Shown here piece after piece: positions 1-46,803 of a DNA stretch of 46,803 nucleotides. The DNA comes from Candidatus Zambryskiibacteriota bacterium (GTDB taxonomy: Bacteria > Patescibacteriota > Minisyncoccia > Phycocordibacterales > DATDWN01). How positions within the stretch are numbered: position 1 is the stretch's first letter; each line of letters starts with the position of its first letter. The notes under the pieces are model-generated. The model had not been told where the DNA came from, did not search any database, and was given only the letters and a program-made list of their open reading frames with translations. The position numbers were made by a program, and so were the translations under genes. The stretch covers positions 1 through 46,803 of the forward strand of contig JAHFOB010000007.1 in the NCBI GenBank assembly GCA_023267045.1, read 5' to 3'.

Positions 1-45
1 CCGAGTTTTTTTGAGAAAATGGCCATATACGGTAGAATAGCATAA

Positions 46-789
46 ATGAAAAGTAGCGCAAAAAAATATTACATCCTATTAACTGGACTTGTTTTTATTT
101 TTATTTTCGCTCTTGTTATGTACTCACTCGGCTATAGAATAAAAAGTGATTTTACTTTAGGCAAAATAGGATATTTGGACGTAACTCTGTCATTACCTAA
201 CACTTCTATTTTTATTGATCAATCAAAAAAGATTGTGACCGGAAAAGAAAATGAAGCTCTTAAAGTAGCTCTGTCTCCAAATAACCATTCTATTATTATT
301 TCTCACGAAAGTTATTTTCCCTGGAAAAAAGATTTTGAGATGCCAAGCGCTGGCACAGTTATACTCTCTCCGATGTTCGTTTCTCAAAATCCTTCTGGAG
401 AAATTATTGCAGAAAACGATCCAGAGTACCGAAAAATTAAAAATATCATAAGTTCTGATAAATTACCGACGAAAGATTCTCCGCGTCTGTCGGAAGATAA
501 AATAGTTTCTGTTTGGGTAGAAGAAGGAGCTATTTTGGCCAAAACTGGAGAGGATGTCCAAACTGTTATAACACCAGACACTACAATACGAAATCTTTAT
601 TTCTACAAAAATAGATCTGACACTTTAATTTTTTCTACAGAAAACAGCATATTTGCCATAGAAATAGATAAAAACGGTGGACAAAACTTTATGCCAATAT
701 ACAAAGGTCAAGAACCAGTATTTGTCGGATCAAATCCTAACTTTATATATGTTTTTGACGGAGGACCTTTGATGCAAGTTAATATATAA
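46..789 (+). CDS. Hypothetical membrane-anchored protein (N-terminal TM segment, PEGA-like N-terminal region)
   Basis: 247 aa ORF; hydrophobic N-terminus YYILLTGLVFIFIFALVMYSLGY; no clear family motif. Confidence 0.6.
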   Translation: MKSSAKKYYILLTGLVFIFIFALVMYSLGYRIKSDFTLGKIGYLDVTLSLPNTSIFIDQSKKIVTGKENEALKVALSPNNHSIIISHESYFPWKKDFEMPSAGTVILSPMFVSQNPSGEIIAENDPEYRKIKNIISSDKLPTKDSPRLSEDKIVSVWVEEGAILAKTGEDVQTVITPDTTIRNLYFYKNRSDTLIFSTENSIFAIEIDKNGGQNFMPIYKGQEPVFVGSNPNFIYVFDGGPLMQVNI

Positions 790-811
790 AACTTTCTGCT
801 ATAATGCCTCT

Positions 812-2710
812 ATGCGCATCGTTACGGTTATTCCCATAAGCCGAGGCATCTCCAAAGATACTCTGACCTATTTCACCACAAAAGATGCAAACCTCGGATC
901 GATTGTTTCAATACCACTCCGCAAAAAAATAGTCTACGGATTAGTTGTTGGTAACAGAGAAGTCAAAGAAATAAAGTCAGAACTGAAATCTCTATCATAT
1001 AGTATAAGAAAAATAGAAAGAGTTGAGACAAAAGTTTTTTTATCAGACGCGTTTGTCAAAGCTGTCCAGAAAATCGCTGACTATCACGCTTCTAGTGTCG
1101 GAGCAGTGCTTTCGGTTTTGATACCAAAAGCTGTTTTAGAAAATAGTTCAGAATTGCCTGTACAAGAAAAAAACCCTCTTTCTGGAGTCTTTAATGAAAC
1201 TCTACTTTTACAATCGAGCGATGAAGAAAGATACGCTAATTATAAAAGTCTGATACGTGAAGAATTTGCCAAAAATCGTAGTGTATTTTTCTGTCTACCA
1301 ACAATAGAAGATTTGCTGAATATAAAATCAAATATTGAAAAAGGTATAGAAAAATACACTTTTGTTTTACATGGGGGTTTAGCAAAAAAAGAAATCATCG
1401 GTCTGTGGCAAAAAATAATGTCAGAAAATCATCCTGTAGTTATTGTTGCAACTGGATCTTTTCTATCTTTACCTAGGAGCGACATAGGAACGATTATTTT
1501 GGAAAAAGAAAGTTCTCGTTCATATAAAATGCAGACTAGACCTTATATAGATATTAGATCGGCCGTCCAAATTTTGGCAAAAGAATCAAATATTAGATTA
1601 GTTTTAGGCGATACATTACTGCGAGTTGAAACACTATGGCAAGAAAAAAATGGAAAATATGCCGAACTATCACCTCTTAAGTTTAGATTTTTGGGAACAG
1701 GCAATACTGAAATAATAGACACAAAATCTCCTTTGGATATGAAAACGAAAGAGTTTATGGTTTTGAGTACTAAAGTTAAAAACTTAATAATAAATGCTGT
1801 AGAAAATAACGAACAAACTTTTTTGTTCTGTGGAAGAAAAGGCCTCTACCCTATCACTGTTTGTAGTGACTGCGGCACGACAGTTGTCTGCAAAAACTGT
1901 AACGCTCCTGTAGTTTTATATAGTAAAAAATCAACACATCAAAATAAAAAACTTTTTGTTTGCAATCACTGTGGTGAAAGACGAGATGCTGAAGAGCTTT
2001 GTGTAAAATGTGGCGGTTGGAGACTGAACACTATAGGAATAGGCGTAGATAAAGTAGTAGAAGAAGTTCAGAAACTTTTACCAAAAGCTAAAATAATTGT
2101 GATGGATAAAGATCATATAAAAACTCACAAAATGGCAGTCAAAACCCGAGATATGTTTTATGGAAATCCGGGAAACATAATGATCGGTACAGAAATGGCA
2201 CTACTATACCTAAACCAAAAAATAGAAAACTCGGTAGTCGTTTCTATTGATTCATATTTTTCTGTGCCAGATTTTCAAATAAATGAAAAAATATTTCACA
2301 TACTTTTATCAATGAGAACTGTTTCAGAAAAAAACTTTTTTGTTCAAACAAGGCAAAATGATACAAAAATTTTCGATAACGCACTGCGTGGCAATCTTGC
2401 GGACTTTTATCGTGATGAAATAGAAGACAGAAAATCCATAGGTTATCCGCCTTTTGTGACATACATAAAAATAACTTTAGAAGGAGAAAAATTAAGGGTC
2501 AAAAAAGAAATGGAAAAAGTTTTAGAACAAGTTAAACCTTATGAATTGAAAATATTTGAGGCTTGGAATCCGGGAAGCAATAAAAAATTCTTAATCCATG
2601 GACTTATCACTCTAGAAGCTGGTAAATGGCCTGATATGGCTCTTTTAGAAAGACTTCGGGCCCTTCCGCCACAGTGCAGTGTTAAGATAGACCCACTGAC
2701 ACTTTTATGA
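812..2710 (+). CDS. priA: Primosomal protein N' (PriA), apparently ATPase-degenerate
   Basis: PriA-like architecture, Zn-binding CSDCGTTVVCKNCNAPVV...CNHCGERRDAEELCVKCGG; helicase motifs altered (see findings). Confidence 0.85.
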   Translation: MRIVTVIPISRGISKDTLTYFTTKDANLGSIVSIPLRKKIVYGLVVGNREVKEIKSELKSLSYSIRKIERVETKVFLSDAFVKAVQKIADYHASSVGAVLSVLIPKAVLENSSELPVQEKNPLSGVFNETLLLQSSDEERYANYKSLIREEFAKNRSVFFCLPTIEDLLNIKSNIEKGIEKYTFVLHGGLAKKEIIGLWQKIMSENHPVVIVATGSFLSLPRSDIGTIILEKESSRSYKMQTRPYIDIRSAVQILAKESNIRLVLGDTLLRVETLWQEKNGKYAELSPLKFRFLGTGNTEIIDTKSPLDMKTKEFMVLSTKVKNLIINAVENNEQTFLFCGRKGLYPITVCSDCGTTVVCKNCNAPVVLYSKKSTHQNKKLFVCNHCGERRDAEELCVKCGGWRLNTIGIGVDKVVEEVQKLLPKAKIIVMDKDHIKTHKMAVKTRDMFYGNPGNIMIGTEMALLYLNQKIENSVVVSIDSYFSVPDFQINEKIFHILLSMRTVSEKNFFVQTRQNDTKIFDNALRGNLADFYRDEIEDRKSIGYPPFVTYIKITLEGEKLRVKKEMEKVLEQVKPYELKIFEAWNPGSNKKFLIHGLITLEAGKWPDMALLERLRALPPQCSVKIDPLTLL

Positions 2711-2726
2711 TACTTTAGAGACAATT

Positions 2727-3290
2727 ATGCCAAAGAAAATACTACAGAAAGAGGCTCTCGTTTTGCGTAAAATCTGCCATGCTGTACCAGTCGAGGAGAT
2801 AAACTCTCCAGAGCTACATAAGATACTAAAAGAAATGAAAGAAGCTCTAGATTCACAAGATGATGGCGTTGCTATTGCTGCACCACAAATCGGCTATGCT
2901 AAAAGAATATTTGTCGTATCAAAAAGAGTTGAAAATATTGTAAAAGGGCCAAAAAAAGATCCAGAAGGAAAAGAAGATGTTGAGACTGAGAAAGATATTG
3001 TTTTTATAAACCCAGTTTTGAAAAAAGTTTCAAAAGAAAAGAAAACTGTAGAAGAGGGATGTCTGTCTGTTCGATATTTGTATGGAAAAGTCAGTCGTAG
3101 TAGCAAAGCTACCGTCGAGGCGTATGACGAGCATGGCAAAAAATTTACACGAGGTGGAACTGGGCTTTTGGCACAAATTTTCCAACACGAAATGGACCAC
3201 TTGGACGGCATACTTTTTATTGACAAGGCTAAATACGTAGAAGAAATTTTGCCAGAGAATCTAAGCAAACACAAAAATGAGCAAAAATAA
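2727..3290 (+). CDS. def: Peptide deformylase
   Basis: GVAIAAPQIG, EEGCLS, QHEMDHLDG motifs. Confidence 0.95.
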   Translation: MPKKILQKEALVLRKICHAVPVEEINSPELHKILKEMKEALDSQDDGVAIAAPQIGYAKRIFVVSKRVENIVKGPKKDPEGKEDVETEKDIVFINPVLKKVSKEKKTVEEGCLSVRYLYGKVSRSSKATVEAYDEHGKKFTRGGTGLLAQIFQHEMDHLDGILFIDKAKYVEEILPENLSKHKNEQK

Positions 3291-4155
3291 CCCAGTTTGG
3301 GCATTTTTTGGAACTGAAGGAATTTCAATTATAGTTCTTGATGAACTTAAAGCTCGAGGTTTTATTCCCCGACTGATTGTTACAGTGGAAGACAAACCGA
3401 AAGGCCGAAATCTAGAAATGTCTTCGCCAGAAGTGAAAACATGGGCAGAAAATGAAGATGTTGATTTTATTCAACTAAAAAGTTTGAAAGATAAGGAAAG
3501 TGAAGAGATTATTAGATCATCTGCTCCAGAAGGTTTTGATTTGTTTGTCGTCGCCTCATATGGCAAAATGATCCCGCAAAATATTTTAGATATTCCTAAA
3601 CACAAAACTCTAAACGTTCATCCGTCGCTTCTACCAAAACTACGAGGACCATCTCCTATCCAGAGCGCGATTCTAGAGGAAAACGAAACTGGTGTAACTA
3701 TAATGCAGGTTGATGCAGAGATGGATCATGGACCGGTAATTTCGCAAAAAAAACTAGAAATAGAATGGCCTCCATATGCAGAACAGTTAGAAAATACCTT
3801 AGGAAAACTAGGTGGTGAAATGCTGGCCGAAATAATCCCATCTTGGATAAGCGGAAAAGTTAAGGAAACTCCACAAAATGAAAATCTGGCAACATTTTGT
3901 AAAAAAATAGAAAAATCTGATGGAGAAATAAAACTGGAAGACAAAGCTGAAAAAAATCTTAGAAAAATCAGAGCCTACAGTGTTTGGCCCGGTGCATACT
4001 TTTTCTATGATGATGGAAAATCAAAAACTAGAATTATAATAAAAAAGGCTCACGTAAGTGGAGGTAAACTTGTTTTAGATAGAATACTTCCAGAAGGTAG
4101 AAAAGAAATGGACTGGCAGAGCTTTCTAAATGGAAAAAATAAACCTAACTTGTAA
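3277..4155 (+). CDS. fmt: Methionyl-tRNA formyltransferase
   Basis: NVHPSLLPKLRGPSPIQSAI motif; start overlaps end of def. Confidence 0.95.
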   Translation: MSKNNPVWAFFGTEGISIIVLDELKARGFIPRLIVTVEDKPKGRNLEMSSPEVKTWAENEDVDFIQLKSLKDKESEEIIRSSAPEGFDLFVVASYGKMIPQNILDIPKHKTLNVHPSLLPKLRGPSPIQSAILEENETGVTIMQVDAEMDHGPVISQKKLEIEWPPYAEQLENTLGKLGGEMLAEIIPSWISGKVKETPQNENLATFCKKIEKSDGEIKLEDKAEKNLRKIRAYSVWPGAYFFYDDGKSKTRIIIKKAHVSGGKLVLDRILPEGRKEMDWQSFLNGKNKPNL

Positions 4156-4317
4156 CAATATCTGGGTATTTTAGAACTGAAGTTATGCTTTGACCTGTTT
4201 CTGTTGCTATCTGTAATACATGAAGTAGAAAAATTATTACAAAAATACAACTAAAAACAAAAGTTACTAACCCTCGCCTAGCTATCTGTCGAAAACTACC
4301 AATTGGTATCTTATCTA

Positions 4318-4698
4318 TCATCTTTTTCTTCTTATATTACCCAAACTTTTTATTAAATCTTTTATTCGCGTTGCTCCTTTTCGGAAAAGTGTGTGGTATT
4401 TATTTTTCTTAGAAACTATAGTTCTCTCGGCTTCATCACGAACCACGTCTATAGCAGTATATAAATCCACTTCCTCGGCAACAGCATAAATCTGCTTGTT
4501 TCCTACTGTAACAATATTAACTTCCGCTCTAAATATTTCTCCAGACTTGTGATGTTTCGTCGTTCGACCTATTTCAACTTCACACAAAATATTTTCCTTA
4601 TTACCAAAAAACTTTTCGAGTGATGATATTTTCCTTGTAACATATTCGTCTATAGCTGGAGTAATGTCAAAATTTATAGATCGTAGTTTGATGTTCAT
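4318..4698 (-). CDS. hpf: Ribosome hibernation promoting factor / RaiA family
   Basis: MNIKLRSINFDITPAIDEYVTRKISSLEKFF, AEVNIVTVGNKQIYAVAEEVDLYTAIDVVRDEAERTI. Confidence 0.85.
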   Translation of the reverse strand: MNIKLRSINFDITPAIDEYVTRKISSLEKFFGNKENILCEVEIGRTTKHHKSGEIFRAEVNIVTVGNKQIYAVAEEVDLYTAIDVVRDEAERTIVSKKNKYHTLFRKGATRIKDLIKSLGNIRRKR

Positions 4699-4801
4699 CC
4701 CGTTAGAAATAGGAGATCTTATATTTAATAATAACTCCTGATATTAATGATTAAAGTTAACCTGACCGTGGTAACACTGAATCTCCGATATTTCTAACGG
4801 G
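4699..4801 (-). repeat. Palindromic element CCCGTTAGAAATA...TATTTCTAACGGG abutting the hpf start codon
   Basis: 13-nt perfect inverted repeat 4699-4711/4789-4801, extended by GGAGAT/ATCTCC (4712-4717/4781-4786). Confidence 0.85.
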
Positions 4802-4991
4802 ATTCATGAGCTAATTATATCACCCGCTAACTTAAAACTCCAAATAAATTGCATTCCTTCGTATTTTTGATATTATCTCTAAATGTGTTGAAGTAAATCA
4901 CTTTAACACAAACATTCCGGTGTAGTGAGAAGTGATGTTTTCACTTCGCAAGATTCGTGGCATCGACTGTTAATTAAATAAATTGTTGAAC

Positions 4992-5063
4992 TCCGCGGTA
5001 GCTCAATGGTAGAGCAATCGACTGTTAATCGATTGGTTGCAGGTTCGATCCCTGCCCGCGGAG
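4992..5063 (+). tRNA. tRNA-Asn (GTT)
   Basis: Acceptor TCCGCGG/CCGCGGA, anticodon arm ATCGA-CTGTTAA-TCGAT, T arm GCAGGTTCGATCCCTGC; CCA not encoded. Confidence 0.92.
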
Positions 5064-5077
5064 CTGAGCAATTTATT

Positions 5078-5329
5078 TCACCTATGCACACACCCGGCCC
5101 AGCAACACGGCCGGCGTTTGCCTTTGATAAGTTCCTCTATCACTCTCTTAATATGATCCTTCCTTGTCTCTATTTTCTTAACAGAGATAACCCAACAAAT
5201 CCACTCATTGCGAGCAAGTGGAGTAATATCTTGCCATGCATCGAGTGCGTCTTTCGAAGAAGCCAGCTTATCTCGCAAATCTGTTGGCAACGTATGCACC
5301 ACACCACCAGGAATTTCTTTTTTGAACAT
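5078..5329 (-). CDS. YdeI/OmpD-associated-like small protein
   Basis: MFKKEIPGGVVHTLPTDLRDKLASSKDALDAWQDITPLARNEWICWVISVKKIETRKDHIKRVIEELIKGKRRPCCW resembles the YdeI/OmpD-associated domain; start taken at internal ATG 5329. Confidence 0.7.
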   Translation of the reverse strand: MFKKEIPGGVVHTLPTDLRDKLASSKDALDAWQDITPLARNEWICWVISVKKIETRKDHIKRVIEELIKGKRRPCCWAGCVHR

Positions 5330-5419
5330 GGGATAATTATACCAAATACCGTGGATTATGAAGTCTTTTATTTTACTTCTGTTAATGATAAAATAAAATA
5401 AATAACAAAATAAAAAGCC

Positions 5420-6286
5420 ATGGATAACACAAACGATCAGTTTTATAGTGAAGCATTCAAACGAAATCGAGGACTGATAAGTGACGAGGATCAAGCTAAA
5501 TTAAGAAAAGCTCGTGTTGCGATTGCGGGGCTTGGAGCTGCTGGTGGAGTCAGCCTAACAACTCTCTTAAGATTGGGCGTTGAAAAATTTAATATCGCAG
5601 ACAATGATGTGTTTGATACGGTCAATCACAATCGTCAGGCCGGAGCCTTTGTCTCAACCAAAGGTCAGCCGAAAGTAGAGGTCATGGCAAAAATCGCACA
5701 AGATATAAATCCAAATGTAGATATCCGCAAATTTGATAAAGGTATTAGCCCAGAAAATATTGATGAGTTTTTGAAAGATGTAACAGTTGTAATGGACGGC
5801 ATGGACTTTTTTAACATGGACGCACGACTTTTGCTCTATCGTAAAGCTCGTGAACACAAAATCCCTGTTGTCGGATCAGCACCGATTGGTTTTGGATCAG
5901 CACTCCACACATTTACGCCAGACGGGATGAGTTTTGAAGAATATTGCGATATCAGAGAGAGTCAATCACTTGAAGAAAAACTACTTCGATTTGGAATTGG
6001 TCTTGGACCGTCCCTACTTCAGAGAAGTTACTACCCAATGAAAGTAGTCAATTTTAAAGATAAAGCTGCTCCATCATCGATTCTATCTATATCACTGGTT
6101 GGAAATCTAAACGGTACTCAAGCCTTTAAAGTAATAACAGGTAAAAAATATTTTAGCGCGCCTCATTCAATGCATTTTGATCCATACGTTGGAGAACTTC
6201 GAAAAGTTTATATTAAAAGAGGAAATAAAAGTCTGATGCAAAGACTAAAAATCTGGTACATAAAAAAGAAACTAAAGATTGCTTAA
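5420..6286 (+). CDS. ThiF/MoeB/HesA family (E1-like) adenylyltransferase
   Basis: Rossmann motif VAIAGLGAAGGVSLTTLLRLGV, IADNDVFDTVNHNRQ, VVMDGMDFFNMDARLLLYRKAREHKIPVVGSAPIGFGSALHTFTPDGMSFEEYCDI. Confidence 0.85.
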   Translation: MDNTNDQFYSEAFKRNRGLISDEDQAKLRKARVAIAGLGAAGGVSLTTLLRLGVEKFNIADNDVFDTVNHNRQAGAFVSTKGQPKVEVMAKIAQDINPNVDIRKFDKGISPENIDEFLKDVTVVMDGMDFFNMDARLLLYRKAREHKIPVVGSAPIGFGSALHTFTPDGMSFEEYCDIRESQSLEEKLLRFGIGLGPSLLQRSYYPMKVVNFKDKAAPSSILSISLVGNLNGTQAFKVITGKKYFSAPHSMHFDPYVGELRKVYIKRGNKSLMQRLKIWYIKKKLKIA

Positions 6287-6870
6287 TGAAAATTATTCTT
6301 GTAGGAAAAGAGGATAAATCTTTTTATGGAAAACAAGCGGCAAAAGAAGCAATCCAAGAGTTTTTTAGAGAAAACGAACAGTTAGAATTAGCTTTAGATG
6401 AAATTGAGATAACAAAAGAGTCTTCTGGCCGACCTACTTTTGTATTGAAAAATCATCCTGAAATTGACACCAGTGCATTTTGTCTTTCAATTTCCCACAC
6501 AGATCAATTTGTTGTAGTAGAAATAATAAAGGGTGGGTTGGTGGGTGTTGATATTGAAACTATTCGGAAATTCCCTATCCCCGTGTATGAAAATTTCCTG
6601 ACACCGTCCGAAAAAAAGTGGATTGAATCAATGCCTGAAAACGATAGAGATACGTACACAACTCTCGTATGGTCATTTAAAGAATCCTATCTTAAAGCTC
6701 TTGGGGTTGGACTACGAGTCCACCCATCAAAAGTAGAACTGAAACATCTAGAAAATGGAAATTTTAAATTACAAACAGAAAAAGAAAATGTAGGAATAAA
6801 TCTGTGGTACAAAATAGATAAAGAAAACAATGTAGTTATTACCAAAGTAACACTAGATTATTTGAGGTGA
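6286..6870 (+). CDS. 4'-phosphopantetheinyl transferase superfamily protein
   Basis: SGRPTF...FCLSISHTDQFVVVEII..GLVGVDIETIRKF...LVWSFKESYLKALGVGLRVHPSKVEL; TAATG overlap with preceding ThiF gene. Confidence 0.85.
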   Translation: MKIILVGKEDKSFYGKQAAKEAIQEFFRENEQLELALDEIEITKESSGRPTFVLKNHPEIDTSAFCLSISHTDQFVVVEIIKGGLVGVDIETIRKFPIPVYENFLTPSEKKWIESMPENDRDTYTTLVWSFKESYLKALGVGLRVHPSKVELKHLENGNFKLQTEKENVGINLWYKIDKENNVVITKVTLDYLR

Positions 6871-7899
6871 CTTTCTAACACTTTGGATAGTATTGATATT
6901 TTTTGTGTATCCAAGTCTGATACAAAAAGTTATCAGTCCATCTTTTACAGAAAGAGTGCTGTAGACTTCCCTACTTACTTTTTCTATTAACACAATTTCA
7001 CGTTCTGAAATACGTTCTTTATGATTTTTTTGTAGACGATTGTATAAAAACAAGATACTTGAAAGCGGTTGAACAGACAGTCCGTGAGCCGTTGCTTTAA
7101 GCCAGAGAGCCTGTAGTGCTCGTCCAGTCTCAATATATACTTCTGGGGTTTCTTCGCCTATAACAAAATATCCCAAAGCTGAACTTTGTTTGTATATTTT
7201 TCGTCTTTTAAAAAGAATAACGTGAGCAAGACCTATTTTGTTCAAGATATTTGTTAGTGACCAATTTTGCAGAATTTTGAGAGATATGACGTCAAAAAAA
7301 CTCGGTGAGATGGACCTTATATGCATACCATCGCCAGTTTTATTTAACTCTTCATCAGACCATCGAACATTTTTATAAAAATATGAATGAATTTCTGGAT
7401 TATCCAAAATTAATTCATCCCCCGTGGCCAAAAGATCTGTTAGTTTATGCAATGTCTTTTTGCTAGTCACAAGACCGAAGTTAACTTTGTAATTAGCAAC
7501 GGATTTTTTCAAATCTTCAATGACAGAACGCTCAATTGGCTTGGTTAAAAATGGTGTGCGATCTGTGTGACGATCTTTTATTGGGGGTAGTTTTGGAGGA
7601 TTTACAAATCCCGACTGAGAAAGTGTAAGTGTTGCAATATGATCTGAAGCTGTTGACTGTGGAAATAACTTAACATCTGTTTTATATCCTTTTGCCTCTG
7701 CAATTTGAACTATATTTTCTATGAGTGCCCCGTGAGCTATATATGATGGGTGTTTATCAAAATCATATAGTGCTAGTCCATCAGATGTATTAAAAATATC
7801 AATCGAATTTTCGCCCAGTCTAAAAGCCCACGGCTGAAGGTTATCCCCAGAGGGAGCGTAGACTGCAAGTTCTAGAATTTCATGTAAGATATTCTTCAT
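6853..7899 (-). CDS. Nitroreductase-fold protein
   Basis: ILELAVYAPSGDNLQPWAFRL, DRHTDRTPF, TGRALQALWLKATAHGLSVQPLSSI; 348 aa. Confidence 0.75.
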   Translation of the reverse strand: MKNILHEILELAVYAPSGDNLQPWAFRLGENSIDIFNTSDGLALYDFDKHPSYIAHGALIENIVQIAEAKGYKTDVKLFPQSTASDHIATLTLSQSGFVNPPKLPPIKDRHTDRTPFLTKPIERSVIEDLKKSVANYKVNFGLVTSKKTLHKLTDLLATGDELILDNPEIHSYFYKNVRWSDEELNKTGDGMHIRSISPSFFDVISLKILQNWSLTNILNKIGLAHVILFKRRKIYKQSSALGYFVIGEETPEVYIETGRALQALWLKATAHGLSVQPLSSILFLYNRLQKNHKERISEREIVLIEKVSREVYSTLSVKDGLITFCIRLGYTKNINTIQSVRKSPQII

Positions 7900-7972
7900 T
7901 ATCGTGTAGATTATATCACAATATTGTCATAAAATTTATTTTCTGATACCTTAATGATACTGTATTTTAAAA

Positions 7973-8001
7973 TTGACTTAAAATTTATTATATAATATAA
8001 C
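7973..8001 (+). promoter_or_regulatory. Candidate sigma70-type promoter of the first FeeM-like gene
   Basis: TTGACT - 17 nt - TATAAC, followed by AGGAGG (8007-8012) and ATG 8017. Confidence 0.4.
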
Positions 8002-8016
8002 CTCATAGGAGGATCT

Positions 8017-8718
8017 ATGGTATCTGAAACAAAAGGGTTGAAAATTGAAAGTGGGCTAGCAGCCAAGGAGGATATCGAAAAAATCCTTCAGCTAGTTGCC
8101 AGGATCTATCGAGAATCTGGCTACTTTAAAACAGATTCTGTTCCTGTTTCATGGAAAAGTACACTTTTTTCAGAAAACACCTCAATCTTTGTCGTAAAGG
8201 TTAATGGTGTCATTGTGGGCACAGTATCTGTAATTCATGATACTGGTAATATTCCCATGGATTTAGCTTTTCACGATGAACTGGAGATCTTGAGATCTAA
8301 AGGAAAAATCTCCGAAGTTGGAAAATTGGCGATCGATAAGGAACTACTGAAGAGTCTTATTGATGAAAATGGGGGAAAATCTAAAGAGCATGAGTTGTTT
8401 CAGAGAATTTCAATAACTCTTTTTGGACTTGTATATCTTGAGGGGTTGATGAAGGGTTCACGTTATCTGTGTATTGCTGTTCTCGAAAAACACTCAAGTT
8501 TTTACGAAACAGCTTTACTGTTCGAAAAAATAGGTGAACCACGCGGGTATTCAACTTCACCAGATATTCCAGCCACAATTGAGCGCCCCATGGCCCTTGA
8601 TTACAGCAAACGTTCAGAAATTCTTGCAAAGAATGGTGGACGGATCAACATGTTCTATGACGCTATGGCGCGAATGGTGCCAGAGCTGAAAAGTAAGTTC
8701 AGAACAAACACTGATTAA
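8017..8718 (+). CDS. FeeM-like N-acyltransferase (GNAT-fold N-acyl amino acid/autoinducer synthase-like)
   Basis: IYRESGYF..., VGTVSVIHDTGNIPMDLAFHDELEILRSKGKISEVGKLAIDKE, RYLCIAVLEKHSSFYETALLFEKIGEPRGY. Confidence 0.7.
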   Translation: MVSETKGLKIESGLAAKEDIEKILQLVARIYRESGYFKTDSVPVSWKSTLFSENTSIFVVKVNGVIVGTVSVIHDTGNIPMDLAFHDELEILRSKGKISEVGKLAIDKELLKSLIDENGGKSKEHELFQRISITLFGLVYLEGLMKGSRYLCIAVLEKHSSFYETALLFEKIGEPRGYSTSPDIPATIERPMALDYSKRSEILAKNGGRINMFYDAMARMVPELKSKFRTNTD

Positions 8719-8745
8719 CCAGCAACTATAGAACTGTTGCTGGTT
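8717..8745 (+). terminator. Intrinsic terminator after first FeeM-like gene
   Basis: AACCAGCAAC-tatagaact-GTTGCTGGTT followed by AATTTTTT. Confidence 0.85.
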
Positions 8746-8819
8746 AATTTTTTAATTTCGTGATAGTATTTCACTTACTCAGCAAGTAAAGATAATCTTT
8801 ATATTTTACCCAAAATCCA

Positions 8820-9065
8820 ATGCAAATTGACCAATACGTGTTCCATGTAGTATCTGATACTCTGAAGGTCCCAAAAGAAAAAATAACTAACCAAGAAAAA
8901 CTACTAGATTTAGTCCAAGACTCTATTCAACTGTTTGAACTTTTAATGCGTTTTGAGAAAGAACTTGGTAGAAACTTTGACTACGATGAAGTTGCTAAAA
9001 TAGAAAGTGTCGGAGACATAATAAAATATGCCCAAAAACTAGGCTTGCAAACTGTCAAGATTTAG
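8820..9065 (+). CDS. Acyl carrier protein
   Basis: 81 aa; LLDLVQDSIQLFELLMRFEKELGRNFDYDEVAKIESVGDIIKYA with phosphopantetheine Ser in DSI. Confidence 0.8.
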   Translation: MQIDQYVFHVVSDTLKVPKEKITNQEKLLDLVQDSIQLFELLMRFEKELGRNFDYDEVAKIESVGDIIKYAQKLGLQTVKI

Positions 9066-9070
9066 AGTTT

Positions 9071-9664
9071 ATGTATCGCTACGAAATAGCAAAAAATGAA
9101 GACGAAAAGCGAGCGGTATTGCCACTTATAAAAAAACTCTACGTTGAACAGGGGTATATCTCGAAAGATAGTGAGAATAATTCGTTTACTACATTTTTGC
9201 TTTCGCCATTTACCCAAGTCTTTATGGGATACGCAAATGATGTTTTATTTGCCACAATATCCTTGGTACCAGATTCAGATCTGGGCTTGCCTATGGATGA
9301 TTTGTTCAAAGATGAGCTAAAACCCTTTAAACAAAAGAAAATAGCAGAAGTAACTCAATATGCTGTTGATCATGAAACTTTAAAAGAACAAGACAAAAGT
9401 TTAACTCAAATTGGCCAGTTTATGTCTTCAGTACCACTTTTGAAAATAGTCTTGAAAACTGCCAAAGAAAAAAAGATTGATTATCTCTGTATTGCTATAA
9501 ATCCAAAACACGATCCTTTTTATAAAAGTATTGGATTTGTTTCAATTGGGGAGTTAAAATATTATCCAAAAGTAAATAATGCCCCTGCTCTGCCAAGAAT
9601 TTTGGACATCACAACCTTAGAAAATAATGAAAAATTGCCAGGATTTCTAAAAAATTTAGACTAG
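9071..9664 (+). CDS. Second FeeM-like N-acyltransferase
   Basis: LFATISLVPDSDLGLPMDDLFKDELKPFKQKKIAEVTQYAVDHE...DYLCIAINPKHDPFYKSIGFVSIGELKYY, paralogous to 8017-8718. Confidence 0.7.
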   Translation: MYRYEIAKNEDEKRAVLPLIKKLYVEQGYISKDSENNSFTTFLLSPFTQVFMGYANDVLFATISLVPDSDLGLPMDDLFKDELKPFKQKKIAEVTQYAVDHETLKEQDKSLTQIGQFMSSVPLLKIVLKTAKEKKIDYLCIAINPKHDPFYKSIGFVSIGELKYYPKVNNAPALPRILDITTLENNEKLPGFLKNLD

Positions 9665-10351
9665 ATTTTTGAAAACGTGTTTTATTGTATCAAACCACAG
9701 AGCATATCCTAGGTCGTTTGGGTGAGCCTTATCTATCGAAAAATATTTTTTCTTGTCTAGCAAAAGTCTACTGAAATCTTGAGAGGTTATGACACAGAAA
9801 TGCAACTTACCTATCTTAGTAAACAATTCTTCTACTTTTTTTGCTCTCCAATTAAGAATACCTGTAAGTGGAAAATGGTACATCGGCAATAAACCGGTAT
9901 TGTGTGGCGGAACTAAAATTATTCGCTTTGCATGATTTTTCAAAAGAGAAAGTAAATCTTCAAGTGTTTTTTCTAAACTATCTATATTAGTCATTTTTAT
10001 CACATCCATCCCACCAAGAATAGCAATAGCCATATCATAATTTTTCAAATCTTTACTCTTTAGATATTCCAGAACTTGTATAGTATTTAAGCCATTTTTA
10101 CAATAGTTAGTGATAAGAGCAGTAGGTAAATTTTGTCCTAATAATCCAAAAAATGAACTATCTGGAGATGTTGATCCAACACCAACTCCTATACTGTCTC
10201 CTACACATAAAATACGAATCGTGGGATTTTGTGGATGTTGATTAAAAGCTGTAGTTTTTTTGCCTACAAACTTTGCTATCAGTCCAAAATATACAATCCT
10301 ACCGACATAAATTGCAAGGAAAATGACAAGAAAACTAACTAATAGGGTCAT
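9656..10351 (-). CDS. SGNH/GDSL-type hydrolase (membrane-anchored)
   Basis: RILCVGDSIGVGVGSTSPDSSFFGLL ... KAHPNDLGYALW; N-terminal TM. Confidence 0.75.
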   Translation of the reverse strand: MTLLVSFLVIFLAIYVGRIVYFGLIAKFVGKKTTAFNQHPQNPTIRILCVGDSIGVGVGSTSPDSSFFGLLGQNLPTALITNYCKNGLNTIQVLEYLKSKDLKNYDMAIAILGGMDVIKMTNIDSLEKTLEDLLSLLKNHAKRIILVPPHNTGLLPMYHFPLTGILNWRAKKVEELFTKIGKLHFCVITSQDFSRLLLDKKKYFSIDKAHPNDLGYALWFDTIKHVFKNLV

Positions 10352-10416
10352 GTTGTGTTTAATACTACTCTCAATTTTAGTTTGTCACAACCAAACAAAT
10401 TTACTATAATCAGTCG

Positions 10417-10971
10417 ATGGAATTGACTGTCTATGGCATTTTTATAGCTTCGTTCTTTCTTGGAGAAAACGTTACAATACCTGCATTTGTTCTAGCTAAT
10501 CAAGGTTACGTAAGCATCTGGGTCGTATTGGTTGCGACATACTTAGCGTCACTGTGTGCTGACATTTTTTGGTATGGAATCTGTTACTTTTTCTTCAAGA
10601 AATTTGATTTGGAAAAATGGTATAACAAAACTCATATTTCTAATCAGAGAATTTATAAATTCATCCTTGAAAAGCATACTTTTGTATCAATAACTTTTAT
10701 AAAATTTCTCGTCGGCTTACGACTCATACTTACGCTAGCTTTAATTTTGATAAAAAAGTTTTCTTTCAAAAAGTTTGTACTTTTTAGTGCATTAAGCAAC
10801 ATCGTTTTAATTGCAGGATTATCTATATTGGGATTACTGATAAGTCATGGATTGAATCTACTTCCAATTTATCGAGGAGTCTCTAGTATAGTCACTATTG
10901 TTATTATATCTTTACTTATAGTAAATATTCTGCCACTATTTTTGAAATCATATCTATCTAAAAATAACTAG
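10417..10971 (+). CDS. DedA/VTT-like small integral membrane protein
   Basis: LASLCADIFWYGICYFFFKKF..., FIKFLVGLRLILTLALIL; multiple TM helices. Confidence 0.6.
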   Translation: MELTVYGIFIASFFLGENVTIPAFVLANQGYVSIWVVLVATYLASLCADIFWYGICYFFFKKFDLEKWYNKTHISNQRIYKFILEKHTFVSITFIKFLVGLRLILTLALILIKKFSFKKFVLFSALSNIVLIAGLSILGLLISHGLNLLPIYRGVSSIVTIVIISLLIVNILPLFLKSYLSKNN

Positions 10972-10976
10972 CCGAC

Positions 10977-11600
10977 ATGGAAAGTGAAATGCCTTACGAG
11001 TTTAGACCAGCAATCAATAAACGTTTTATACGTTTTTTCTATGATCTGTGGTGTTCGTTAGGAAATTTAGGTAAACATTTCAAATTACACGTTATACAAT
11101 CGGCAGGAATTAGAGATGGCGACACTATCCTAGATATAGGATGTGGTACTGGAGTTTTATTGAGAGAAGTTTCAAAAAAATACAAAAATCTAGAGCTCGT
11201 GGGCGTTGACCCAGATAAGGAAGTCTTAGATATTGCAAGAATACGTTTGGAGAAATCAGGTGTCAAAGCAACGTTATATTCAGAATATGCTGAAAATTTG
11301 TCACTTGTTTCTAATTCAGTTGATGTTGTTATTTCTACTCTGTGTTTCCATCACATGCCAAACGACATAAAACAACAAGCATCAAGAGAAATATACAGAG
11401 TTTTAAAACCGTCAGGCACTGTTGTTGTAGCTGACTTTGGTCCAGGCAGAAAATCCCCATATTGGTTTGAGAAGAAAGAGTATATGGAAGGAAATCAAAA
11501 GGGTCTAATTCCTATATTTTTAAAAGAAGCTGGATTTCGTAACGTGAATGAAGTTGGAAAACATTTTCCTGGTGTAAGTATTATAAAAGGACAGAAATAG
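10977..11600 (+). CDS. Class I SAM-dependent methyltransferase
   Basis: ILDIGCGTGVLLREVSKKYKNLELVGVDPD, VDVVISTLCFHHMPNDIKQQASREIYRVLKPSGTVVVADFG. Confidence 0.88.
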   Translation: MESEMPYEFRPAINKRFIRFFYDLWCSLGNLGKHFKLHVIQSAGIRDGDTILDIGCGTGVLLREVSKKYKNLELVGVDPDKEVLDIARIRLEKSGVKATLYSEYAENLSLVSNSVDVVISTLCFHHMPNDIKQQASREIYRVLKPSGTVVVADFGPGRKSPYWFEKKEYMEGNQKGLIPIFLKEAGFRNVNEVGKHFPGVSIIKGQK

Positions 11601-11618
11601 AGCCAATTCTAGTATGTT

Positions 11619-12194
11619 ATGATATCCTGTAATACTATGACTGAAAATCTTAAGACAAATTTGCCGAGTGTTGCGTACATTGGATTAAAAGATATTCCTC
11701 TAGTGACCCACCAGTCACGTATTAGATGTGGTTATTATACTGCAGAGTGGATAGCTAGAGCCATAGGACTCCATCCTAAACCAGCCAATGAAATAATCAG
11801 AGGGCCTTTGTGGTTTGACATTTTTCGCCCTGTTCTACCAAGAGATATGATGGCCATATTTAAATTTCGAGGGATGGATAGTGTTCAGGTAGATTTGAGC
11901 AAATTTTCTGTTTCTGAAAGAGCTAACTGGATTAAAAACGAAGTGACAATAAAGAGAAAACCACCGTCTATTTTGATAAGAAAAAAACCGCTACACTGGA
12001 TAGCCATAGGTGGGTATGACGATGAGAAAAAAATTTTCTATATATATGATTCATCTTTTGGACTAAATTCGACAAATCCAAATCTACCTATAGGAAATTC
12101 AACTATAAAATACGAGGATCTAGATAAGTTATGGACTGGCGGCTGGTTTCTGAACTATAGAGCAATAGTTATTAACACAGACAATCTAAACTAA
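11619..12194 (+). CDS. C39-like / papain-like cysteine peptidase family protein
   Basis: Cys in RIRCGYYTAEWIARAIG, His in KPLHWIAIGGYDD, Asp in FYIYDSSFGLNST. Confidence 0.6.
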   Translation: MISCNTMTENLKTNLPSVAYIGLKDIPLVTHQSRIRCGYYTAEWIARAIGLHPKPANEIIRGPLWFDIFRPVLPRDMMAIFKFRGMDSVQVDLSKFSVSERANWIKNEVTIKRKPPSILIRKKPLHWIAIGGYDDEKKIFYIYDSSFGLNSTNPNLPIGNSTIKYEDLDKLWTGGWFLNYRAIVINTDNLN

Positions 12195-12358
12195 TTTTAC
12201 AAAATCTAAGTAATCCACAGGTATCTAGTAAATCTTATTGAAATATCCTGGGTGTGTTGTATAATTCTATTAATACTTTATAAATAATTTAAGCTCTTTG
12301 ATTTTTGGTTGTTCTTTGAGCATACGTTATTTAATCCCGTTTATTATTAAAATAATAT

Positions 12359-12940
12359 TTGTTCATGAAGAACCTTCACAAAAATAAGCATTTTGAATCG
12401 CTCGTAGCTTGGGTAGCATTTATTGTCATTATTACTCTTGGTCTCATGTGGGTAGCCTCCAAAGAAAATGATTCGATAATAGCAAACCAGTATCTCTCCT
12501 CTCAAAAAACAACAAAAGTATCTACTAAAAAAGTTGATTCTTCTGTTAACGGCATAATAGCTGGAATAGCTAACGCCTCAATATTTGAATCATATTTGAA
12601 TAAGACAGGTGTAAACAATGAAATCAGTGGAACTGGACCTTATACAGTTTTCGTTCCAATCGACTCTTCTTTTGGACATCTAAAAGCAGGGACTGTTTCT
12701 GGCTTGAGTGCAACTGAACAAAAAAGACTAGTGGAGTATCACGTTGTTCCTAATAGAGTGGTAGATGGAAGTGTGGCTTTTGGAACCATAACTTCACTTT
12801 CTAGAGATATCCTAAATCTAGACGCAAAAAATCCGACAAAGACTCTCATGGTAAATAGTTCTAAAGTGGTTGGATCATACAAGGCTACAAACGGTATAGT
12901 TTATCTAATAAGCGAAGTTCTACTCCCCCCATTAAAATAG
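12359..12940 (+). CDS. Fasciclin-domain membrane-anchored protein
   Basis: SIFESYLNKTGVNNEISGTGPYTVFVPIDSSFGHLKAGTVSGLSATEQKRLVEYHVVPNRVVDGS...GIVYLISEVLLPP. Confidence 0.85.
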   Translation: MFMKNLHKNKHFESLVAWVAFIVIITLGLMWVASKENDSIIANQYLSSQKTTKVSTKKVDSSVNGIIAGIANASIFESYLNKTGVNNEISGTGPYTVFVPIDSSFGHLKAGTVSGLSATEQKRLVEYHVVPNRVVDGSVAFGTITSLSRDILNLDAKNPTKTLMVNSSKVVGSYKATNGIVYLISEVLLPPLK

Positions 12941-12960
12941 CTCTGTTTGATATACGGAAC

Positions 12961-12987
12961 AAAAATCCCCAGACAATGGGGATTTTT
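12961..12987 (+). terminator. Intrinsic terminator
   Basis: AAAAATCCCC-agacaat-GGGGATTTTT. Confidence 0.85.
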
Positions 12988-13001
12988 GTTATTATTGATA
13001 G

Positions 13002-13322
13002 ATGAACAAATTTCTTGAGACTACACATCTTTCGGAAATACTGGAGAAGTCAGAGAAAAATCCCGTGATTATTTTCAAATATTCCAGAGAATGCAACAGT
13101 AGCACTAGACTTTCTCTCGAGTTGGAAAAAATTATGGACCAAAAAAAATTAACACTGCCTATTTATAGAGTAACAGTCCAGACTCAAAGAGTTCTCTCCA
13201 ACAGAATAGAAGAGTGGTTTCAAATAAAACACGAATCCCCTCAAATAATCGTAGTTAAAAATGGAAGAGTCTTATACACTGCTCACCATAGTGGAATAAA
13301 ACTAGAGGATTTTGCAAAGTAA
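13002..13322 (+). CDS. YtxJ/bacillithiol-system-like thioredoxin-fold protein (DUF2847-like)
   Basis: PVIIFKYSRECNSSTRLSLELEKI...YRVTVQTQRVLSNRIEEWFQIKHESPQIIVVKNGRVLYTAHHSGI. Confidence 0.75.
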   Translation: MNKFLETTHLSEILEKSEKNPVIIFKYSRECNSSTRLSLELEKIMDQKKLTLPIYRVTVQTQRVLSNRIEEWFQIKHESPQIIVVKNGRVLYTAHHSGIKLEDFAK

Positions 13323-13323
13323 A

Positions 13324-13341
13324 AAAGCCCCGATGGGCTTT
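13324..13341 (+). terminator. Intrinsic terminator
   Basis: AAAGCCC-cgat-GGGCTTT. Confidence 0.65.
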
Positions 13342-13366
13342 CTTACAAAGACAAACTAAAATAAAA

Positions 13367-13579
13367 CTACATTGACATCCCTGCTTTTGCCTCACAGTTT
13401 TTGCATCGGCTCTTGTGTGTCAAAGCTTCATAGATAGCAGAAAGTCCTACTAGAACGTAAACGATCATAGCTATCGATGAACCCAACTTATCAACTAGGT
13501 TAATCCCAAAAGCTACAAGTCCCCAGTTTAGACCACCGATTATGAGTAGAATAAAACTGATTGTGTGTAATGATTTCAT
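13367..13579 (-). CDS. DUF378-like small membrane protein
   Basis: MKSLHTISFILLIIGGLNWGLVAFGINLVDKL...YVLVGLSAIYEA. Confidence 0.8.
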   Translation of the reverse strand: MKSLHTISFILLIIGGLNWGLVAFGINLVDKLGSSIAMIVYVLVGLSAIYEALTHKSRCKNCEAKAGMSM

Positions 13580-13680
13580 AAATGAACTTATTTTCTATTA
13601 AAGACTAATAATTCTCACGACCATTATTATACAATATATAAAAAGATATTAAAACCCTATCTGTGTATATTTTGGTGTAG

Positions 13681-14244
13681 CTAAAATGCTCTTGGTGGGC
13701 CCTTTATCCATTTATCGCCTATTTCGTTGTGTTGACTGAATATAACCCTTCGAACTTTCTCTGGATTACCGACTGAAGTCATATAAAAGTCTACATTATC
13801 CTCACCCGCCGTCTGAACTTTTATATCACCGAAGTTCAGAAGTGTTGGTAGAAATCCACGGACATCTATTGTTACATCCTGTATTTTGTCAAAACGTAGG
13901 TTGGAAATACCTCTGTCAAAAATATTTCTCTGTTCAACAGCGATAATGCGTTTTCCAGTAACATACCAGACATCCAGATAATACTTCGTCCAATTTACAA
14001 AAAATGAAAGCCATAATGCCAACAACCATATGCAATAGAAAAACAAAAACAGAGCAGGAACATTGCCAGGTAGATTTATTTCGAGCATGCCCGGTACAAA
14101 CATTTTAAAAAGAGTAAATATAATAAAAGGCAGAAAAGCCGAAAATAAAAGAGCAACGGCACTGCTAGCGAAAACTATCCAGTGTTTGCGAACCTCTATT
14201 ATTACTTGCTCGTCTGGATCAAGATTTAAAATATCGTATGACAT
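13681..14244 (-). CDS. PH (YdbS-like) domain membrane protein
   Basis: WYVTGKRIIAVEQRNIFDRGISNLRFDKIQDVTIDVRGFLPTLLNFGDIKVQTAGE. Confidence 0.8.
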   Translation of the reverse strand: MSYDILNLDPDEQVIIEVRKHWIVFASSAVALLFSAFLPFIIFTLFKMFVPGMLEINLPGNVPALFLFFYCIWLLALWLSFFVNWTKYYLDVWYVTGKRIIAVEQRNIFDRGISNLRFDKIQDVTIDVRGFLPTLLNFGDIKVQTAGEDNVDFYMTSVGNPEKVRRVIFSQHNEIGDKWIKGPPRAF

Positions 14245-14247
14245 GGT

Positions 14248-14496
14248 TTAAAAATAACTTATGGCTAAAAATGACACACAAAATAAAAAAATGGAAACCA
14301 AAATAAAAAGTGTTTTGCCTACTAAAATACCGTGATTTTTCATGCCATAGGCGGACCAGTGATATATTAAAACTGACGAAACGATAATATAAAAAATAAA
14401 AAAAACCAGAAGAATAAGCAAAAGAACTGGAGTATTTATGAACAAAGATAGAGAAACGTTATGGAAACCTGGTACTTCAATAGGTGGTAAATCCAT
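14248..14496 (-). CDS. Hypothetical two-TM protein
   Basis: 82 aa hydrophobic ORF directly upstream of the PH-domain gene. Confidence 0.55.
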   Translation of the reverse strand: MDLPPIEVPGFHNVSLSLFINTPVLLLILLVFFIFYIIVSSVLIYHWSAYGMKNHGILVGKTLFILVSIFLFCVSFLAISYF

Positions 14497-14517
14497 GGCT
14501 AAATTATAACAAAAAAT

Positions 14518-15114
14518 CTACTGCTTAGTAAAGAATTTTTTGGCATACTTGTTTATCACTACATACAAAAGAACGATAAATACAACCAAGCTAATAGTAA
14601 TGAAGGCAATATGGTCAAAAAGACCATCGATTTTTACATACGAACTGCCTGCATAGTAACCAATAAACAAAAGTATTATAACTTTTGGAACAGTGCCTAT
14701 AAAACTATAAAAAAGAAATTGTGGGAAGCTAACTCTAGCTATTCCGGCTGAAATTTGAACTGCTCCCCCTATACCATGTGATACTTTGGCAAGGAGAAAA
14801 GTTTTGGCTTTGTGATTTCTAAAATGTTCTTCTAAAAATTCTTCACTTTTTTCGTCGTAACCAACAAAACTTGCGTATTTTTTTATCCAAATCCATTTTC
14901 GCCAAAATTTGCCGATAGTGTAATAAAGACAATCCCCAATGACATCTGCAACGGTCAAAACTACAAAAGCAGTCGGACCATTTAAATACTTTAAACTAAC
15001 TAAAAAACCAGAAATGATTATTATGATCGGGCCTTCCACTATAGCTATCGGAAAAATTAAAAAATATCTATAATGTTCTAAAATAGCCAAAGTTTCCGAT
15101 GGAGAAATGAACAT
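14518..15114 (-). CDS. DedA family membrane protein
   Basis: HYRYFLIFPIAIVEGPIIIIISGFLVSL...VADVIGDCLYYTIGKFW...FLLAKVSHGIGGAVQISAGIARVSFPQFLFYSFIGTVPK. Confidence 0.8.
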   Translation of the reverse strand: MFISPSETLAILEHYRYFLIFPIAIVEGPIIIIISGFLVSLKYLNGPTAFVVLTVADVIGDCLYYTIGKFWRKWIWIKKYASFVGYDEKSEEFLEEHFRNHKAKTFLLAKVSHGIGGAVQISAGIARVSFPQFLFYSFIGTVPKVIILLFIGYYAGSSYVKIDGLFDHIAFITISLVVFIVLLYVVINKYAKKFFTKQ

Positions 15115-15263
15115 CTTAATATATTCCCAATTTTTTAGACTTTTAGCAAGGAATAAATTCGCTGTTTTTGTTGAGCGTTTGACATAACAGAGAAAAATTT
15201 GTAATATTTAGATAAGTTTGCTCTTTGGTATTTTGACAAAAACTCCAGCAAAAGAGGTGTGAG

Positions 15264-15620
15264 ATGAAAAAGACTCTAGTTTTGATCCTCGTCGTGGTTT
15301 GCTGGGGTTGCATACAAAGAACTCCAACAGCACCAGAAACCGTGAACCTTATAATTGGCAAGCCAGAAGTAACACTCTTGTGCAACGGGCAGAAGGACTC
15401 TTGCCCAGTTAGCTACAGAGGTGTGGCAAATGTTACTTGGTCTGCCACCAATGCCACTATTTGCCCCAAAACCCCCGCTAGCGGAAACTGGGACACTCAT
15501 GGTTACATACCTGTTGGAAACCTGACCTCTAATCGTATTTACTATTTGGTCTGTAAAAACGACCTTGGGGATGTCGCTTCCGCAGATGTCACCATCCTTG
15601 TTGGTTCACCGACAAAATGA
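15264..15620 (+). CDS. Putative lipoprotein
   Basis: Signal peptide with lipobox VCWGC; 118 aa; SD GAGGTGTGAG upstream. Confidence 0.65.
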   Translation: MKKTLVLILVVVCWGCIQRTPTAPETVNLIIGKPEVTLLCNGQKDSCPVSYRGVANVTWSATNATICPKTPASGNWDTHGYIPVGNLTSNRIYYLVCKNDLGDVASADVTILVGSPTK

Positions 15621-15645
15621 TCTGGAAAAATCATCAAACCGCCAT

Positions 15646-15677
15646 ACGGCTAGTCCCCTTAACTGGGAATTAGCCGT
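15646..15677 (+). terminator. Intrinsic terminator
   Basis: ACGGCTA..TCCC..GGGA..TAGCCGT followed by TTTG TTT. Confidence 0.7.
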
Positions 15678-15721
15678 TTTGTTTGACTAAAATAGTCTTT
15701 TTATGCTTTAATTAAGGCTAT

Positions 15722-15740
15722 TCCGCCAAGGCGGATTTTT
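15722..15740 (+). terminator. Palindrome plus T-tract, terminator-like
   Basis: TCCGCCAAGGCGGA then TTTTT. Confidence 0.5.
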
Positions 15741-15780
15741 GAATGCTTTGAAAACAAGCTAAATATGAAAGTAATTAAAA

Positions 15781-15903
15781 AAACTTTCATAATTTGGATG
15801 AAGTTCAAGGCGGAAAGATAAATGGACGAGGAGCCGTATTTGAAATACGGTGATGAGAACATTTGGCTTTCCAACGCAGAAATTCGCCAAATTTGGAAGT
15901 TTA
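15781..15903 (+). ncRNA. Candidate structured element, copy A (typA leader)
   Basis: Terminal stem AAACTTTCATAATTTGG / CCAAATTTGGAAGTTT; inner stems GGAAAG/CTTTCC, AAATG/CATTT, CCGTATT/AATACGG; core GACGAGGAGCC..GGTGATGAG. Confidence 0.5.
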
Positions 15904-15908
15904 ATATT

Positions 15909-17753
15909 ATGGAAATTCGCAATATAGCAATAATAGCCCACGTCGACCACGGTAAAACAACCCTGACAGACGCCCTAATGAAGCAGACGGGCATGACAAC
16001 CGAAGAAGGCGCTACTATGGACTCAAACGCCCTTGAACAGGAGCGCGGTATTACTATATACGCCAAAAATACTTCCGTTTATTACCCATCCAAGGAATCT
16101 GGCCGAGAAGTGACAAAAATAAATATCGTTGATACTCCCGGCCACTCTGATTTCGGCTCCGAGGTAGAACGCGTTCTACGATCGATTGACACTGTCCTCC
16201 TTTTGGTTGACGCACAGGAAGGTCCGATGCCTCAAACACGTTTTGTTTTGAAAAAATCTCTTGAATTAGGATTGAAACCAATTGTTATTATAAACAAAAT
16301 AGACAAACCGGCTGCTCGACCAGACGAAGTTCACGAAATGGTTTTGGAACTTTTTCTCGAACTCGGAGCAAATGATAGTCAGCTCGATTTCACAACAGTT
16401 TTCGCTATCGGCCGAGAAGGAGTAGCAAAAATGAAATTGACAGATGAATCAAAAGATCTCACTCCCCTTCTTGAAACTATTTTGAAAGAAGTACCTCCAG
16501 CAAGTGGAGACAAAAACTTGCCAGCTCGACTCCAATCTTTTAACCTGGCCTACGACAACTTTCTTGGACGCCTAGCTGTTTGTCGAGTGTACGAAGGTAC
16601 AATAAAAAATGGCGACATTGTGTTTGTAAAAAGTCATGCCGTAAGTCCTGACCAAAGGGAAGGAGCAATAAAAACAGTTACAGGAAAACTGACAAAAATG
16701 TTCTCTTTTGAAGGAGTAAAGCGAGTGGAAACACAGGAGGCAACCGCTGGGGATATTGTTATGATCGCTGGACTTCCAACTGTCTACATCGGTGACACGA
16801 TTTGCAAAGACGAAAATGCTGTGCTTTTGCCGTCGATAAACATTGACGAGCCGACAATTTCACTAAACTTTTTAGTTAACGACTCGCCGTTTGCAGGACG
16901 TGAAGGAAAATTTGTGACCGGAAGACAAATCCGTGAACGACTAGAGAAAGAGCTGGAAATAAACGTCGGATTGAAAGTTGATTGGAACCCCAGTAGTGGA
17001 GCAGAGCTCACTACGGGGCAAGCAAAAAATATTGAAGGCTACACAGTCTATGGCAGAGGAGAGTTACACATTGCAATCCTCTGTGAAAATATGCGACGCG
17101 AAGGATATGAATTACAAGTTTCTCAACCACAAGTTATTATAAAAGAAGTAAATGATGTCAAAATGGAACCGTTTGAGGAAACTATTGTTGATGTGCCTGA
17201 TGCAATGGCAAGTTCTGTTATTTCCAAACTGACAGAGCGCAAGGGCTTACTGATGAACGTAAAACAAGGTCACGGTACACAGAGACTGACATTTGAAATA
17301 CCAACTCGCGGACTGTTGGGTTACAGAGGTGCATTTATGGTAGACACAAAAGGTCAAGGAATCTTGTCGTCACGATTTGTAGAATTTAGAGAATACGTTG
17401 GCGAAATAAAAAGAACAAAATACGGATCAATGGTGTCAATGGAGAGGGGTAAAGCTCTGGCCTTTGCACTAGACAACTTACAACAGAGAGGAACTTTGTA
17501 TATTGACCCAGGAACTGAAGTTTACGAAGGTATGGTTATCGGCAATGTTTCAAAAGGCGATGACTTATCTGTAAATCCAACAAAAGGAAAACAACTGACA
17601 AACATGCGAGCATCTGGTTCAGACGATAGCGTTTACCTTGCCGCAACAGTAAAACTTGATATAGAAAAAGCTATGGAAATAATGTCTGGTGACGAATTCA
17701 TAGAAATAACTCCAAAATCAGTTCGCTTGCGAAAGAAGATTATAAAAAAATAA
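15909..17753 (+). CDS. typA: Ribosome-associated translational GTPase TypA/BipA
   Basis: [57 protein letters not shown]; start moved to ATG 15909. Confidence 0.95.
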
Positions 17754-17770
17754 ACTTCTATAAAATAAAA

Positions 17771-17809
17771 GAAAGCCTTGGTGGTCGGGACCTGACCACC
17801 AAGGCTTTC
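17771..17809. terminator. Bidirectional intrinsic terminator between typA and minus-strand gene
   Basis: GAAAGCCTTGGTGGTC-gggacct-GACCACCAAGGCTTTC, 16 bp perfect. Confidence 0.9.
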
Positions 17810-17815
17810 AAACTT

Positions 17816-18133
17816 CTACGGGCTGGAAACGTCCTGTTCCCCTACGACCTGATAGGCACCTTCAGTTGGAGGAGGTCCGAAAACCAGGGTGATGAGATCG
17901 TCCACAAACTCTTTCAGACCGACTCCTTGGAGATTCAAAACCTCGAAAGTCCTTTCGACTTCCGCGCGTGATGGCTTCTTGCCAACACCTTCCCTGACGT
18001 GATGAATAGTCTCCAGAGAAACACCAGCCACTGTGGCATGATGTTCTCGATTGTTGATTCTCGCCCAAGTTCGATAGCGAAGAGCAATGAAAGAAAGCTG
18101 TTTCTTAGCTTCCCCTTCCGTCAACGTTACCAT
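17816..18133 (-). CDS. Small protein, possible HTH (XRE-like)
   Basis: Starts MVTLTEGEAKKQL after GGGGGGTGGG; VAGVSLETIHHVREGVGKKPSRAEVERTFEVLNL reads like an HTH. Confidence 0.5.
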   Translation of the reverse strand: MVTLTEGEAKKQLSFIALRYRTWARINNREHHATVAGVSLETIHHVREGVGKKPSRAEVERTFEVLNLQGVGLKEFVDDLITLVFGPPPTEGAYQVVGEQDVSSP

Positions 18134-18232
18134 TTTCACCCACCCCCCTTTGTTTCCAGCAAAAACAATTCCATATATAATAAAAACATTTTTAAAATTT
18201 TTTTGCAAATTTTTTTTCAGAAAAAAGAAAAC

Positions 18233-18261
18233 CTTGGTAGCGATGAGAAGTCGCTACCAAG
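18233..18261 (-). terminator. Intrinsic terminator
   Basis: CTTGGTAGCGA-..-TCGCTACCAAG, A/T-rich flanks on both sides. Confidence 0.85.
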
Positions 18262-18282
18262 ATTTTTTACTGCACGAAGAAC

Positions 18283-18609
18283 TTAACTTCTGCCGAAACT
18301 GCGCGAGTCGAAACGTCCGTGACTTCGACACTTCCGTGGCAACTGCCGATGTCGCCTGGAATAAACACTGCCCAAGAGATCGTTTATTGCAGCTCGATCT
18401 TCTCTTCGAAAACCGAGAGAACCGATCGCTTTTTTCAAAACCTCTGGTTTCACCCGGTGTGCCTGACCACTCTGCATTAAGTTAAACGCAGACTTACCAA
18501 ATTGTAAGTGGAGATCGTGTATCTTTTTTTGATACACCAGAACCTCAAGTTGATTGGTCACGAGGGTGGCAAGAGATTTCAAGGCAATGTGTCTGTTTGG
18601 TGTTGGCAA
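18283..18609 (-). CDS. Small protein, possible HTH (TTG start)
   Basis: SD GGAGG upstream of TTG; FGKSAFNLMQSGQAHRVKPEVLKKAIGSLGF. Confidence 0.5.
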   Translation of the reverse strand: MPTPNRHIALKSLATLVTNQLEVLVYQKKIHDLHLQFGKSAFNLMQSGQAHRVKPEVLKKAIGSLGFRREDRAAINDLLGSVYSRRHRQLPRKCRSHGRFDSRSFGRS

Positions 18610-18701
18610 ACCTAACCTCCGAGAGAAGAATTACCCAAGTAGTTCTAAGCTCTGCTTCCATTTATAATCTAATCATTCTAGGAGAAATTTTGCAACTGAT
18701 G

Positions 18702-19445
18702 TCAAAGTGTCTCTTTGACATCATATTCTCCAACCCTAGTTCTTTTTATATGAAAAGTGACAGCTGAAGTTCCAAGGCTTTCAGCAAGATCAGAAACAAA
18801 CTGGCGGACATAAAACCCACTTGAAACTGTCATAGAAATTCTGTGAATTATGAACATGTCAAAGGTGCCCTTTGACATCACCTCTCGCCAATTCTCTATT
18901 ATTTCATTTTGGCGAAAATCTCCAGAAACTAGAGATATTTTTGAAATAATTTCTTTCAATAATTCAGAGCTGGAAACAGACTTTTCAGAAATAAATTTTG
19001 CCTTATAAATCTCAACCTCGTGACTTGGAATTTCAATTTCTCCTATTTTCCCTTCCCTCGCCCACTGAAACAAAGACTTACCCAAAACTGGTTTTGAAGA
19101 ATACGCTGGATATTTTTGCACAAACTTCCCAATTAATTTTTTTAATTCTTTTTCAATGTCTTCCACTTTATGAACTTTACAAACTTTATAACTTTCAACT
19201 TTTCCCAGCACATCAAGCGTATCCGTCTCAAAACCCCACAATATTTCGAATTCGTATGTTTTTTGCAGATCAAGGTACTTTTCCTTATTTAGTATTTCAT
19301 CACCAGAGAGAACAAGAAGAAGTCCTTCTGCCATAGGATCCAAACGTCCAGCATATGTCATGATAGTATCTTTATATTCCGGATTTTCATATTTCCATCT
19401 TAAAATAGCCTGATATGGAGTTTCACCAAGTTTTTTGTATACCAT
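18702..19445 (-). CDS. truB: tRNA pseudouridine synthase B-like
   Basis: YAGRLDPMAEGLLLVLSGDE, YEFEILWGFETDTLDVLGKV, SGFYVRQFVSDLAESLGTSAVTFHIKRTRVG; start taken at MVYKKLGETP. Confidence 0.85.
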   Translation of the reverse strand: MVYKKLGETPYQAILRWKYENPEYKDTIMTYAGRLDPMAEGLLLVLSGDEILNKEKYLDLQKTYEFEILWGFETDTLDVLGKVESYKVCKVHKVEDIEKELKKLIGKFVQKYPAYSSKPVLGKSLFQWAREGKIGEIEIPSHEVEIYKAKFISEKSVSSSELLKEIISKISLVSGDFRQNEIIENWREVMSKGTFDMFIIHRISMTVSSGFYVRQFVSDLAESLGTSAVTFHIKRTRVGEYDVKETL

Positions 19446-19492
19446 GATTACACCACTATTTTTTTCCATATATTCTGTTACACTATAGCAAT

Positions 19493-20440
19493 ATGAGTGA
19501 TAAATCAAAATTATCAACAGAACCTTATAAGGGTGTGCGTGACTTCTATCCAGAGGACATGGCTATCCAGAATTACATATTTGAGACTTGGAAAAAAGTA
19601 GCGGAAAGCTTCGGATACCAGGAATACAGTGCTTCTATCCTTGAGCCAGCAGAACTCTACAAAACTAAAACCAGTGATGAAATCGTAAACGAACAAATGT
19701 TTACATTTACTGATCGTGGAGATCGAGAAGTTGCTCTACGACCAGAAATGACGCCGACACTAGCCCGGATGATCGCTGCTCGACGCAAATCACTGAAATT
19801 TCCTGTGCGTTGGTTTTCTATTCCAAATGTTTTCCGTTATGAAAAGCCCCAACGTGGTCGCAAGCGAGAACACTGGCAACTGAACTGCGACTTGATGGCA
19901 ACAGATAATTTTGCCGGATTGGATGGCGAAGTAGAAATAGTTAAAATTGCGTATGATGTTATGAAAGCTTTTGGAGCAAAAGATGAAGATTTCACAATTA
20001 AGATAAGTGATAGAAAAATTCTTAATACTTACTTACAAATGCAAGGAGTCAGTAATGAAAATATTCCCAAAGTTATAAAATTATATGACAAAATGGATAA
20101 AATATCTGACGATGAATTTTCTTCTGAACTTAAAAAGCTTGATGCGCCACCCCCAGCTAAGGATTTTGGATTTAATTTGGAGAAATATAAATCCGCCGGT
20201 ATAAAAAATATTGAAATCGATGCTAGTATTGTTCGTGGTTTTGACTATTACACAGGCATGATTTTCGAAGTTTTTGACACAAGCCCAGAAAACAACCGCT
20301 CGCTTTTTGGTGGTGGACGATATGACAATTTACTCGAGATTTTCGGCGTAGAACCAGTTCCTACTGTAGGTTTTGGTATGGGAGATGTCACTATCCGCGA
20401 TTTTCTTGAAACTCATAAACTCGGACCGTATACCCTGTAG
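19493..20440 (+). CDS. hisS: Histidyl-tRNA synthetase catalytic core, lacking the C-terminal anticodon-binding domain
   Basis: ALRPEMTPTLAR, FRYEKPQRGRKREHWQLNCD, IVRGFDYYTGMIFEVFD, GGGRYDNLL, GFGMGDVTIRDFLETH then stop; 315 aa. Confidence 0.88.
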   Translation: MSDKSKLSTEPYKGVRDFYPEDMAIQNYIFETWKKVAESFGYQEYSASILEPAELYKTKTSDEIVNEQMFTFTDRGDREVALRPEMTPTLARMIAARRKSLKFPVRWFSIPNVFRYEKPQRGRKREHWQLNCDLMATDNFAGLDGEVEIVKIAYDVMKAFGAKDEDFTIKISDRKILNTYLQMQGVSNENIPKVIKLYDKMDKISDDEFSSELKKLDAPPPAKDFGFNLEKYKSAGIKNIEIDASIVRGFDYYTGMIFEVFDTSPENNRSLFGGGRYDNLLEIFGVEPVPTVGFGMGDVTIRDFLETHKLGPYTL

Positions 20441-20521
20441 TGAAAATGACATGATATTAACAACTTATTTAAATAAAATTGATGTAGTGCTCTTTGAGCA
20501 ATGTCATTTTCTACTACAGGG
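20433..20521. repeat. Palindromic junction element spanning hisS stop to exonuclease start
   Basis: CCCTGTAGTGAAAATGACAT (20433-20452) vs ATGTCATTTTCTACTACAGGG (20501-20521), one 1-nt indel. Confidence 0.85.
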
Positions 20522-21103
20522 ATGCGAAAAATAGTTTTTGATATTGAAACCAGAAACATTTTCCAAGATGTCGGGTCAAACAATCCGGCTGATTTAGATA
20601 TTTCTGTTATTGGTGTCTATGACTACGAGACAGATAAATATCACAGTTTTATTCAAGAAGAATTCGACAAAATGTGGCCATTTTTCCAAAAAGCCGAAAT
20701 GATTATTACCTTTAACGGCGAATATTTTGATATACCACTCTTGAATAAATATTACAAAAAAGCAGGTCTGGGAGATGTCACAAAAATCAGATCACTAGAC
20801 ATTTTCAAAGAAATAAAAAACACTTCAGGACGATGGCTCAAGCTCGACAAAATAGCCGAGGGAACATTTGGTATAAATAAAATTGGTGACGGACTAGAAG
20901 CCGTGGCTTGGTGGAGAAAAGGAGAAATAGAAAAAATACGCAAATACTGTTTAGATGACGTAAAAATAACAAAAGATGTTTACGAATTTGCTATGAAAAA
21001 CAAACGTCTAATGTTCAAAGAAGGACCATTTACAAAAGAAATAAAGCTAGAAACAAAACACTGGGAACCGGTGGCGGAAGTTAGGACACAGTCGCTTTTC
21101 TAG
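20522..21103 (+). CDS. RNase H-like (DEDD) 3'-5' exonuclease, YprB/RNase_H_2-type
   Basis: MRKIVFDIETRN, MIITFNGEYFDIPLL, YCLDDVKITKDVYEFA. Confidence 0.8.
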   Translation: MRKIVFDIETRNIFQDVGSNNPADLDISVIGVYDYETDKYHSFIQEEFDKMWPFFQKAEMIITFNGEYFDIPLLNKYYKKAGLGDVTKIRSLDIFKEIKNTSGRWLKLDKIAEGTFGINKIGDGLEAVAWWRKGEIEKIRKYCLDDVKITKDVYEFAMKNKRLMFKEGPFTKEIKLETKHWEPVAEVRTQSLF

Positions 21104-21416
21104 AACAACAAAATCTCTTTCTCCTAATATCTCTCAAAGGGCACGGATATTTTCTTGCTAGAAAATTCCTCGAGATCGCGCCGTCGCGCTCTCTGGGCCC
21201 TTCTCAAGACATTAGTCAACGAGATTTTGTCAGCTGTAAAGTCATTATATTTACCACTAAACAAAATTTCGTCGAATCATAACTTTTTATAGTATCTGCG
21301 GAACCTGTGAAAAGGTGAGCAGAAAGAAAATTTTCAGCAGAAAATTATTCTGTTACTAGAAAAAGTTGTGACGAGTAAGAGATTTTGTGCAATCTAAATT
21401 TTTTTATAAAAAAAAG

Positions 21417-21443
21417 CCCAGGGAGAAAAGTTCTCTCCCTGGG
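21417..21443 (-). terminator. Intrinsic terminator
   Basis: CCCAGGGAGA..TCTCCCTGGG flanked by A-tract (T-tract on minus strand). Confidence 0.85.
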
Positions 21444-21469
21444 GAAGTGCCGGCGCCGGACGTGAGGCG

Positions 21470-21556
21470 CTAGCGGGCCGCCGAGGTGGTCGCGATGAAG
21501 CAATGAGTGGCCATCTGGCCGAACCGTCCGCCCTGAGGCGGAGAGTGGAAACGCAT
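21470..21556 (-). CDS. Candidate 28-aa small protein with CFIAT motif
   Basis: AGGGAG SD then ATG: MRFHSPPQGGRFGQMATHCFIATTSAAR*, followed by terminator 21417-21443. Confidence 0.4.
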   Translation of the reverse strand: MRFHSPPQGGRFGQMATHCFIATTSAAR

Positions 21557-21655
21557 GAGGTTTCTCCCTTCTGGATTTGGCCCAATGCCAAATCTCTACC
21601 TACCATCCTAGCATACCCACATTTTTCTGTCAAGCACCATTTTGAATATGAAAAA

Positions 21656-21688
21656 ACGGCTGGTCTGGGTGTTAACCCAAACCAACCG
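21656..21688 (-). terminator. Intrinsic terminator of 21711-22364 gene
   Basis: ACGGCTGGTCTGGGT..ACCCAAACCAACCGT with T-tract on minus strand. Confidence 0.8.
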
Positions 21689-21710
21689 TTGTGTATCGTC
21701 GGAAGATTCT

Positions 21711-22364
21711 TCAGGCGAACGCCTGCTCGAGTCTCCTGACCCGCAACTTCGTCGCCTGACGAATTGCGTCCATCTTGCCGATGCGGGTGCAAACTTCGGG
21801 TGCCCAGCTCTTTTGAAGCTTTGTCACTCGCTTGTCAGCGTCGGTGTGTTGACGTGCCTGCTCGAGCTGGTTCAGACGGACTCCGTCACGCTGTCCCTGC
21901 TTATTGTCGGCTTCCTCCAGCGCCTTGACCAACCCGTTGTGGCCCTCGATGCGCTTGTTGAAGTCGCGGGTTGAATCCTCCTGGATGAGATCGGCTTGAG
22001 CCTTCAGAAGCAGACGCAGATCGGCGATGATCTCACCGTCGTAGTACCACACCTGCTCCCGCCCGTCGATCTCACGCTCGAAGTGGGACTGGATGACTTC
22101 ATCACCACGCCCCATCCTCTTTGTGGACGAGTAGCGAAGGAACCCCTCGAGCCGACGGCGACCTGAGGTCAAAAGCCCCATGCCTGTCTCCGTCGCAGCA
22201 TCATCTTGTCTGCAAAGGAGCTGCTTCTTCATGAGATTGCGCGCCTCGACGAACTCGTACGCGACGACGAAGTTCTTCGTCGCTTTCATGAAGTTGCTGA
22301 GAACGGTGACATCCTCGATGATCGAGTCGATGTCCACGACGGGCTTCGCTTCTGATGTGCTCAT
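21711..22364 (-). CDS. Hypothetical protein (GC-rich, helical)
   Basis: 217 aa with SD GAGGG and downstream terminator; no family recognised. Confidence 0.65.
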   Translation of the reverse strand: MSTSEAKPVVDIDSIIEDVTVLSNFMKATKNFVVAYEFVEARNLMKKQLLCRQDDAATETGMGLLTSGRRRLEGFLRYSSTKRMGRGDEVIQSHFEREIDGREQVWYYDGEIIADLRLLLKAQADLIQEDSTRDFNKRIEGHNGLVKALEEADNKQGQRDGVRLNQLEQARQHTDADKRVTKLQKSWAPEVCTRIGKMDAIRQATKLRVRRLEQAFA

Positions 22365-22481
22365 TTTTCTACCCTCACGTTTAAACTGCCAAGTTGCTAA
22401 GTATGGGTAAAGCTACCCACTTCCTTCCACAAGAGTAGCATAAATAAAATCTAATGTCAAGGACTTTTTACAACCAAAATC

Positions 22482-23294
22482 CTAAAATGTGAGAAAAAGG
22501 CCTATAGCTAAGGCTATTCTGTACCATATAAAAACGTTCAGATTGTGAGTTTTGAGGTATTTTATGAGGAAATTGATAGCAAATAGACCAGTGAGAAATG
22601 CCACGACGGAACCAAGTAGCAGTGACGAACCAAAACTGTTTCCGAGTAAATCACCACGAACTTCTAGCAGTTTTTTCAAACCAGAACCGAGGAGGATTGG
22701 TATTGAAAGTATAAAACTAAACCTGACAGCTTCGTCTTTAGTTAGTCCAGCCAAAAGTCCACCGGAAATAGTTGCTCCAGAACGGGAAACTCCCGGAACC
22801 AGAGCTAAACATTGGAAAAATCCAACAACAACTCCCCTACCGAGCGACAAGACTTTATTTTCTTTAGCAAATCTTTGAGCAAGCCAAATCAAGAGACTGC
22901 CTAATATTAAAGTTAGCGCGACTAAATGAACATTTCTGAAAATCGTCTCCATTTTACTCTCCAAAAGTAATCCGAAAATAACTGCAGGAATTGTTCCCAA
23001 AATAACTGAAAGTAAAAGTGTCTTATTTTTCTGTTCAATGTTTTTACCAACGATCCATGAGTATGCTGTCTCAACTAAACGCCAGATATCTTTCCAAAAA
23101 TAAACGACTAGTGCTAAAGTTGTGGCCATTTGTATAACTGCGTCAAAGGCAAGACCGAGAGAATTGTTTTCCCCGAGAATTTGCCTGACAATTATGAGAT
23201 GCCCAGAGGATGAGACTGGGATGAATTCAGTCGCTCCTTCAACAAAACCGAGAATTATTGCTACTAGATGAGACATATAGTACAATCTTAACAC
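22482..23294 (-). CDS. uppP: Undecaprenyl-diphosphatase
   Basis: GFVEGATEFIPVSSSGHLIIV, PGVSRSGATI. Confidence 0.93.
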   Translation of the reverse strand: MLRLYYMSHLVAIILGFVEGATEFIPVSSSGHLIIVRQILGENNSLGLAFDAVIQMATTLALVVYFWKDIWRLVETAYSWIVGKNIEQKNKTLLLSVILGTIPAVIFGLLLESKMETIFRNVHLVALTLILGSLLIWLAQRFAKENKVLSLGRGVVVGFFQCLALVPGVSRSGATISGGLLAGLTKDEAVRFSFILSIPILLGSGLKKLLEVRGDLLGNSFGSSLLLGSVVAFLTGLFAINFLIKYLKTHNLNVFIWYRIALAIGLFLTF

Positions 23295-23981
23295 ATGAAT
23301 ATGGAAAAACTATCTGTACCAATATCTATAGTAGTTGCTGGAATACTTATTGCCGGAGCAGTTTATTACTCAAGTGGAAAAACGCCGACAAAAACAGCTC
23401 TGCAGGCAGTTCAGCCGACAACTACTAGCATGAGACCTATCTCGGCTGACGATCACATATTAGGAAATCCAAATGCTGATTTAATAATAGTTGAATACTC
23501 TGATACAGAATGTCCTTTCTGCAAACAGTTCCACGCAACACTACAAAGAGTAATGGCTGAATACGGTAAAGATGGAAAAGTTGCTTGGGTTTACAGACAT
23601 TTCCCTATCGTCTCTCTACATTCAAAAGCACCAAAAGAAGCTGAAGCACTTGAGTGTGCAAACGAACTCGGCGGACCAGCTAAATTTTGGGAATATACAA
23701 ATACTATCTACCAAGTGACAACATCAAACAACACTCTTGATCCATCACAGTTGCCAGTCATTGCTAAAACTGTTGGTCTTGATGTTGCTAAATTTAATAC
23801 TTGTTTATCAAGTGGAAAATACGCTGCCAAAGTTCAGGCGGATTATGATGATGCCGTCAAAGCTGGTGGAAGAGGTACGCCAAACTCAATCATTGTTTCA
23901 AAAGATGGAACTCAAACTGTCGTTCAAGGTGCGCAACCTTATGATGCACTAAAAGCGACACTGGACGCTTTACTTCAGTAA
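23295..23981 (+). CDS. DsbA-like thiol:disulfide oxidoreductase (membrane-anchored)
   Basis: IIVEYSDTECPFCKQFHATLQRV, GGRGTPNSIIVSKDG. Confidence 0.88.
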   Translation: MNMEKLSVPISIVVAGILIAGAVYYSSGKTPTKTALQAVQPTTTSMRPISADDHILGNPNADLIIVEYSDTECPFCKQFHATLQRVMAEYGKDGKVAWVYRHFPIVSLHSKAPKEAEALECANELGGPAKFWEYTNTIYQVTTSNNTLDPSQLPVIAKTVGLDVAKFNTCLSSGKYAAKVQADYDDAVKAGGRGTPNSIIVSKDGTQTVVQGAQPYDALKATLDALLQ

Positions 23982-26894
23982 TCTTCGGTAACCACAGTAC
24001 TTACAGGATGGATCGGTGCAGTATTTTCCTGCAAGATTTCCACTCCAAACAGTCTGTATAAGATCTTCAATTTCTTCTTTCACTTTTTTGATGTCTTCAT
24101 CTAGAACAGGCATTGTTATTACTGGACATCTCCCCGCATCATCTGGAGAGACAAAAACTAGAGAAGTGTCTATTTTTTTATTAAATCCTTTCGAGTTGTT
24201 CTGCAAAAGAATTCTGTAGAAAACTAACTGACGAAAATAGTTACCGTTATCATTTTTCTTTATAGCCGAGGCCGTCATCCCCTGTTTGGTTTTATAATCA
24301 AAAACCGAAAGAGTATCCCCTGAATCTAAAACAACATCCAATTTCCCGTGAATTGGTACTGTGACTGTTTTGTTTTCAGATGTCGTGTCAAAAGGAGTTT
24401 CTACCCAACTCTCGGAGGAAACTTTGCCAGAAAAAACAAAATGTGACTCCAGTGCTTTAGCTACAACTGGAGCGTCAATGGATAATTCTTTCTTTAGAGC
24501 TTCTTTGTCACCTAGAGAGAGGAGTGACCCGTCTATATTTTCTTTCGTTATATCTATAATAATCTCTTCAATTTTTTTCTTATTTCGATCTTTTGTATTC
24601 CAAATTTTAGATATGGCTGTGTGCATTGCAATACCTTTTTCAGCTGAAATATTTGGCGCTTGTGGTAATTTCAAAATACTTTCATATAAAAACTTGTTTG
24701 GACATTCTAAAAAGTGATTGAGAGCAGTAACAGAGAGACCACTTTCAAGCAAGACTTTTTTAGTCTGATTTGTCATGAGCTCACTGTATTCATCGACTGC
24801 AAATATCTTTTTAGATTGTGGTTCTAAGACAAACAGAGACCTCGGTAGCCTCTTTAGTTTTACAGACTTAGCTTCTAGTTCACTTATAAAACGAAGTGGT
24901 GTCATAGTTTTACCATCAGATTCTTCGTCTTGATAGAGAATAGTGACATGTTTTCTTGCCCGAGTTAGAGCAACGTAGAAAAGTCTTCGAGTATCTCGGA
25001 TATCGTGATTGCTTGAATTTTTCTCAGGCAAAGCAAACGAAGACCCCCACGCTCTACCAACCCAGGCTTCCTCCGTTGCGTATGGCACAAAAACATAATC
25101 AAATTCTAGACCTTTTGAACCATGAGCTGTCATAACTTTTATCGAAAGATCTGGAGCGCCAACAGAGACTTTGACTGGCTTTAATTCGGCAGATTCGCGG
25201 TATGTCAGGAGCGCCCTAAAAAGTTCCAAGGGACTTTCTATACCACCGTCTCTGCTTATTGACTCACATAGTGTAACGATACCTCGCCAGACGTGAACGT
25301 AAGCGGGATCTCGAGAAACCAGAGCAGTGAAACCACTATCTTCGGCAACTGAAACAACAGCAGAAACCGCACCATCTGAAAGCATGGTTTTTCTTATCTT
25401 GATAAGTTCTGGTAAATAACTTGCGATATCTGTGCTTTTTGTTCTAAGAGAGTGAACTACTTCTAAAGATTGCTTGTAAGAAAGCCCCCACATACCGAGA
25501 GCAACTGTTCGAGAAAGTGCGTCTACCCTCGTCTGATCAACTAAATATTCTATTAAATCAAAAAAAATACTACCAACTGGATGATGAAAAATATCAACAC
25601 TTCTCTCAGAAGAAACCGGTATTTCATATGATTCTAGAAGTCTTAAAACTCTTTCTAACTCACGATTTCTTCTTGTAATAAGGGCTATGGTTGCATTTGG
25701 CTCTTTTTTAATTATTTTTTGTATTTCTGAAATCATGTATTGTTCCATGGCTAAACTATTTTCAGTAGATATTAAGTCCAACGGACGTTTTTTGTTTTCA
25801 TTGCCAGAGAGCAATTCCTTACGAAGATCTGCGTGTTCATTTTTCCCATAATTATTTTCAATCATTGCAAAAGTAGCATCCAAAATACTTTGGTGTGAGC
25901 GATAGTTTTTATCTAGAGATATTACTTTCATATCTGGCCAGAGTTTTCTTAAGCGTAGGAAATTTTCAACCGAAGCACCTTGAAAACGATATATAGCTTG
26001 TTTATCATCGCCAACTATAAAAACATTCGGAGTTTCAAAAAATTCAGCAATAAGGCCAACAATAAAGTTCTGTGCATCGTTTGTGTCCTGATGTTCATCG
26101 ACTAAAATATACAGAAATCTTTCTTGAATGAGACGTAGGAAAAGTTCGTCGACTCTTAATGCAACCAAAAGCTCAATAATCAAATCATCATAATCCCGTA
26201 GTTTAGATTTTTGTTTAACTTCTTCGTATTTTTTATATACCTTTGAAAGAAGGATCGTCTTGTCCAGTTTTTCAAGTCTATCAAGCGCTTCAGCTTTCAG
26301 CTTACCCTTTGTCGCACCACGAGTAGAAATATTTTCCTCATCTGATTTAACTTTTTTTATTTCAGTCAAAACATGCTTTTCTACCAAATCCGGAGTGAGA
26401 GCATCTTTTTTTGAATCACTAATCGCTCTGACAATAGAGCTGACGTAGGCATCTGGACGACCAAGTGGTCTGAGTGGGGCAAACTCTGACTCAGAAATAA
26501 TACTACGAACGATAGACTCCTGTTCAACATCTGTCATCTGACGTAAGTGACTCTGGCTAAAAAAGTGATCTGGATATTCTGAAATCATCGCCGATGCAAA
26601 AGAGTGAAATGTATAAATGCAAACATCGTGAGCTCGATTGCCGATTATCTCACGCAATTTATCTCGCATAGCTTTTACTCCAGCGTTTGTATAGGTTATT
26701 GCTAAAATACCATTTGGCGGTGTTTGAGTTTTTCTTAAAATCTCTGCGATACGTAAAGTAAGTATCGTGGTCTTGCCAGTCCCGGGACCAGCAATAACCA
26801 TAACAGGGCCTTCTATGGTATCTACTGCCAATTTTTGCTCTTTATTGAGATTTTTATAGCGCTGGTCAAAGGTTAAATCTGAAGACATGTTCAT
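23970..26894 (-). CDS. UvrD/Rep superfamily I helicase fused to PD-(D/E)XK nuclease with Cys cluster
   Basis: VIAGPGTGKTTILTLRIAEIL, VDEHQDTNDAQ, VMTAHGSKGLEFDYVFVP, VFDYKTKQG, CTDPSCKYCGYR. Confidence 0.92.
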   Translation of the reverse strand: MNMSSDLTFDQRYKNLNKEQKLAVDTIEGPVMVIAGPGTGKTTILTLRIAEILRKTQTPPNGILAITYTNAGVKAMRDKLREIIGNRAHDVCIYTFHSFASAMISEYPDHFFSQSHLRQMTDVEQESIVRSIISESEFAPLRPLGRPDAYVSSIVRAISDSKKDALTPDLVEKHVLTEIKKVKSDEENISTRGATKGKLKAEALDRLEKLDKTILLSKVYKKYEEVKQKSKLRDYDDLIIELLVALRVDELFLRLIQERFLYILVDEHQDTNDAQNFIVGLIAEFFETPNVFIVGDDKQAIYRFQGASVENFLRLRKLWPDMKVISLDKNYRSHQSILDATFAMIENNYGKNEHADLRKELLSGNENKKRPLDLISTENSLAMEQYMISEIQKIIKKEPNATIALITRRNRELERVLRLLESYEIPVSSERSVDIFHHPVGSIFFDLIEYLVDQTRVDALSRTVALGMWGLSYKQSLEVVHSLRTKSTDIASYLPELIKIRKTMLSDGAVSAVVSVAEDSGFTALVSRDPAYVHVWRGIVTLCESISRDGGIESPLELFRALLTYRESAELKPVKVSVGAPDLSIKVMTAHGSKGLEFDYVFVPYATEEAWVGRAWGSSFALPEKNSSNHDIRDTRRLFYVALTRARKHVTILYQDEESDGKTMTPLRFISELEAKSVKLKRLPRSLFVLEPQSKKIFAVDEYSELMTNQTKKVLLESGLSVTALNHFLECPNKFLYESILKLPQAPNISAEKGIAMHTAISKIWNTKDRNKKKIEEIIIDITKENIDGSLLSLGDKEALKKELSIDAPVVAKALESHFVFSGKVSSESWVETPFDTTSENKTVTVPIHGKLDVVLDSGDTLSVFDYKTKQGMTASAIKKNDNGNYFRQLVFYRILLQNNSKGFNKKIDTSLVFVSPDDAGRCPVITMPVLDEDIKKVKEEIEDLIQTVWSGNLAGKYCTDPSCKYCGYRRLLK

Positions 26895-26925
26895 AGAATA
26901 CCACGGATTTTAGAGTAATAAAAAA

Positions 26926-26961
26926 ACCGGCCAAGGTGAGGTCCCCCCCTCCTTGGCCGGT
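26926..26961 (-). terminator. Intrinsic terminator
   Basis: ACCGGCCAAGG..CCTTGGCCGGT with T-tract on minus strand. Confidence 0.85.
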
Positions 26962-27034
26962 ATGAACGAATGACGTTGCCTAGATGAACAGGGATCTACC
27001 CTGTTTTTGATTTTTTCATATCGATGACCTCCGG

Positions 27035-27238
27035 TTAAGCAAGACTACGAAGAACGGAAGCTGGAACTCTAGAGAGTTGAACGGATTTCTGTCCAACGTT
27101 GGTCGGAACCTCCCAAAGAAGATTCTGACAACCGTAACAGAAATAGTAGTCTCCTTCCTTCCTGAGACCAACATTTCCGCTACCACAAGAGTAGCACTTG
27201 CTGGTATCCGTTTCAGAAGTCCACATGCGATGCATCAT
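27035..27238 (-). CDS. Small zinc-ribbon-like protein
   Basis: CYSCGSGNVGLRKEGDYYFCYGCQ; SD GAGAGG; own terminator. Confidence 0.65.
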   Translation of the reverse strand: MMHRMWTSETDTSKCYSCGSGNVGLRKEGDYYFCYGCQNLLWEVPTNVGQKSVQLSRVPASVLRSLA

Positions 27239-27363
27239 CTAAGACCTCTCAATTCTGAAATAATTGTAACACAGAAATTTTTTGAAAAATTTAAAACAGT
27301 GGAAAACTAATCCACCACTCTGGGAGGATTTTTAGCCAAAATTTCCACAAAATACACAACCAC

Positions 27364-27557
27364 AAACTTTCAAATTTGAGGGAATTTCGACGGGAGAAAT
27401 GCAAAAGACGAAAAGCCTTAGTTAGTGCTAAAGTGATGAGTATTTTGCATTTGGGTGAGAAGCGAAGCTTCGCAAGACCTTGAGCATTATTTATTCAGAA
27501 TGCGAAAGGTGTACAGTTTCTGTAAGAAACGAGAAATTTACCAAATTTGGAAGTTTA
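27364..27557 (+). ncRNA. Candidate structured element, copy B (abuts rpoD stop)
   Basis: Terminal stem AAACTTTCAAATTTG / CAAATTTGGAAGTTT; perfect AAATGCAAAA/TTTTGCATTT around GACGAAAAGCC..AGTGATGAG. Confidence 0.5.
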
Positions 27558-27558
27558 T

Positions 27559-28848
27559 TTACAAATAATTACGCAACCTGTTGATCTTGTCATGCTGTCT
27601 GATTTTTTCATGCGCCTTGGCCTCAATCTGTCTAATTCTCTCTCGAGTCACACCGAATTCCTTACCCACTTCTTCTAGTGTATGTGTTACCCCGTCAACC
27701 AAACCGTGCCTTAGCTCTAGAATTTTTCTTTCTTTTTCTGGTAAGTCATTTAATATTTCTTTTACCTGATCTGAAATAATTCGTCGTGATGCTTCTTGCT
27801 CTGGTGAAAGAATTTTGTCATCTGCCAAAAAGTCACCAAGTTTACTTTTACCATCGTCTTCTTCACCTATTGGACTTTCTAAAGACAGAGTGCTTTGATC
27901 TATTTTTTCGATTGTATAGATTTTATCAACGGTTAGATTCATTTCTGTAGCAATTTCTTCTGGTAGTGGATCACGACCAAGATCTTGTGAAAGTCGTCTG
28001 ACAACCTGCTTATATTTAGCGATAGTTTCTACCATATGCACAGGCACACGAATAGTACGTGATTGGTCAGCCAGTGCGCGAGTGATAGCTTGACGAATCC
28101 ACCATGTTGCGTAGGTTGAAAACTTATATCCTTTAGTCCAGTCAAATTTATCTACCGCTTTGAAAAGACCAAGGTTTCCTTCCTGGATAAGATCAAGGAG
28201 TGTTAAGTCGGCACTGCGATTTGCATACTTTTTAGCAATTGAAACAACCAAACGCAAGTTTGCTCGCGCCAAAAGATTTTTGGCTTCAATATCTCCGGCT
28301 TGAATACGACGGGCCAGTTCCTTTTCCATACTTCCGGAAATGAGTTGATATTGACCGATTTCTTTCAAATACATCTGGATTGAGTCGTATGATGACTCAC
28401 TTGCTCGTCCATATGTATATTTTTTACCGACCAAGTCTTCTGCGGATGGAGTCTCTAGTAATCCTCCACCCTCGAGCACGTCAATACCTCCAGTTCCAAG
28501 TTTTTCGTAAAGTTCATCCAAAAATAAAATATCTTCTTCGACATTTGGAAACTCTTTTAAGATCTCATCGTATGTAACATAACCACGCTCTTTTCCTTTG
28601 GCTAGAAGTTTTGCCATACCTTCTTGCTGTCTATCATGTTTTTTGGTTGGCTTTATCTGCTTTGATGATTTACCCCCAGATGAACCCGCGTAAAAAGTTT
28701 TTCCTTTCTTTTTGTGACGCAGTTTAGGCACTTTTATTTTTGCCTTTTTAGCTTTTTTTGTAGCTCTTTTCACCTTTTTTGTCGCTTTTTTGGCGGACTT
28801 TCGTGATTTGAGCTTATTCTTTTTTGATTTTGATTTACTTTTTTTCAT
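27559..28848 (-). CDS. rpoD: RNA polymerase primary sigma factor
   Basis: [60 protein letters not shown]; Lys-rich N-terminal extension. Confidence 0.96.
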
Positions 28849-28948
28849 CCCGTTAGAAGTACCAGTAAATTCTCTCTACTATGGTACAGAAATTAAATTA
28901 TTAATCACATATTCCCGTATTGAAACTTGGACTGAAACTTCTAACGGG
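28849..28948 (-). repeat. Palindromic element CCCGTTAGAAGT...ACTTCTAACGGG spanning dnaG stop to rpoD start
   Basis: 12-nt perfect inverted repeat 28849-28860/28937-28948; internal GTACCA/TGGTAC hairpin. Confidence 0.88.
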
Positions 28949-30686
28949 ATTCATAAATATTTTTGATTGCGTTCAGTTTTTTTGAAATATCCTGACACAT
29001 TTCTAAATATTTTAGAACATCTCCGCTATTTTTCGTCTGCTCTGCTTTTTGTAGATTAACCATTGCTTCGGAAAATTCTTTTTTCAAATGCTCCTCCTCG
29101 AGCCGAACCAAGAGCTCTGCCCAATCTTCTTTTACATTAGTTTTGTTATTATAGTATGCTTCTATCTCAAATAACAGAGATTCTTTTTCCTTCTCAAAAA
29201 ATGCCAAGAGGTCATCTGTCCTAGAACCCAGAACCTGCCTTACTTTCCCCTCAAACTCAACCATATCTACACCTGAGATAGGTGTTTTATTTGCCTTTTG
29301 CCAGAAAATGATACCTATAACCCTTTTTTCTATAGTATCAACTTTTTTTAAGATTGGTGAGCTAGTTTCTGCTTTTGAGTCAAATTTTGTACTTTTTGTC
29401 CCAAGTTTTTTCAAATCATCCCACAGAGCTTCTTCTTTTATAAAAGCTTTTTGAGCAATAATCTTTATAAAATGCGATTGTTCTATTGAACTGGGGATTT
29501 CTGCAACATAAGGCAGAACGTGTTTTTGAATTTCTCTTCCAAGTTCACGTGGAGCAAGATTTTGAGAAATCAGCGTATCTGTGTAAAAATCTATGATGTG
29601 TTTTGAATTTTTTAGAGACCTGACTAACTCATCGACATTATCTTTTGCCAAATCAGCGGGATCTTTACCGACAGGCATTTGAGCAATCTTCAGTTCCATA
29701 CCAAGCCTTAGAGCTATTTGGCTACTTCTGTCAGAAGCTCTAAACCCAGCTGTATCACCGTCATAGGCAACTATTATCCTGTTTGAAAATCTCTGAAGTT
29801 TTACCAGGTGATTTTCGGTCAAAGCTGTGCCGGACGAAGCTACAGTATTTGTAATTCCAGCTTGATGCATCATGACAAGATCCATTTGTCCTTCTACAAG
29901 TATTGAATAATCTTTCAATCTGATATCTTTTTTGGCTTTGTCTAATCCGAAAAGAATTTCTGATTTATTAAATAAAACTGTTTCTGGACTATTTAGATAC
30001 TTCGGAGCATTTACTTGCCCTGAGTAAGTCGAAGGGTCATCTGACACAAGTATTCTTCCAGAAAAACCAACGACTCTTCCAGAAGAATCATTTATCGGGA
30101 ACATTATTCGACCGCGAAACGTATCATAATGGGTCGAAGTTCCACCTTCTTTACGTTTAATTAAACCGACTTTTTCCATATCAGATATACTTACATCTTT
30201 TGAGTTTAGATACTCAAAAAGCTCTCTCCATTCTAGAGTAGAATAACCTATTCTGAATTCTTTTATAGTTTTTTCGGTAAGTCCTCTGGACGTCAAATAA
30301 TCCAGAGCTTGTTTGTTTTCTGATAATTTTTTCTCATAGAAAAATACTGCTTGTTCTAAAACAGAATGAAGTCTTTGTTTCTCTGTTTTTTCTGATTTGC
30401 TGTATGAGTCAAGATCCACTCCGGCCCGATCAGCCAAAATTTTCAATGCACCAACAAAATCAAGTTTCTCAAAATCCTGAACAAACGTGAAGATATCTCC
30501 TTTTGCGTGACAACCAAAACAATAGTAACTTCCACGATCTGGTGAGACGAAAAAGCTAGGCGTCTTCTCGTTATGAAAAGGACACCTGCCTTTATAGTTC
30601 GCTCCGGCTTTTTCTAGTTTTATGTACGAGCCAACTAGCGAAACGATATCTATTTTTGATTTTATTTGATCAACGGATGAGGACAT
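28941..30686 (-). CDS. dnaG: DNA primase
   Basis: CPFHNEKTPSFFVSPDRGSYYCFGC, VEGQMDLVMMHQAG, AYDGDTAGFRASDR. Confidence 0.96.
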   Translation of the reverse strand: MSSSVDQIKSKIDIVSLVGSYIKLEKAGANYKGRCPFHNEKTPSFFVSPDRGSYYCFGCHAKGDIFTFVQDFEKLDFVGALKILADRAGVDLDSYSKSEKTEKQRLHSVLEQAVFFYEKKLSENKQALDYLTSRGLTEKTIKEFRIGYSTLEWRELFEYLNSKDVSISDMEKVGLIKRKEGGTSTHYDTFRGRIMFPINDSSGRVVGFSGRILVSDDPSTYSGQVNAPKYLNSPETVLFNKSEILFGLDKAKKDIRLKDYSILVEGQMDLVMMHQAGITNTVASSGTALTENHLVKLQRFSNRIIVAYDGDTAGFRASDRSSQIALRLGMELKIAQMPVGKDPADLAKDNVDELVRSLKNSKHIIDFYTDTLISQNLAPRELGREIQKHVLPYVAEIPSSIEQSHFIKIIAQKAFIKEEALWDDLKKLGTKSTKFDSKAETSSPILKKVDTIEKRVIGIIFWQKANKTPISGVDMVEFEGKVRQVLGSRTDDLLAFFEKEKESLLFEIEAYYNNKTNVKEDWAELLVRLEEEHLKKEFSEAMVNLQKAEQTKNSGDVLKYLEMCQDISKKLNAIKNIYESR

Positions 30687-30692
30687 AGAAAA

Positions 30693-30770
30693 AAGTTATA
30701 AAGTTGAAAGTTGAAAGTATAAAGTAAATGCATTTGTATTCACTTTTTAACTTTATACTTTACACTTTCT
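30693..30770. repeat. AAAGTT-type short tandem motif with 12-nt inverted repeat
   Basis: AAAGTATAAAGT (30714-30725) / ACTTTATACTTT (30750-30761); flanking GTTGAAAGTTGAAAGT. Confidence 0.7.
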
Positions 30771-33700
30771 ACTGTTCCCCGTACACCTGTGGTCGATTTT
30801 CTCTCATATCAGAAATCATTTTGGCTTTCTTACTACCTTTGAAACCAGTACCAGCCGGTATCAGTCGTCCCAAAATAACGTTTTCCATAAGACCGGCCAG
30901 TGGATCAGCTGTACCACGAATAGCACTTGAAATAAGCATTCGTGTTGTGTGTTGGAATGCTGCTGCAGCTAGGAAACTTTTTCGAGAAAGTGAAACGTCG
31001 GTAATACCCATAACCACTTCCTCTAGTTTTGCCTCCTCTTTTCCGAGAGCTTTTACTCTACTATTTTCTTCAGAAATAAATGCCGATTCTACAATATCAC
31101 CCTCTAGGAAATTCGTATCTCCAGGATTTTTAATTCTTTTTCGTGAGAACATTTGTCTGACAATGGTTTCGATATGTTTTCTTGAAACAGTTTCTCCTTG
31201 AAGTTCATAAGGTTTGTTTATCTCGTGAATAAGATAATCAATAGTTTTGTCTTTGCCCGCATACTTGAACAATTCATCTATGTCAGCTGAACCATCAGTT
31301 ATTATGTCACCTTTTTTGACTTCATCTCCAACTTTAACCAAAATCGTTCTATTTAGCGAGATTGAATATTCAATTTTATTTTTTGCTTTTGTTCTATCTT
31401 CTAGACTAGGAGTTATAGAGATCATTTTTTCTTTATCTGTAATCTTGATTTCAGATATTGTTCCAGAAACTGAAACAACAATGGCAGGATTTTTTGGTTT
31501 TCGTTTTTCAAACAATTCTTCAACTCGTGGCAAACCAGAGACGATGTCTCCAGAAACTGACGCGGTACCTCCGGCGTGGAATGTTCTCATAGTTAGTTGT
31601 GTTCCCGGCTCACCGATAGCTTGCCCTGCCACTGTTCCTACCGCTTCACCAAGCTCGACTACTTTGTTTTTACCAAGATCAATGCCGTAACATTTCACAC
31701 AAATACCGTTTAGAGTTTTGCATGATAGTGGTGATCGAACAGAAACAGATGTTACACCTGAAGCCTCAACCGACTGTGCATCTTTCTTTGAAAGTAAATC
31801 TCCTTTTTTGAACAAAACTTTTCCATCTTTTCCTACAATATCTGCTGACAAGAAACGACCTTTGATATGTTTTGCAATAGGAATTTCAATTCCAGATATT
31901 GCGTGTTTATCTATAATAACGCCGTCTTTTGTACCACAATCCTCTTCCATAATAATAGTATCTTGGGCAACGACGAACATCTTTCGTGTTAGATATCCAG
32001 ACTTAGCAGTGTTGAGAGCGGTGTCAGTTAAACCTTTTCGTGCACCGTGAGTAGTTATGAAATATTCAAGTGGAGTTAGTCCCTCTTTTGAACAAGAAAT
32101 AATAGGAAATTCTATAGTTTCTCCAGCTGTATTCGTGATAAGACCTTTCATGCCGGCCATTTGAGTGATGTTACTCATCGTACCTCGAGCACCAGAGAGA
32201 ACCATGTCAGAAACGGGACCATTTTTTGGCAATGTACCAGGAATTAATTTTTCAATATCAGCTTTTGCTCCATGCCAGACTTCTATGGTTTGTCGCAATC
32301 TTTCTTCTTTTGAAATAAGACCGGCGTTGAAATGTCCCATAATCTCATCTGATTCTGCTTTTGACTTTGTAATAATAGCTTTTTTACCTTCTGGAATAAT
32401 CACATCGTCAATTCCCCATGTCACACCAGAATGTGTAGCGTATTTGAATCCGAAAGCTTTTATTTTGTCTATGATTTTTGGAATATTTTCAATGCTGTAT
32501 TTTTCAATAAGATCATCGACAAGATTTGCAATTTTCTTTCTTTCAATTTCACCGTTTATAAACGGATAATCCTGAGGCAAAACAGAGTTGAACAAAAGTC
32601 TTCCAACTGTTGTCTCAAATATTTTTCCATTAAACTGCTTGTATTTATCTCTATCTGTTGGCAAAACTTTTATTTTTGCTCGAAAAGAAACTGCCCCCAA
32701 GTCATAAGCTGTAATGGCAGCGTTTGGAGAAGAGAAGAATTTTCCTTCACCTTTTTCACCAGAAATTTCTTTTGTCATCCAATAACAACCTAGAACAATA
32801 TCTAGAAGTTTTGCAGAAACTGTTGGGTCTCCAGAACCAGGCTTTAGAATATTTTTATCTGACGCCATGATCTCACGAGCTTCCATTTGCGCTTCATCAG
32901 AAAGTGGGACGTGAACAGCCATCTGGTCACCATCGAAATCGGCGTTGAAAGCAGAACAAACTAGTGGGTGAAGTTGAATAGCATTTCCCTCAATCAAAAC
33001 TGGTTGAAAAGCTTGGATACCAAGTCTGTGTAGAGTCGGCGCTCGATTTAACAAAACATATTTACCAGAAATAACTTCTTCCAAAATAGCCCAAACTTCT
33101 GCTATACCGTCTTCGATAAGCTTTGAAGCTCCTCGGATGTTATAAGCCAATTCTTTTTGAAGAAGTTGAGAGATAACAAACGGCTTGAAAAGTTCCAGCG
33201 CCATGTGTTTTGGTAAACCACACTGGTCAATGTGCAAATCAGGACCGACAACAATAACAGAACGACCAGAATAGTCTACTCGTTTACCAAGTAGGTTCTG
33301 TCTAAAAATACCTCGCTTACCTTTTAGGTTATCAGCAAGAGATTTTAGTGGTCTACGTTGAGACTGATTTGCTGTGTTAGAAGCAGAACCATGGCGAACA
33401 GAGTTGTCTATAAGAGCATCCACAGCTTCCTGCAAAATTCTTTTTTCATTTCGCAAAATAACATCAGGAGCATGAATTTCCTTTAGTTTTTTCAATCGAT
33501 TATTTCTGTTTATCACTCGTCTGTACAAATCGTTAACATCGGATGTGGCATAGCGACCACCGTCTAGTGGAACCATCGGTCGAAGCGCTGGAGGTATAAC
33601 AGGAATATGTGTCAAAAACATCCATTCTGGTCGTATATTTGAACTGATCATCGCTGAAACAATTCCTATTCTTTTATTGATTTTAGAAATTTCGAGACTT

Positions 33701-34431
33701 CCGGCTTTTTCTAATTCTTTTTTAAGTTCGACTAGAAGTTTATTTAGATCAATTTTCTTGAATATGTTGTAGATAGCTTCAGCACCAATACCGGCTTCAA
33801 ACATCGTTCCATATTTCATTCCGAAATTATAATATTCAACTTCATCGAGAACTCGACCTTCTTGTATAGATTCTATTTCTCTTTTTGCGTTAAGAAGCAT
33901 TTCTTTAACTGCTTCTTTTGTTTTTTCATCCTGTAGAGATTTTACTTTAGATTTATATTCAGAATCTAAATCTTTCAAGTATTTCACTCTATCCTCTTCA
34001 GAAACTTTTGTAACAATATAACCAGCAAAGTAAACAACTTTTTCTATATCTGAAGTAGGGATACCCAAAATCGAACTGATTCGACTTGGCATTGATTTCA
34101 AAAACCAGATGTGAGAAACGACAGTTGCGAGCTCAATATGCCCCATTCTTTCACGACGAACTATTGATCGAGTTATCTCCACCCCACATTTTTCACAGAC
34201 AATTCCTTTGTAACGAATTCCTCGATATTTTCCACAATAACACTCGTAGTCTTTGTCTGGACCGAAAATTTTCTCGTCAAAGAGACCGTTCTTTTCTGAA
34301 CGTTGTGTACGATAGTTTATTGTCTCTGGTTTTGTAACTTCACCAAATGACCACTCTTTTATTCTTTCCGGAGAAGCTACTTTTAGAGCTATTGTTTCAA
34401 AATCGTTTGAGTCTGTTGTTCTTGTTCTCAT
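30769..34431 (-). CDS. rpoC: RNA polymerase beta' subunit
   Basis: NADFDGDQMAVHVPLS, GEPGTQLTMRTFHAGG, CGKYRGIRYKGIVCEKCGVE. Confidence 0.98.
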   Translation of the reverse strand: MRTRTTDSNDFETIALKVASPERIKEWSFGEVTKPETINYRTQRSEKNGLFDEKIFGPDKDYECYCGKYRGIRYKGIVCEKCGVEITRSIVRRERMGHIELATVVSHIWFLKSMPSRISSILGIPTSDIEKVVYFAGYIVTKVSEEDRVKYLKDLDSEYKSKVKSLQDEKTKEAVKEMLLNAKREIESIQEGRVLDEVEYYNFGMKYGTMFEAGIGAEAIYNIFKKIDLNKLLVELKKELEKAGSLEISKINKRIGIVSAMISSNIRPEWMFLTHIPVIPPALRPMVPLDGGRYATSDVNDLYRRVINRNNRLKKLKEIHAPDVILRNEKRILQEAVDALIDNSVRHGSASNTANQSQRRPLKSLADNLKGKRGIFRQNLLGKRVDYSGRSVIVVGPDLHIDQCGLPKHMALELFKPFVISQLLQKELAYNIRGASKLIEDGIAEVWAILEEVISGKYVLLNRAPTLHRLGIQAFQPVLIEGNAIQLHPLVCSAFNADFDGDQMAVHVPLSDEAQMEAREIMASDKNILKPGSGDPTVSAKLLDIVLGCYWMTKEISGEKGEGKFFSSPNAAITAYDLGAVSFRAKIKVLPTDRDKYKQFNGKIFETTVGRLLFNSVLPQDYPFINGEIERKKIANLVDDLIEKYSIENIPKIIDKIKAFGFKYATHSGVTWGIDDVIIPEGKKAIITKSKAESDEIMGHFNAGLISKEERLRQTIEVWHGAKADIEKLIPGTLPKNGPVSDMVLSGARGTMSNITQMAGMKGLITNTAGETIEFPIISCSKEGLTPLEYFITTHGARKGLTDTALNTAKSGYLTRKMFVVAQDTIIMEEDCGTKDGVIIDKHAISGIEIPIAKHIKGRFLSADIVGKDGKVLFKKGDLLSKKDAQSVEASGVTSVSVRSPLSCKTLNGICVKCYGIDLGKNKVVELGEAVGTVAGQAIGEPGTQLTMRTFHAGGTASVSGDIVSGLPRVEELFEKRKPKNPAIVVSVSGTISEIKITDKEKMISITPSLEDRTKAKNKIEYSISLNRTILVKVGDEVKKGDIITDGSADIDELFKYAGKDKTIDYLIHEINKPYELQGETVSRKHIETIVRQMFSRKRIKNPGDTNFLEGDIVESAFISEENSRVKALGKEEAKLEEVVMGITDVSLSRKSFLAAAAFQHTTRMLISSAIRGTADPLAGLMENVILGRLIPAGTGFKGSKKAKMISDMRENRPQVYGEQ

Positions 34432-34449
34432 AGTATTTTTTTAATTAAA

Positions 34450-37400
34450 TTATTGTCGACCTTGATTAAGCACCTCTTTCGACCCTTTTTTGATTTGAAC
34501 ATCCAAAGCTAAACCTCGAAGATTATTTAACAAAACGTTAAATGATGCTGGAGTATTGAGCTGTGTAATCGGCAATCCTTTGACAATAGCATCAAAAGCG
34601 CTCGATCTACCAACAATATCGTCTGATTTTACTGTCAAAATTTCCTGCAATGTATGCGCTGCTCCATGACCGAGTAATGCCCAAACTTCCATTTCTCCAA
34701 ATCTCTGACCCCCGTTTTGAGCTTTTCCGCCAAGTGGCTGTTGGGTGATAAGTGAGTATGGCCCAATAGATCGCATGTGGATTTTATCTTCAACCATGTG
34801 GTGAAGTTTCAATATATACATGTAACCAACAGCGATTTCTTGTTCAAATCTCTCGCCTGTTCGTCCGTCAAAAAGTTTCATTTTACCTGTCGGAGATATT
34901 CCAGCTTTTATTAGTTCCTCTTTTATTTCTTCACCAGTTGAACCGATAAAAGGTGGAACGATAGCTTGATAACCAAGCGTATGTGCGGCAAGACCCAAAT
35001 GCAATTCTAAAATCTGACCCAAGTTCATACGAGAAGGCACACCAAGCGGTGTCAGTATCACATCGATAGGAGTTCCATCCTCCATGTATGGCATATCTTC
35101 TTCCGGCAAAATTCGTGAAATAACACCCTTGTTTCCGTGTCGTCCAGCAAGTTTGTCTCCAACAGAAACGTTTCGAAGTTGGGCCACCTCAATGTGAATT
35201 CTTTTTATGATTCCAGAATCTAGTTTATCGCCTTTTTCTCTTGAGAAAACTTGAACTTTTATAACACGACCACGTTTACCTCCTTCCATTCTCTTTGATG
35301 TATCTTTTACATCATGAGCTTTCTCGCCAAAAAGTGATCTCAAAAGTCTTTCCTCCGGAGTTAGTTGTGTTTCACCCTTTGGCGTAATTTTACCAACCAA
35401 AATATCCCCAGGTCGGACTTCGCTACCTACTTGAACGATACCGTCTTCGGCCAGATTTTTTAGCTTACTTTCACCGACGTTTGGAATATCACATGTTGTC
35501 ACTTCAGGACCGAGCTTTGTATCACGAACATTTACTATAAATTCTTCAATATGTATTGATGTGAATTTGGAATCTTTTACAACTCTTTCAGAAAGAATAA
35601 TGGCGTCCTCGTAGTTTGAACCACTCCAAGACATAAAAGCAATGAGCATATTCTGTCCTATTGCTGCCTGGCCTCCAACAGAAGCCGATGTGTCAGCCAA
35701 AACAGTTCCTTTCTTTACTTTGTCGCCAACATTAACACTTGGTCTCTGATGAAAAGCAGTAAAACCATTTGTTCTTGAGAAGACAACGAGTTTGTGTTCT
35801 TTTTCTTTACCTTTACTATTTTTAACAACTATTTTTTTACCATCAGCGTGAGTAACTGTTCCTTCCTCTTGAGCTATGACAATTCTTCCAGTATTTCTGA
35901 CAGCATCTCCTTCCATTCCTGTGGCAACTAGAGGTGCTTCTGGAACAATACAAGGCGTAGCCTGTTTTTGCATGTTACTTGCCATCAAGGCTCGAGAAGC
36001 TTCATCATGGTTTAAGAAAGGAATCATTGATGTGGCAATAGAAAAAGCCTGGTTTGTAGCAACATCCATAAAATCAACTTTATCTTTAGAAATAGTTGTC
36101 GGCTCACCTTCAACACGAACTTCTACTTCTGAAATCGTGATTTTTCCTTCAGCATCAACTGGTGTTGCGGCATGAGCAATAACATAACCTTCTTCTTCGG
36201 AAGCGTTAAGATAAACTATTTCGTCTGTTACTTTTCCATTTTTTACTTTTGCATACGGAGTCTCAATCATGCCAAAGCTATTGATTCGAGCGTATACGGA
36301 AAGACGCAAAACAAGACCAATATTTGGACCTTCTGGAGTATGTATTGGACAAAGTCGTCCGTAGTGAGAGGGGTGCACGTCTCGAACTTCAAATCCCGCT
36401 CGAGTTCTGTTTAGTCCTCCAGGTCCGAGAGCAGAAAGTGTTCGTAAATGTTCGATTTCAGCCACAGGATTTTCCTGAAGCATAAACTGTGATAGTTGGT
36501 TTGTAGTGAAAAATTCTTTGATTCGAGCCTGAAGTGGTTTTGGTGAGATAAATTGAACAGGAAGAGTGACGTCAGTATCAATAGTAGACATTCTGTTTTG
36601 AATATTTCGCTTGATCTGTGACATTCCTTTTCGAATTTGCATTTGAAAAAGTTCACCAACAAAACGCACTCTTCGAGTACCTAAGTGGTCAATATCGTCT
36701 TGGATTGCGTGTGGAGTGTTGTTTAGAAGCGCGATGTGAGAAATAATAGTAACAATATCTTCAATGGAAAGAGTTTTTCTTTTCAGCTCTTTATCATCCA
36801 TTTTCTTATTAAAACGCTTGTTAAACATGTGTCGCCCAACTGGAGAGAGGTCGTATCTTTCTGATTCAAAAATAGAATTGACAAATTCTTTTGCGTTTTC
36901 GGCTGTGGCGAGATCACCGTCTCGAAGTCTTTTGTGTATTTCTATAAAGGCCTCATCAACAGTTTTGCCATGATCTTTCAGTAAAGTTTTTTCTATAGAA
37001 GCTGTAGCAAATTTATCAGAAGCAAAAAGTTTTTTGATCGCAGTATCATCTTTTGCTCCAAAAACACGAAGTAATGTTGTAACCGGAAACTTTCTTTTTC
37101 GATCAATTCTAACAGTAATCATCCCCTCTGCATCTGATTCTATCTCTACCCAAGCACCCCTAGAAGGTATAATCTTAGCCCCAAAAAGCTGTCGGCCTTT
37201 AACATCAGAAGCTGTAAAAAATACTCCATATGAACGAGCGAGCTGTGGAACAATAACGCGTTCAATGCCAGAAACAATAAAAGTTCCATGAGAAGTCATC
37301 AGTGGAAAATCCGCCATGAAAATCTCTTGTTCTTTTTCTGTACCTAGAATATGATTCTTCAATCGAACTTTTACTTTCAGTGGCGCATCATAATTTAATT

Positions 37401-37653
37401 TGTTGTCTTTTGCGTGATACTCATCATGCTTTGCCTCAGCAAGTTCAAATCCAGTAAAATCAAGTGTAAACTTTTTCTCTGAATAATCTTTGATAGAAGA
37501 AAACTCTTCAAATACTTCTTTCAGTCCTTTTTCTATGAGCTCCTTGAAAGAGTTCAGTTGTGGTTCAACAAAGTTTGGAGTTGGCACAAGTGGTTTTTTC
37601 CACCGACTGAAAAACTTTTGTGGACGTGCAGTAGTATTAGTAATATTTTGCAT
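34450..37653 (-). CDS. rpoB: RNA polymerase beta subunit
   Basis: GRLCPIHTPEGPNIGLV, RHGNKGVIS, GGQRFGEMEVWAL. Confidence 0.98.
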   Translation of the reverse strand: MQNITNTTARPQKFFSRWKKPLVPTPNFVEPQLNSFKELIEKGLKEVFEEFSSIKDYSEKKFTLDFTGFELAEAKHDEYHAKDNKLNYDAPLKVKVRLKNHILGTEKEQEIFMADFPLMTSHGTFIVSGIERVIVPQLARSYGVFFTASDVKGRQLFGAKIIPSRGAWVEIESDAEGMITVRIDRKRKFPVTTLLRVFGAKDDTAIKKLFASDKFATASIEKTLLKDHGKTVDEAFIEIHKRLRDGDLATAENAKEFVNSIFESERYDLSPVGRHMFNKRFNKKMDDKELKRKTLSIEDIVTIISHIALLNNTPHAIQDDIDHLGTRRVRFVGELFQMQIRKGMSQIKRNIQNRMSTIDTDVTLPVQFISPKPLQARIKEFFTTNQLSQFMLQENPVAEIEHLRTLSALGPGGLNRTRAGFEVRDVHPSHYGRLCPIHTPEGPNIGLVLRLSVYARINSFGMIETPYAKVKNGKVTDEIVYLNASEEEGYVIAHAATPVDAEGKITISEVEVRVEGEPTTISKDKVDFMDVATNQAFSIATSMIPFLNHDEASRALMASNMQKQATPCIVPEAPLVATGMEGDAVRNTGRIVIAQEEGTVTHADGKKIVVKNSKGKEKEHKLVVFSRTNGFTAFHQRPSVNVGDKVKKGTVLADTSASVGGQAAIGQNMLIAFMSWSGSNYEDAIILSERVVKDSKFTSIHIEEFIVNVRDTKLGPEVTTCDIPNVGESKLKNLAEDGIVQVGSEVRPGDILVGKITPKGETQLTPEERLLRSLFGEKAHDVKDTSKRMEGGKRGRVIKVQVFSREKGDKLDSGIIKRIHIEVAQLRNVSVGDKLAGRHGNKGVISRILPEEDMPYMEDGTPIDVILTPLGVPSRMNLGQILELHLGLAAHTLGYQAIVPPFIGSTGEEIKEELIKAGISPTGKMKLFDGRTGERFEQEIAVGYMYILKLHHMVEDKIHMRSIGPYSLITQQPLGGKAQNGGQRFGEMEVWALLGHGAAHTLQEILTVKSDDIVGRSSAFDAIVKGLPITQLNTPASFNVLLNNLRGLALDVQIKKGSKEVLNQGRQ

Positions 37654-37719
37654 AAAAAATTTATACTTAATTAAAAATGCCCTTTTAATAAAATAAAACG
37701 CAAAAAAACAAGCAAAAGG

Positions 37720-37741
37720 GAACCTTACCCTCTAAAGGTTC
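37720..37741 (-). promoter_or_regulatory. Short hairpin in rpoB leader
   Basis: GAACCTT-accctcta-AAGGTTC. Confidence 0.4.
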
Positions 37742-38015
37742 ACATTTTAGACTTATAATTTTGTTATCGATTTAAACCCAAATGAGTAGCGAGAACCAAT
37801 TAACCCGTTAAAATATTGTATTCCGCTTCATCAGTCAAAACTCAATCGTGTGAAGTTAGGGAGAGTATACGTCAAGTAGGTATATTTTGTCAAGCATATT
37901 GTCAATCGACTTATCCACAACTATCCAACCATAACTTATAAACAAGGTTCATTATTTACTTTAGACCCTAAAATAGGTATTATTTGTAGCTGGAACTGTT
38001 CCCCAGGAGGTAACG

Positions 38016-38255
38016 ATGCGACAGGATGTTATTGGGAGTATTGCGGGGTGGCCGTGCATATTCCTCAGCCACCCAAGCGACAACGCTCTTCTTCCATCAC
38101 GATTTCGAATTATGATCAAAGTACTTGGCGCACACATGCGTGGGTATGATGGTCACGAGTTTGAAATTCGCGGATTGGGCGAAAATCTCCGCAAAGCTCG
38201 CCGAGATGCGTTGGAGTTAATGAGATTCGCAGGAATTCCGACGAATGCGTTGTAA
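38016..38255 (+). CDS. Hypothetical small protein
   Basis: 79 aa, SD AGGAGG, own terminator downstream. Confidence 0.6.
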   Translation: MRQDVIGSIAGWPCIFLSHPSDNALLPSRFRIMIKVLGAHMRGYDGHEFEIRGLGENLRKARRDALELMRFAGIPTNAL

Positions 38256-38261
38256 CACACA

Positions 38262-38287
38262 AACCCTGGAGGGATTCCTCCAGGGTT
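38262..38287 (+). terminator. Intrinsic terminator
   Basis: AACCCTGGAGG-gatt-CCTCCAGGGTT. Confidence 0.88.
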
Positions 38288-38294
38288 ACGCTTT

Positions 38295-38543
38295 TTACAA
38301 AATCTCGAAAACTTTTCTTTTTGATGAGGCGCCAGAAACAAGACGAACCTCTCTTGGAGATTTTTTAAAATATTCTGCAAGCAATTTGGCTATAGCAAGA
38401 TTGGCCTTACCTGCAATAGGTGGCTCTTTTACGAACACAGTAAAATACTCTTCTTTTCTATCCACTTCCTTCCATAGAGTAAGATCTGGAGGGACTATCT
38501 TATTTTCCTTTGCCCCAGCTTTAGCTTTAACAAATATTTTCAC
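38295..38543 (-). CDS. DUF167/YggU family protein
   Basis: MKIFVKAKAGAKENKIVPP...FTVFVKEPPIAGKANLAIAKLLAEYFKKSPREVRLVSGASSKRKVFEI. Confidence 0.88.
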   Translation of the reverse strand: MKIFVKAKAGAKENKIVPPDLTLWKEVDRKEEYFTVFVKEPPIAGKANLAIAKLLAEYFKKSPREVRLVSGASSKRKVFEIL

Positions 38544-38954
38544 TTATTGCATATAGTAGATAACAGAGCTGACTAGAATTGTCGCTATTATTCCTTGTGC
38601 TGAATTAATAACAACAAGTTTCCAAGACTTTCTCTCCCAAATAGCAGAATTTGCATAAATAGGAAAACTGAAACCAAGCCATATAATAAGAAGTACTTTT
38701 AGAAACTCATAAAACGATATGGCCAGTAGTTGTGGAAACAGATATGAGACAACGCTGACAAAAATAACATTTGTAATGAAATTCAGAATAAGTGGCACGG
38801 TCATACCCATCTTTTTTGCTTCTGCTTGCTCTTCGGCAGTCATTTTATCAGCAGTAAAACCCATCAGTTTTGCCCAAGTTCTGCCAAACAAAACTGTAAA
38901 CCACAAGGCTCCGAAAGCAAATGCAACAACTGCTCCAACTAATATTGATAACAT
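38544..38954 (-). CDS. DUF1761-like membrane protein
   Basis: AFAFGALWFTVLFGRTWAKLMGFTADKM; multiple TM. Confidence 0.75.
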   Translation of the reverse strand: MLSILVGAVVAFAFGALWFTVLFGRTWAKLMGFTADKMTAEEQAEAKKMGMTVPLILNFITNVIFVSVVSYLFPQLLAISFYEFLKVLLIIWLGFSFPIYANSAIWERKSWKLVVINSAQGIIATILVSSVIYYMQ

Positions 38955-39024
38955 AATTTTATATTTAATTTATAAAAATAACCTTAACATAATTATACAA
39001 AAGCTCCCTCTTTTTTCAAAATAC

Positions 39025-39603
39025 TTAATACTTTCGTATCACACCTTTAACTATCGCCGCCACCTTCAGATCGTATGTTGGATAAATCGGTGAGTAGTTT
39101 TTGTTTGCTGGTTTTAGATAGACTACATTTCCCTTTCTTTTGAAATACTTCATCGTCCAACCACCATCGACCTCCGCGATGACAATATCGCCATCTTTTG
39201 GATCACCACGACGCTCAACGACAACGAGATCGCCTTCTCGTATACCTTCATCAATCATAGAGTCACCTTTAACCTCCAAAAGATAACTTGCTTCTTTGTT
39301 TTTTATTAGATAGTCGTCTAGGTTTATTGTGTCTAGTGTACTTGGATCAACTGTTGTGGGAATTCCTGCTTCGACTAGACCCAACAGCGGTGTCTCTCCG
39401 AATATTTTCATCGGAGTCAGTCTACCACTAGAATCTTTATCTACTATTTCATCATCGACAAGTTTGTTGATCAATTTATAAACTGCATTTTTTGATCTGA
39501 AACCAACCATAGCCATGATTTCTTTATAACCAGGCATACGTCTGTTTTTTCTGTAAAAATTCAGTATTTTATTTTTATAACTTATGTATTTATCTTCACT
39601 CAT
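39025..39603 (-). CDS. lexA: LexA-like SOS repressor
   Basis: N-terminal wHTH (MPGYKEIMAMVGFRSKNAVYKLINKL), cleavage-site EAG, catalytic GDSM and DGGWTMKYFKR. Confidence 0.9.
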   Translation of the reverse strand: MSEDKYISYKNKILNFYRKNRRMPGYKEIMAMVGFRSKNAVYKLINKLVDDEIVDKDSSGRLTPMKIFGETPLLGLVEAGIPTTVDPSTLDTINLDDYLIKNKEASYLLEVKGDSMIDEGIREGDLVVVERRGDPKDGDIVIAEVDGGWTMKYFKRKGNVVYLKPANKNYSPIYPTYDLKVAAIVKGVIRKY

Positions 39604-39607
39604 TTTT

Positions 39608-39805
39608 TTATATTATGCTAAATGGTCGCATAAACCATCCAGAACTTGCTCGAGTCTTGCGGATTTTCGATAAGTTGGAAAGTATAAACTTGTGTCGTCG
39701 AGATTCCCGCCCGTATGATAGACCCCTAATAATCCTCTGATCTATAACGTCGTTTACAACCTCTAACTCCCTTCTCAAAACTCTCTCTAAATTTTGTTTA
39801 CTCAT
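39608..39805 (-). CDS. Small conserved-looking protein in lexA operon
   Basis: 65 aa, 4 bp upstream of lexA on the same strand. Confidence 0.6.
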   Translation of the reverse strand: MSKQNLERVLRRELEVVNDVIDQRIIRGLSYGRESRRHKFILSNLSKIRKTRASSGWFMRPFSII

Positions 39806-39848
39806 AATTTTTTCTTAAAATTAATAGATTAAAGTGACAAGATTTCTA

Positions 39849-39970
39849 AGAATTTTTTCAGACAGATGCAGTTCGAGGCGGACGAGGAAAATCATTCGAG
39901 CCTTACAAGTGTAAGGTGAGAATTATTTTACCGAAGTGGAGCAAAGAAATGCACTGTATGAAAAATTTCT
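39849..39970 (+). ncRNA. Candidate structured element, copy C (upstream of lexA operon)
   Basis: Terminal stem AGAATTTTTTCAGACAG / CTGTATGAAAAATTTCT; inner CCTTAC-aagt-GTAAGG; AGTTCGAGGCGGA shared with copy A (AGTTCAAGGCGGA). Confidence 0.45.
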
Positions 39971-39986
39971 GTATGTAAATATTATA

Positions 39987-40004
39987 GGTGAACGGTGGTT
40001 CACC
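39987..40004. promoter_or_regulatory. Candidate LexA (SOS) box upstream of lexA operon
   Basis: GGTGAACGGTGGTTCACC; core GAAC-N4-GTTC matches the Bacillus-type LexA box. Confidence 0.65.
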
Positions 40005-40033
40005 CGTCAAGAAATCCCCTGTGGATAACTACA

Positions 40034-40438
40034 CTAGGACAGAAATTTAGAAATATGAAAAGAGACTGCGCTTGCAGTTCCAGTTAGAAAAGTCCCCCAC
40101 GCTAGATCTACCACTGTGATCAGTGTAGGCCAATCTTTCAGCGTCGCTTGATTTGTAAAATCATACGCTCCGTAGGAAACGAGGCCAAGAAGTGCTCCTG
40201 TCAAAAAAACTCTTGATAAACTCCAATTACCAGAAATCGCCGGCAAAACAACAAAAACAATAATGCCCACTGCATACAAAATATAAAAAATTATGGCCGG
40301 AGTGTATGAAGTATGTTCAGCAGTCAGATGTGACAGTCTTGGACCATAAAAACTTTTTATCATATTTGAAAGCCATATTGAATCCAAAATAATAAGTGAA
40401 ACTAATGAAGAAAAATATGCTATAAAAAATGTTTTCAT
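40034..40438 (-). CDS. DUF2177-like membrane protein
   Basis: LIILDSIWLSNMIKSFYGPRLSHLT, LLGLVSYGAYDFTNQATLKDW. Confidence 0.8.
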   Translation of the reverse strand: MKTFFIAYFSSLVSLIILDSIWLSNMIKSFYGPRLSHLTAEHTSYTPAIIFYILYAVGIIVFVVLPAISGNWSLSRVFLTGALLGLVSYGAYDFTNQATLKDWPTLITVVDLAWGTFLTGTASAVSFHISKFLS

Positions 40439-40469
40439 AATAGAATTATATCATTTTACAAAAAGAAAA

Positions 40470-40499
40470 CCGCCACACCGAGAAGTGCCAGTGTGGTGG
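40470..40499 (-). terminator. Intrinsic terminator
   Basis: CCGCCACAC..GTGTGGTGG with T-tract on minus strand. Confidence 0.8.
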
Positions 40500-40531
40500 A
40501 CTTTCTCGATATGACGGTGGTTGTGTTCTAG

Positions 40532-40876
40532 CTAGTTTCCTCTGAGAGGTCTCCGATCGGTATCGACTCTGGATGTACTCTGGTCGACGACAGGTTTCTT
40601 CTCGTCCTCACGACCACGAAGATCACTCAGAACTTCTCCAGCGAACTCTGCCAACTTGTGTTGGCCGATTGACTTCAGGAGCTCTGGCAAGTCAGCGTGA
40701 TCTTCGGCGAATGCAAGTGCATCAGCCACTTTCATCTTGGCACGATACAGGGTTTCCAAGATGGTCTTCAGCTCGATGGAATCTTCCGGACGAATCCCAC
40801 TGCTTCTGATCATGGTTTCGATTATCCGGAGTCTAAAATAAAGAACTTCGTGGAATGGACGCTTCTGATCGGACAT
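40532..40876 (-). CDS. Hypothetical protein
   Basis: 114 aa, SD AAGGGGAG, own terminator. Confidence 0.6.
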   Translation of the reverse strand: MSDQKRPFHEVLYFRLRIIETMIRSSGIRPEDSIELKTILETLYRAKMKVADALAFAEDHADLPELLKSIGQHKLAEFAGEVLSDLRGREDEKKPVVDQSTSRVDTDRRPLRGN

Positions 40877-41003
40877 GATACTCCCCTTGAAAGAACGTGA
40901 ACTTAGATAGAGTAATTAAAATTTACAACACTGTCAATGTGAAGAATCCTCCTATCCCCCTCGATGACCGTCTTCAAGGGAACTTGACCTTTTTAAAACG
41001 AAA

Positions 41004-41029
41004 GCCGCCCTGGGGTAAACCAGAGCGGC
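41004..41029 (-). terminator. Intrinsic terminator
   Basis: GCCGCCCTGG..CCAGAGCGGC. Confidence 0.8.
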
Positions 41030-41033
41030 GAAA

Positions 41034-41360
41034 TTACTCCAACTCGTTGATCTTGGTGGCCATGACAAAATCGTTTTCCGTCAGTCCATAAACGACATGG
41101 GTGGTCAGAGTCAGCTTGACCTTTTTGTAGTCGTGAATGCACATGTTCGGATGATGACCTTCTTCTTCGGCAAGCACTGCAACCTTGTTGAAAAAAATCA
41201 GAGCCTGCTTGAAATTCTTGAAAAAGAAAGTCTTGTCGATTACCCCGCCTTGAAAAGACCATCCTGGTACGACTTTGATGTATTCAGAAATAGCTTCTGC
41301 TGACAAGGTTGGTGTATCGCCACGACACGGAACACATTTTCTCTGGCTTAATTCGTTCAT
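41034..41360 (-). CDS. Pterin-4a-carbinolamine dehydratase family protein
   Basis: VPGWSFQGGVIDKTFFFKNFKQALIFFNKVAVLAEEEGHHPNMCIHDYKKVKLTLTTHVVYGLTENDFVMATKIN. Confidence 0.88.
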   Translation of the reverse strand: MNELSQRKCVPCRGDTPTLSAEAISEYIKVVPGWSFQGGVIDKTFFFKNFKQALIFFNKVAVLAEEEGHHPNMCIHDYKKVKLTLTTHVVYGLTENDFVMATKINELE

Positions 41361-41450
41361 ACGATCCTTTCATTTTGAACTATCATGTTCTGTAGATTAT
41401 ACTATGCATAAAAATCAAAAAAGCAAATTTATTATTTTTACAAAAGAAAT

Positions 41451-41484
41451 GGCCGTCCTTCACCTAGATAGGTTTAGGACGGCC
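41451..41484 (-). terminator. Intrinsic terminator
   Basis: GGCCGTCCT..AGGACGGCC. Confidence 0.8.
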
Positions 41485-41488
41485 GGAA

Positions 41489-41884
41489 CTAGTCGATATT
41501 GTGTGGTGGGCGATCGCCACGACTCAAGAACTTGCGGACTTCATCCACAAGATGCTCACAGATTCCCTCGACACCACGACCTCTGGAGATATACAGATCA
41601 TAGCCTTTGTCAGAAGCCCCAGTAAACAGTGTACCAATGATGAGCCTTGGGAACCTCTCTTTCAAGAGAGCCGGAAAAGAATAGGTCAGCTCATGTTTGC
41701 GTCTGTAGGTCTGACCGAAAAGGACAACCTCCACTGACTCATCTTCAATGAACTTCTCTACTTCCAACTCACGGTCGAAGATGACGAAATCGGTGTTAAA
41801 TTCAAAGTTGATCCCCGTCAATGCCCTTCTAATCTCCACGATATCTCCGATGGAGTCGTGGAAAATAACCAAATGAACACTCAT
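41489..41884 (-). CDS. Hypothetical protein
   Basis: 131 aa, SD AAAGGAGGG, own terminator; MSVHLVIFHDSIGDIVEIRRAL. Confidence 0.6.
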   Translation of the reverse strand: MSVHLVIFHDSIGDIVEIRRALTGINFEFNTDFVIFDRELEVEKFIEDESVEVVLFGQTYRRKHELTYSFPALLKERFPRLIIGTLFTGASDKGYDLYISRGRGVEGICEHLVDEVRKFLSRGDRPPHNID

Positions 41885-41987
41885 GCACCCTCCTTTGTGA
41901 ACTGTAACATATTATATGAAAATATCAATGACCTCCTCCCCGCACTCCTCTGATTACAGAGTCGTACGGGGTTTCGGGTTCAAGGGT

Positions 41988-42419
41988 TCATGAGAATCTG
42001 AAACGACCTGTGGTACCGTAGTCTTTCTTGCCTTGGTTTGCTATATACTTTTTGATCATTTCCTCATTTAGGCCTACAGTCGATACGAAATATCCCACAC
42101 TCCAGATGCTGCCGTCTAGGTACATGTCACGTATGAATCTAAATCGTTTCTTCAGTATTGCACTTGATTCTGATTTGAGTCTTTGAACAACGGCAGCTAT
42201 GGAGAGGTTTGGTGGTATTTCGATTTGGAGATGAACATGGTCATCGTTTGTGTTAAAAGAGTGTATGTGGAGTGTGGGATATTTCTTAGTGGCATGATAC
42301 AAATATTTTCTTAATTCTTGCTTTGTGTATTCCTTTATATACTTTCTTCGATATCGAGTTCCCCAGACTATGTGGTATTCAATTTGATACTTTGAGTGGT
42401 TTAAGTTTCTGATTCTCAT
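41988..42419 (-). CDS. IS200/IS605 (Y1_Tnp/HUH) transposase TnpA
   Basis: YHIVWGTRYRRKY, HUH motif DDHVHLQI, RLKSESSAILKK, catalytic-Tyr region EEMIKKYIANQG. Confidence 0.92.
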   Translation of the reverse strand: MRIRNLNHSKYQIEYHIVWGTRYRRKYIKEYTKQELRKYLYHATKKYPTLHIHSFNTNDDHVHLQIEIPPNLSIAAVVQRLKSESSAILKKRFRFIRDMYLDGSIWSVGYFVSTVGLNEEMIKKYIANQGKKDYGTTGRFRFS

Positions 42420-42423
42420 GTTT

Positions 42424-42457
42424 AAAGCCTATCATGTTTGCTAACAAGATAGGCTTT
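42424..42457 (-). promoter_or_regulatory. Hairpin immediately upstream of tnpA start
   Basis: AAAGCCTATC-..-GATAGGCTTT, 10 bp perfect, next to ATG at 42419. Confidence 0.65.
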
Positions 42458-42533
42458 GCACATTCATCCCCGCCCTCACCAGGGAAGACGGGAGTCGGGC
42501 GGGGTTCTCTGTGAATAGAAGAGTTTTGTTTTT

Positions 42534-44339
42534 TTACAAAAACAACCTCGCCAAACGTATCTTCAGATAACTCGGTTTCTTTTTTTGTTTAGTCAGTAAA
42601 TTGTACACTGGCGAAAGTGTCGTAGTTCCGACTTTTTTGAAAGCTAACAAAATGTCGTCTAGTTCACTGCGTTTCAACTCATACTTTAGATATGTTATAT
42701 CAGGACATTTTTTCCCAACCATAAGATCCTCAATGTGAGAAACTATTGTTTCTTGTTTCAATCCCCTGGCTTCGGCAATGTCTGAAAGTGAGACTTCTTG
42801 TTCTAGAAATCCTGCCGTGATTTCTTGTGTAGATTTTTTTACATTCGGCGTGCTCGCCTCAGTACTTCCTACATTCGAACTGGTGTTCTCAGTACTTCGT
42901 CGCTCTCGCTCGGTCGCTTTCTCTTTCTTTTTTATTTTTATTTTCTCTTCTGGTTCGATCAATTTCATCCATTCTTTTTGTTTTTCCAAAACTTCCTGAC
43001 CTGACATTTCTTTGAGATCTGAAACTGCATCTACGGATAAGTCTTGAAACTTCTGGTCCATTTCCAAAACTTCTTTGTCTATTTCAAGAGACATATCGTT
43101 GAAACCGAGAAGTTTCATACCATCGAGTGATCTGACGCGTGATAGCGCTACGTATCCCATCCCAGCAACGAAAGATTTAGATAAATCAACTTCCATGGCG
43201 TCTAACGACATGCCCTGACTTTTGTGAACAGTAATGGCCCAAGCAAGTCGAAGTGGCAATTGACTGATTTCCGCTTTTACTTTTCCTTCTTCTTCTATTT
43301 TCCATGATTGAGGTTGAACAGAAAAGTTCATTCCACTTTTTGTTTCAATAACAGGATCACCGTATGAGTTAAAATCTTTTACGATACCGAGAGTGCCATT
43401 TACATATAAACCTTCAGGATGATTTTTGGTAAACATTACTCGCGCGCCTTTTTTTAATTCCAATCTTTCTGGCGACAGACAACTTTTTTTTAATGTTTCT
43501 GCCAAGTTATGTGAACCTTTTTGAGCCATTTTGTATTCTCGGCTGTCAGTCTTTATGAGATCAAGATGTTTTTTGTTTACTACATCCACATCTATATTGT
43601 GGGTATAGAGCCGAGTATAGTGGTCGGGCGTGCCCTGTAGCGAGCTTGTACCATGTACCGAGCTTTGCTCTGGTACTGTGGTTTGCTCTGCTACGGGGTC
43701 TTTATTCAAACGACTTTTCAAAAGATCAATAGTTTTTTGTGTTACTTTATTTTCTCGGATTTGATTTAGTATTGAAAGATATATGTTGTCTTTCTGACGA
43801 TGCTGTTCGGACAAATGACAGATAATGAATTTGGACGCTAGCCAAGACTCTGATTTATAGGCAAATTCAGATTCAACTCCACTACCAAAACCATTTGCCC
43901 GCGTAACTGGTGGTAACTGGAAAAAATCTCCACACAAAACGATTTGCATTCCACCAAACGGTTTTTCGTTTCGTTTCATCTGCCGACAAATCCACTCAAC
44001 CAGATCTAGCCGAAAATGATGGAGCATCGAAACCTCATCAATTATCAAAACTTTTGTCCGTTCAAAGCGTTTGTATAAATACTGACGTTGCATCAAATCC
44101 TCAATATCGTAGTCCGTAAGTGTGTCGCGAATACCAAGTCCAGACCAAGAATGTACCGTCATACCACCTAGGTGAGTAGCGGCAATACCTGTTGATGCTG
44201 TTACTGCAACATCAACCGCGTGTGATTTCAAATATTGTACGTACATATTCAAAACATGCGTCTTCCCGCTTCCAGCCGGACCGGTCAGAAAAACATTTTT
44301 ACCCATTTTTAAAATATCTAAAGCTTCTGATTGTAACAT
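42534..44339 (-). CDS. PIF1-like/AAA helicase with C-terminal RecQ-type HTH
   Basis: NVFLTGPAGSGKTHVLN, VLIIDEVSMLHHFRLDLVEWI, GDFFQLPPV, LAWAITVHKSQGMSLDAMEVDLSKSFVAGMGYVALSRVRS. Confidence 0.93.
   Translation of the reverse strand: MLQSEALDILKMGKNVFLTGPAGSGKTHVLNMYVQYLKSHAVDVAVTASTGIAATHLGGMTVHSWSGLGIRDTLTDYDIEDLMQRQYLYKRFERTKVLIIDEVSMLHHFRLDLVEWICRQMKRNEKPFGGMQIVLCGDFFQLPPVTRANGFGSGVESEFAYKSESWLASKFIICHLSEQHRQKDNIYLSILNQIRENKVTQKTIDLLKSRLNKDPVAEQTTVPEQSSVHGTSSLQGTPDHYTRLYTHNIDVDVVNKKHLDLIKTDSREYKMAQKGSHNLAETLKKSCLSPERLELKKGARVMFTKNHPEGLYVNGTLGIVKDFNSYGDPVIETKSGMNFSVQPQSWKIEEEGKVKAEISQLPLRLAWAITVHKSQGMSLDAMEVDLSKSFVAGMGYVALSRVRSLDGMKLLGFNDMSLEIDKEVLEMDQKFQDLSVDAVSDLKEMSGQEVLEKQKEWMKLIEPEEKIKIKKKEKATERERRSTENTSSNVGSTEASTPNVKKSTQEITAGFLEQEVSLSDIAEARGLKQETIVSHIEDLMVGKKCPDITYLKYELKRSELDDILLAFKKVGTTTLSPVYNLLTKQKKKPSYLKIRLARLFL
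42837..42918 (-). repeat. In-frame repeat with two covarying mini-hairpins in the helicase gene
   Basis: acattc-GGCG-tgct-CGCC-tcagtacttc and acattc-GAAC-tggt-GTTC-tcagtacttc then gtcgctc(t)cgctcggtcgc. Confidence 0.8.
43631..43698. repeat. Nested palindrome inside helicase gene
   Basis: GTAGCGAGC..GCTCTGCTAC enclosing GTACCGAGC-ttt-GCTCTGGTAC. Confidence 0.75.
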
Positions 44340-44380
44340 CGTTTCATTCTACCAGTCAGTAACAAAAAATGACAAATGGA

Positions 44381-45124
44381 CTAGGCTTGGATTCTCTTGA
44401 AAAGTTGCGCGCCAATATAAATACAAATAAGAGTAATCGAAATAAGAATAACAAAATCTAGCCCGAGTGAAAAAGTGTGTACACCAGTTAGAGACCCACG
44501 AATTCCATCTATAGCATAAGTTAGTGGATTTAATTTAACTATATAACTAAATACTTTTGGCAGACCTGTTACAGGAAACAACGCGCCAGAAAGAAAAAAT
44601 AATGGCATGACAATAAAATTTTGAATAAGTGGAAATCCTTGCATATCATCCAGTTTTGAGGCCATAGCTGTGCCAAAAGCAGCAAAAAACAAAGCCAAAA
44701 GAAACATAAAAATAAAAGCTAGAATTATCCCAGAAAGACTAGATCTCAAACCAAAGAAAAATGTAATAATTGATACGGAAATACCTTGAACAAAAGATAC
44801 CGTTGCCCCACCCAAAGTCCTACCAAACATTATATTAAAACGACTTACAGGAGCGACCATTGTTTCCTTCAGAAAACCAAACTGTTTATCCCAAATGACT
44901 TCAATACCTGAAAAGACGGCTGTGAACATTATTGTCATTGCGATAATTCCAGGTGCAAGAAAATTCATGTAGTTACCCCCACCAGCTTTTGCAAAAACTG
45001 GACCAAAACCGTAACCGAAAGCAAAAAGAAAAAGTAGGGGTTGGGCAAGCGAGGCAAAAATTCTCTGCTTTGAGCGAATGTATCTTTTCAGTTGTCTTAA
45101 CCAAAGTATATAAATAGTAGACAT
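44381..45124 (-). CDS. ABC-2 type transporter permease
   Basis: FLAPGIIAMTIMFTAVFSGIEVIWDKQFGFLKETMVAPVSR. Confidence 0.92.
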   Translation of the reverse strand: MSTIYILWLRQLKRYIRSKQRIFASLAQPLLFLFAFGYGFGPVFAKAGGGNYMNFLAPGIIAMTIMFTAVFSGIEVIWDKQFGFLKETMVAPVSRFNIMFGRTLGGATVSFVQGISVSIITFFFGLRSSLSGIILAFIFMFLLALFFAAFGTAMASKLDDMQGFPLIQNFIVMPLFFLSGALFPVTGLPKVFSYIVKLNPLTYAIDGIRGSLTGVHTFSLGLDFVILISITLICIYIGAQLFKRIQA

Positions 45125-45150
45125 AAATTTTTAATTTTTAATTTTTGAAT

Positions 45151-45960
45151 TTATCGCTTATTACCTGTCCACATTGCTCGTGCTTGTCTCATGCCATCTT
45201 TCGCACTGGAACTTTCTTCTCGTACCTCATGACCAGTGAGAGCCAAAAAGGCGTCCTCAAGATTTTCAGTATTAGTTTTTTTCTTTAACTCCATCGGTGT
45301 TCCACTTTCTATTATTTTGCCATGATCAATAATAGAAACCATGTCCGCCACTCTATCGGCTTCTTCCATATAGTGAGTGGTAAAAAAGACGGTCAATTTT
45401 TCTTTTTGATTTAAATTTTTTATATAACTCCAGATATGGTTTCGAGTTTGAGGGTCAAGACCAAGTGTTGGCTCATCAAGAAAAAGAACTTTCGGATGGT
45501 GAAGCAGACCACGAGCAATTTCTAGACGTCTTTTCATTCCGCCAGAAAACTCTTTTACCAGAGAATCTTTCCTATCCCACAAATCAACCAGTCTCAAGAG
45601 TTCTTCAATGCGCGGTTTGTAAACAGAAGCTTTGACATTATAAAGTACCGCGTGAAATTGCATATTTTCATAAGCTGTCAGTTCAGTATCTAGTGATGGA
45701 TCTTGAAATACGATACCAAAAGAGTGACGAGTTTCATCTGGATGAGTGACTACGTCAAAATTATTTAGCTTTATTTCACCGTGAGAAGGTGGAAGTAGAG
45801 TTGTCAGCATTTTTATGGTTGTGGTTTTACCAGCACCATTTGGACCAAGAAAAGCAAATATTTTCCCAGTATCTACAGAAAAAGAAATATTCTCAACGGC
45901 CTTAACTTCACCAAAATGTTTCGAAACATTTTTTACTTCAATAATTTTTGCCATTCGCAT
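45151..45960 (-). CDS. ABC transporter ATP-binding protein (DrrA-like)
   Basis: FLGPNGAGKTTTIKMLTTLL, FSGGMKRRLEIARGLLHHPKVLFLDEPTLGLDPQTR. Confidence 0.95.
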   Translation of the reverse strand: MRMAKIIEVKNVSKHFGEVKAVENISFSVDTGKIFAFLGPNGAGKTTTIKMLTTLLPPSHGEIKLNNFDVVTHPDETRHSFGIVFQDPSLDTELTAYENMQFHAVLYNVKASVYKPRIEELLRLVDLWDRKDSLVKEFSGGMKRRLEIARGLLHHPKVLFLDEPTLGLDPQTRNHIWSYIKNLNQKEKLTVFFTTHYMEEADRVADMVSIIDHGKIIESGTPMELKKKTNTENLEDAFLALTGHEVREESSSAKDGMRQARAMWTGNKR

Positions 45961-45992
45961 AGTATATCAGTAATACATTGCCGATGTCCAAA

Positions 45993-46718
45993 TTATTTCT
46001 TTTTACTTTTCCATTTTTCAATTTCTGCATGGTTGCCAGATAACAAAACTTTTGGAACCCTATATTTTTTGTTTTTGTAGGTGAAAACCTCTGGACGAGT
46101 GTAAACATCGTGACTGGAGATGCGAGACTCCTCAAGCGAGTCAAAATTGCCCAGAACACCCTCTATTTGTCTTGCAACACAGTCGAGCAAAACCATAGCC
46201 GGTAATTCTCCGCCAGTTAAAACAAATGGCCCTATGGAAATATCTTCCGCTTTATATTCTTTTTGAAAAACTTTTTTTGCTCGTGCATCAATTCCCTCAT
46301 ATCTGCCACAGACAAGAATAATGTCTGTATAGTTTTTTGCAGTTTTTTTTGCATAAACCGTATCAAAATTTTTCCCACCAGGACTAAAAAATATAATTTT
46401 AATTCTTGTCTCTTTTACATTCGGTCTGTTGACCTCAGTACTTCGTCGCTCTTGCTCGGTCGCAACTTTTCTACTTTTAACTTTTAACTTCGACAGTACC
46501 CTGTCGATCGCTTTCACAACCGGCAATGCTTGTATGACCATACCAGGACCACCAGCGTATGGTTTCTGGTCAACCCTCCTCCATTTATCGTCTGAATAAT
46601 CTCGGGGATTGTAAAACTCTACTTTTATTTTCTTGTCTTCGATGGCTCGTGCAATAATAGACTCGTTTAGATACGAGTCAAAAGCACCAGGAAAAAGACT
46701 TATGATATGAAAATTCAT
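45993..46718 (-). CDS. trmD: tRNA (guanine-N1)-methyltransferase with in-frame insertion
   Basis: MNFHIISLFPGAFDSYLNESIIARA, PYAGGPGMVIQ, VCGRYEGIDAR, SIGPFVLTGGELPAMVLLD. Confidence 0.95.
   Translation of the reverse strand: MNFHIISLFPGAFDSYLNESIIARAIEDKKIKVEFYNPRDYSDDKWRRVDQKPYAGGPGMVIQALPVVKAIDRVLSKLKVKSRKVATEQERRSTEVNRPNVKETRIKIIFFSPGGKNFDTVYAKKTAKNYTDIILVCGRYEGIDARAKKVFQKEYKAEDISIGPFVLTGGELPAMVLLDCVARQIEGVLGNFDSLEESRISSHDVYTRPEVFTYKNKKYRVPKVLLSGNHAEIEKWKSKKK
46414..46463 (-). repeat. Third copy of the covarying mini-hairpin repeat, in trmD
   Basis: acattc-GGTC-tgtt-GACC-tcagtacttcgtcgctcttgctcggtcgc. Confidence 0.8.
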
Positions 46719-46759
46719 CTCGTATTTCTACCACATTTTTAATATTTCGTCCATATATG

Positions 46760-46803
46760 AATGACCTCCTCCCCGCACTCCTCTGATTACAGAGTCGTAC
46801 GGG
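46760..46803 (-). mobile_element. End of a second IS200/IS605-type copy or derivative, cut by window edge
   Basis: 44 nt identical to 41927-41970 (aatgacctcctccccgcactcctctgattacagagtcgtacggg). Confidence 0.8.

Follow-up and report, generated by a model that had tools for sequence, protein, structure and literature searches.

Bacterial MITEs (Correia/CREE, ERIC and others) have been reviewed (PMC10969869), and the review does not mention start codons. Like these elements, the family described here is short and non-coding, has terminal inverted repeats and a target-site duplication, folds back into a hairpin and often lies just 5' of genes; unlike them, it targets the start codon itself, whose ATG opens the duplication. 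Rickettsia palindromic elements (RPEs) are described as in-frame insertions with a conserved peptide (PMC10969869). The present family resembles them in being made of palindromes of ~100-150 bp in tiny genomes, in leaving essential genes undestroyed and in having some copies in frame in coding sequence (L076, L089), but most of its copies spare the protein by duplicating the start, few lie inside ORFs, and the peptide frame is unconserved. We set an RPE assignment aside, as in-frame insertion with a conserved peptide was not found.

REPs and REPINs share with our family an inverted pair ~100 bp apart that forms a hairpin, and Y1 proteins of the RAYT type are often encoded in these genomes. The arms, CCCGTTAGAA, are however not palindromic REPs, there is no GTAG tag, and target duplications are present; a RAYT gene flanked by the same repeats was not found, and an arm pair lies within about 1 kb of only 1 of the 18 RAYT loci where the gene was found, so the REPIN assignment was also rejected. 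Palindromic elements derived from the IS200/IS605 family are hairpin-forming and non-coding too, and the DNA analysed here holds an IS200-like element. That family has no target-site duplication and two end hairpins, whereas the element here is one long foldback with duplications, which argues against it as the source class. Among the hallmarks of MITEs, inverted repeats, small size, target-site duplication and dispersed near-identical copies were all found. The literature on MITEs, palindromic repeats and start-codon insertions in CPR/Parcubacteria gave no relevant report, and none of start-codon targeting. The family looks like a mobile element that had not been described and that has a remarkably precise target; MITEs, RPEs and REPINs, the nearest known kinds, each share parts of it.

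A palindrome between two copies of the hpf start

The window, by which we mean the whole 46,803-nt stretch analysed (contig JAHFOB010000007.1 of a Candidatus Zambryskiibacteriota genome), carries on its minus strand hpf, which encodes the ribosome hibernation factor (4318..4698; PF02482, E = 2.7e-16). Directly 5' of the gene lies a 103-bp imperfect palindrome (4699..4801, minus strand), read from the sequence and 97% identical to a second copy, with an outer stem of CCCGTTAGAAAT and ATTTCTAACGGG and an inner stem of GGAGAT and ATCTCC. The preliminary description of this DNA had placed the element correctly, in sequence and in coordinates, as abutting the hpf ATG, and the inner pairing that it proposed is borne out by a predicted RNA fold of -34.9 kcal/mol (z = -4.9; 0 of 200 shuffles equally good). 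On the minus strand, the order is TATAAT-TAGCTC-ATGAAT-(CCCGTTAGAA...TTCTAACGGG, 103 bp)-ATGAACATC. The downstream ATGAA (4694..4698, minus strand) is the true hpf start, where ortholog N-termini align, and the gene reads ATGAAC from 4698. On the far side of the element, the other ATGAA of the duplication, followed by a T (4802..4807, minus strand), precedes CCCG and opens an ORF beginning MNPVR, and a -10-like TATAAT box (4814..4819, minus strand) stands 6 nt 5' of this upstream ATG.

The same architecture is found 5' of rpoD (27559..28848, minus strand; sigma-70 by profile search). Here the element (28849..28948) has the inner stem CAGT/ACTG and stands between an upstream ATGAA plus T (28949..28954) and the ATGAA of the rpoD start (28844..28848), all on the minus strand. 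The interiors of the hpf and rpoD elements do differ, as had been noted at first, but 'unrelated' goes too far, since they belong to two sub-families of one element. The stop codon TAG of dnaG comes from the arm of the rpoD element (AATATTTATGAATCCCGTTAG; window 28941-28961), and the insertion therefore set the 3' end of this upstream gene. Elsewhere in the window, the IS200-like Y1 transposase gene (41988-42419, minus strand) has CCCCG hairpins on both sides, and the upstream hairpin ends in GGCGGGG-ATGAATG.

Arm families and a covarying stem

In this 750-kb, 31-contig genome the arm TTCTAACGGG occurs 16 + 16 times on the two strands, the reversed pattern 0 + 1 times, and the arms form mostly inverted pairs ~90-105 bp apart. 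The element measures ~95-120 bp (96-121 bp with arms of 10-14 bp in the copies measured) and is without coding capacity, its short ORFs (4-40 codons) showing no conservation. The terminal inverted repeats read (Y)CCCGTTAGAA...TTCTAACGGG(R), with the variants CCCGTTAGAG and CCCGTACGAA; these arm families beyond CCCGTTAGAA were detected by a covariance model. In an alignment of 18 copies, the outer stem extends over 12-15 bp and the inner stem changes on both sides (GGAGAT/ATCTCC, GGAAAT/ATTTCC, GGTCGC/GCGACC and CAGT/ACTG). The same alignment contains 18 compensatory cells, compared with 6.2 in shuffles, and 88.6% of its cells are paired, a share that falls to 50% or less if the partners are shifted along each other. 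These compensatory changes could reflect a structural role beyond transposase recognition. The base preceding CCCG is a T that pairs with the A of ATG, a T/A pairing that largely follows from the search pattern, and the base before that T is a purine in 220 of 224 copies. Rfam gave nothing but tRNA at the gathering threshold in the window and a best E of 1.7 around the element; with no family match, a known RNA leader, riboswitch, intron or ribozyme was set aside.

Several loci depart from the simple form. L010 (1501-1598), similar in span to the long pairs, consists of two short palindromes (~45 bp) in tandem that have these same arms, and a further ~45-bp palindrome of this kind lies inside the coding frame of a tsaE-like gene (L022, 1465-1514). 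In three composite copies of one genome (L229, L236 and L237 in G106), an extra 35-45 bp, ending in GGACTTGT, separates the copied ATG from the CCCGTTAGAA arm. At L108 (ssb in G001) and L167 (a uvrD-like gene in G011), a hairpin ends at the start codon whose arms (about CCGGTAGTRAAAATGRCAT...ATGYCATTTTYACTACCGG) belong to a third family, unrelated to the others, which suggests that several element families may share the start-codon habit.

Evidence for mobility

The copy nearly identical to that at hpf (97%) lies in the same genome before an unrelated membrane protein gene (L001, G000:C1:17649-17751), and the flanks of the two are unrelated. With L194/L195 and L331/L346, this makes three pairs of near-identical copies (95-97%) at unrelated genes with unrelated flanks, and such pairs are present in genomes other than this one. 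We compared single regions around the copies with their orthologs and found empty sites in genus relatives at hpf, L13, secD and dnaJ (all or nearly all relatives) and at dedA. In G010, the corresponding position at hpf is occupied by an element from a different arm family. At dedA, the empty site of G007 reads TACAAT-AATCCTC-ATGGATTAT, and the occupied site here reads TACAAT-AGCCCTC-ATGGAT-(element)-ATGGATTAT. Genus relatives in turn have elements placed in this way at the starts of pyrG, pyrD and other genes. Both flanking copies equal the ancestral start even where it is not ATGAA; because relatives start with ATGGA at dedA and ATGTA at ssb, and both flanks here show these same bases, the repeat is a target duplication and is not borne by the element. 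Tandem insertions into the ATGAA of an earlier copy were found at L096 and L342.

The empty hpf and dedA starts of relatives mostly have a TATAAT-like box 5-8 nt 5' of the ATG, a promoter directly before the gene, i.e. they appear to be leaderless-type genes, and in the carrier the box stands directly before the upstream ATG copy. At an efp-like gene (L009/L063), the element is common to G000 and G003 and shows a compensatory stem change; this copy is probably an old insertion kept across species. We regard the family as palindromic mobile elements of Patescibacteria, non-autonomous and MITE-like, with a strong preference for translation starts (ATGNR), a reading to which we assign a probability of roughly 0.8.

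Preference for start codons

We searched 197 genomes of the order for exact CCCGTTAGAA-N75..100-TTCTAACGGG pairs, a pattern blind to ATG, and fetched and classified the pairs listed. Exact arm pairs were present in 41 of the 197 genomes, and the reversed control gave 0. Of 76 pairs, 51 directly abut an ATG whose ORF is 60 aa or longer or runs off the fetched stretch. The preliminary description had proposed a recurring element at start codons, to be abandoned if its distribution relative to starts were random, and this proposal holds. A simple preference for ATGAA-like 5-mers combined with avoidance of coding sequence is ruled out as the cause: in the window the preferred 5-mers occur 24 times at starts and 51 times at other intergenic sites, and such a preference with loss of coding insertions predicts 32% at starts (p = 4e-10). 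On named contigs, a set retrieved with an ATG-containing pattern, 123 of 131 ATG-abutting elements open real ORFs, compared with 23% of all ATGs in the window.

The long single-hairpin pairs of this genome abut the ATG of a substantial ORF on one side only, and the opposite side usually repeats the first bases of the gene: ATGAA at hpf, rpoD and others, ATGGAT at dedA, ATGTAT at ssb and ATGAAAT at L13. Exact target-site duplications of 4-6 bp (ATGAA, ATGGA, ATGAG, ATGCG, ATGA and so on) flank 164 of 223 start-type copies, with lengths of 5, 4 and 6 bp in 132, 23 and 9 cases; no duplication is recognisable in 37 of the 223, which counts against our explanation. At position +5, 210 of 224 targets have a purine, compared with 205 of 399 background starts. 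Where an exact-duplication copy has a pyrimidine at +5, the duplication is 4 bp in 11 of 11 cases.

Also counting against it, about one third of the ATG-blind pairs lie away from starts: in a prepilin leader (GGATTTAC; L087, L089), beside tRNAs (L077, L084, L097), inside an ORF (L076) or in intergenic DNA. Intergenic non-start copies carry duplications as well, e.g. GTTGA+C and ATTGA+T. In the prepilin genes (L087, 1501-1599; L089, 1501-1602), the same arms lie inside the leader, changing GFTLIE to GFTPLE...FLTGFTLIE with GGATTTAC repeated; as the second site is the one at which prepilin peptidase would cleave, such an insertion should leave the mature pilin as it was and would again be 'safe'. 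At the tRNA loci, tRNA-like sequences are found inside inverted CCCGTTAGAA arms ~105 bp apart. Starts internal to operons are also targets, e.g. L13, 6 nt 3' of the stop codon of the preceding gene.

The upstream ORF is a by-product of insertion

The preliminary description had taken the shared MNPVR ORF as a feature of a leader. Translation of ATGAA + T + CCCGTTAGA from the copied ATG yields MNPVR, and the ORF is a by-product that arises where the duplicated ATGAA meets TCCCGTTAGA. MNPVR is found in 84 of 164 exact-duplication copies, the others giving MDPVR, MSPVR or MRPVR, and the 4-bp duplications lead into another frame, giving MIPLE or MVPLE. The upstream ORF has 4-40 codons (median 16.5), close to the expectation for random stops; it passes the real ATG in 8 of 164 copies, and its frame relative to the gene varies. 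The suggested check for purifying selection gave no sign of it, as single mismatches between the two start copies affect the three ATG positions and the two positions that follow equally often, 11 times each. A regulatory uORF leader with a conserved start, frame and peptide was rejected on these results.

Genes and hosts carrying the element

We collected 224 unique start-type copies across Patescibacteria, before very different genes. The targets include ribosomal proteins L9, L13 and L24, SSB, SecD, SecG, DnaJ, FtsZ, MurG, PyrG, TopA, rpoD, tRNA synthetases, LepA, and pilus and membrane proteins, the names being read from N-termini except where Pfam was run. In this genome, L13, SSB, SecD, DnaJ, a UvrD-like helicase, a DedA-like and a prepilin-like protein and others are hit as well, and the element cannot be called a leader type of growth-control genes, as had been supposed from its presence at hpf and rpoD. 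Some targets recur in distant genomes (hpf 4 times, L9 3, SecG 3, TopA 2); two of the SecG copies share 95% identity and could go back to a single insertion passed on by descent.

The hosts on named contigs are Nomura-, Kaiser-, Zambryski-, Taylor-, Yanofsky-, Sung-, Jorgensen-, Doudna-, Campbell-, Vogel- and Kerfeldbacteria, Levyibacteriota and Saccharibacteria; the one Omnitrophica record among the matches may be a binning error. The distribution is patchy: TTCTAACGGGATGAA occurs in 17 of 287 genomes of a phylum-wide sample, with up to 15 copies in one. IMG/VR holds no start-type copy and only 2 arm pairs, and spread by viruses was set aside on this result. Shine-Dalgarno-like sites occur at 6 of 43 gene starts in the window, and -10-like boxes at Patescibacteria loci peak 6-7 nt before the ATG. 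The position of the box and the scarcity of these sites suggest that many genes here may be leaderless.

Discussion

We propose that a transposase acting in trans would make a staggered cut, recognise the folded or inverted ends and prefer the sequence of a start codon. The sequences show that insertion duplicates 4-6 bp (mostly 5) of the target, most often an ATGNR start, and that the protein stays as it was, since the gene keeps its own start in the downstream ATG; insertions that duplicate the whole ATG would survive for this reason. The gene would then be expressed from a transcript beginning near the upstream ATG and carrying a stable hairpin, whose base would include the A and U of the real AUG and should change the stability or translation of the mRNA. 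A duplication of 4-6 bp implies a staggered cut and fits a DDE-type transposase better than Y1/HUH enzymes, although a length that varies from 4 to 6 bp is unusual for a single DDE transposase and counts against our explanation. So does the result that the fetched loci contain no autonomous element or transposase with these ends, and no long inverted-arm pairs with duplications enclosing a transposase. Three other candidates were rejected. The ends of a DDE transposase on this genome's contig C18 are different (GCAATGTGGGTTAA), and IS1380-type DDE proteins (PF13701) are above cut-off in 0 of 197 genomes. Integron attC sites were considered for the CTAAC/GTTAG core-like words in the element, whose order, by inspection, is reversed relative to the order of core words known for attC.

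The most serious competitor to our explanation is that the bias towards starts comes from benefit: insertion would be wider, and copies between promoter and ATG would be retained for the sake of a 5' hairpin by which leaderless mRNAs are protected or tuned. This is possible, if somewhat doubtful. It agrees with the scarcity of Shine-Dalgarno-like sites, with a -10 box 5-8 nt before the ATG in 59 of 186 targets compared with 76 of 399 other starts (p = 0.001), with the same genes being hit repeatedly (hpf, secG, L9, topA) and with the efp copy kept in both genomes. Against it, stem mismatches to A/C and to G/T on the sense strand number 12 and 13, giving no sign of selection on the RNA strand, in a set restricted to copies whose arms match at 8 or more of 10 positions, which leaves this strand-bias test low in power; operon-internal starts are hit too, and a target preference is in any case required by the exact register, in which the duplication begins with the ATG. 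Transcription start sites alone are likewise insufficient, because of the operon-internal hit at L13 and the lack of RNA-strand bias in the stem mismatches. That a HUH (Y1) machinery moves the element, either as a REPIN by RAYT or as a derivative of the window's IS200-like element, we consider unlikely. Y1_Tnp is common in the order (115 of 197 genomes) and is weakly associated with the element (31 of 41 genomes with exact pairs, 84 of 156 without), and the window's own Y1 gene has CCCCG hairpins. Transposition by Y1 enzymes of the IS200/IS605 kind leaves no target duplication, whereas 164 copies here have one; the scarcity of arm pairs at RAYT loci argues in the same direction, and G013, with many copies, has no Y1_Tnp hit.

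Explanations at the RNA level fare worse. A regulatory leader, in which the hairpin and the MNPVR upstream ORF control translation of growth-control genes, would fit the position directly before the ATG, the stable covarying hairpin, the upstream ATG beside a -10 box and the independent presence of such elements at hpf in several genomes. We hold it to be very unlikely, as the peptide, frame and length of the ORF are unconserved, mismatches fall freely on its ATG, the targets are functionally broad, orthologs in relatives lack the element and Rfam gives no match. More improbable still is that the element is skipped or removed from the RNA, by ribosomes bypassing from AUG to AUG, by cleavage at the hairpin base or by splicing between the repeats. 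The matched AUG on both sides of the hairpin, the variable interior and the presence in essential genes would agree with such a process, but re-initiation at the second AUG suffices, and no known Rfam intron or ribozyme is present. Going beyond our main explanation, we put forward only tentatively, at rather less than even odds, that there is a class of mobile elements whose machinery homes to translation starts (ATGNR, with or without help from open promoters or bound ribosomes), spares the protein by duplicating the start codon and gives leaderless genes hairpin leaders across Patescibacteria, with several arm families (CCCGTTAGAA, CCCGTTAGAG, CCCGTACGAA, CCGGTAGTRAAAATG) appearing to use the same trick independently.

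For annotation, gene callers may add a spurious upstream MNPVR start at such loci. Finding the enzyme would give a start-codon-specific tool and a test of DNA-level recognition of translation starts. If our reading is true, insertion at the start codon together with its copying would be a 'safe site' strategy inside genes that suits tiny, gene-dense genomes, and the 5' ends of housekeeping mRNAs would have been rewritten across a large and mostly uncultured part of bacterial diversity.

Follow-up and report, generated by a model that had tools for sequence, protein, structure and literature searches.

A predicted N-acyl amino acid and oxazolone gene island with its own acyl carrier protein in a reduced-genome bacterium

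Gene content and genomic site

The window (the whole stretch of 46,803 nucleotides analysed here, from a Candidatus Zambryskiibacteriota bacterium) holds a run of ten genes between positions 5420 and 12194. The initial annotation had proposed this set from the sequence, and it stands: all ten open frames are present and nine of the ten proteins pass the curated Pfam cut-offs (Table 1). The island is not one operon since the nitroreductase and SGNH hydrolase genes lie on the minus strand. A scan for promoters and terminators gave no signal above that of shuffled sequences. It sits 3' of a tRNA-Asn gene, at a site that varies within the genus: other genomes of the genus have the tRNA-Asn at the equivalent place, followed on the 3' side by different cargo. 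The flanks of the contig are syntenic with same-genus genomes, indicating that it is chromosomal. The locus is a swappable gene island in a bacterium with a very small genome.

Table 1. Features of the island and its 5' boundary.
Feature	Position	Strand	Evidence
tRNA-Asn	4992..5064	+	ARAGORN and Rfam; 5' edge of variable region (insertion hotspot)
OxzB/TyzB-type ThiF adenylyltransferase/cyclase (predicted)	5420..6286	+	PF00899 E 2e-41; NF006077
Sfp/AcpS-type phosphopantetheinyl transferase (PPTase)	6286..6870	+	PF01648 E 4e-20
Acg-type nitroreductase-fold flavin-dependent oxidase (predicted desaturase)	6853..7899	-	Nitroreductase Pfam E 1e-9
FeeM-type N-acyltransferase 1 (FeeM1)	8017..8718	+	PF21926 E 3e-25
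Acyl carrier protein (ACP)	8820..9065	+	PF00550 (PP-binding) E 9e-8
FeeM-type N-acyltransferase 2 (FeeM2)	9071..9664	+	PF21926 E 7e-30
SGNH/GDSL hydrolase	9656..10351	-	PF13472 (Lipase_GDSL_2) E 5e-12
VTT (DedA-like) membrane protein	10417..10971	+	PF09335 E 8e-9, over cut-off
SAM methyltransferase, UbiE-like	10977..11600	+	PF13649 E 6e-24
Papain/C39-fold protein, Cys37-His126-Asp144	11619..12194	+	Fold match and invariant triad

The core enzymes and known oxazolone pathways

The ThiF protein scores 323.6 bits against NF006077 (cut-off 266), matches the N-terminal half of the Rv1355c (TrzS) family profile (E 4e-21) and falls, with an SH-aLRT support of 99, inside a 78-row Oxz-type clade of a tree that left out TyzB and TrzS themselves. 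Within this clade, which also holds ThiF-nitroreductase fusions, it belongs to a supported sub-clade of reduced-genome bacteria. The adenylation residues R15, N69, R72, K85 and D126 are kept. A cofactor role as a MoeB/ThiF-type sulfur-carrier E1 was rejected: the protein has a single Cys, lacks the zinc-binding CXXC pairs altogether and lies outside the MoeB-like branch. Next but one to the ThiF gene, on the opposite strand, the nitroreductase matches the Acg family (NF047509, E 4e-45), the Acg structure 2ymv (E 3e-7) and the C-terminal half of NF005901 (Rv1355c, E 3e-53), and its N20, R110, R114 and R328 are invariant among 39 homologues. D126 of ThiF and R110, R114, R328 and Q277 of the oxidase are conserved within their own families and may include counterparts of the TrzS catalytic residues Asp217, Arg540 and Gln651. 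PRK14851 likewise divides between the two proteins, ThiF matching its N-terminal half and the nitroreductase its C-terminal half, and PRK14852 is matched by the FeeMs in its N-terminal part, by ThiF in the middle and by the nitroreductase at the C-terminus.

The two acyltransferases are indeed of the FeeM type suggested initially: FeeM2 matches FeeM (PDB 2g0b) over almost its whole length (E 7e-31), and the AlphaFold model of FeeM1 (pLDDT 83), in which Glu100 is conserved, has 2g0b as its best PDB match (E 1e-13), its fold also matching LasI.

The known N-acyl oxazolone/N-acyl-dehydro-amino-acid pathway (OxzAB, TyzACB, TrzAS and the stieleriacines; PMC10404671, PMC12856293, PMC12479983) runs in three steps, one each for a FeeM-type N-acyltransferase, an OxzB-type ThiF and an Acg-type nitroreductase. 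The characterised OxzAB, TyzACB and TrzAS catalyse exactly these reactions, namely N-acylation, ring closure and desaturation (PMC10404671, PMC12856293), and producers of N-acyl-dehydrotyrosines have the same genes (PMC12479983). The characterised oxidases require O2. All three components are found in the island, and thus it is most likely that ThiF cyclises an N-acyl amino acid rather than contributing to peptide building, while the nitroreductase would act as the desaturase.

The island is nevertheless not a copy of any of these systems. Like TyzACB of Mycobacterium tuberculosis (Rv2336, Rv2337c and Rv2338c; C12:0-tyrazolone), it has separate genes for the N-acyltransferase, ThiF and Acg-type oxidase; however, the donor of TyzA is acyl-CoA, the system has been described without an ACP, PPTase or papain-fold protein, and its host has full lipid synthesis whereas the window genome shows no fatty-acid synthesis. 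TrzAS (Rv1356c, Rv1355c) and OxzAB (Pseudoalteromonas rubra) combine one acyltransferase with a ThiF-oxidase fusion; the island has two acyltransferases and separate genes for its ThiF and its oxidase, each of which matches one half of the Rv1355c profile. The stieleriacine locus of Stieleria neptunia (NasY, UbiE-like methyltransferase, ThiF and nitroreductase) shares both core and methyltransferase with the island, but it makes free N-acyl-dehydrotyrosines, oxazolone not being seen, and no dedicated ACP or PPTase is described for it. An adjacent ACP gene is instead shared with the FeeM synthase (PDB 2g0b), whose fee cluster is known from an environmental clone.

Acyl supply, accessory genes and recurrence

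The ACP gene is flanked by the two FeeM genes, with 5 bp separating it from FeeM2, and its product, with Ser35 in a DSI motif as phosphopantetheine attachment site, is the only PF00550 match detected in the 750-kb genome. The PPTase carries GVDIE and WSFKESYLKALG motifs. As the initial annotation had noted locally, no ketosynthase is visible, and family profile searches detected none genome-wide, making an outside acyl source likely. Nor did searches of the genome detect any other ACP-loading enzyme, whether an AMP-binding domain (acyl-activating ligase or NRPS-type adenylation domain) or a PlsC-like acyltransferase (PF01553); a search for thioesterase PF00975 also found none. Since TyzA and TrzA use acyl-CoA, the island ACP may serve another role. 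Elsewhere in the class, ACP genes occur in varied contexts, some with other acyl-metabolism genes and none with the island gene set.

PPTase, ACP and FeeM genes occur together in three relatives, one from another species of the genus (G1089) and two from other families of the class (G282 and G595), so that the neighbourhood survey proposed in the initial annotation did reveal co-occurrence. In all three the PPTase adjoins the ACP; ThiF accompanies them in G282 and G595. The nitroreductase was not seen in the stretch of G595 that was read, suggesting that desaturation is not universal in this island type. A MacB/HlyD exporter is present in two of the relatives and at a fourth ThiF locus. More broadly, among 78 ThiF-related loci in other genomes, FeeM is found in 59 and a nitroreductase in 37 (fused to ThiF in 16 of the 37). 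Plasmid searches turned up ThiF paired with FeeM in those of Nitratidesulfovibrio; the other matches were remote. One further FeeM gene (G872) was not counted as an island-type cluster: it stands alone near a serine recombinase.

Among the accessory genes, the SGNH hydrolase and the VTT protein have counterparts in G1089 (48% and 74% identical, respectively). The latter, a small membrane protein in the initial annotation, has a VTT domain and is possibly a lipid transporter. The methyltransferase matches TIGR01934 MenG/UbiE (E 2e-18) below that model's cut-off, and its gene was not found in the clusters of the three relatives; a methylated product, as first suggested, is possible, a UbiE-like methyltransferase being part of the Stieleria cluster too. 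The assignment of the supposed C39-like protease is tentative: its sequence scores 14.6 bits against PF13529, below the cut-off of 24, while its predicted fold and Cys-His-Asp triad are consistent with that family. Its model (pLDDT 66, moderate) matches phytochelatin synthase, the nearest fold, and C39 domains (E 3e-5 to 1e-3), and Cys37, His126 and Asp144 are invariant across six homologues. Homologues lie in the corresponding clusters of G595 (46-48% identity) and G1089 (59%). The C39-like profile gave only weak matches to PDB sequences (E 0.5-1), and its matches outside the clusters in the phylum, remote or unrelated, were set aside.

Proposed product, alternatives and significance

We consider it probable that the enzymes of the island first assemble an N-acyl amino acid, which they then convert to an oxazolone (azlactone) or the corresponding 2,3-dehydro-N-acyl amino acid. 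The PPTase would activate the sole ACP, which would carry an acyl group, probably scavenged given that no fatty-acid synthase was detected; FeeM1 and/or FeeM2 would move this group onto the amino group of an amino acid; ThiF would adenylate the carboxylate of the N-acyl amino acid and close the oxazolone ring; and the Acg-type flavin oxidase would desaturate the alpha-beta bond. The methyltransferase, SGNH hydrolase and papain-fold protein may tailor, release or recycle intermediates, and the VTT protein (or the ABC exporter of some relatives) may help the product cross the membrane. It is tempting, if rather speculative, to imagine that the private ACP serves a single end, the conversion of acyl groups scavenged from a partner into an oxazolone or N-acyl amino acid for export. 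On this view the PPTase may transfer acyl-phosphopantetheine from scavenged acyl-CoA to the ACP in one step, making an acyl-ACP ligase unnecessary, and the papain-fold protein, instead of cutting peptides, may transfer acyl groups or open rings, with the acyl-thioester or the ring as its substrate.

The N-acyl amino acid half of the product first proposed is supported by the co-occurrence of FeeMs, ACP and PPTase; the alternative, a peptide, is not. E1-like, nitroreductase and C39 proteins are all known from peptide pathways, and the modelled papain fold would suit a ribosomal peptide whose C-terminus is adenylated by ThiF, dehydrogenated by the nitroreductase, freed of its leader by the C39-like protein and lipidated by the FeeMs. 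This is very unlikely: the gaps of the island contain no convincing precursor-like small ORF, the papain protein consists of one free-standing soluble domain whose nearest fold is that of phytochelatin synthase, and ThiF and the oxidase fall in oxazolone subfamilies. NRPS-type chemistry was rejected, no AMP-binding domain having been detected in the genome. A chance gathering of unrelated genes in a tRNA-linked variable region is suggested by the variable site and by most same-genus genomes having no FeeMs, but it is hardly credible either: the FeeM family is rare in the phylum, with 13 carriers among 380 genomes, and the combination recurs in relatives, arguing that the gene set is more than chance, and ThiF occurs with FeeM across several phyla.

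Two further readings concern the fate of the N-acyl amino acid. In an aminolipid pathway, FeeM would N-acylate an amino acid as OlsB/GlsB do, a second acyl group would be added as by the PlsC-like OlsA/GlsA, and ThiF would activate the head group of the resulting membrane lipid. Of the four clusters, those of G282, G595 and G1089 do include a PlsC-like acyltransferase, recognisable by its NHxxxxD and FPEG motifs, in a pairing that resembles OlsBA/GlsBA, and SGNH and VTT proteins suit lipid handling; yet no such acyltransferase was detected in the window genome, the FeeMs match FeeM and not the OlsB-type Acetyltransf_5 family, and the Oxz-type ThiF and Acg-type oxidase would be left unexplained, so that we regard this pathway as unlikely. 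A signalling reading, in which an N-acyl amino acid or oxazolone would diffuse as an autoinducer to other cells or a host, also appears improbable, even if the FeeM1 fold matches LasI and CPR genomes have already been reported to carry LuxI homologues next to sensor kinases (PMC7567580). Elsewhere in the phylum, FeeM-like genes adjoin histidine kinases in all ten loci tested, a HisKA_7TM sensor being over cut-off in nine and ThiF adjacent in six. However, the ThiFs of kinase-linked loci branch outside the clade of the island-type and Oxz proteins, and neither the island nor the island-type neighbourhoods read contain a kinase or receptor gene. Signalling would in any case be a role compatible with the oxazolone explanation and not a separate chemistry.

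The FeeM, ThiF and nitroreductase core is thus already known from the oxazolone pathway of Mycobacterium tuberculosis and certain marine bacteria, and what is new is the equipment around it: a PPTase and the sole detectable ACP, plus a papain-fold protein, an SGNH hydrolase and a VTT protein. This equipment points to a form of the pathway that depends on ACP, where acyl-CoA is the donor demonstrated to date, and the role of the ACP in single-ACP genomes without fatty-acid synthesis becomes directly testable. Bacteria with genomes this reduced are generally credited with few secondary metabolites of their own (PMC12455944). With the island, the range of the bacterial oxazolones, themselves a recent discovery, would come to include this group. 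As a conserved pathway with a dedicated carrier, in a genome with no detected fatty-acid synthesis, it offers a definite set of enzymes and a predicted class of product that can be tested as a possible means for such cells to influence their partners.

Gene content and enzymes of the island

All ten genes of the run that the initial annotation had placed at 5420-12194 were located there, and Pfam and NCBIfam searches assigned ThiF, PPTase, nitroreductase, two FeeM, ACP, SGNH hydrolase, VTT and SAM methyltransferase families. Nine of the ten proteins scored above the Pfam cut-off, including the supposed "small membrane protein", a real gene whose product is a VTT protein by Pfam. The ends of the genes overlap in ThiF/PPTase and FeeM2/SGNH, while only 5 bp separate ACP from FeeM2 and VTT from the methyltransferase gene, and 18 bp the latter from the papain-fold gene. 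A fasciclin-domain protein (PF02469, E 4e-22) is encoded immediately 3' of the island; none was seen in the clusters of relatives.

Coordinates of features in the window
Feature	Position	Strand
Ten-gene island	5420-12194	
Nitroreductase (oxidase)	6853-7899	minus
FeeM1	8017-8718	plus
FeeM2	9071-9664	plus
SGNH hydrolase	9656-10351	minus
Papain-fold protein	11619-12194	plus
Fasciclin-domain protein	12359-12940	
Space 3' of tRNA-Asn	5065-13600	

In profile searches, ThiF and the nitroreductase each corresponded to one half of NCBIfam PRK07877 (Rv1355c) and of PRK14851, and both FeeMs matched the N-terminal part of PRK14852. Rv1355c is TrzS, a ThiF-oxidase fusion that cyclises and desaturates the N-acyl-tryptophan made by TrzA; TyzACB and OxzAB perform equivalent reactions on tyrosine/phenylalanine (PMC12856293, PMC10404671). 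In contrast to TrzS, the island encodes the two halves as separate proteins. ThiF, nitroreductase and N-acyl amino acid synthase are common to N-acyl-dehydrotyrosine producers, accompanied in Stieleria neptunia by a UbiE-like methyltransferase (PMC12479983), which the island also contains. The FeeM-like identity proposed for both acyltransferases holds: FeeM2 matched the crystal structure of FeeM (2g0b) at E 7e-31, and 2g0b was the top PDB match of the FeeM1 model (pLDDT 83; E 1e-13). The oxidase matched the Acg structure 2ymv.

In a 113-row ThiF tree, the window ThiF groups with proteins of G282 and G595, genomes of relatives, and with one Moraniibacteriota protein (support 97), nested in a 78-row Oxz-type clade (support 99) that excludes the MoeB-like branch. 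It has just one Cys, and R15, N69, R72, K85 and D126 are conserved among 86 homologues; Asp217, Arg540 and Gln651 are the TrzS residues probed in the literature. The oxidase carries N20, R110, R114 and R328, none of which varies among 39 homologues, and the FeeM Glu (E100/E93) is conserved in 95%. A Planctomycetota locus (L123) encodes a ThiF-FeeM fusion (661 aa) plus separate FeeM and ThiF genes.

The protein first called "C39-like" is the only one below the Pfam cut-off by sequence, but its model (pLDDT 66) does match C39 domains and also the phytochelatin synthase Alr0975 (E 3e-5 to 1e-3). Across six homologues, Cys37, His126 and Asp144 do not vary. Because phytochelatin synthase forms a thioester acyl-enzyme intermediate, it is a reasonable guess that the papain-fold protein may transfer or hydrolyse an acyl or ring carbonyl.

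Conservation and insertion site

The neighbourhood survey suggested in the initial annotation found PPTase, ACP and FeeM together in G282, G595 and G1089, hence in four of four clusters with the window. In G282 (SZUA-486, another family of the class) the cluster comprises ThiF, PlsC-like, PPTase, ACP, alpha/beta hydrolase, MacB/FtsX permeases, ABC ATPase, HlyD, FeeM and nitroreductase; in G595, from a third family, it runs PlsC-like, ThiF, papain-fold protein, ACP and PPTase, followed by permease, ATPase, HlyD-like protein and FeeM. On a Moraniibacteriota contig (L074), ThiF adjoins the same permease-ATPase-HlyD set. The cluster of G1089, from the window's genus, contains SGNH, PlsC-like, PPTase, ACP, FeeM, VTT (74% identity to the window), and the papain-fold protein (59%) with a second copy; its contig stops short of any ThiF. 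Every cluster on a sufficiently long contig does include ThiF. Of the four clusters, window included, three encode the papain-fold protein and three the PlsC-like protein. Another pairing of PlsC-like with FeeM-like proteins is seen at L024 (8820-9470), where the two genes are divergent and a histidine kinase adjoins. The cluster is rare (NF006077 above cut-off in 3/384 genomes of the class).

The priA-def-fmt-hpf block is kept in six same-genus genomes and followed by tRNA-Asn in four; the DUF378-PH-DedA-typA block bounds the other side in both genomes with a stretch long enough to reach it. Between these blocks, the space 3' of tRNA-Asn is a cargo hotspot: its content differs among same-genus genomes (L154-L160), none of which has any of the ten cluster genes there, and FeeM was found in none of the ten other same-genus genomes, G1089 set apart. 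The island was probably gained at the tRNA-Asn site, or lost there repeatedly; no integrase was identified, and the island and the flank upstream of it do not differ in GC. The surroundings of a lone FeeM gene (L199) in G872 (same family), with a large serine recombinase and a replication-like protein encoded nearby, suggest a mobile element.

Related signalling loci

All ten loci tested in other lineages of the phylum have a FeeM-like gene adjoining a HisKA/HATPase histidine kinase, often with a response regulator; nine have a 7TM sensor region above cut-off. ThiF is adjacent in six (L018, L019, L020, L021, L023, L025), while L022, L024, L026 and L027 pair FeeM with a kinase; four further similar loci (L061-L064) were reached through ThiF. 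This arrangement is a candidate for a module of synthase and receptor; it was in part anticipated by a report of LuxI homologues adjoining sensor kinases in CPR genomes, whose text does not mention ThiF (PMC7567580). Since the ThiFs of kinase loci branch outside the window ThiF's clade, these loci are a related context and do not prove that the island itself has a signalling role.

Acyl supply and proposed pathway

The lack of a visible ketosynthase in the window extends to the whole assembly (750 kb, 94.6% complete, not closed), in which searches for ketosynthase, AMP-binding ligase, PF01553 acyltransferase and PF00975 thioesterase found none while control searches gave matches; these absences apply to the searched families and the unclosed assembly. 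The island ACP is its sole PF00550 match, and any ACP match occurs in 36/368 genomes of the class. The organism is probably a Patescibacterium, given its reduced genome, the lack of fatty-acid synthesis genes in these searches and a ThiF that groups with a Moraniibacteriota protein. Neighbourhoods of other ACP loci (e.g. L209, L214, L216) vary, some lying in acyl metabolism (acyl-CoA-dehydrogenase-like, holo-ACP-synthase-like and MaoC-like genes) and others having ACP alone.

We propose that the PPTase would activate the ACP, which would carry a scavenged acyl group for transfer by FeeM to an amino acid; ThiF would then cyclise the N-acyl amino acid and the oxidase desaturate the product, before tailoring and export. 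The two FeeMs may serve different chain lengths or different amino acids. The core chemistry is already known; its setting and the equipment around it are new.

Follow-up and report, generated by a model that had tools for sequence, protein, structure and literature searches.

A hairpin upstream of typA in a patescibacterial genome is best read as one copy of a mobile palindromic repeat family with stop-codon polarity

A stable hairpin ends 6 nucleotides before the typA start codon at position 15909 of the window, by which we mean the whole 46,803-nucleotide stretch of Candidatus Zambryskiibacteriota DNA that was analyzed. The initial annotation presented this hairpin (copy A) as a candidate structured RNA, with two further copies (B and C), and thereby implied a discrete cis-regulatory or noncoding RNA family tied to typA. 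The locus thus raises the question of whether the hairpin belongs to typA or to something dispersed. In the best reading, the interpretation shifts from a structured RNA before typA to a patescibacterial family of mobile hairpin repeats polarized toward stop codons. Copy A probably belongs to a new family of mobile palindromic repeats that are non-autonomous, resemble REP, RUP, or ERIC elements, and are mobilized in trans. The features concerned are listed in Table 1.

Table 1. Hairpin elements, their parts, and adjoining genes in the window
Feature	Positions	Strand	Basis
Copy A, complete hairpin element, CGAGGAG/TGATGAG loop class	15780..15902	+	Model R1, 121.2 bits, E 1.5e-26; MFE z -6.9
Copy A 5' outer arm, AAACTTTCATAATTTGG	15781..15797	+	Sequence, fold
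Copy A tandem-G.A internal loop, 5' strand, GACGAGGAG	15825..15833	+	Sequence; conserved in alignment A3
Copy A tandem-G.A internal loop, 3' strand, TGATGAGAA	15851..15859	+	Sequence; conserved in alignment A3
Copy A 3' outer arm, CCAAATTTGGAAGTTT, GGAAG within	15887..15902	+	Sequence, fold
typA, downstream of copy A	15909..17753	+	First conserved ATG, start shared by orthologues
Copy B, mosaic of family arms, truncated family core, and extra multi-hairpin domain	27362..27559	+	Fold z -5.8; R1 core match 27397-27452, 30 bits
Extra recurring module in copy B, GCAAGACCTT...GAAAGGTGTAC	27472..27514	+	Pattern in 14/302 loci, including overlapping copies of one site; 0 expected in window
Sigma-70 family gene, antisense, stop codon abutting copy B	27559..28848	-	Pfam Sigma70 regions 1.1-4
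Copy C, complete hairpin element, TTCGAG/TGAGAA loop class	39849..39969	+	Model R1, 89.9 bits, E 7.3e-19; MFE z -7.5

Copy A is a near-perfect 122-nucleotide hairpin. Its minimum free energy of -44.1 kcal/mol was not reached by any of 200 dinucleotide shuffles (mean -22.5, sd 3.1), and the stems named in the initial annotation are present at 15781-15902 and fold as described. The internal loop had been called asymmetric and likened to tandem-GA or kink-turn motifs. It places GACGAGGAG opposite UGAUGAGAA, is symmetric (9/9), and can be read as two tandem G.A pairs with standard pairs between them (C-[GA]-G-[GA]-G / U-[GA]-U-[GA]-G). The tandem-GA description therefore fits. The kink-turn motif is not supported, because the loop is symmetric and lacks the 3-nucleotide bulge beside the tandem G.A pairs. 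The GGAAG within the 3' arm is a possible Shine-Dalgarno sequence for typA. Copy A lies in the presumed 5' leader of typA and, as a guess, may sequester this ribosome-binding site.

The common plan proposed for the three copies extends to copy C, and to copy B only in part. Copy B has the family arms and some of the core, and carries an extra domain: about 75 of its 198 nucleotides form additional hairpins. The sigma-70 gene's stop codon directly adjoins the 3' end of copy B. The module GCAAGACCTT...GAAAGGTGTAC, with small hairpins on its flanks, also occurs in or beside hairpin elements at L238, L115 (the typA site of G010), L192, L168, L150, and L152, and an Rfam search with this module gave no match. 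Separately, a gene for an IS200-type Y1 transposase is located near copy C (41988-42419, minus strand).

Rfam models applied to the whole window detected only tRNA, permissive thresholds added just noise, and nothing matched the hairpin at the gathering score. The Rfam comparison suggested in the initial annotation thus assigns the hairpin to no known Rfam family. A BLAST search with copy A found several copies in its own genome, and copy L002 as query gave matches in 15 of 41 genomes (its own and 40 relatives). Covariance-model searches revealed about 20 copies in the 750-kb genome itself and 6 to 54 per genome across the family (17 genomes, all with copies); of 191 other genomes sampled from the phylum, 12 gave matches, including 14 in G144 and 6 in G141. 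The initial annotation had made its case depend on homologous structures in related genomes, and these exist. The hairpin consensus is approximately 122 bp long and ends in TARAACTTYCAAATYTGG...CCARATTTGRAAGTTYTA; distant copies retain GATGCAGTTCGAGGCGGAAG...CTTCCAACGAAGAAATGCG with different stems. An exact-pattern scan of genome contigs yielded three matches in unrelated organisms, which we take as chance, and carriage by phages was dismissed because pattern matches in viral contigs gave no model match. The counts below refer to 123 distinct copies from the family, the better-scoring ones among about 400, and to ORF-based gene calls.

The fold is maintained on one strand. In a 29-copy alignment, 32 of 42 consensus pairs are changed on both sides. 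In a MAFFT alignment, 94.0% of cells are paired (77.4% when shuffled), and 191 cells are doubly changed yet paired, compared with 49.3 in shuffles; because the copies are related, these counts cannot be taken as independent. The alignment has a covariation score of 0.476, versus 0.165 for shuffled and at most 0.115 for slid alignments, and none of 500 shuffles equaled any observed value. The apparent covariation noted at the outset is thus above background. The strand drawn in the initial annotation is the more stable one in 122 of 123 copies and in all 27 copies from distant lineages. On this strand, the 123 copies contain 471 G.U pairs, compared with 143 A.C positions, and in the 29-copy alignment a G.U pair at columns 56-75 and a U.G pair at columns 21-111 are conserved.

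Such covariation, together with the conserved noncanonical loops and wobble pairs, is what would be expected of a genuine cis- or trans-acting structured RNA, whose folded strand is transcribed, binds a protein or ligand, and controls adjacent genes. Such an RNA might act as a 5' leader at typA, nusA, rpsN, and rpmA, and as an antisense RNA at 3' ends. The conservation of the same core in distant Patescibacteria, the recurrent positions before typA, nusA, and rpsN, and a slight enrichment of promoter-like hexamers 11-40 nucleotides upstream of the element are also consistent with this explanation. However, covariation within a palindrome can also stem from template-switch correction, so the data establish a maintained fold and not, by themselves, an RNA function. 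The genes adjacent to the copies are also diverse housekeeping genes with no common pathway. These points, and those from placement and copying given below, make a structured RNA an unlikely general explanation.

The elements are placed with a marked polarity at gene boundaries. In 70 of 123 copies, an antisense gene has its stop codon at the 3' end of the folded strand, whereas this is true of the mirror side in only 3 of 123 and of 2.5% of control windows. The same placement is found for 15 of 27 copies in distant genomes. In a further 19 of 123 copies, including copy A, the 3' end lies just before the start codon of a sense gene (6% in controls). Most copies therefore lie antisense to a gene and directly at its stop codon, and not in 5' leaders, which argues against the structured RNA. 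A hairpin of the family precedes 8 of 16 typA orthologues. A typA leader or riboswitch was rejected as a general explanation, because of this dispersal of the copies and because the hairpin is missing at many typA orthologues.

The ends of the elements themselves carry stop-codon sequences. Watson-Crick pairing of the arms across the three bases of the stop codon is 71, 62, and 49%, versus approximately 30% at the last sense codon. At dprA, the arm follows the codon, which is AAA TAA in G000 and AAG TAA in G006. The terminal consensus is TARAACTT...AAGTTYTA, so the end of the element itself reads as a stop codon. TA is present at both ends of 52 of 123 copies, compared with about 8% expected from the 28% in a single-window control; it is enriched rather than universal, and is visible in distant lineages too. 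Avoidance of TGA among the targeted stop codons was also considered (49 TAA, 19 TAG, and 2 TGA) and is not significant relative to background (P 0.17). That the hairpins lie between stop codons and following promoters might suggest intrinsic transcription terminators placed after stop codons. However, a run of five T residues follows the hairpin in 0 of 123 copies on the plus strand and 4 of 123 on the minus strand, and the gene-sense strand forms the less stable fold, so that terminators are extremely improbable.

The hairpin family is dispersed and recently copied, and is probably mobile. G005 contains four copies at unrelated loci whose cores are 97-99% identical, and similar near-identical pairs of cores occur in G010, G012, and G015. 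Several G005 contigs break off within near-identical cores, a pattern typical of assemblies that meet recent repeats. Such cores at unrelated loci indicate copying and not descent, which again argues against the structured RNA. The typA site is filled in G000, G002, G007, G008, G012, G013, G015, and G016 by elements of several subclasses, is occupied by a different multi-hairpin element in G010 and G014, is empty in G001, G003, G004, G005, and G006, and is unreadable in G011. The site behind lepA holds this element in G000 and other palindromes in G002, G010, G011, and G014; none was seen in G001, G003, G004, G005, G006, and G015. These comparisons of filled and empty sites are between species whose flanks are not alignable, and they prove no target-site duplication, a point against the mobile reading. 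The emptiness of sites in many sister species is a further point against the structured RNA.

Other hairpin classes were observed at these positions and elsewhere. At L189 (G002, behind lepA), L192, and L078, the palindromes belong to another class, in which the long arms are specific to the locus and the CTCGGCTACCCGCCTGCGA-like interior is conserved. L199 (G014) follows the lepA stop codon directly and is a long inverted repeat that has the TGA stop within its arms (TGAAATCTCGCC...GGCGAGATTTCA); it adds yet another hairpin class to this hot spot.

The outer arms are locus-specific and are still complementary. In pairs of copies whose cores are at least 97% identical, outer arm positions differ, and several of the differences are compensatory. 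Compensatory arms are also expected from selection on an RNA, which is a point against the mobile reading. They fit two histories of the arms: rebuilding from the target by fold-back copying, or homogenization of cores among old sites. Conversely, other cores occur between the same arms (L240, L247, L237, and L238). A second arm class, GCTCAGAGGATTTTTG / CAAAAAGACCTGAGC, occurs with the same or related cores at L050, L058, L059, L029, L030, L166, and L185, suggesting modular exchange of arms and cores.

The second history implies old, fixed hairpins whose cores are homogenized by gene conversion and whose arms are kept perfect by template-switch correction, with little or no transposition. It accounts for compensatory arms and near-identical cores as well as insertion does. 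Moreover, orthologous hairpin positions recur among sampled species in 14 gene groups, which exceeds a rough expectation and could mean retained function. However, the orthologous sites at typA and lepA are empty in some species and hold different palindrome classes in others, and the spread across the phylum is patchy. Because of the empty sites, rebuilding of arms at insertion is favored over homogenization of cores, and we regard old fixed hairpins as quite unlikely. Insertion into pre-existing palindromes was also rejected: a scan found no general supply of empty ones, and the pattern gave just three solo 20-bp versions. These palindromes, with the center TCCAAATTTGGA and no core (G002:C4:21838-21857, G011:C1:157995-158014, and G011:C2:205558-205577), may have arisen by excision or deletion, or may simply be terminators that lie between convergent genes.

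None of the transposase families tested is present in all 17 carrier genomes, which counts against the mobile reading. The Y1 transposase (PF01797) is missing in 5 of 17 (G001, G002, G005, G011, and G015), IS630-type DDE_3 (PF13358) is found in only 1 of 17, and reverse transcriptase RVT_1 (PF00078) is found in 11 of 17. G005 lacks both the Y1 and the RVT_1 domain despite its recent copies. Mobilization by IS200/RAYT, IS630, or reverse-transcriptase enzymes was rejected, because each family is missing from genomes with recent copies. Several relatives encode longer Y1-domain proteins of about 210-245 amino acids, which are RAYT-like in size.

At least one tyrosine recombinase is encoded in 16 of 17 family genomes, including G005, which raises the possibility that the hairpins are attC-like single-stranded recombination sites and substrates of such an enzyme, perhaps the resident XerC/D-like one. 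In integrons, the folded bottom strand of attC lies antisense to the cassette gene, after its stop codon, and has a variable terminal structure. The hairpin family has the same geometry, with one folded strand antisense to a gene directly after its stop codon, an extrahelical A and mismatches near the base, and a variable terminal structure that includes cores of other classes on the same arms. Unlike attC, however, it lacks the RYYYAAC...GTTRRRY boxes (purine-rich sequence, not pyrimidines, precedes AAC), is not associated with cassettes or cassette arrays, and has no dedicated integrase that we could see. Its neighbors, such as lepA and typA, are housekeeping genes, and the three recombinases that we read look by eye like ordinary XerC/D. 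An attC-like site is therefore very unlikely.

For the mobile palindromic repeat that we prefer, we envisage the following mechanism. The element would move as a folded single strand, recognized through its arms, bulges, and tandem-G.A modules; the enzyme, a recombinase or transposase, would act in trans. The outermost arm bases may come from the target and be transferred to the opposite end through fold-back synthesis or template switching; this would explain why locus-specific arms still pair. At stop codons, the TAR end would supply or keep the stop, so that insertion is tolerated. A bolder extension, that these are phylum-wide genomic parasites of Patescibacteria that combine folded-strand movement through tandem-G.A modules, stop-codon targeting with fixed polarity, fold-back rebuilding of arms, and a host recombinase in place of a dedicated transposase, seems rather doubtful. 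The hairpin family reaches 54 copies per sub-megabase genome, is common to distant lineages of the phylum, and has a 70:3 polarity at the stop codons of housekeeping genes. With these traits combined, one can test directly how targets are chosen, how mobility is achieved without an obvious transposase, and what a hairpin next to a stop codon does to translation.

Proteobacteria, Neisseria, Rickettsia, and pneumococcus are well known to carry small palindromic repeats, but in the literature we found none described for Patescibacteria. REPs are 20-40 bp long with GTAG or CGTC tags, are extragenic, and lie near the 3' ends of ORFs; RAYT genes accompany the GTAG type, whose termini often supply a TAG stop codon (PMC3733652). 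The hairpin family resembles them in consisting of extragenic palindromes at ORF 3' ends with a terminus that provides a stop codon. It differs in its length of 122 bp, in having TARAACTT ends with no GTAG or CGTC tag, and in the lack of Y1 in 5 of 17 carriers. ERIC, NEMIS/Correia, and Rickettsia palindromic elements are repeats of 100-200 bp whose transcripts would form long stem-loops (PMC2229807). The hairpin family likewise has a length of 100-200 bp, terminal inverted repeats, a long stem-loop, and many dispersed copies, whereas those elements belong to other phyla and the hairpin family has strand-specific covarying loops that are shared across its phylum. The RUP element of Streptococcus pneumoniae is 107 bp long, has a TA target, and is thought to be mobilized by IS630-Spn1 (PMC2229807). 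The hairpin family is similar in size, in forming a hairpin paired from end to end, in its enriched TA termini, in its intergenic location, and in its many copies, and is different in that only 1 of 17 carriers has an IS630-type DDE_3 domain, and in its conserved tandem-G.A internal loops, polar placement at stop codons, and locus-variable arms. With its size, stem-loop structure, dispersal, TA termini, and recent movement, the hairpin family shares the traits of bacterial MITE-type elements.
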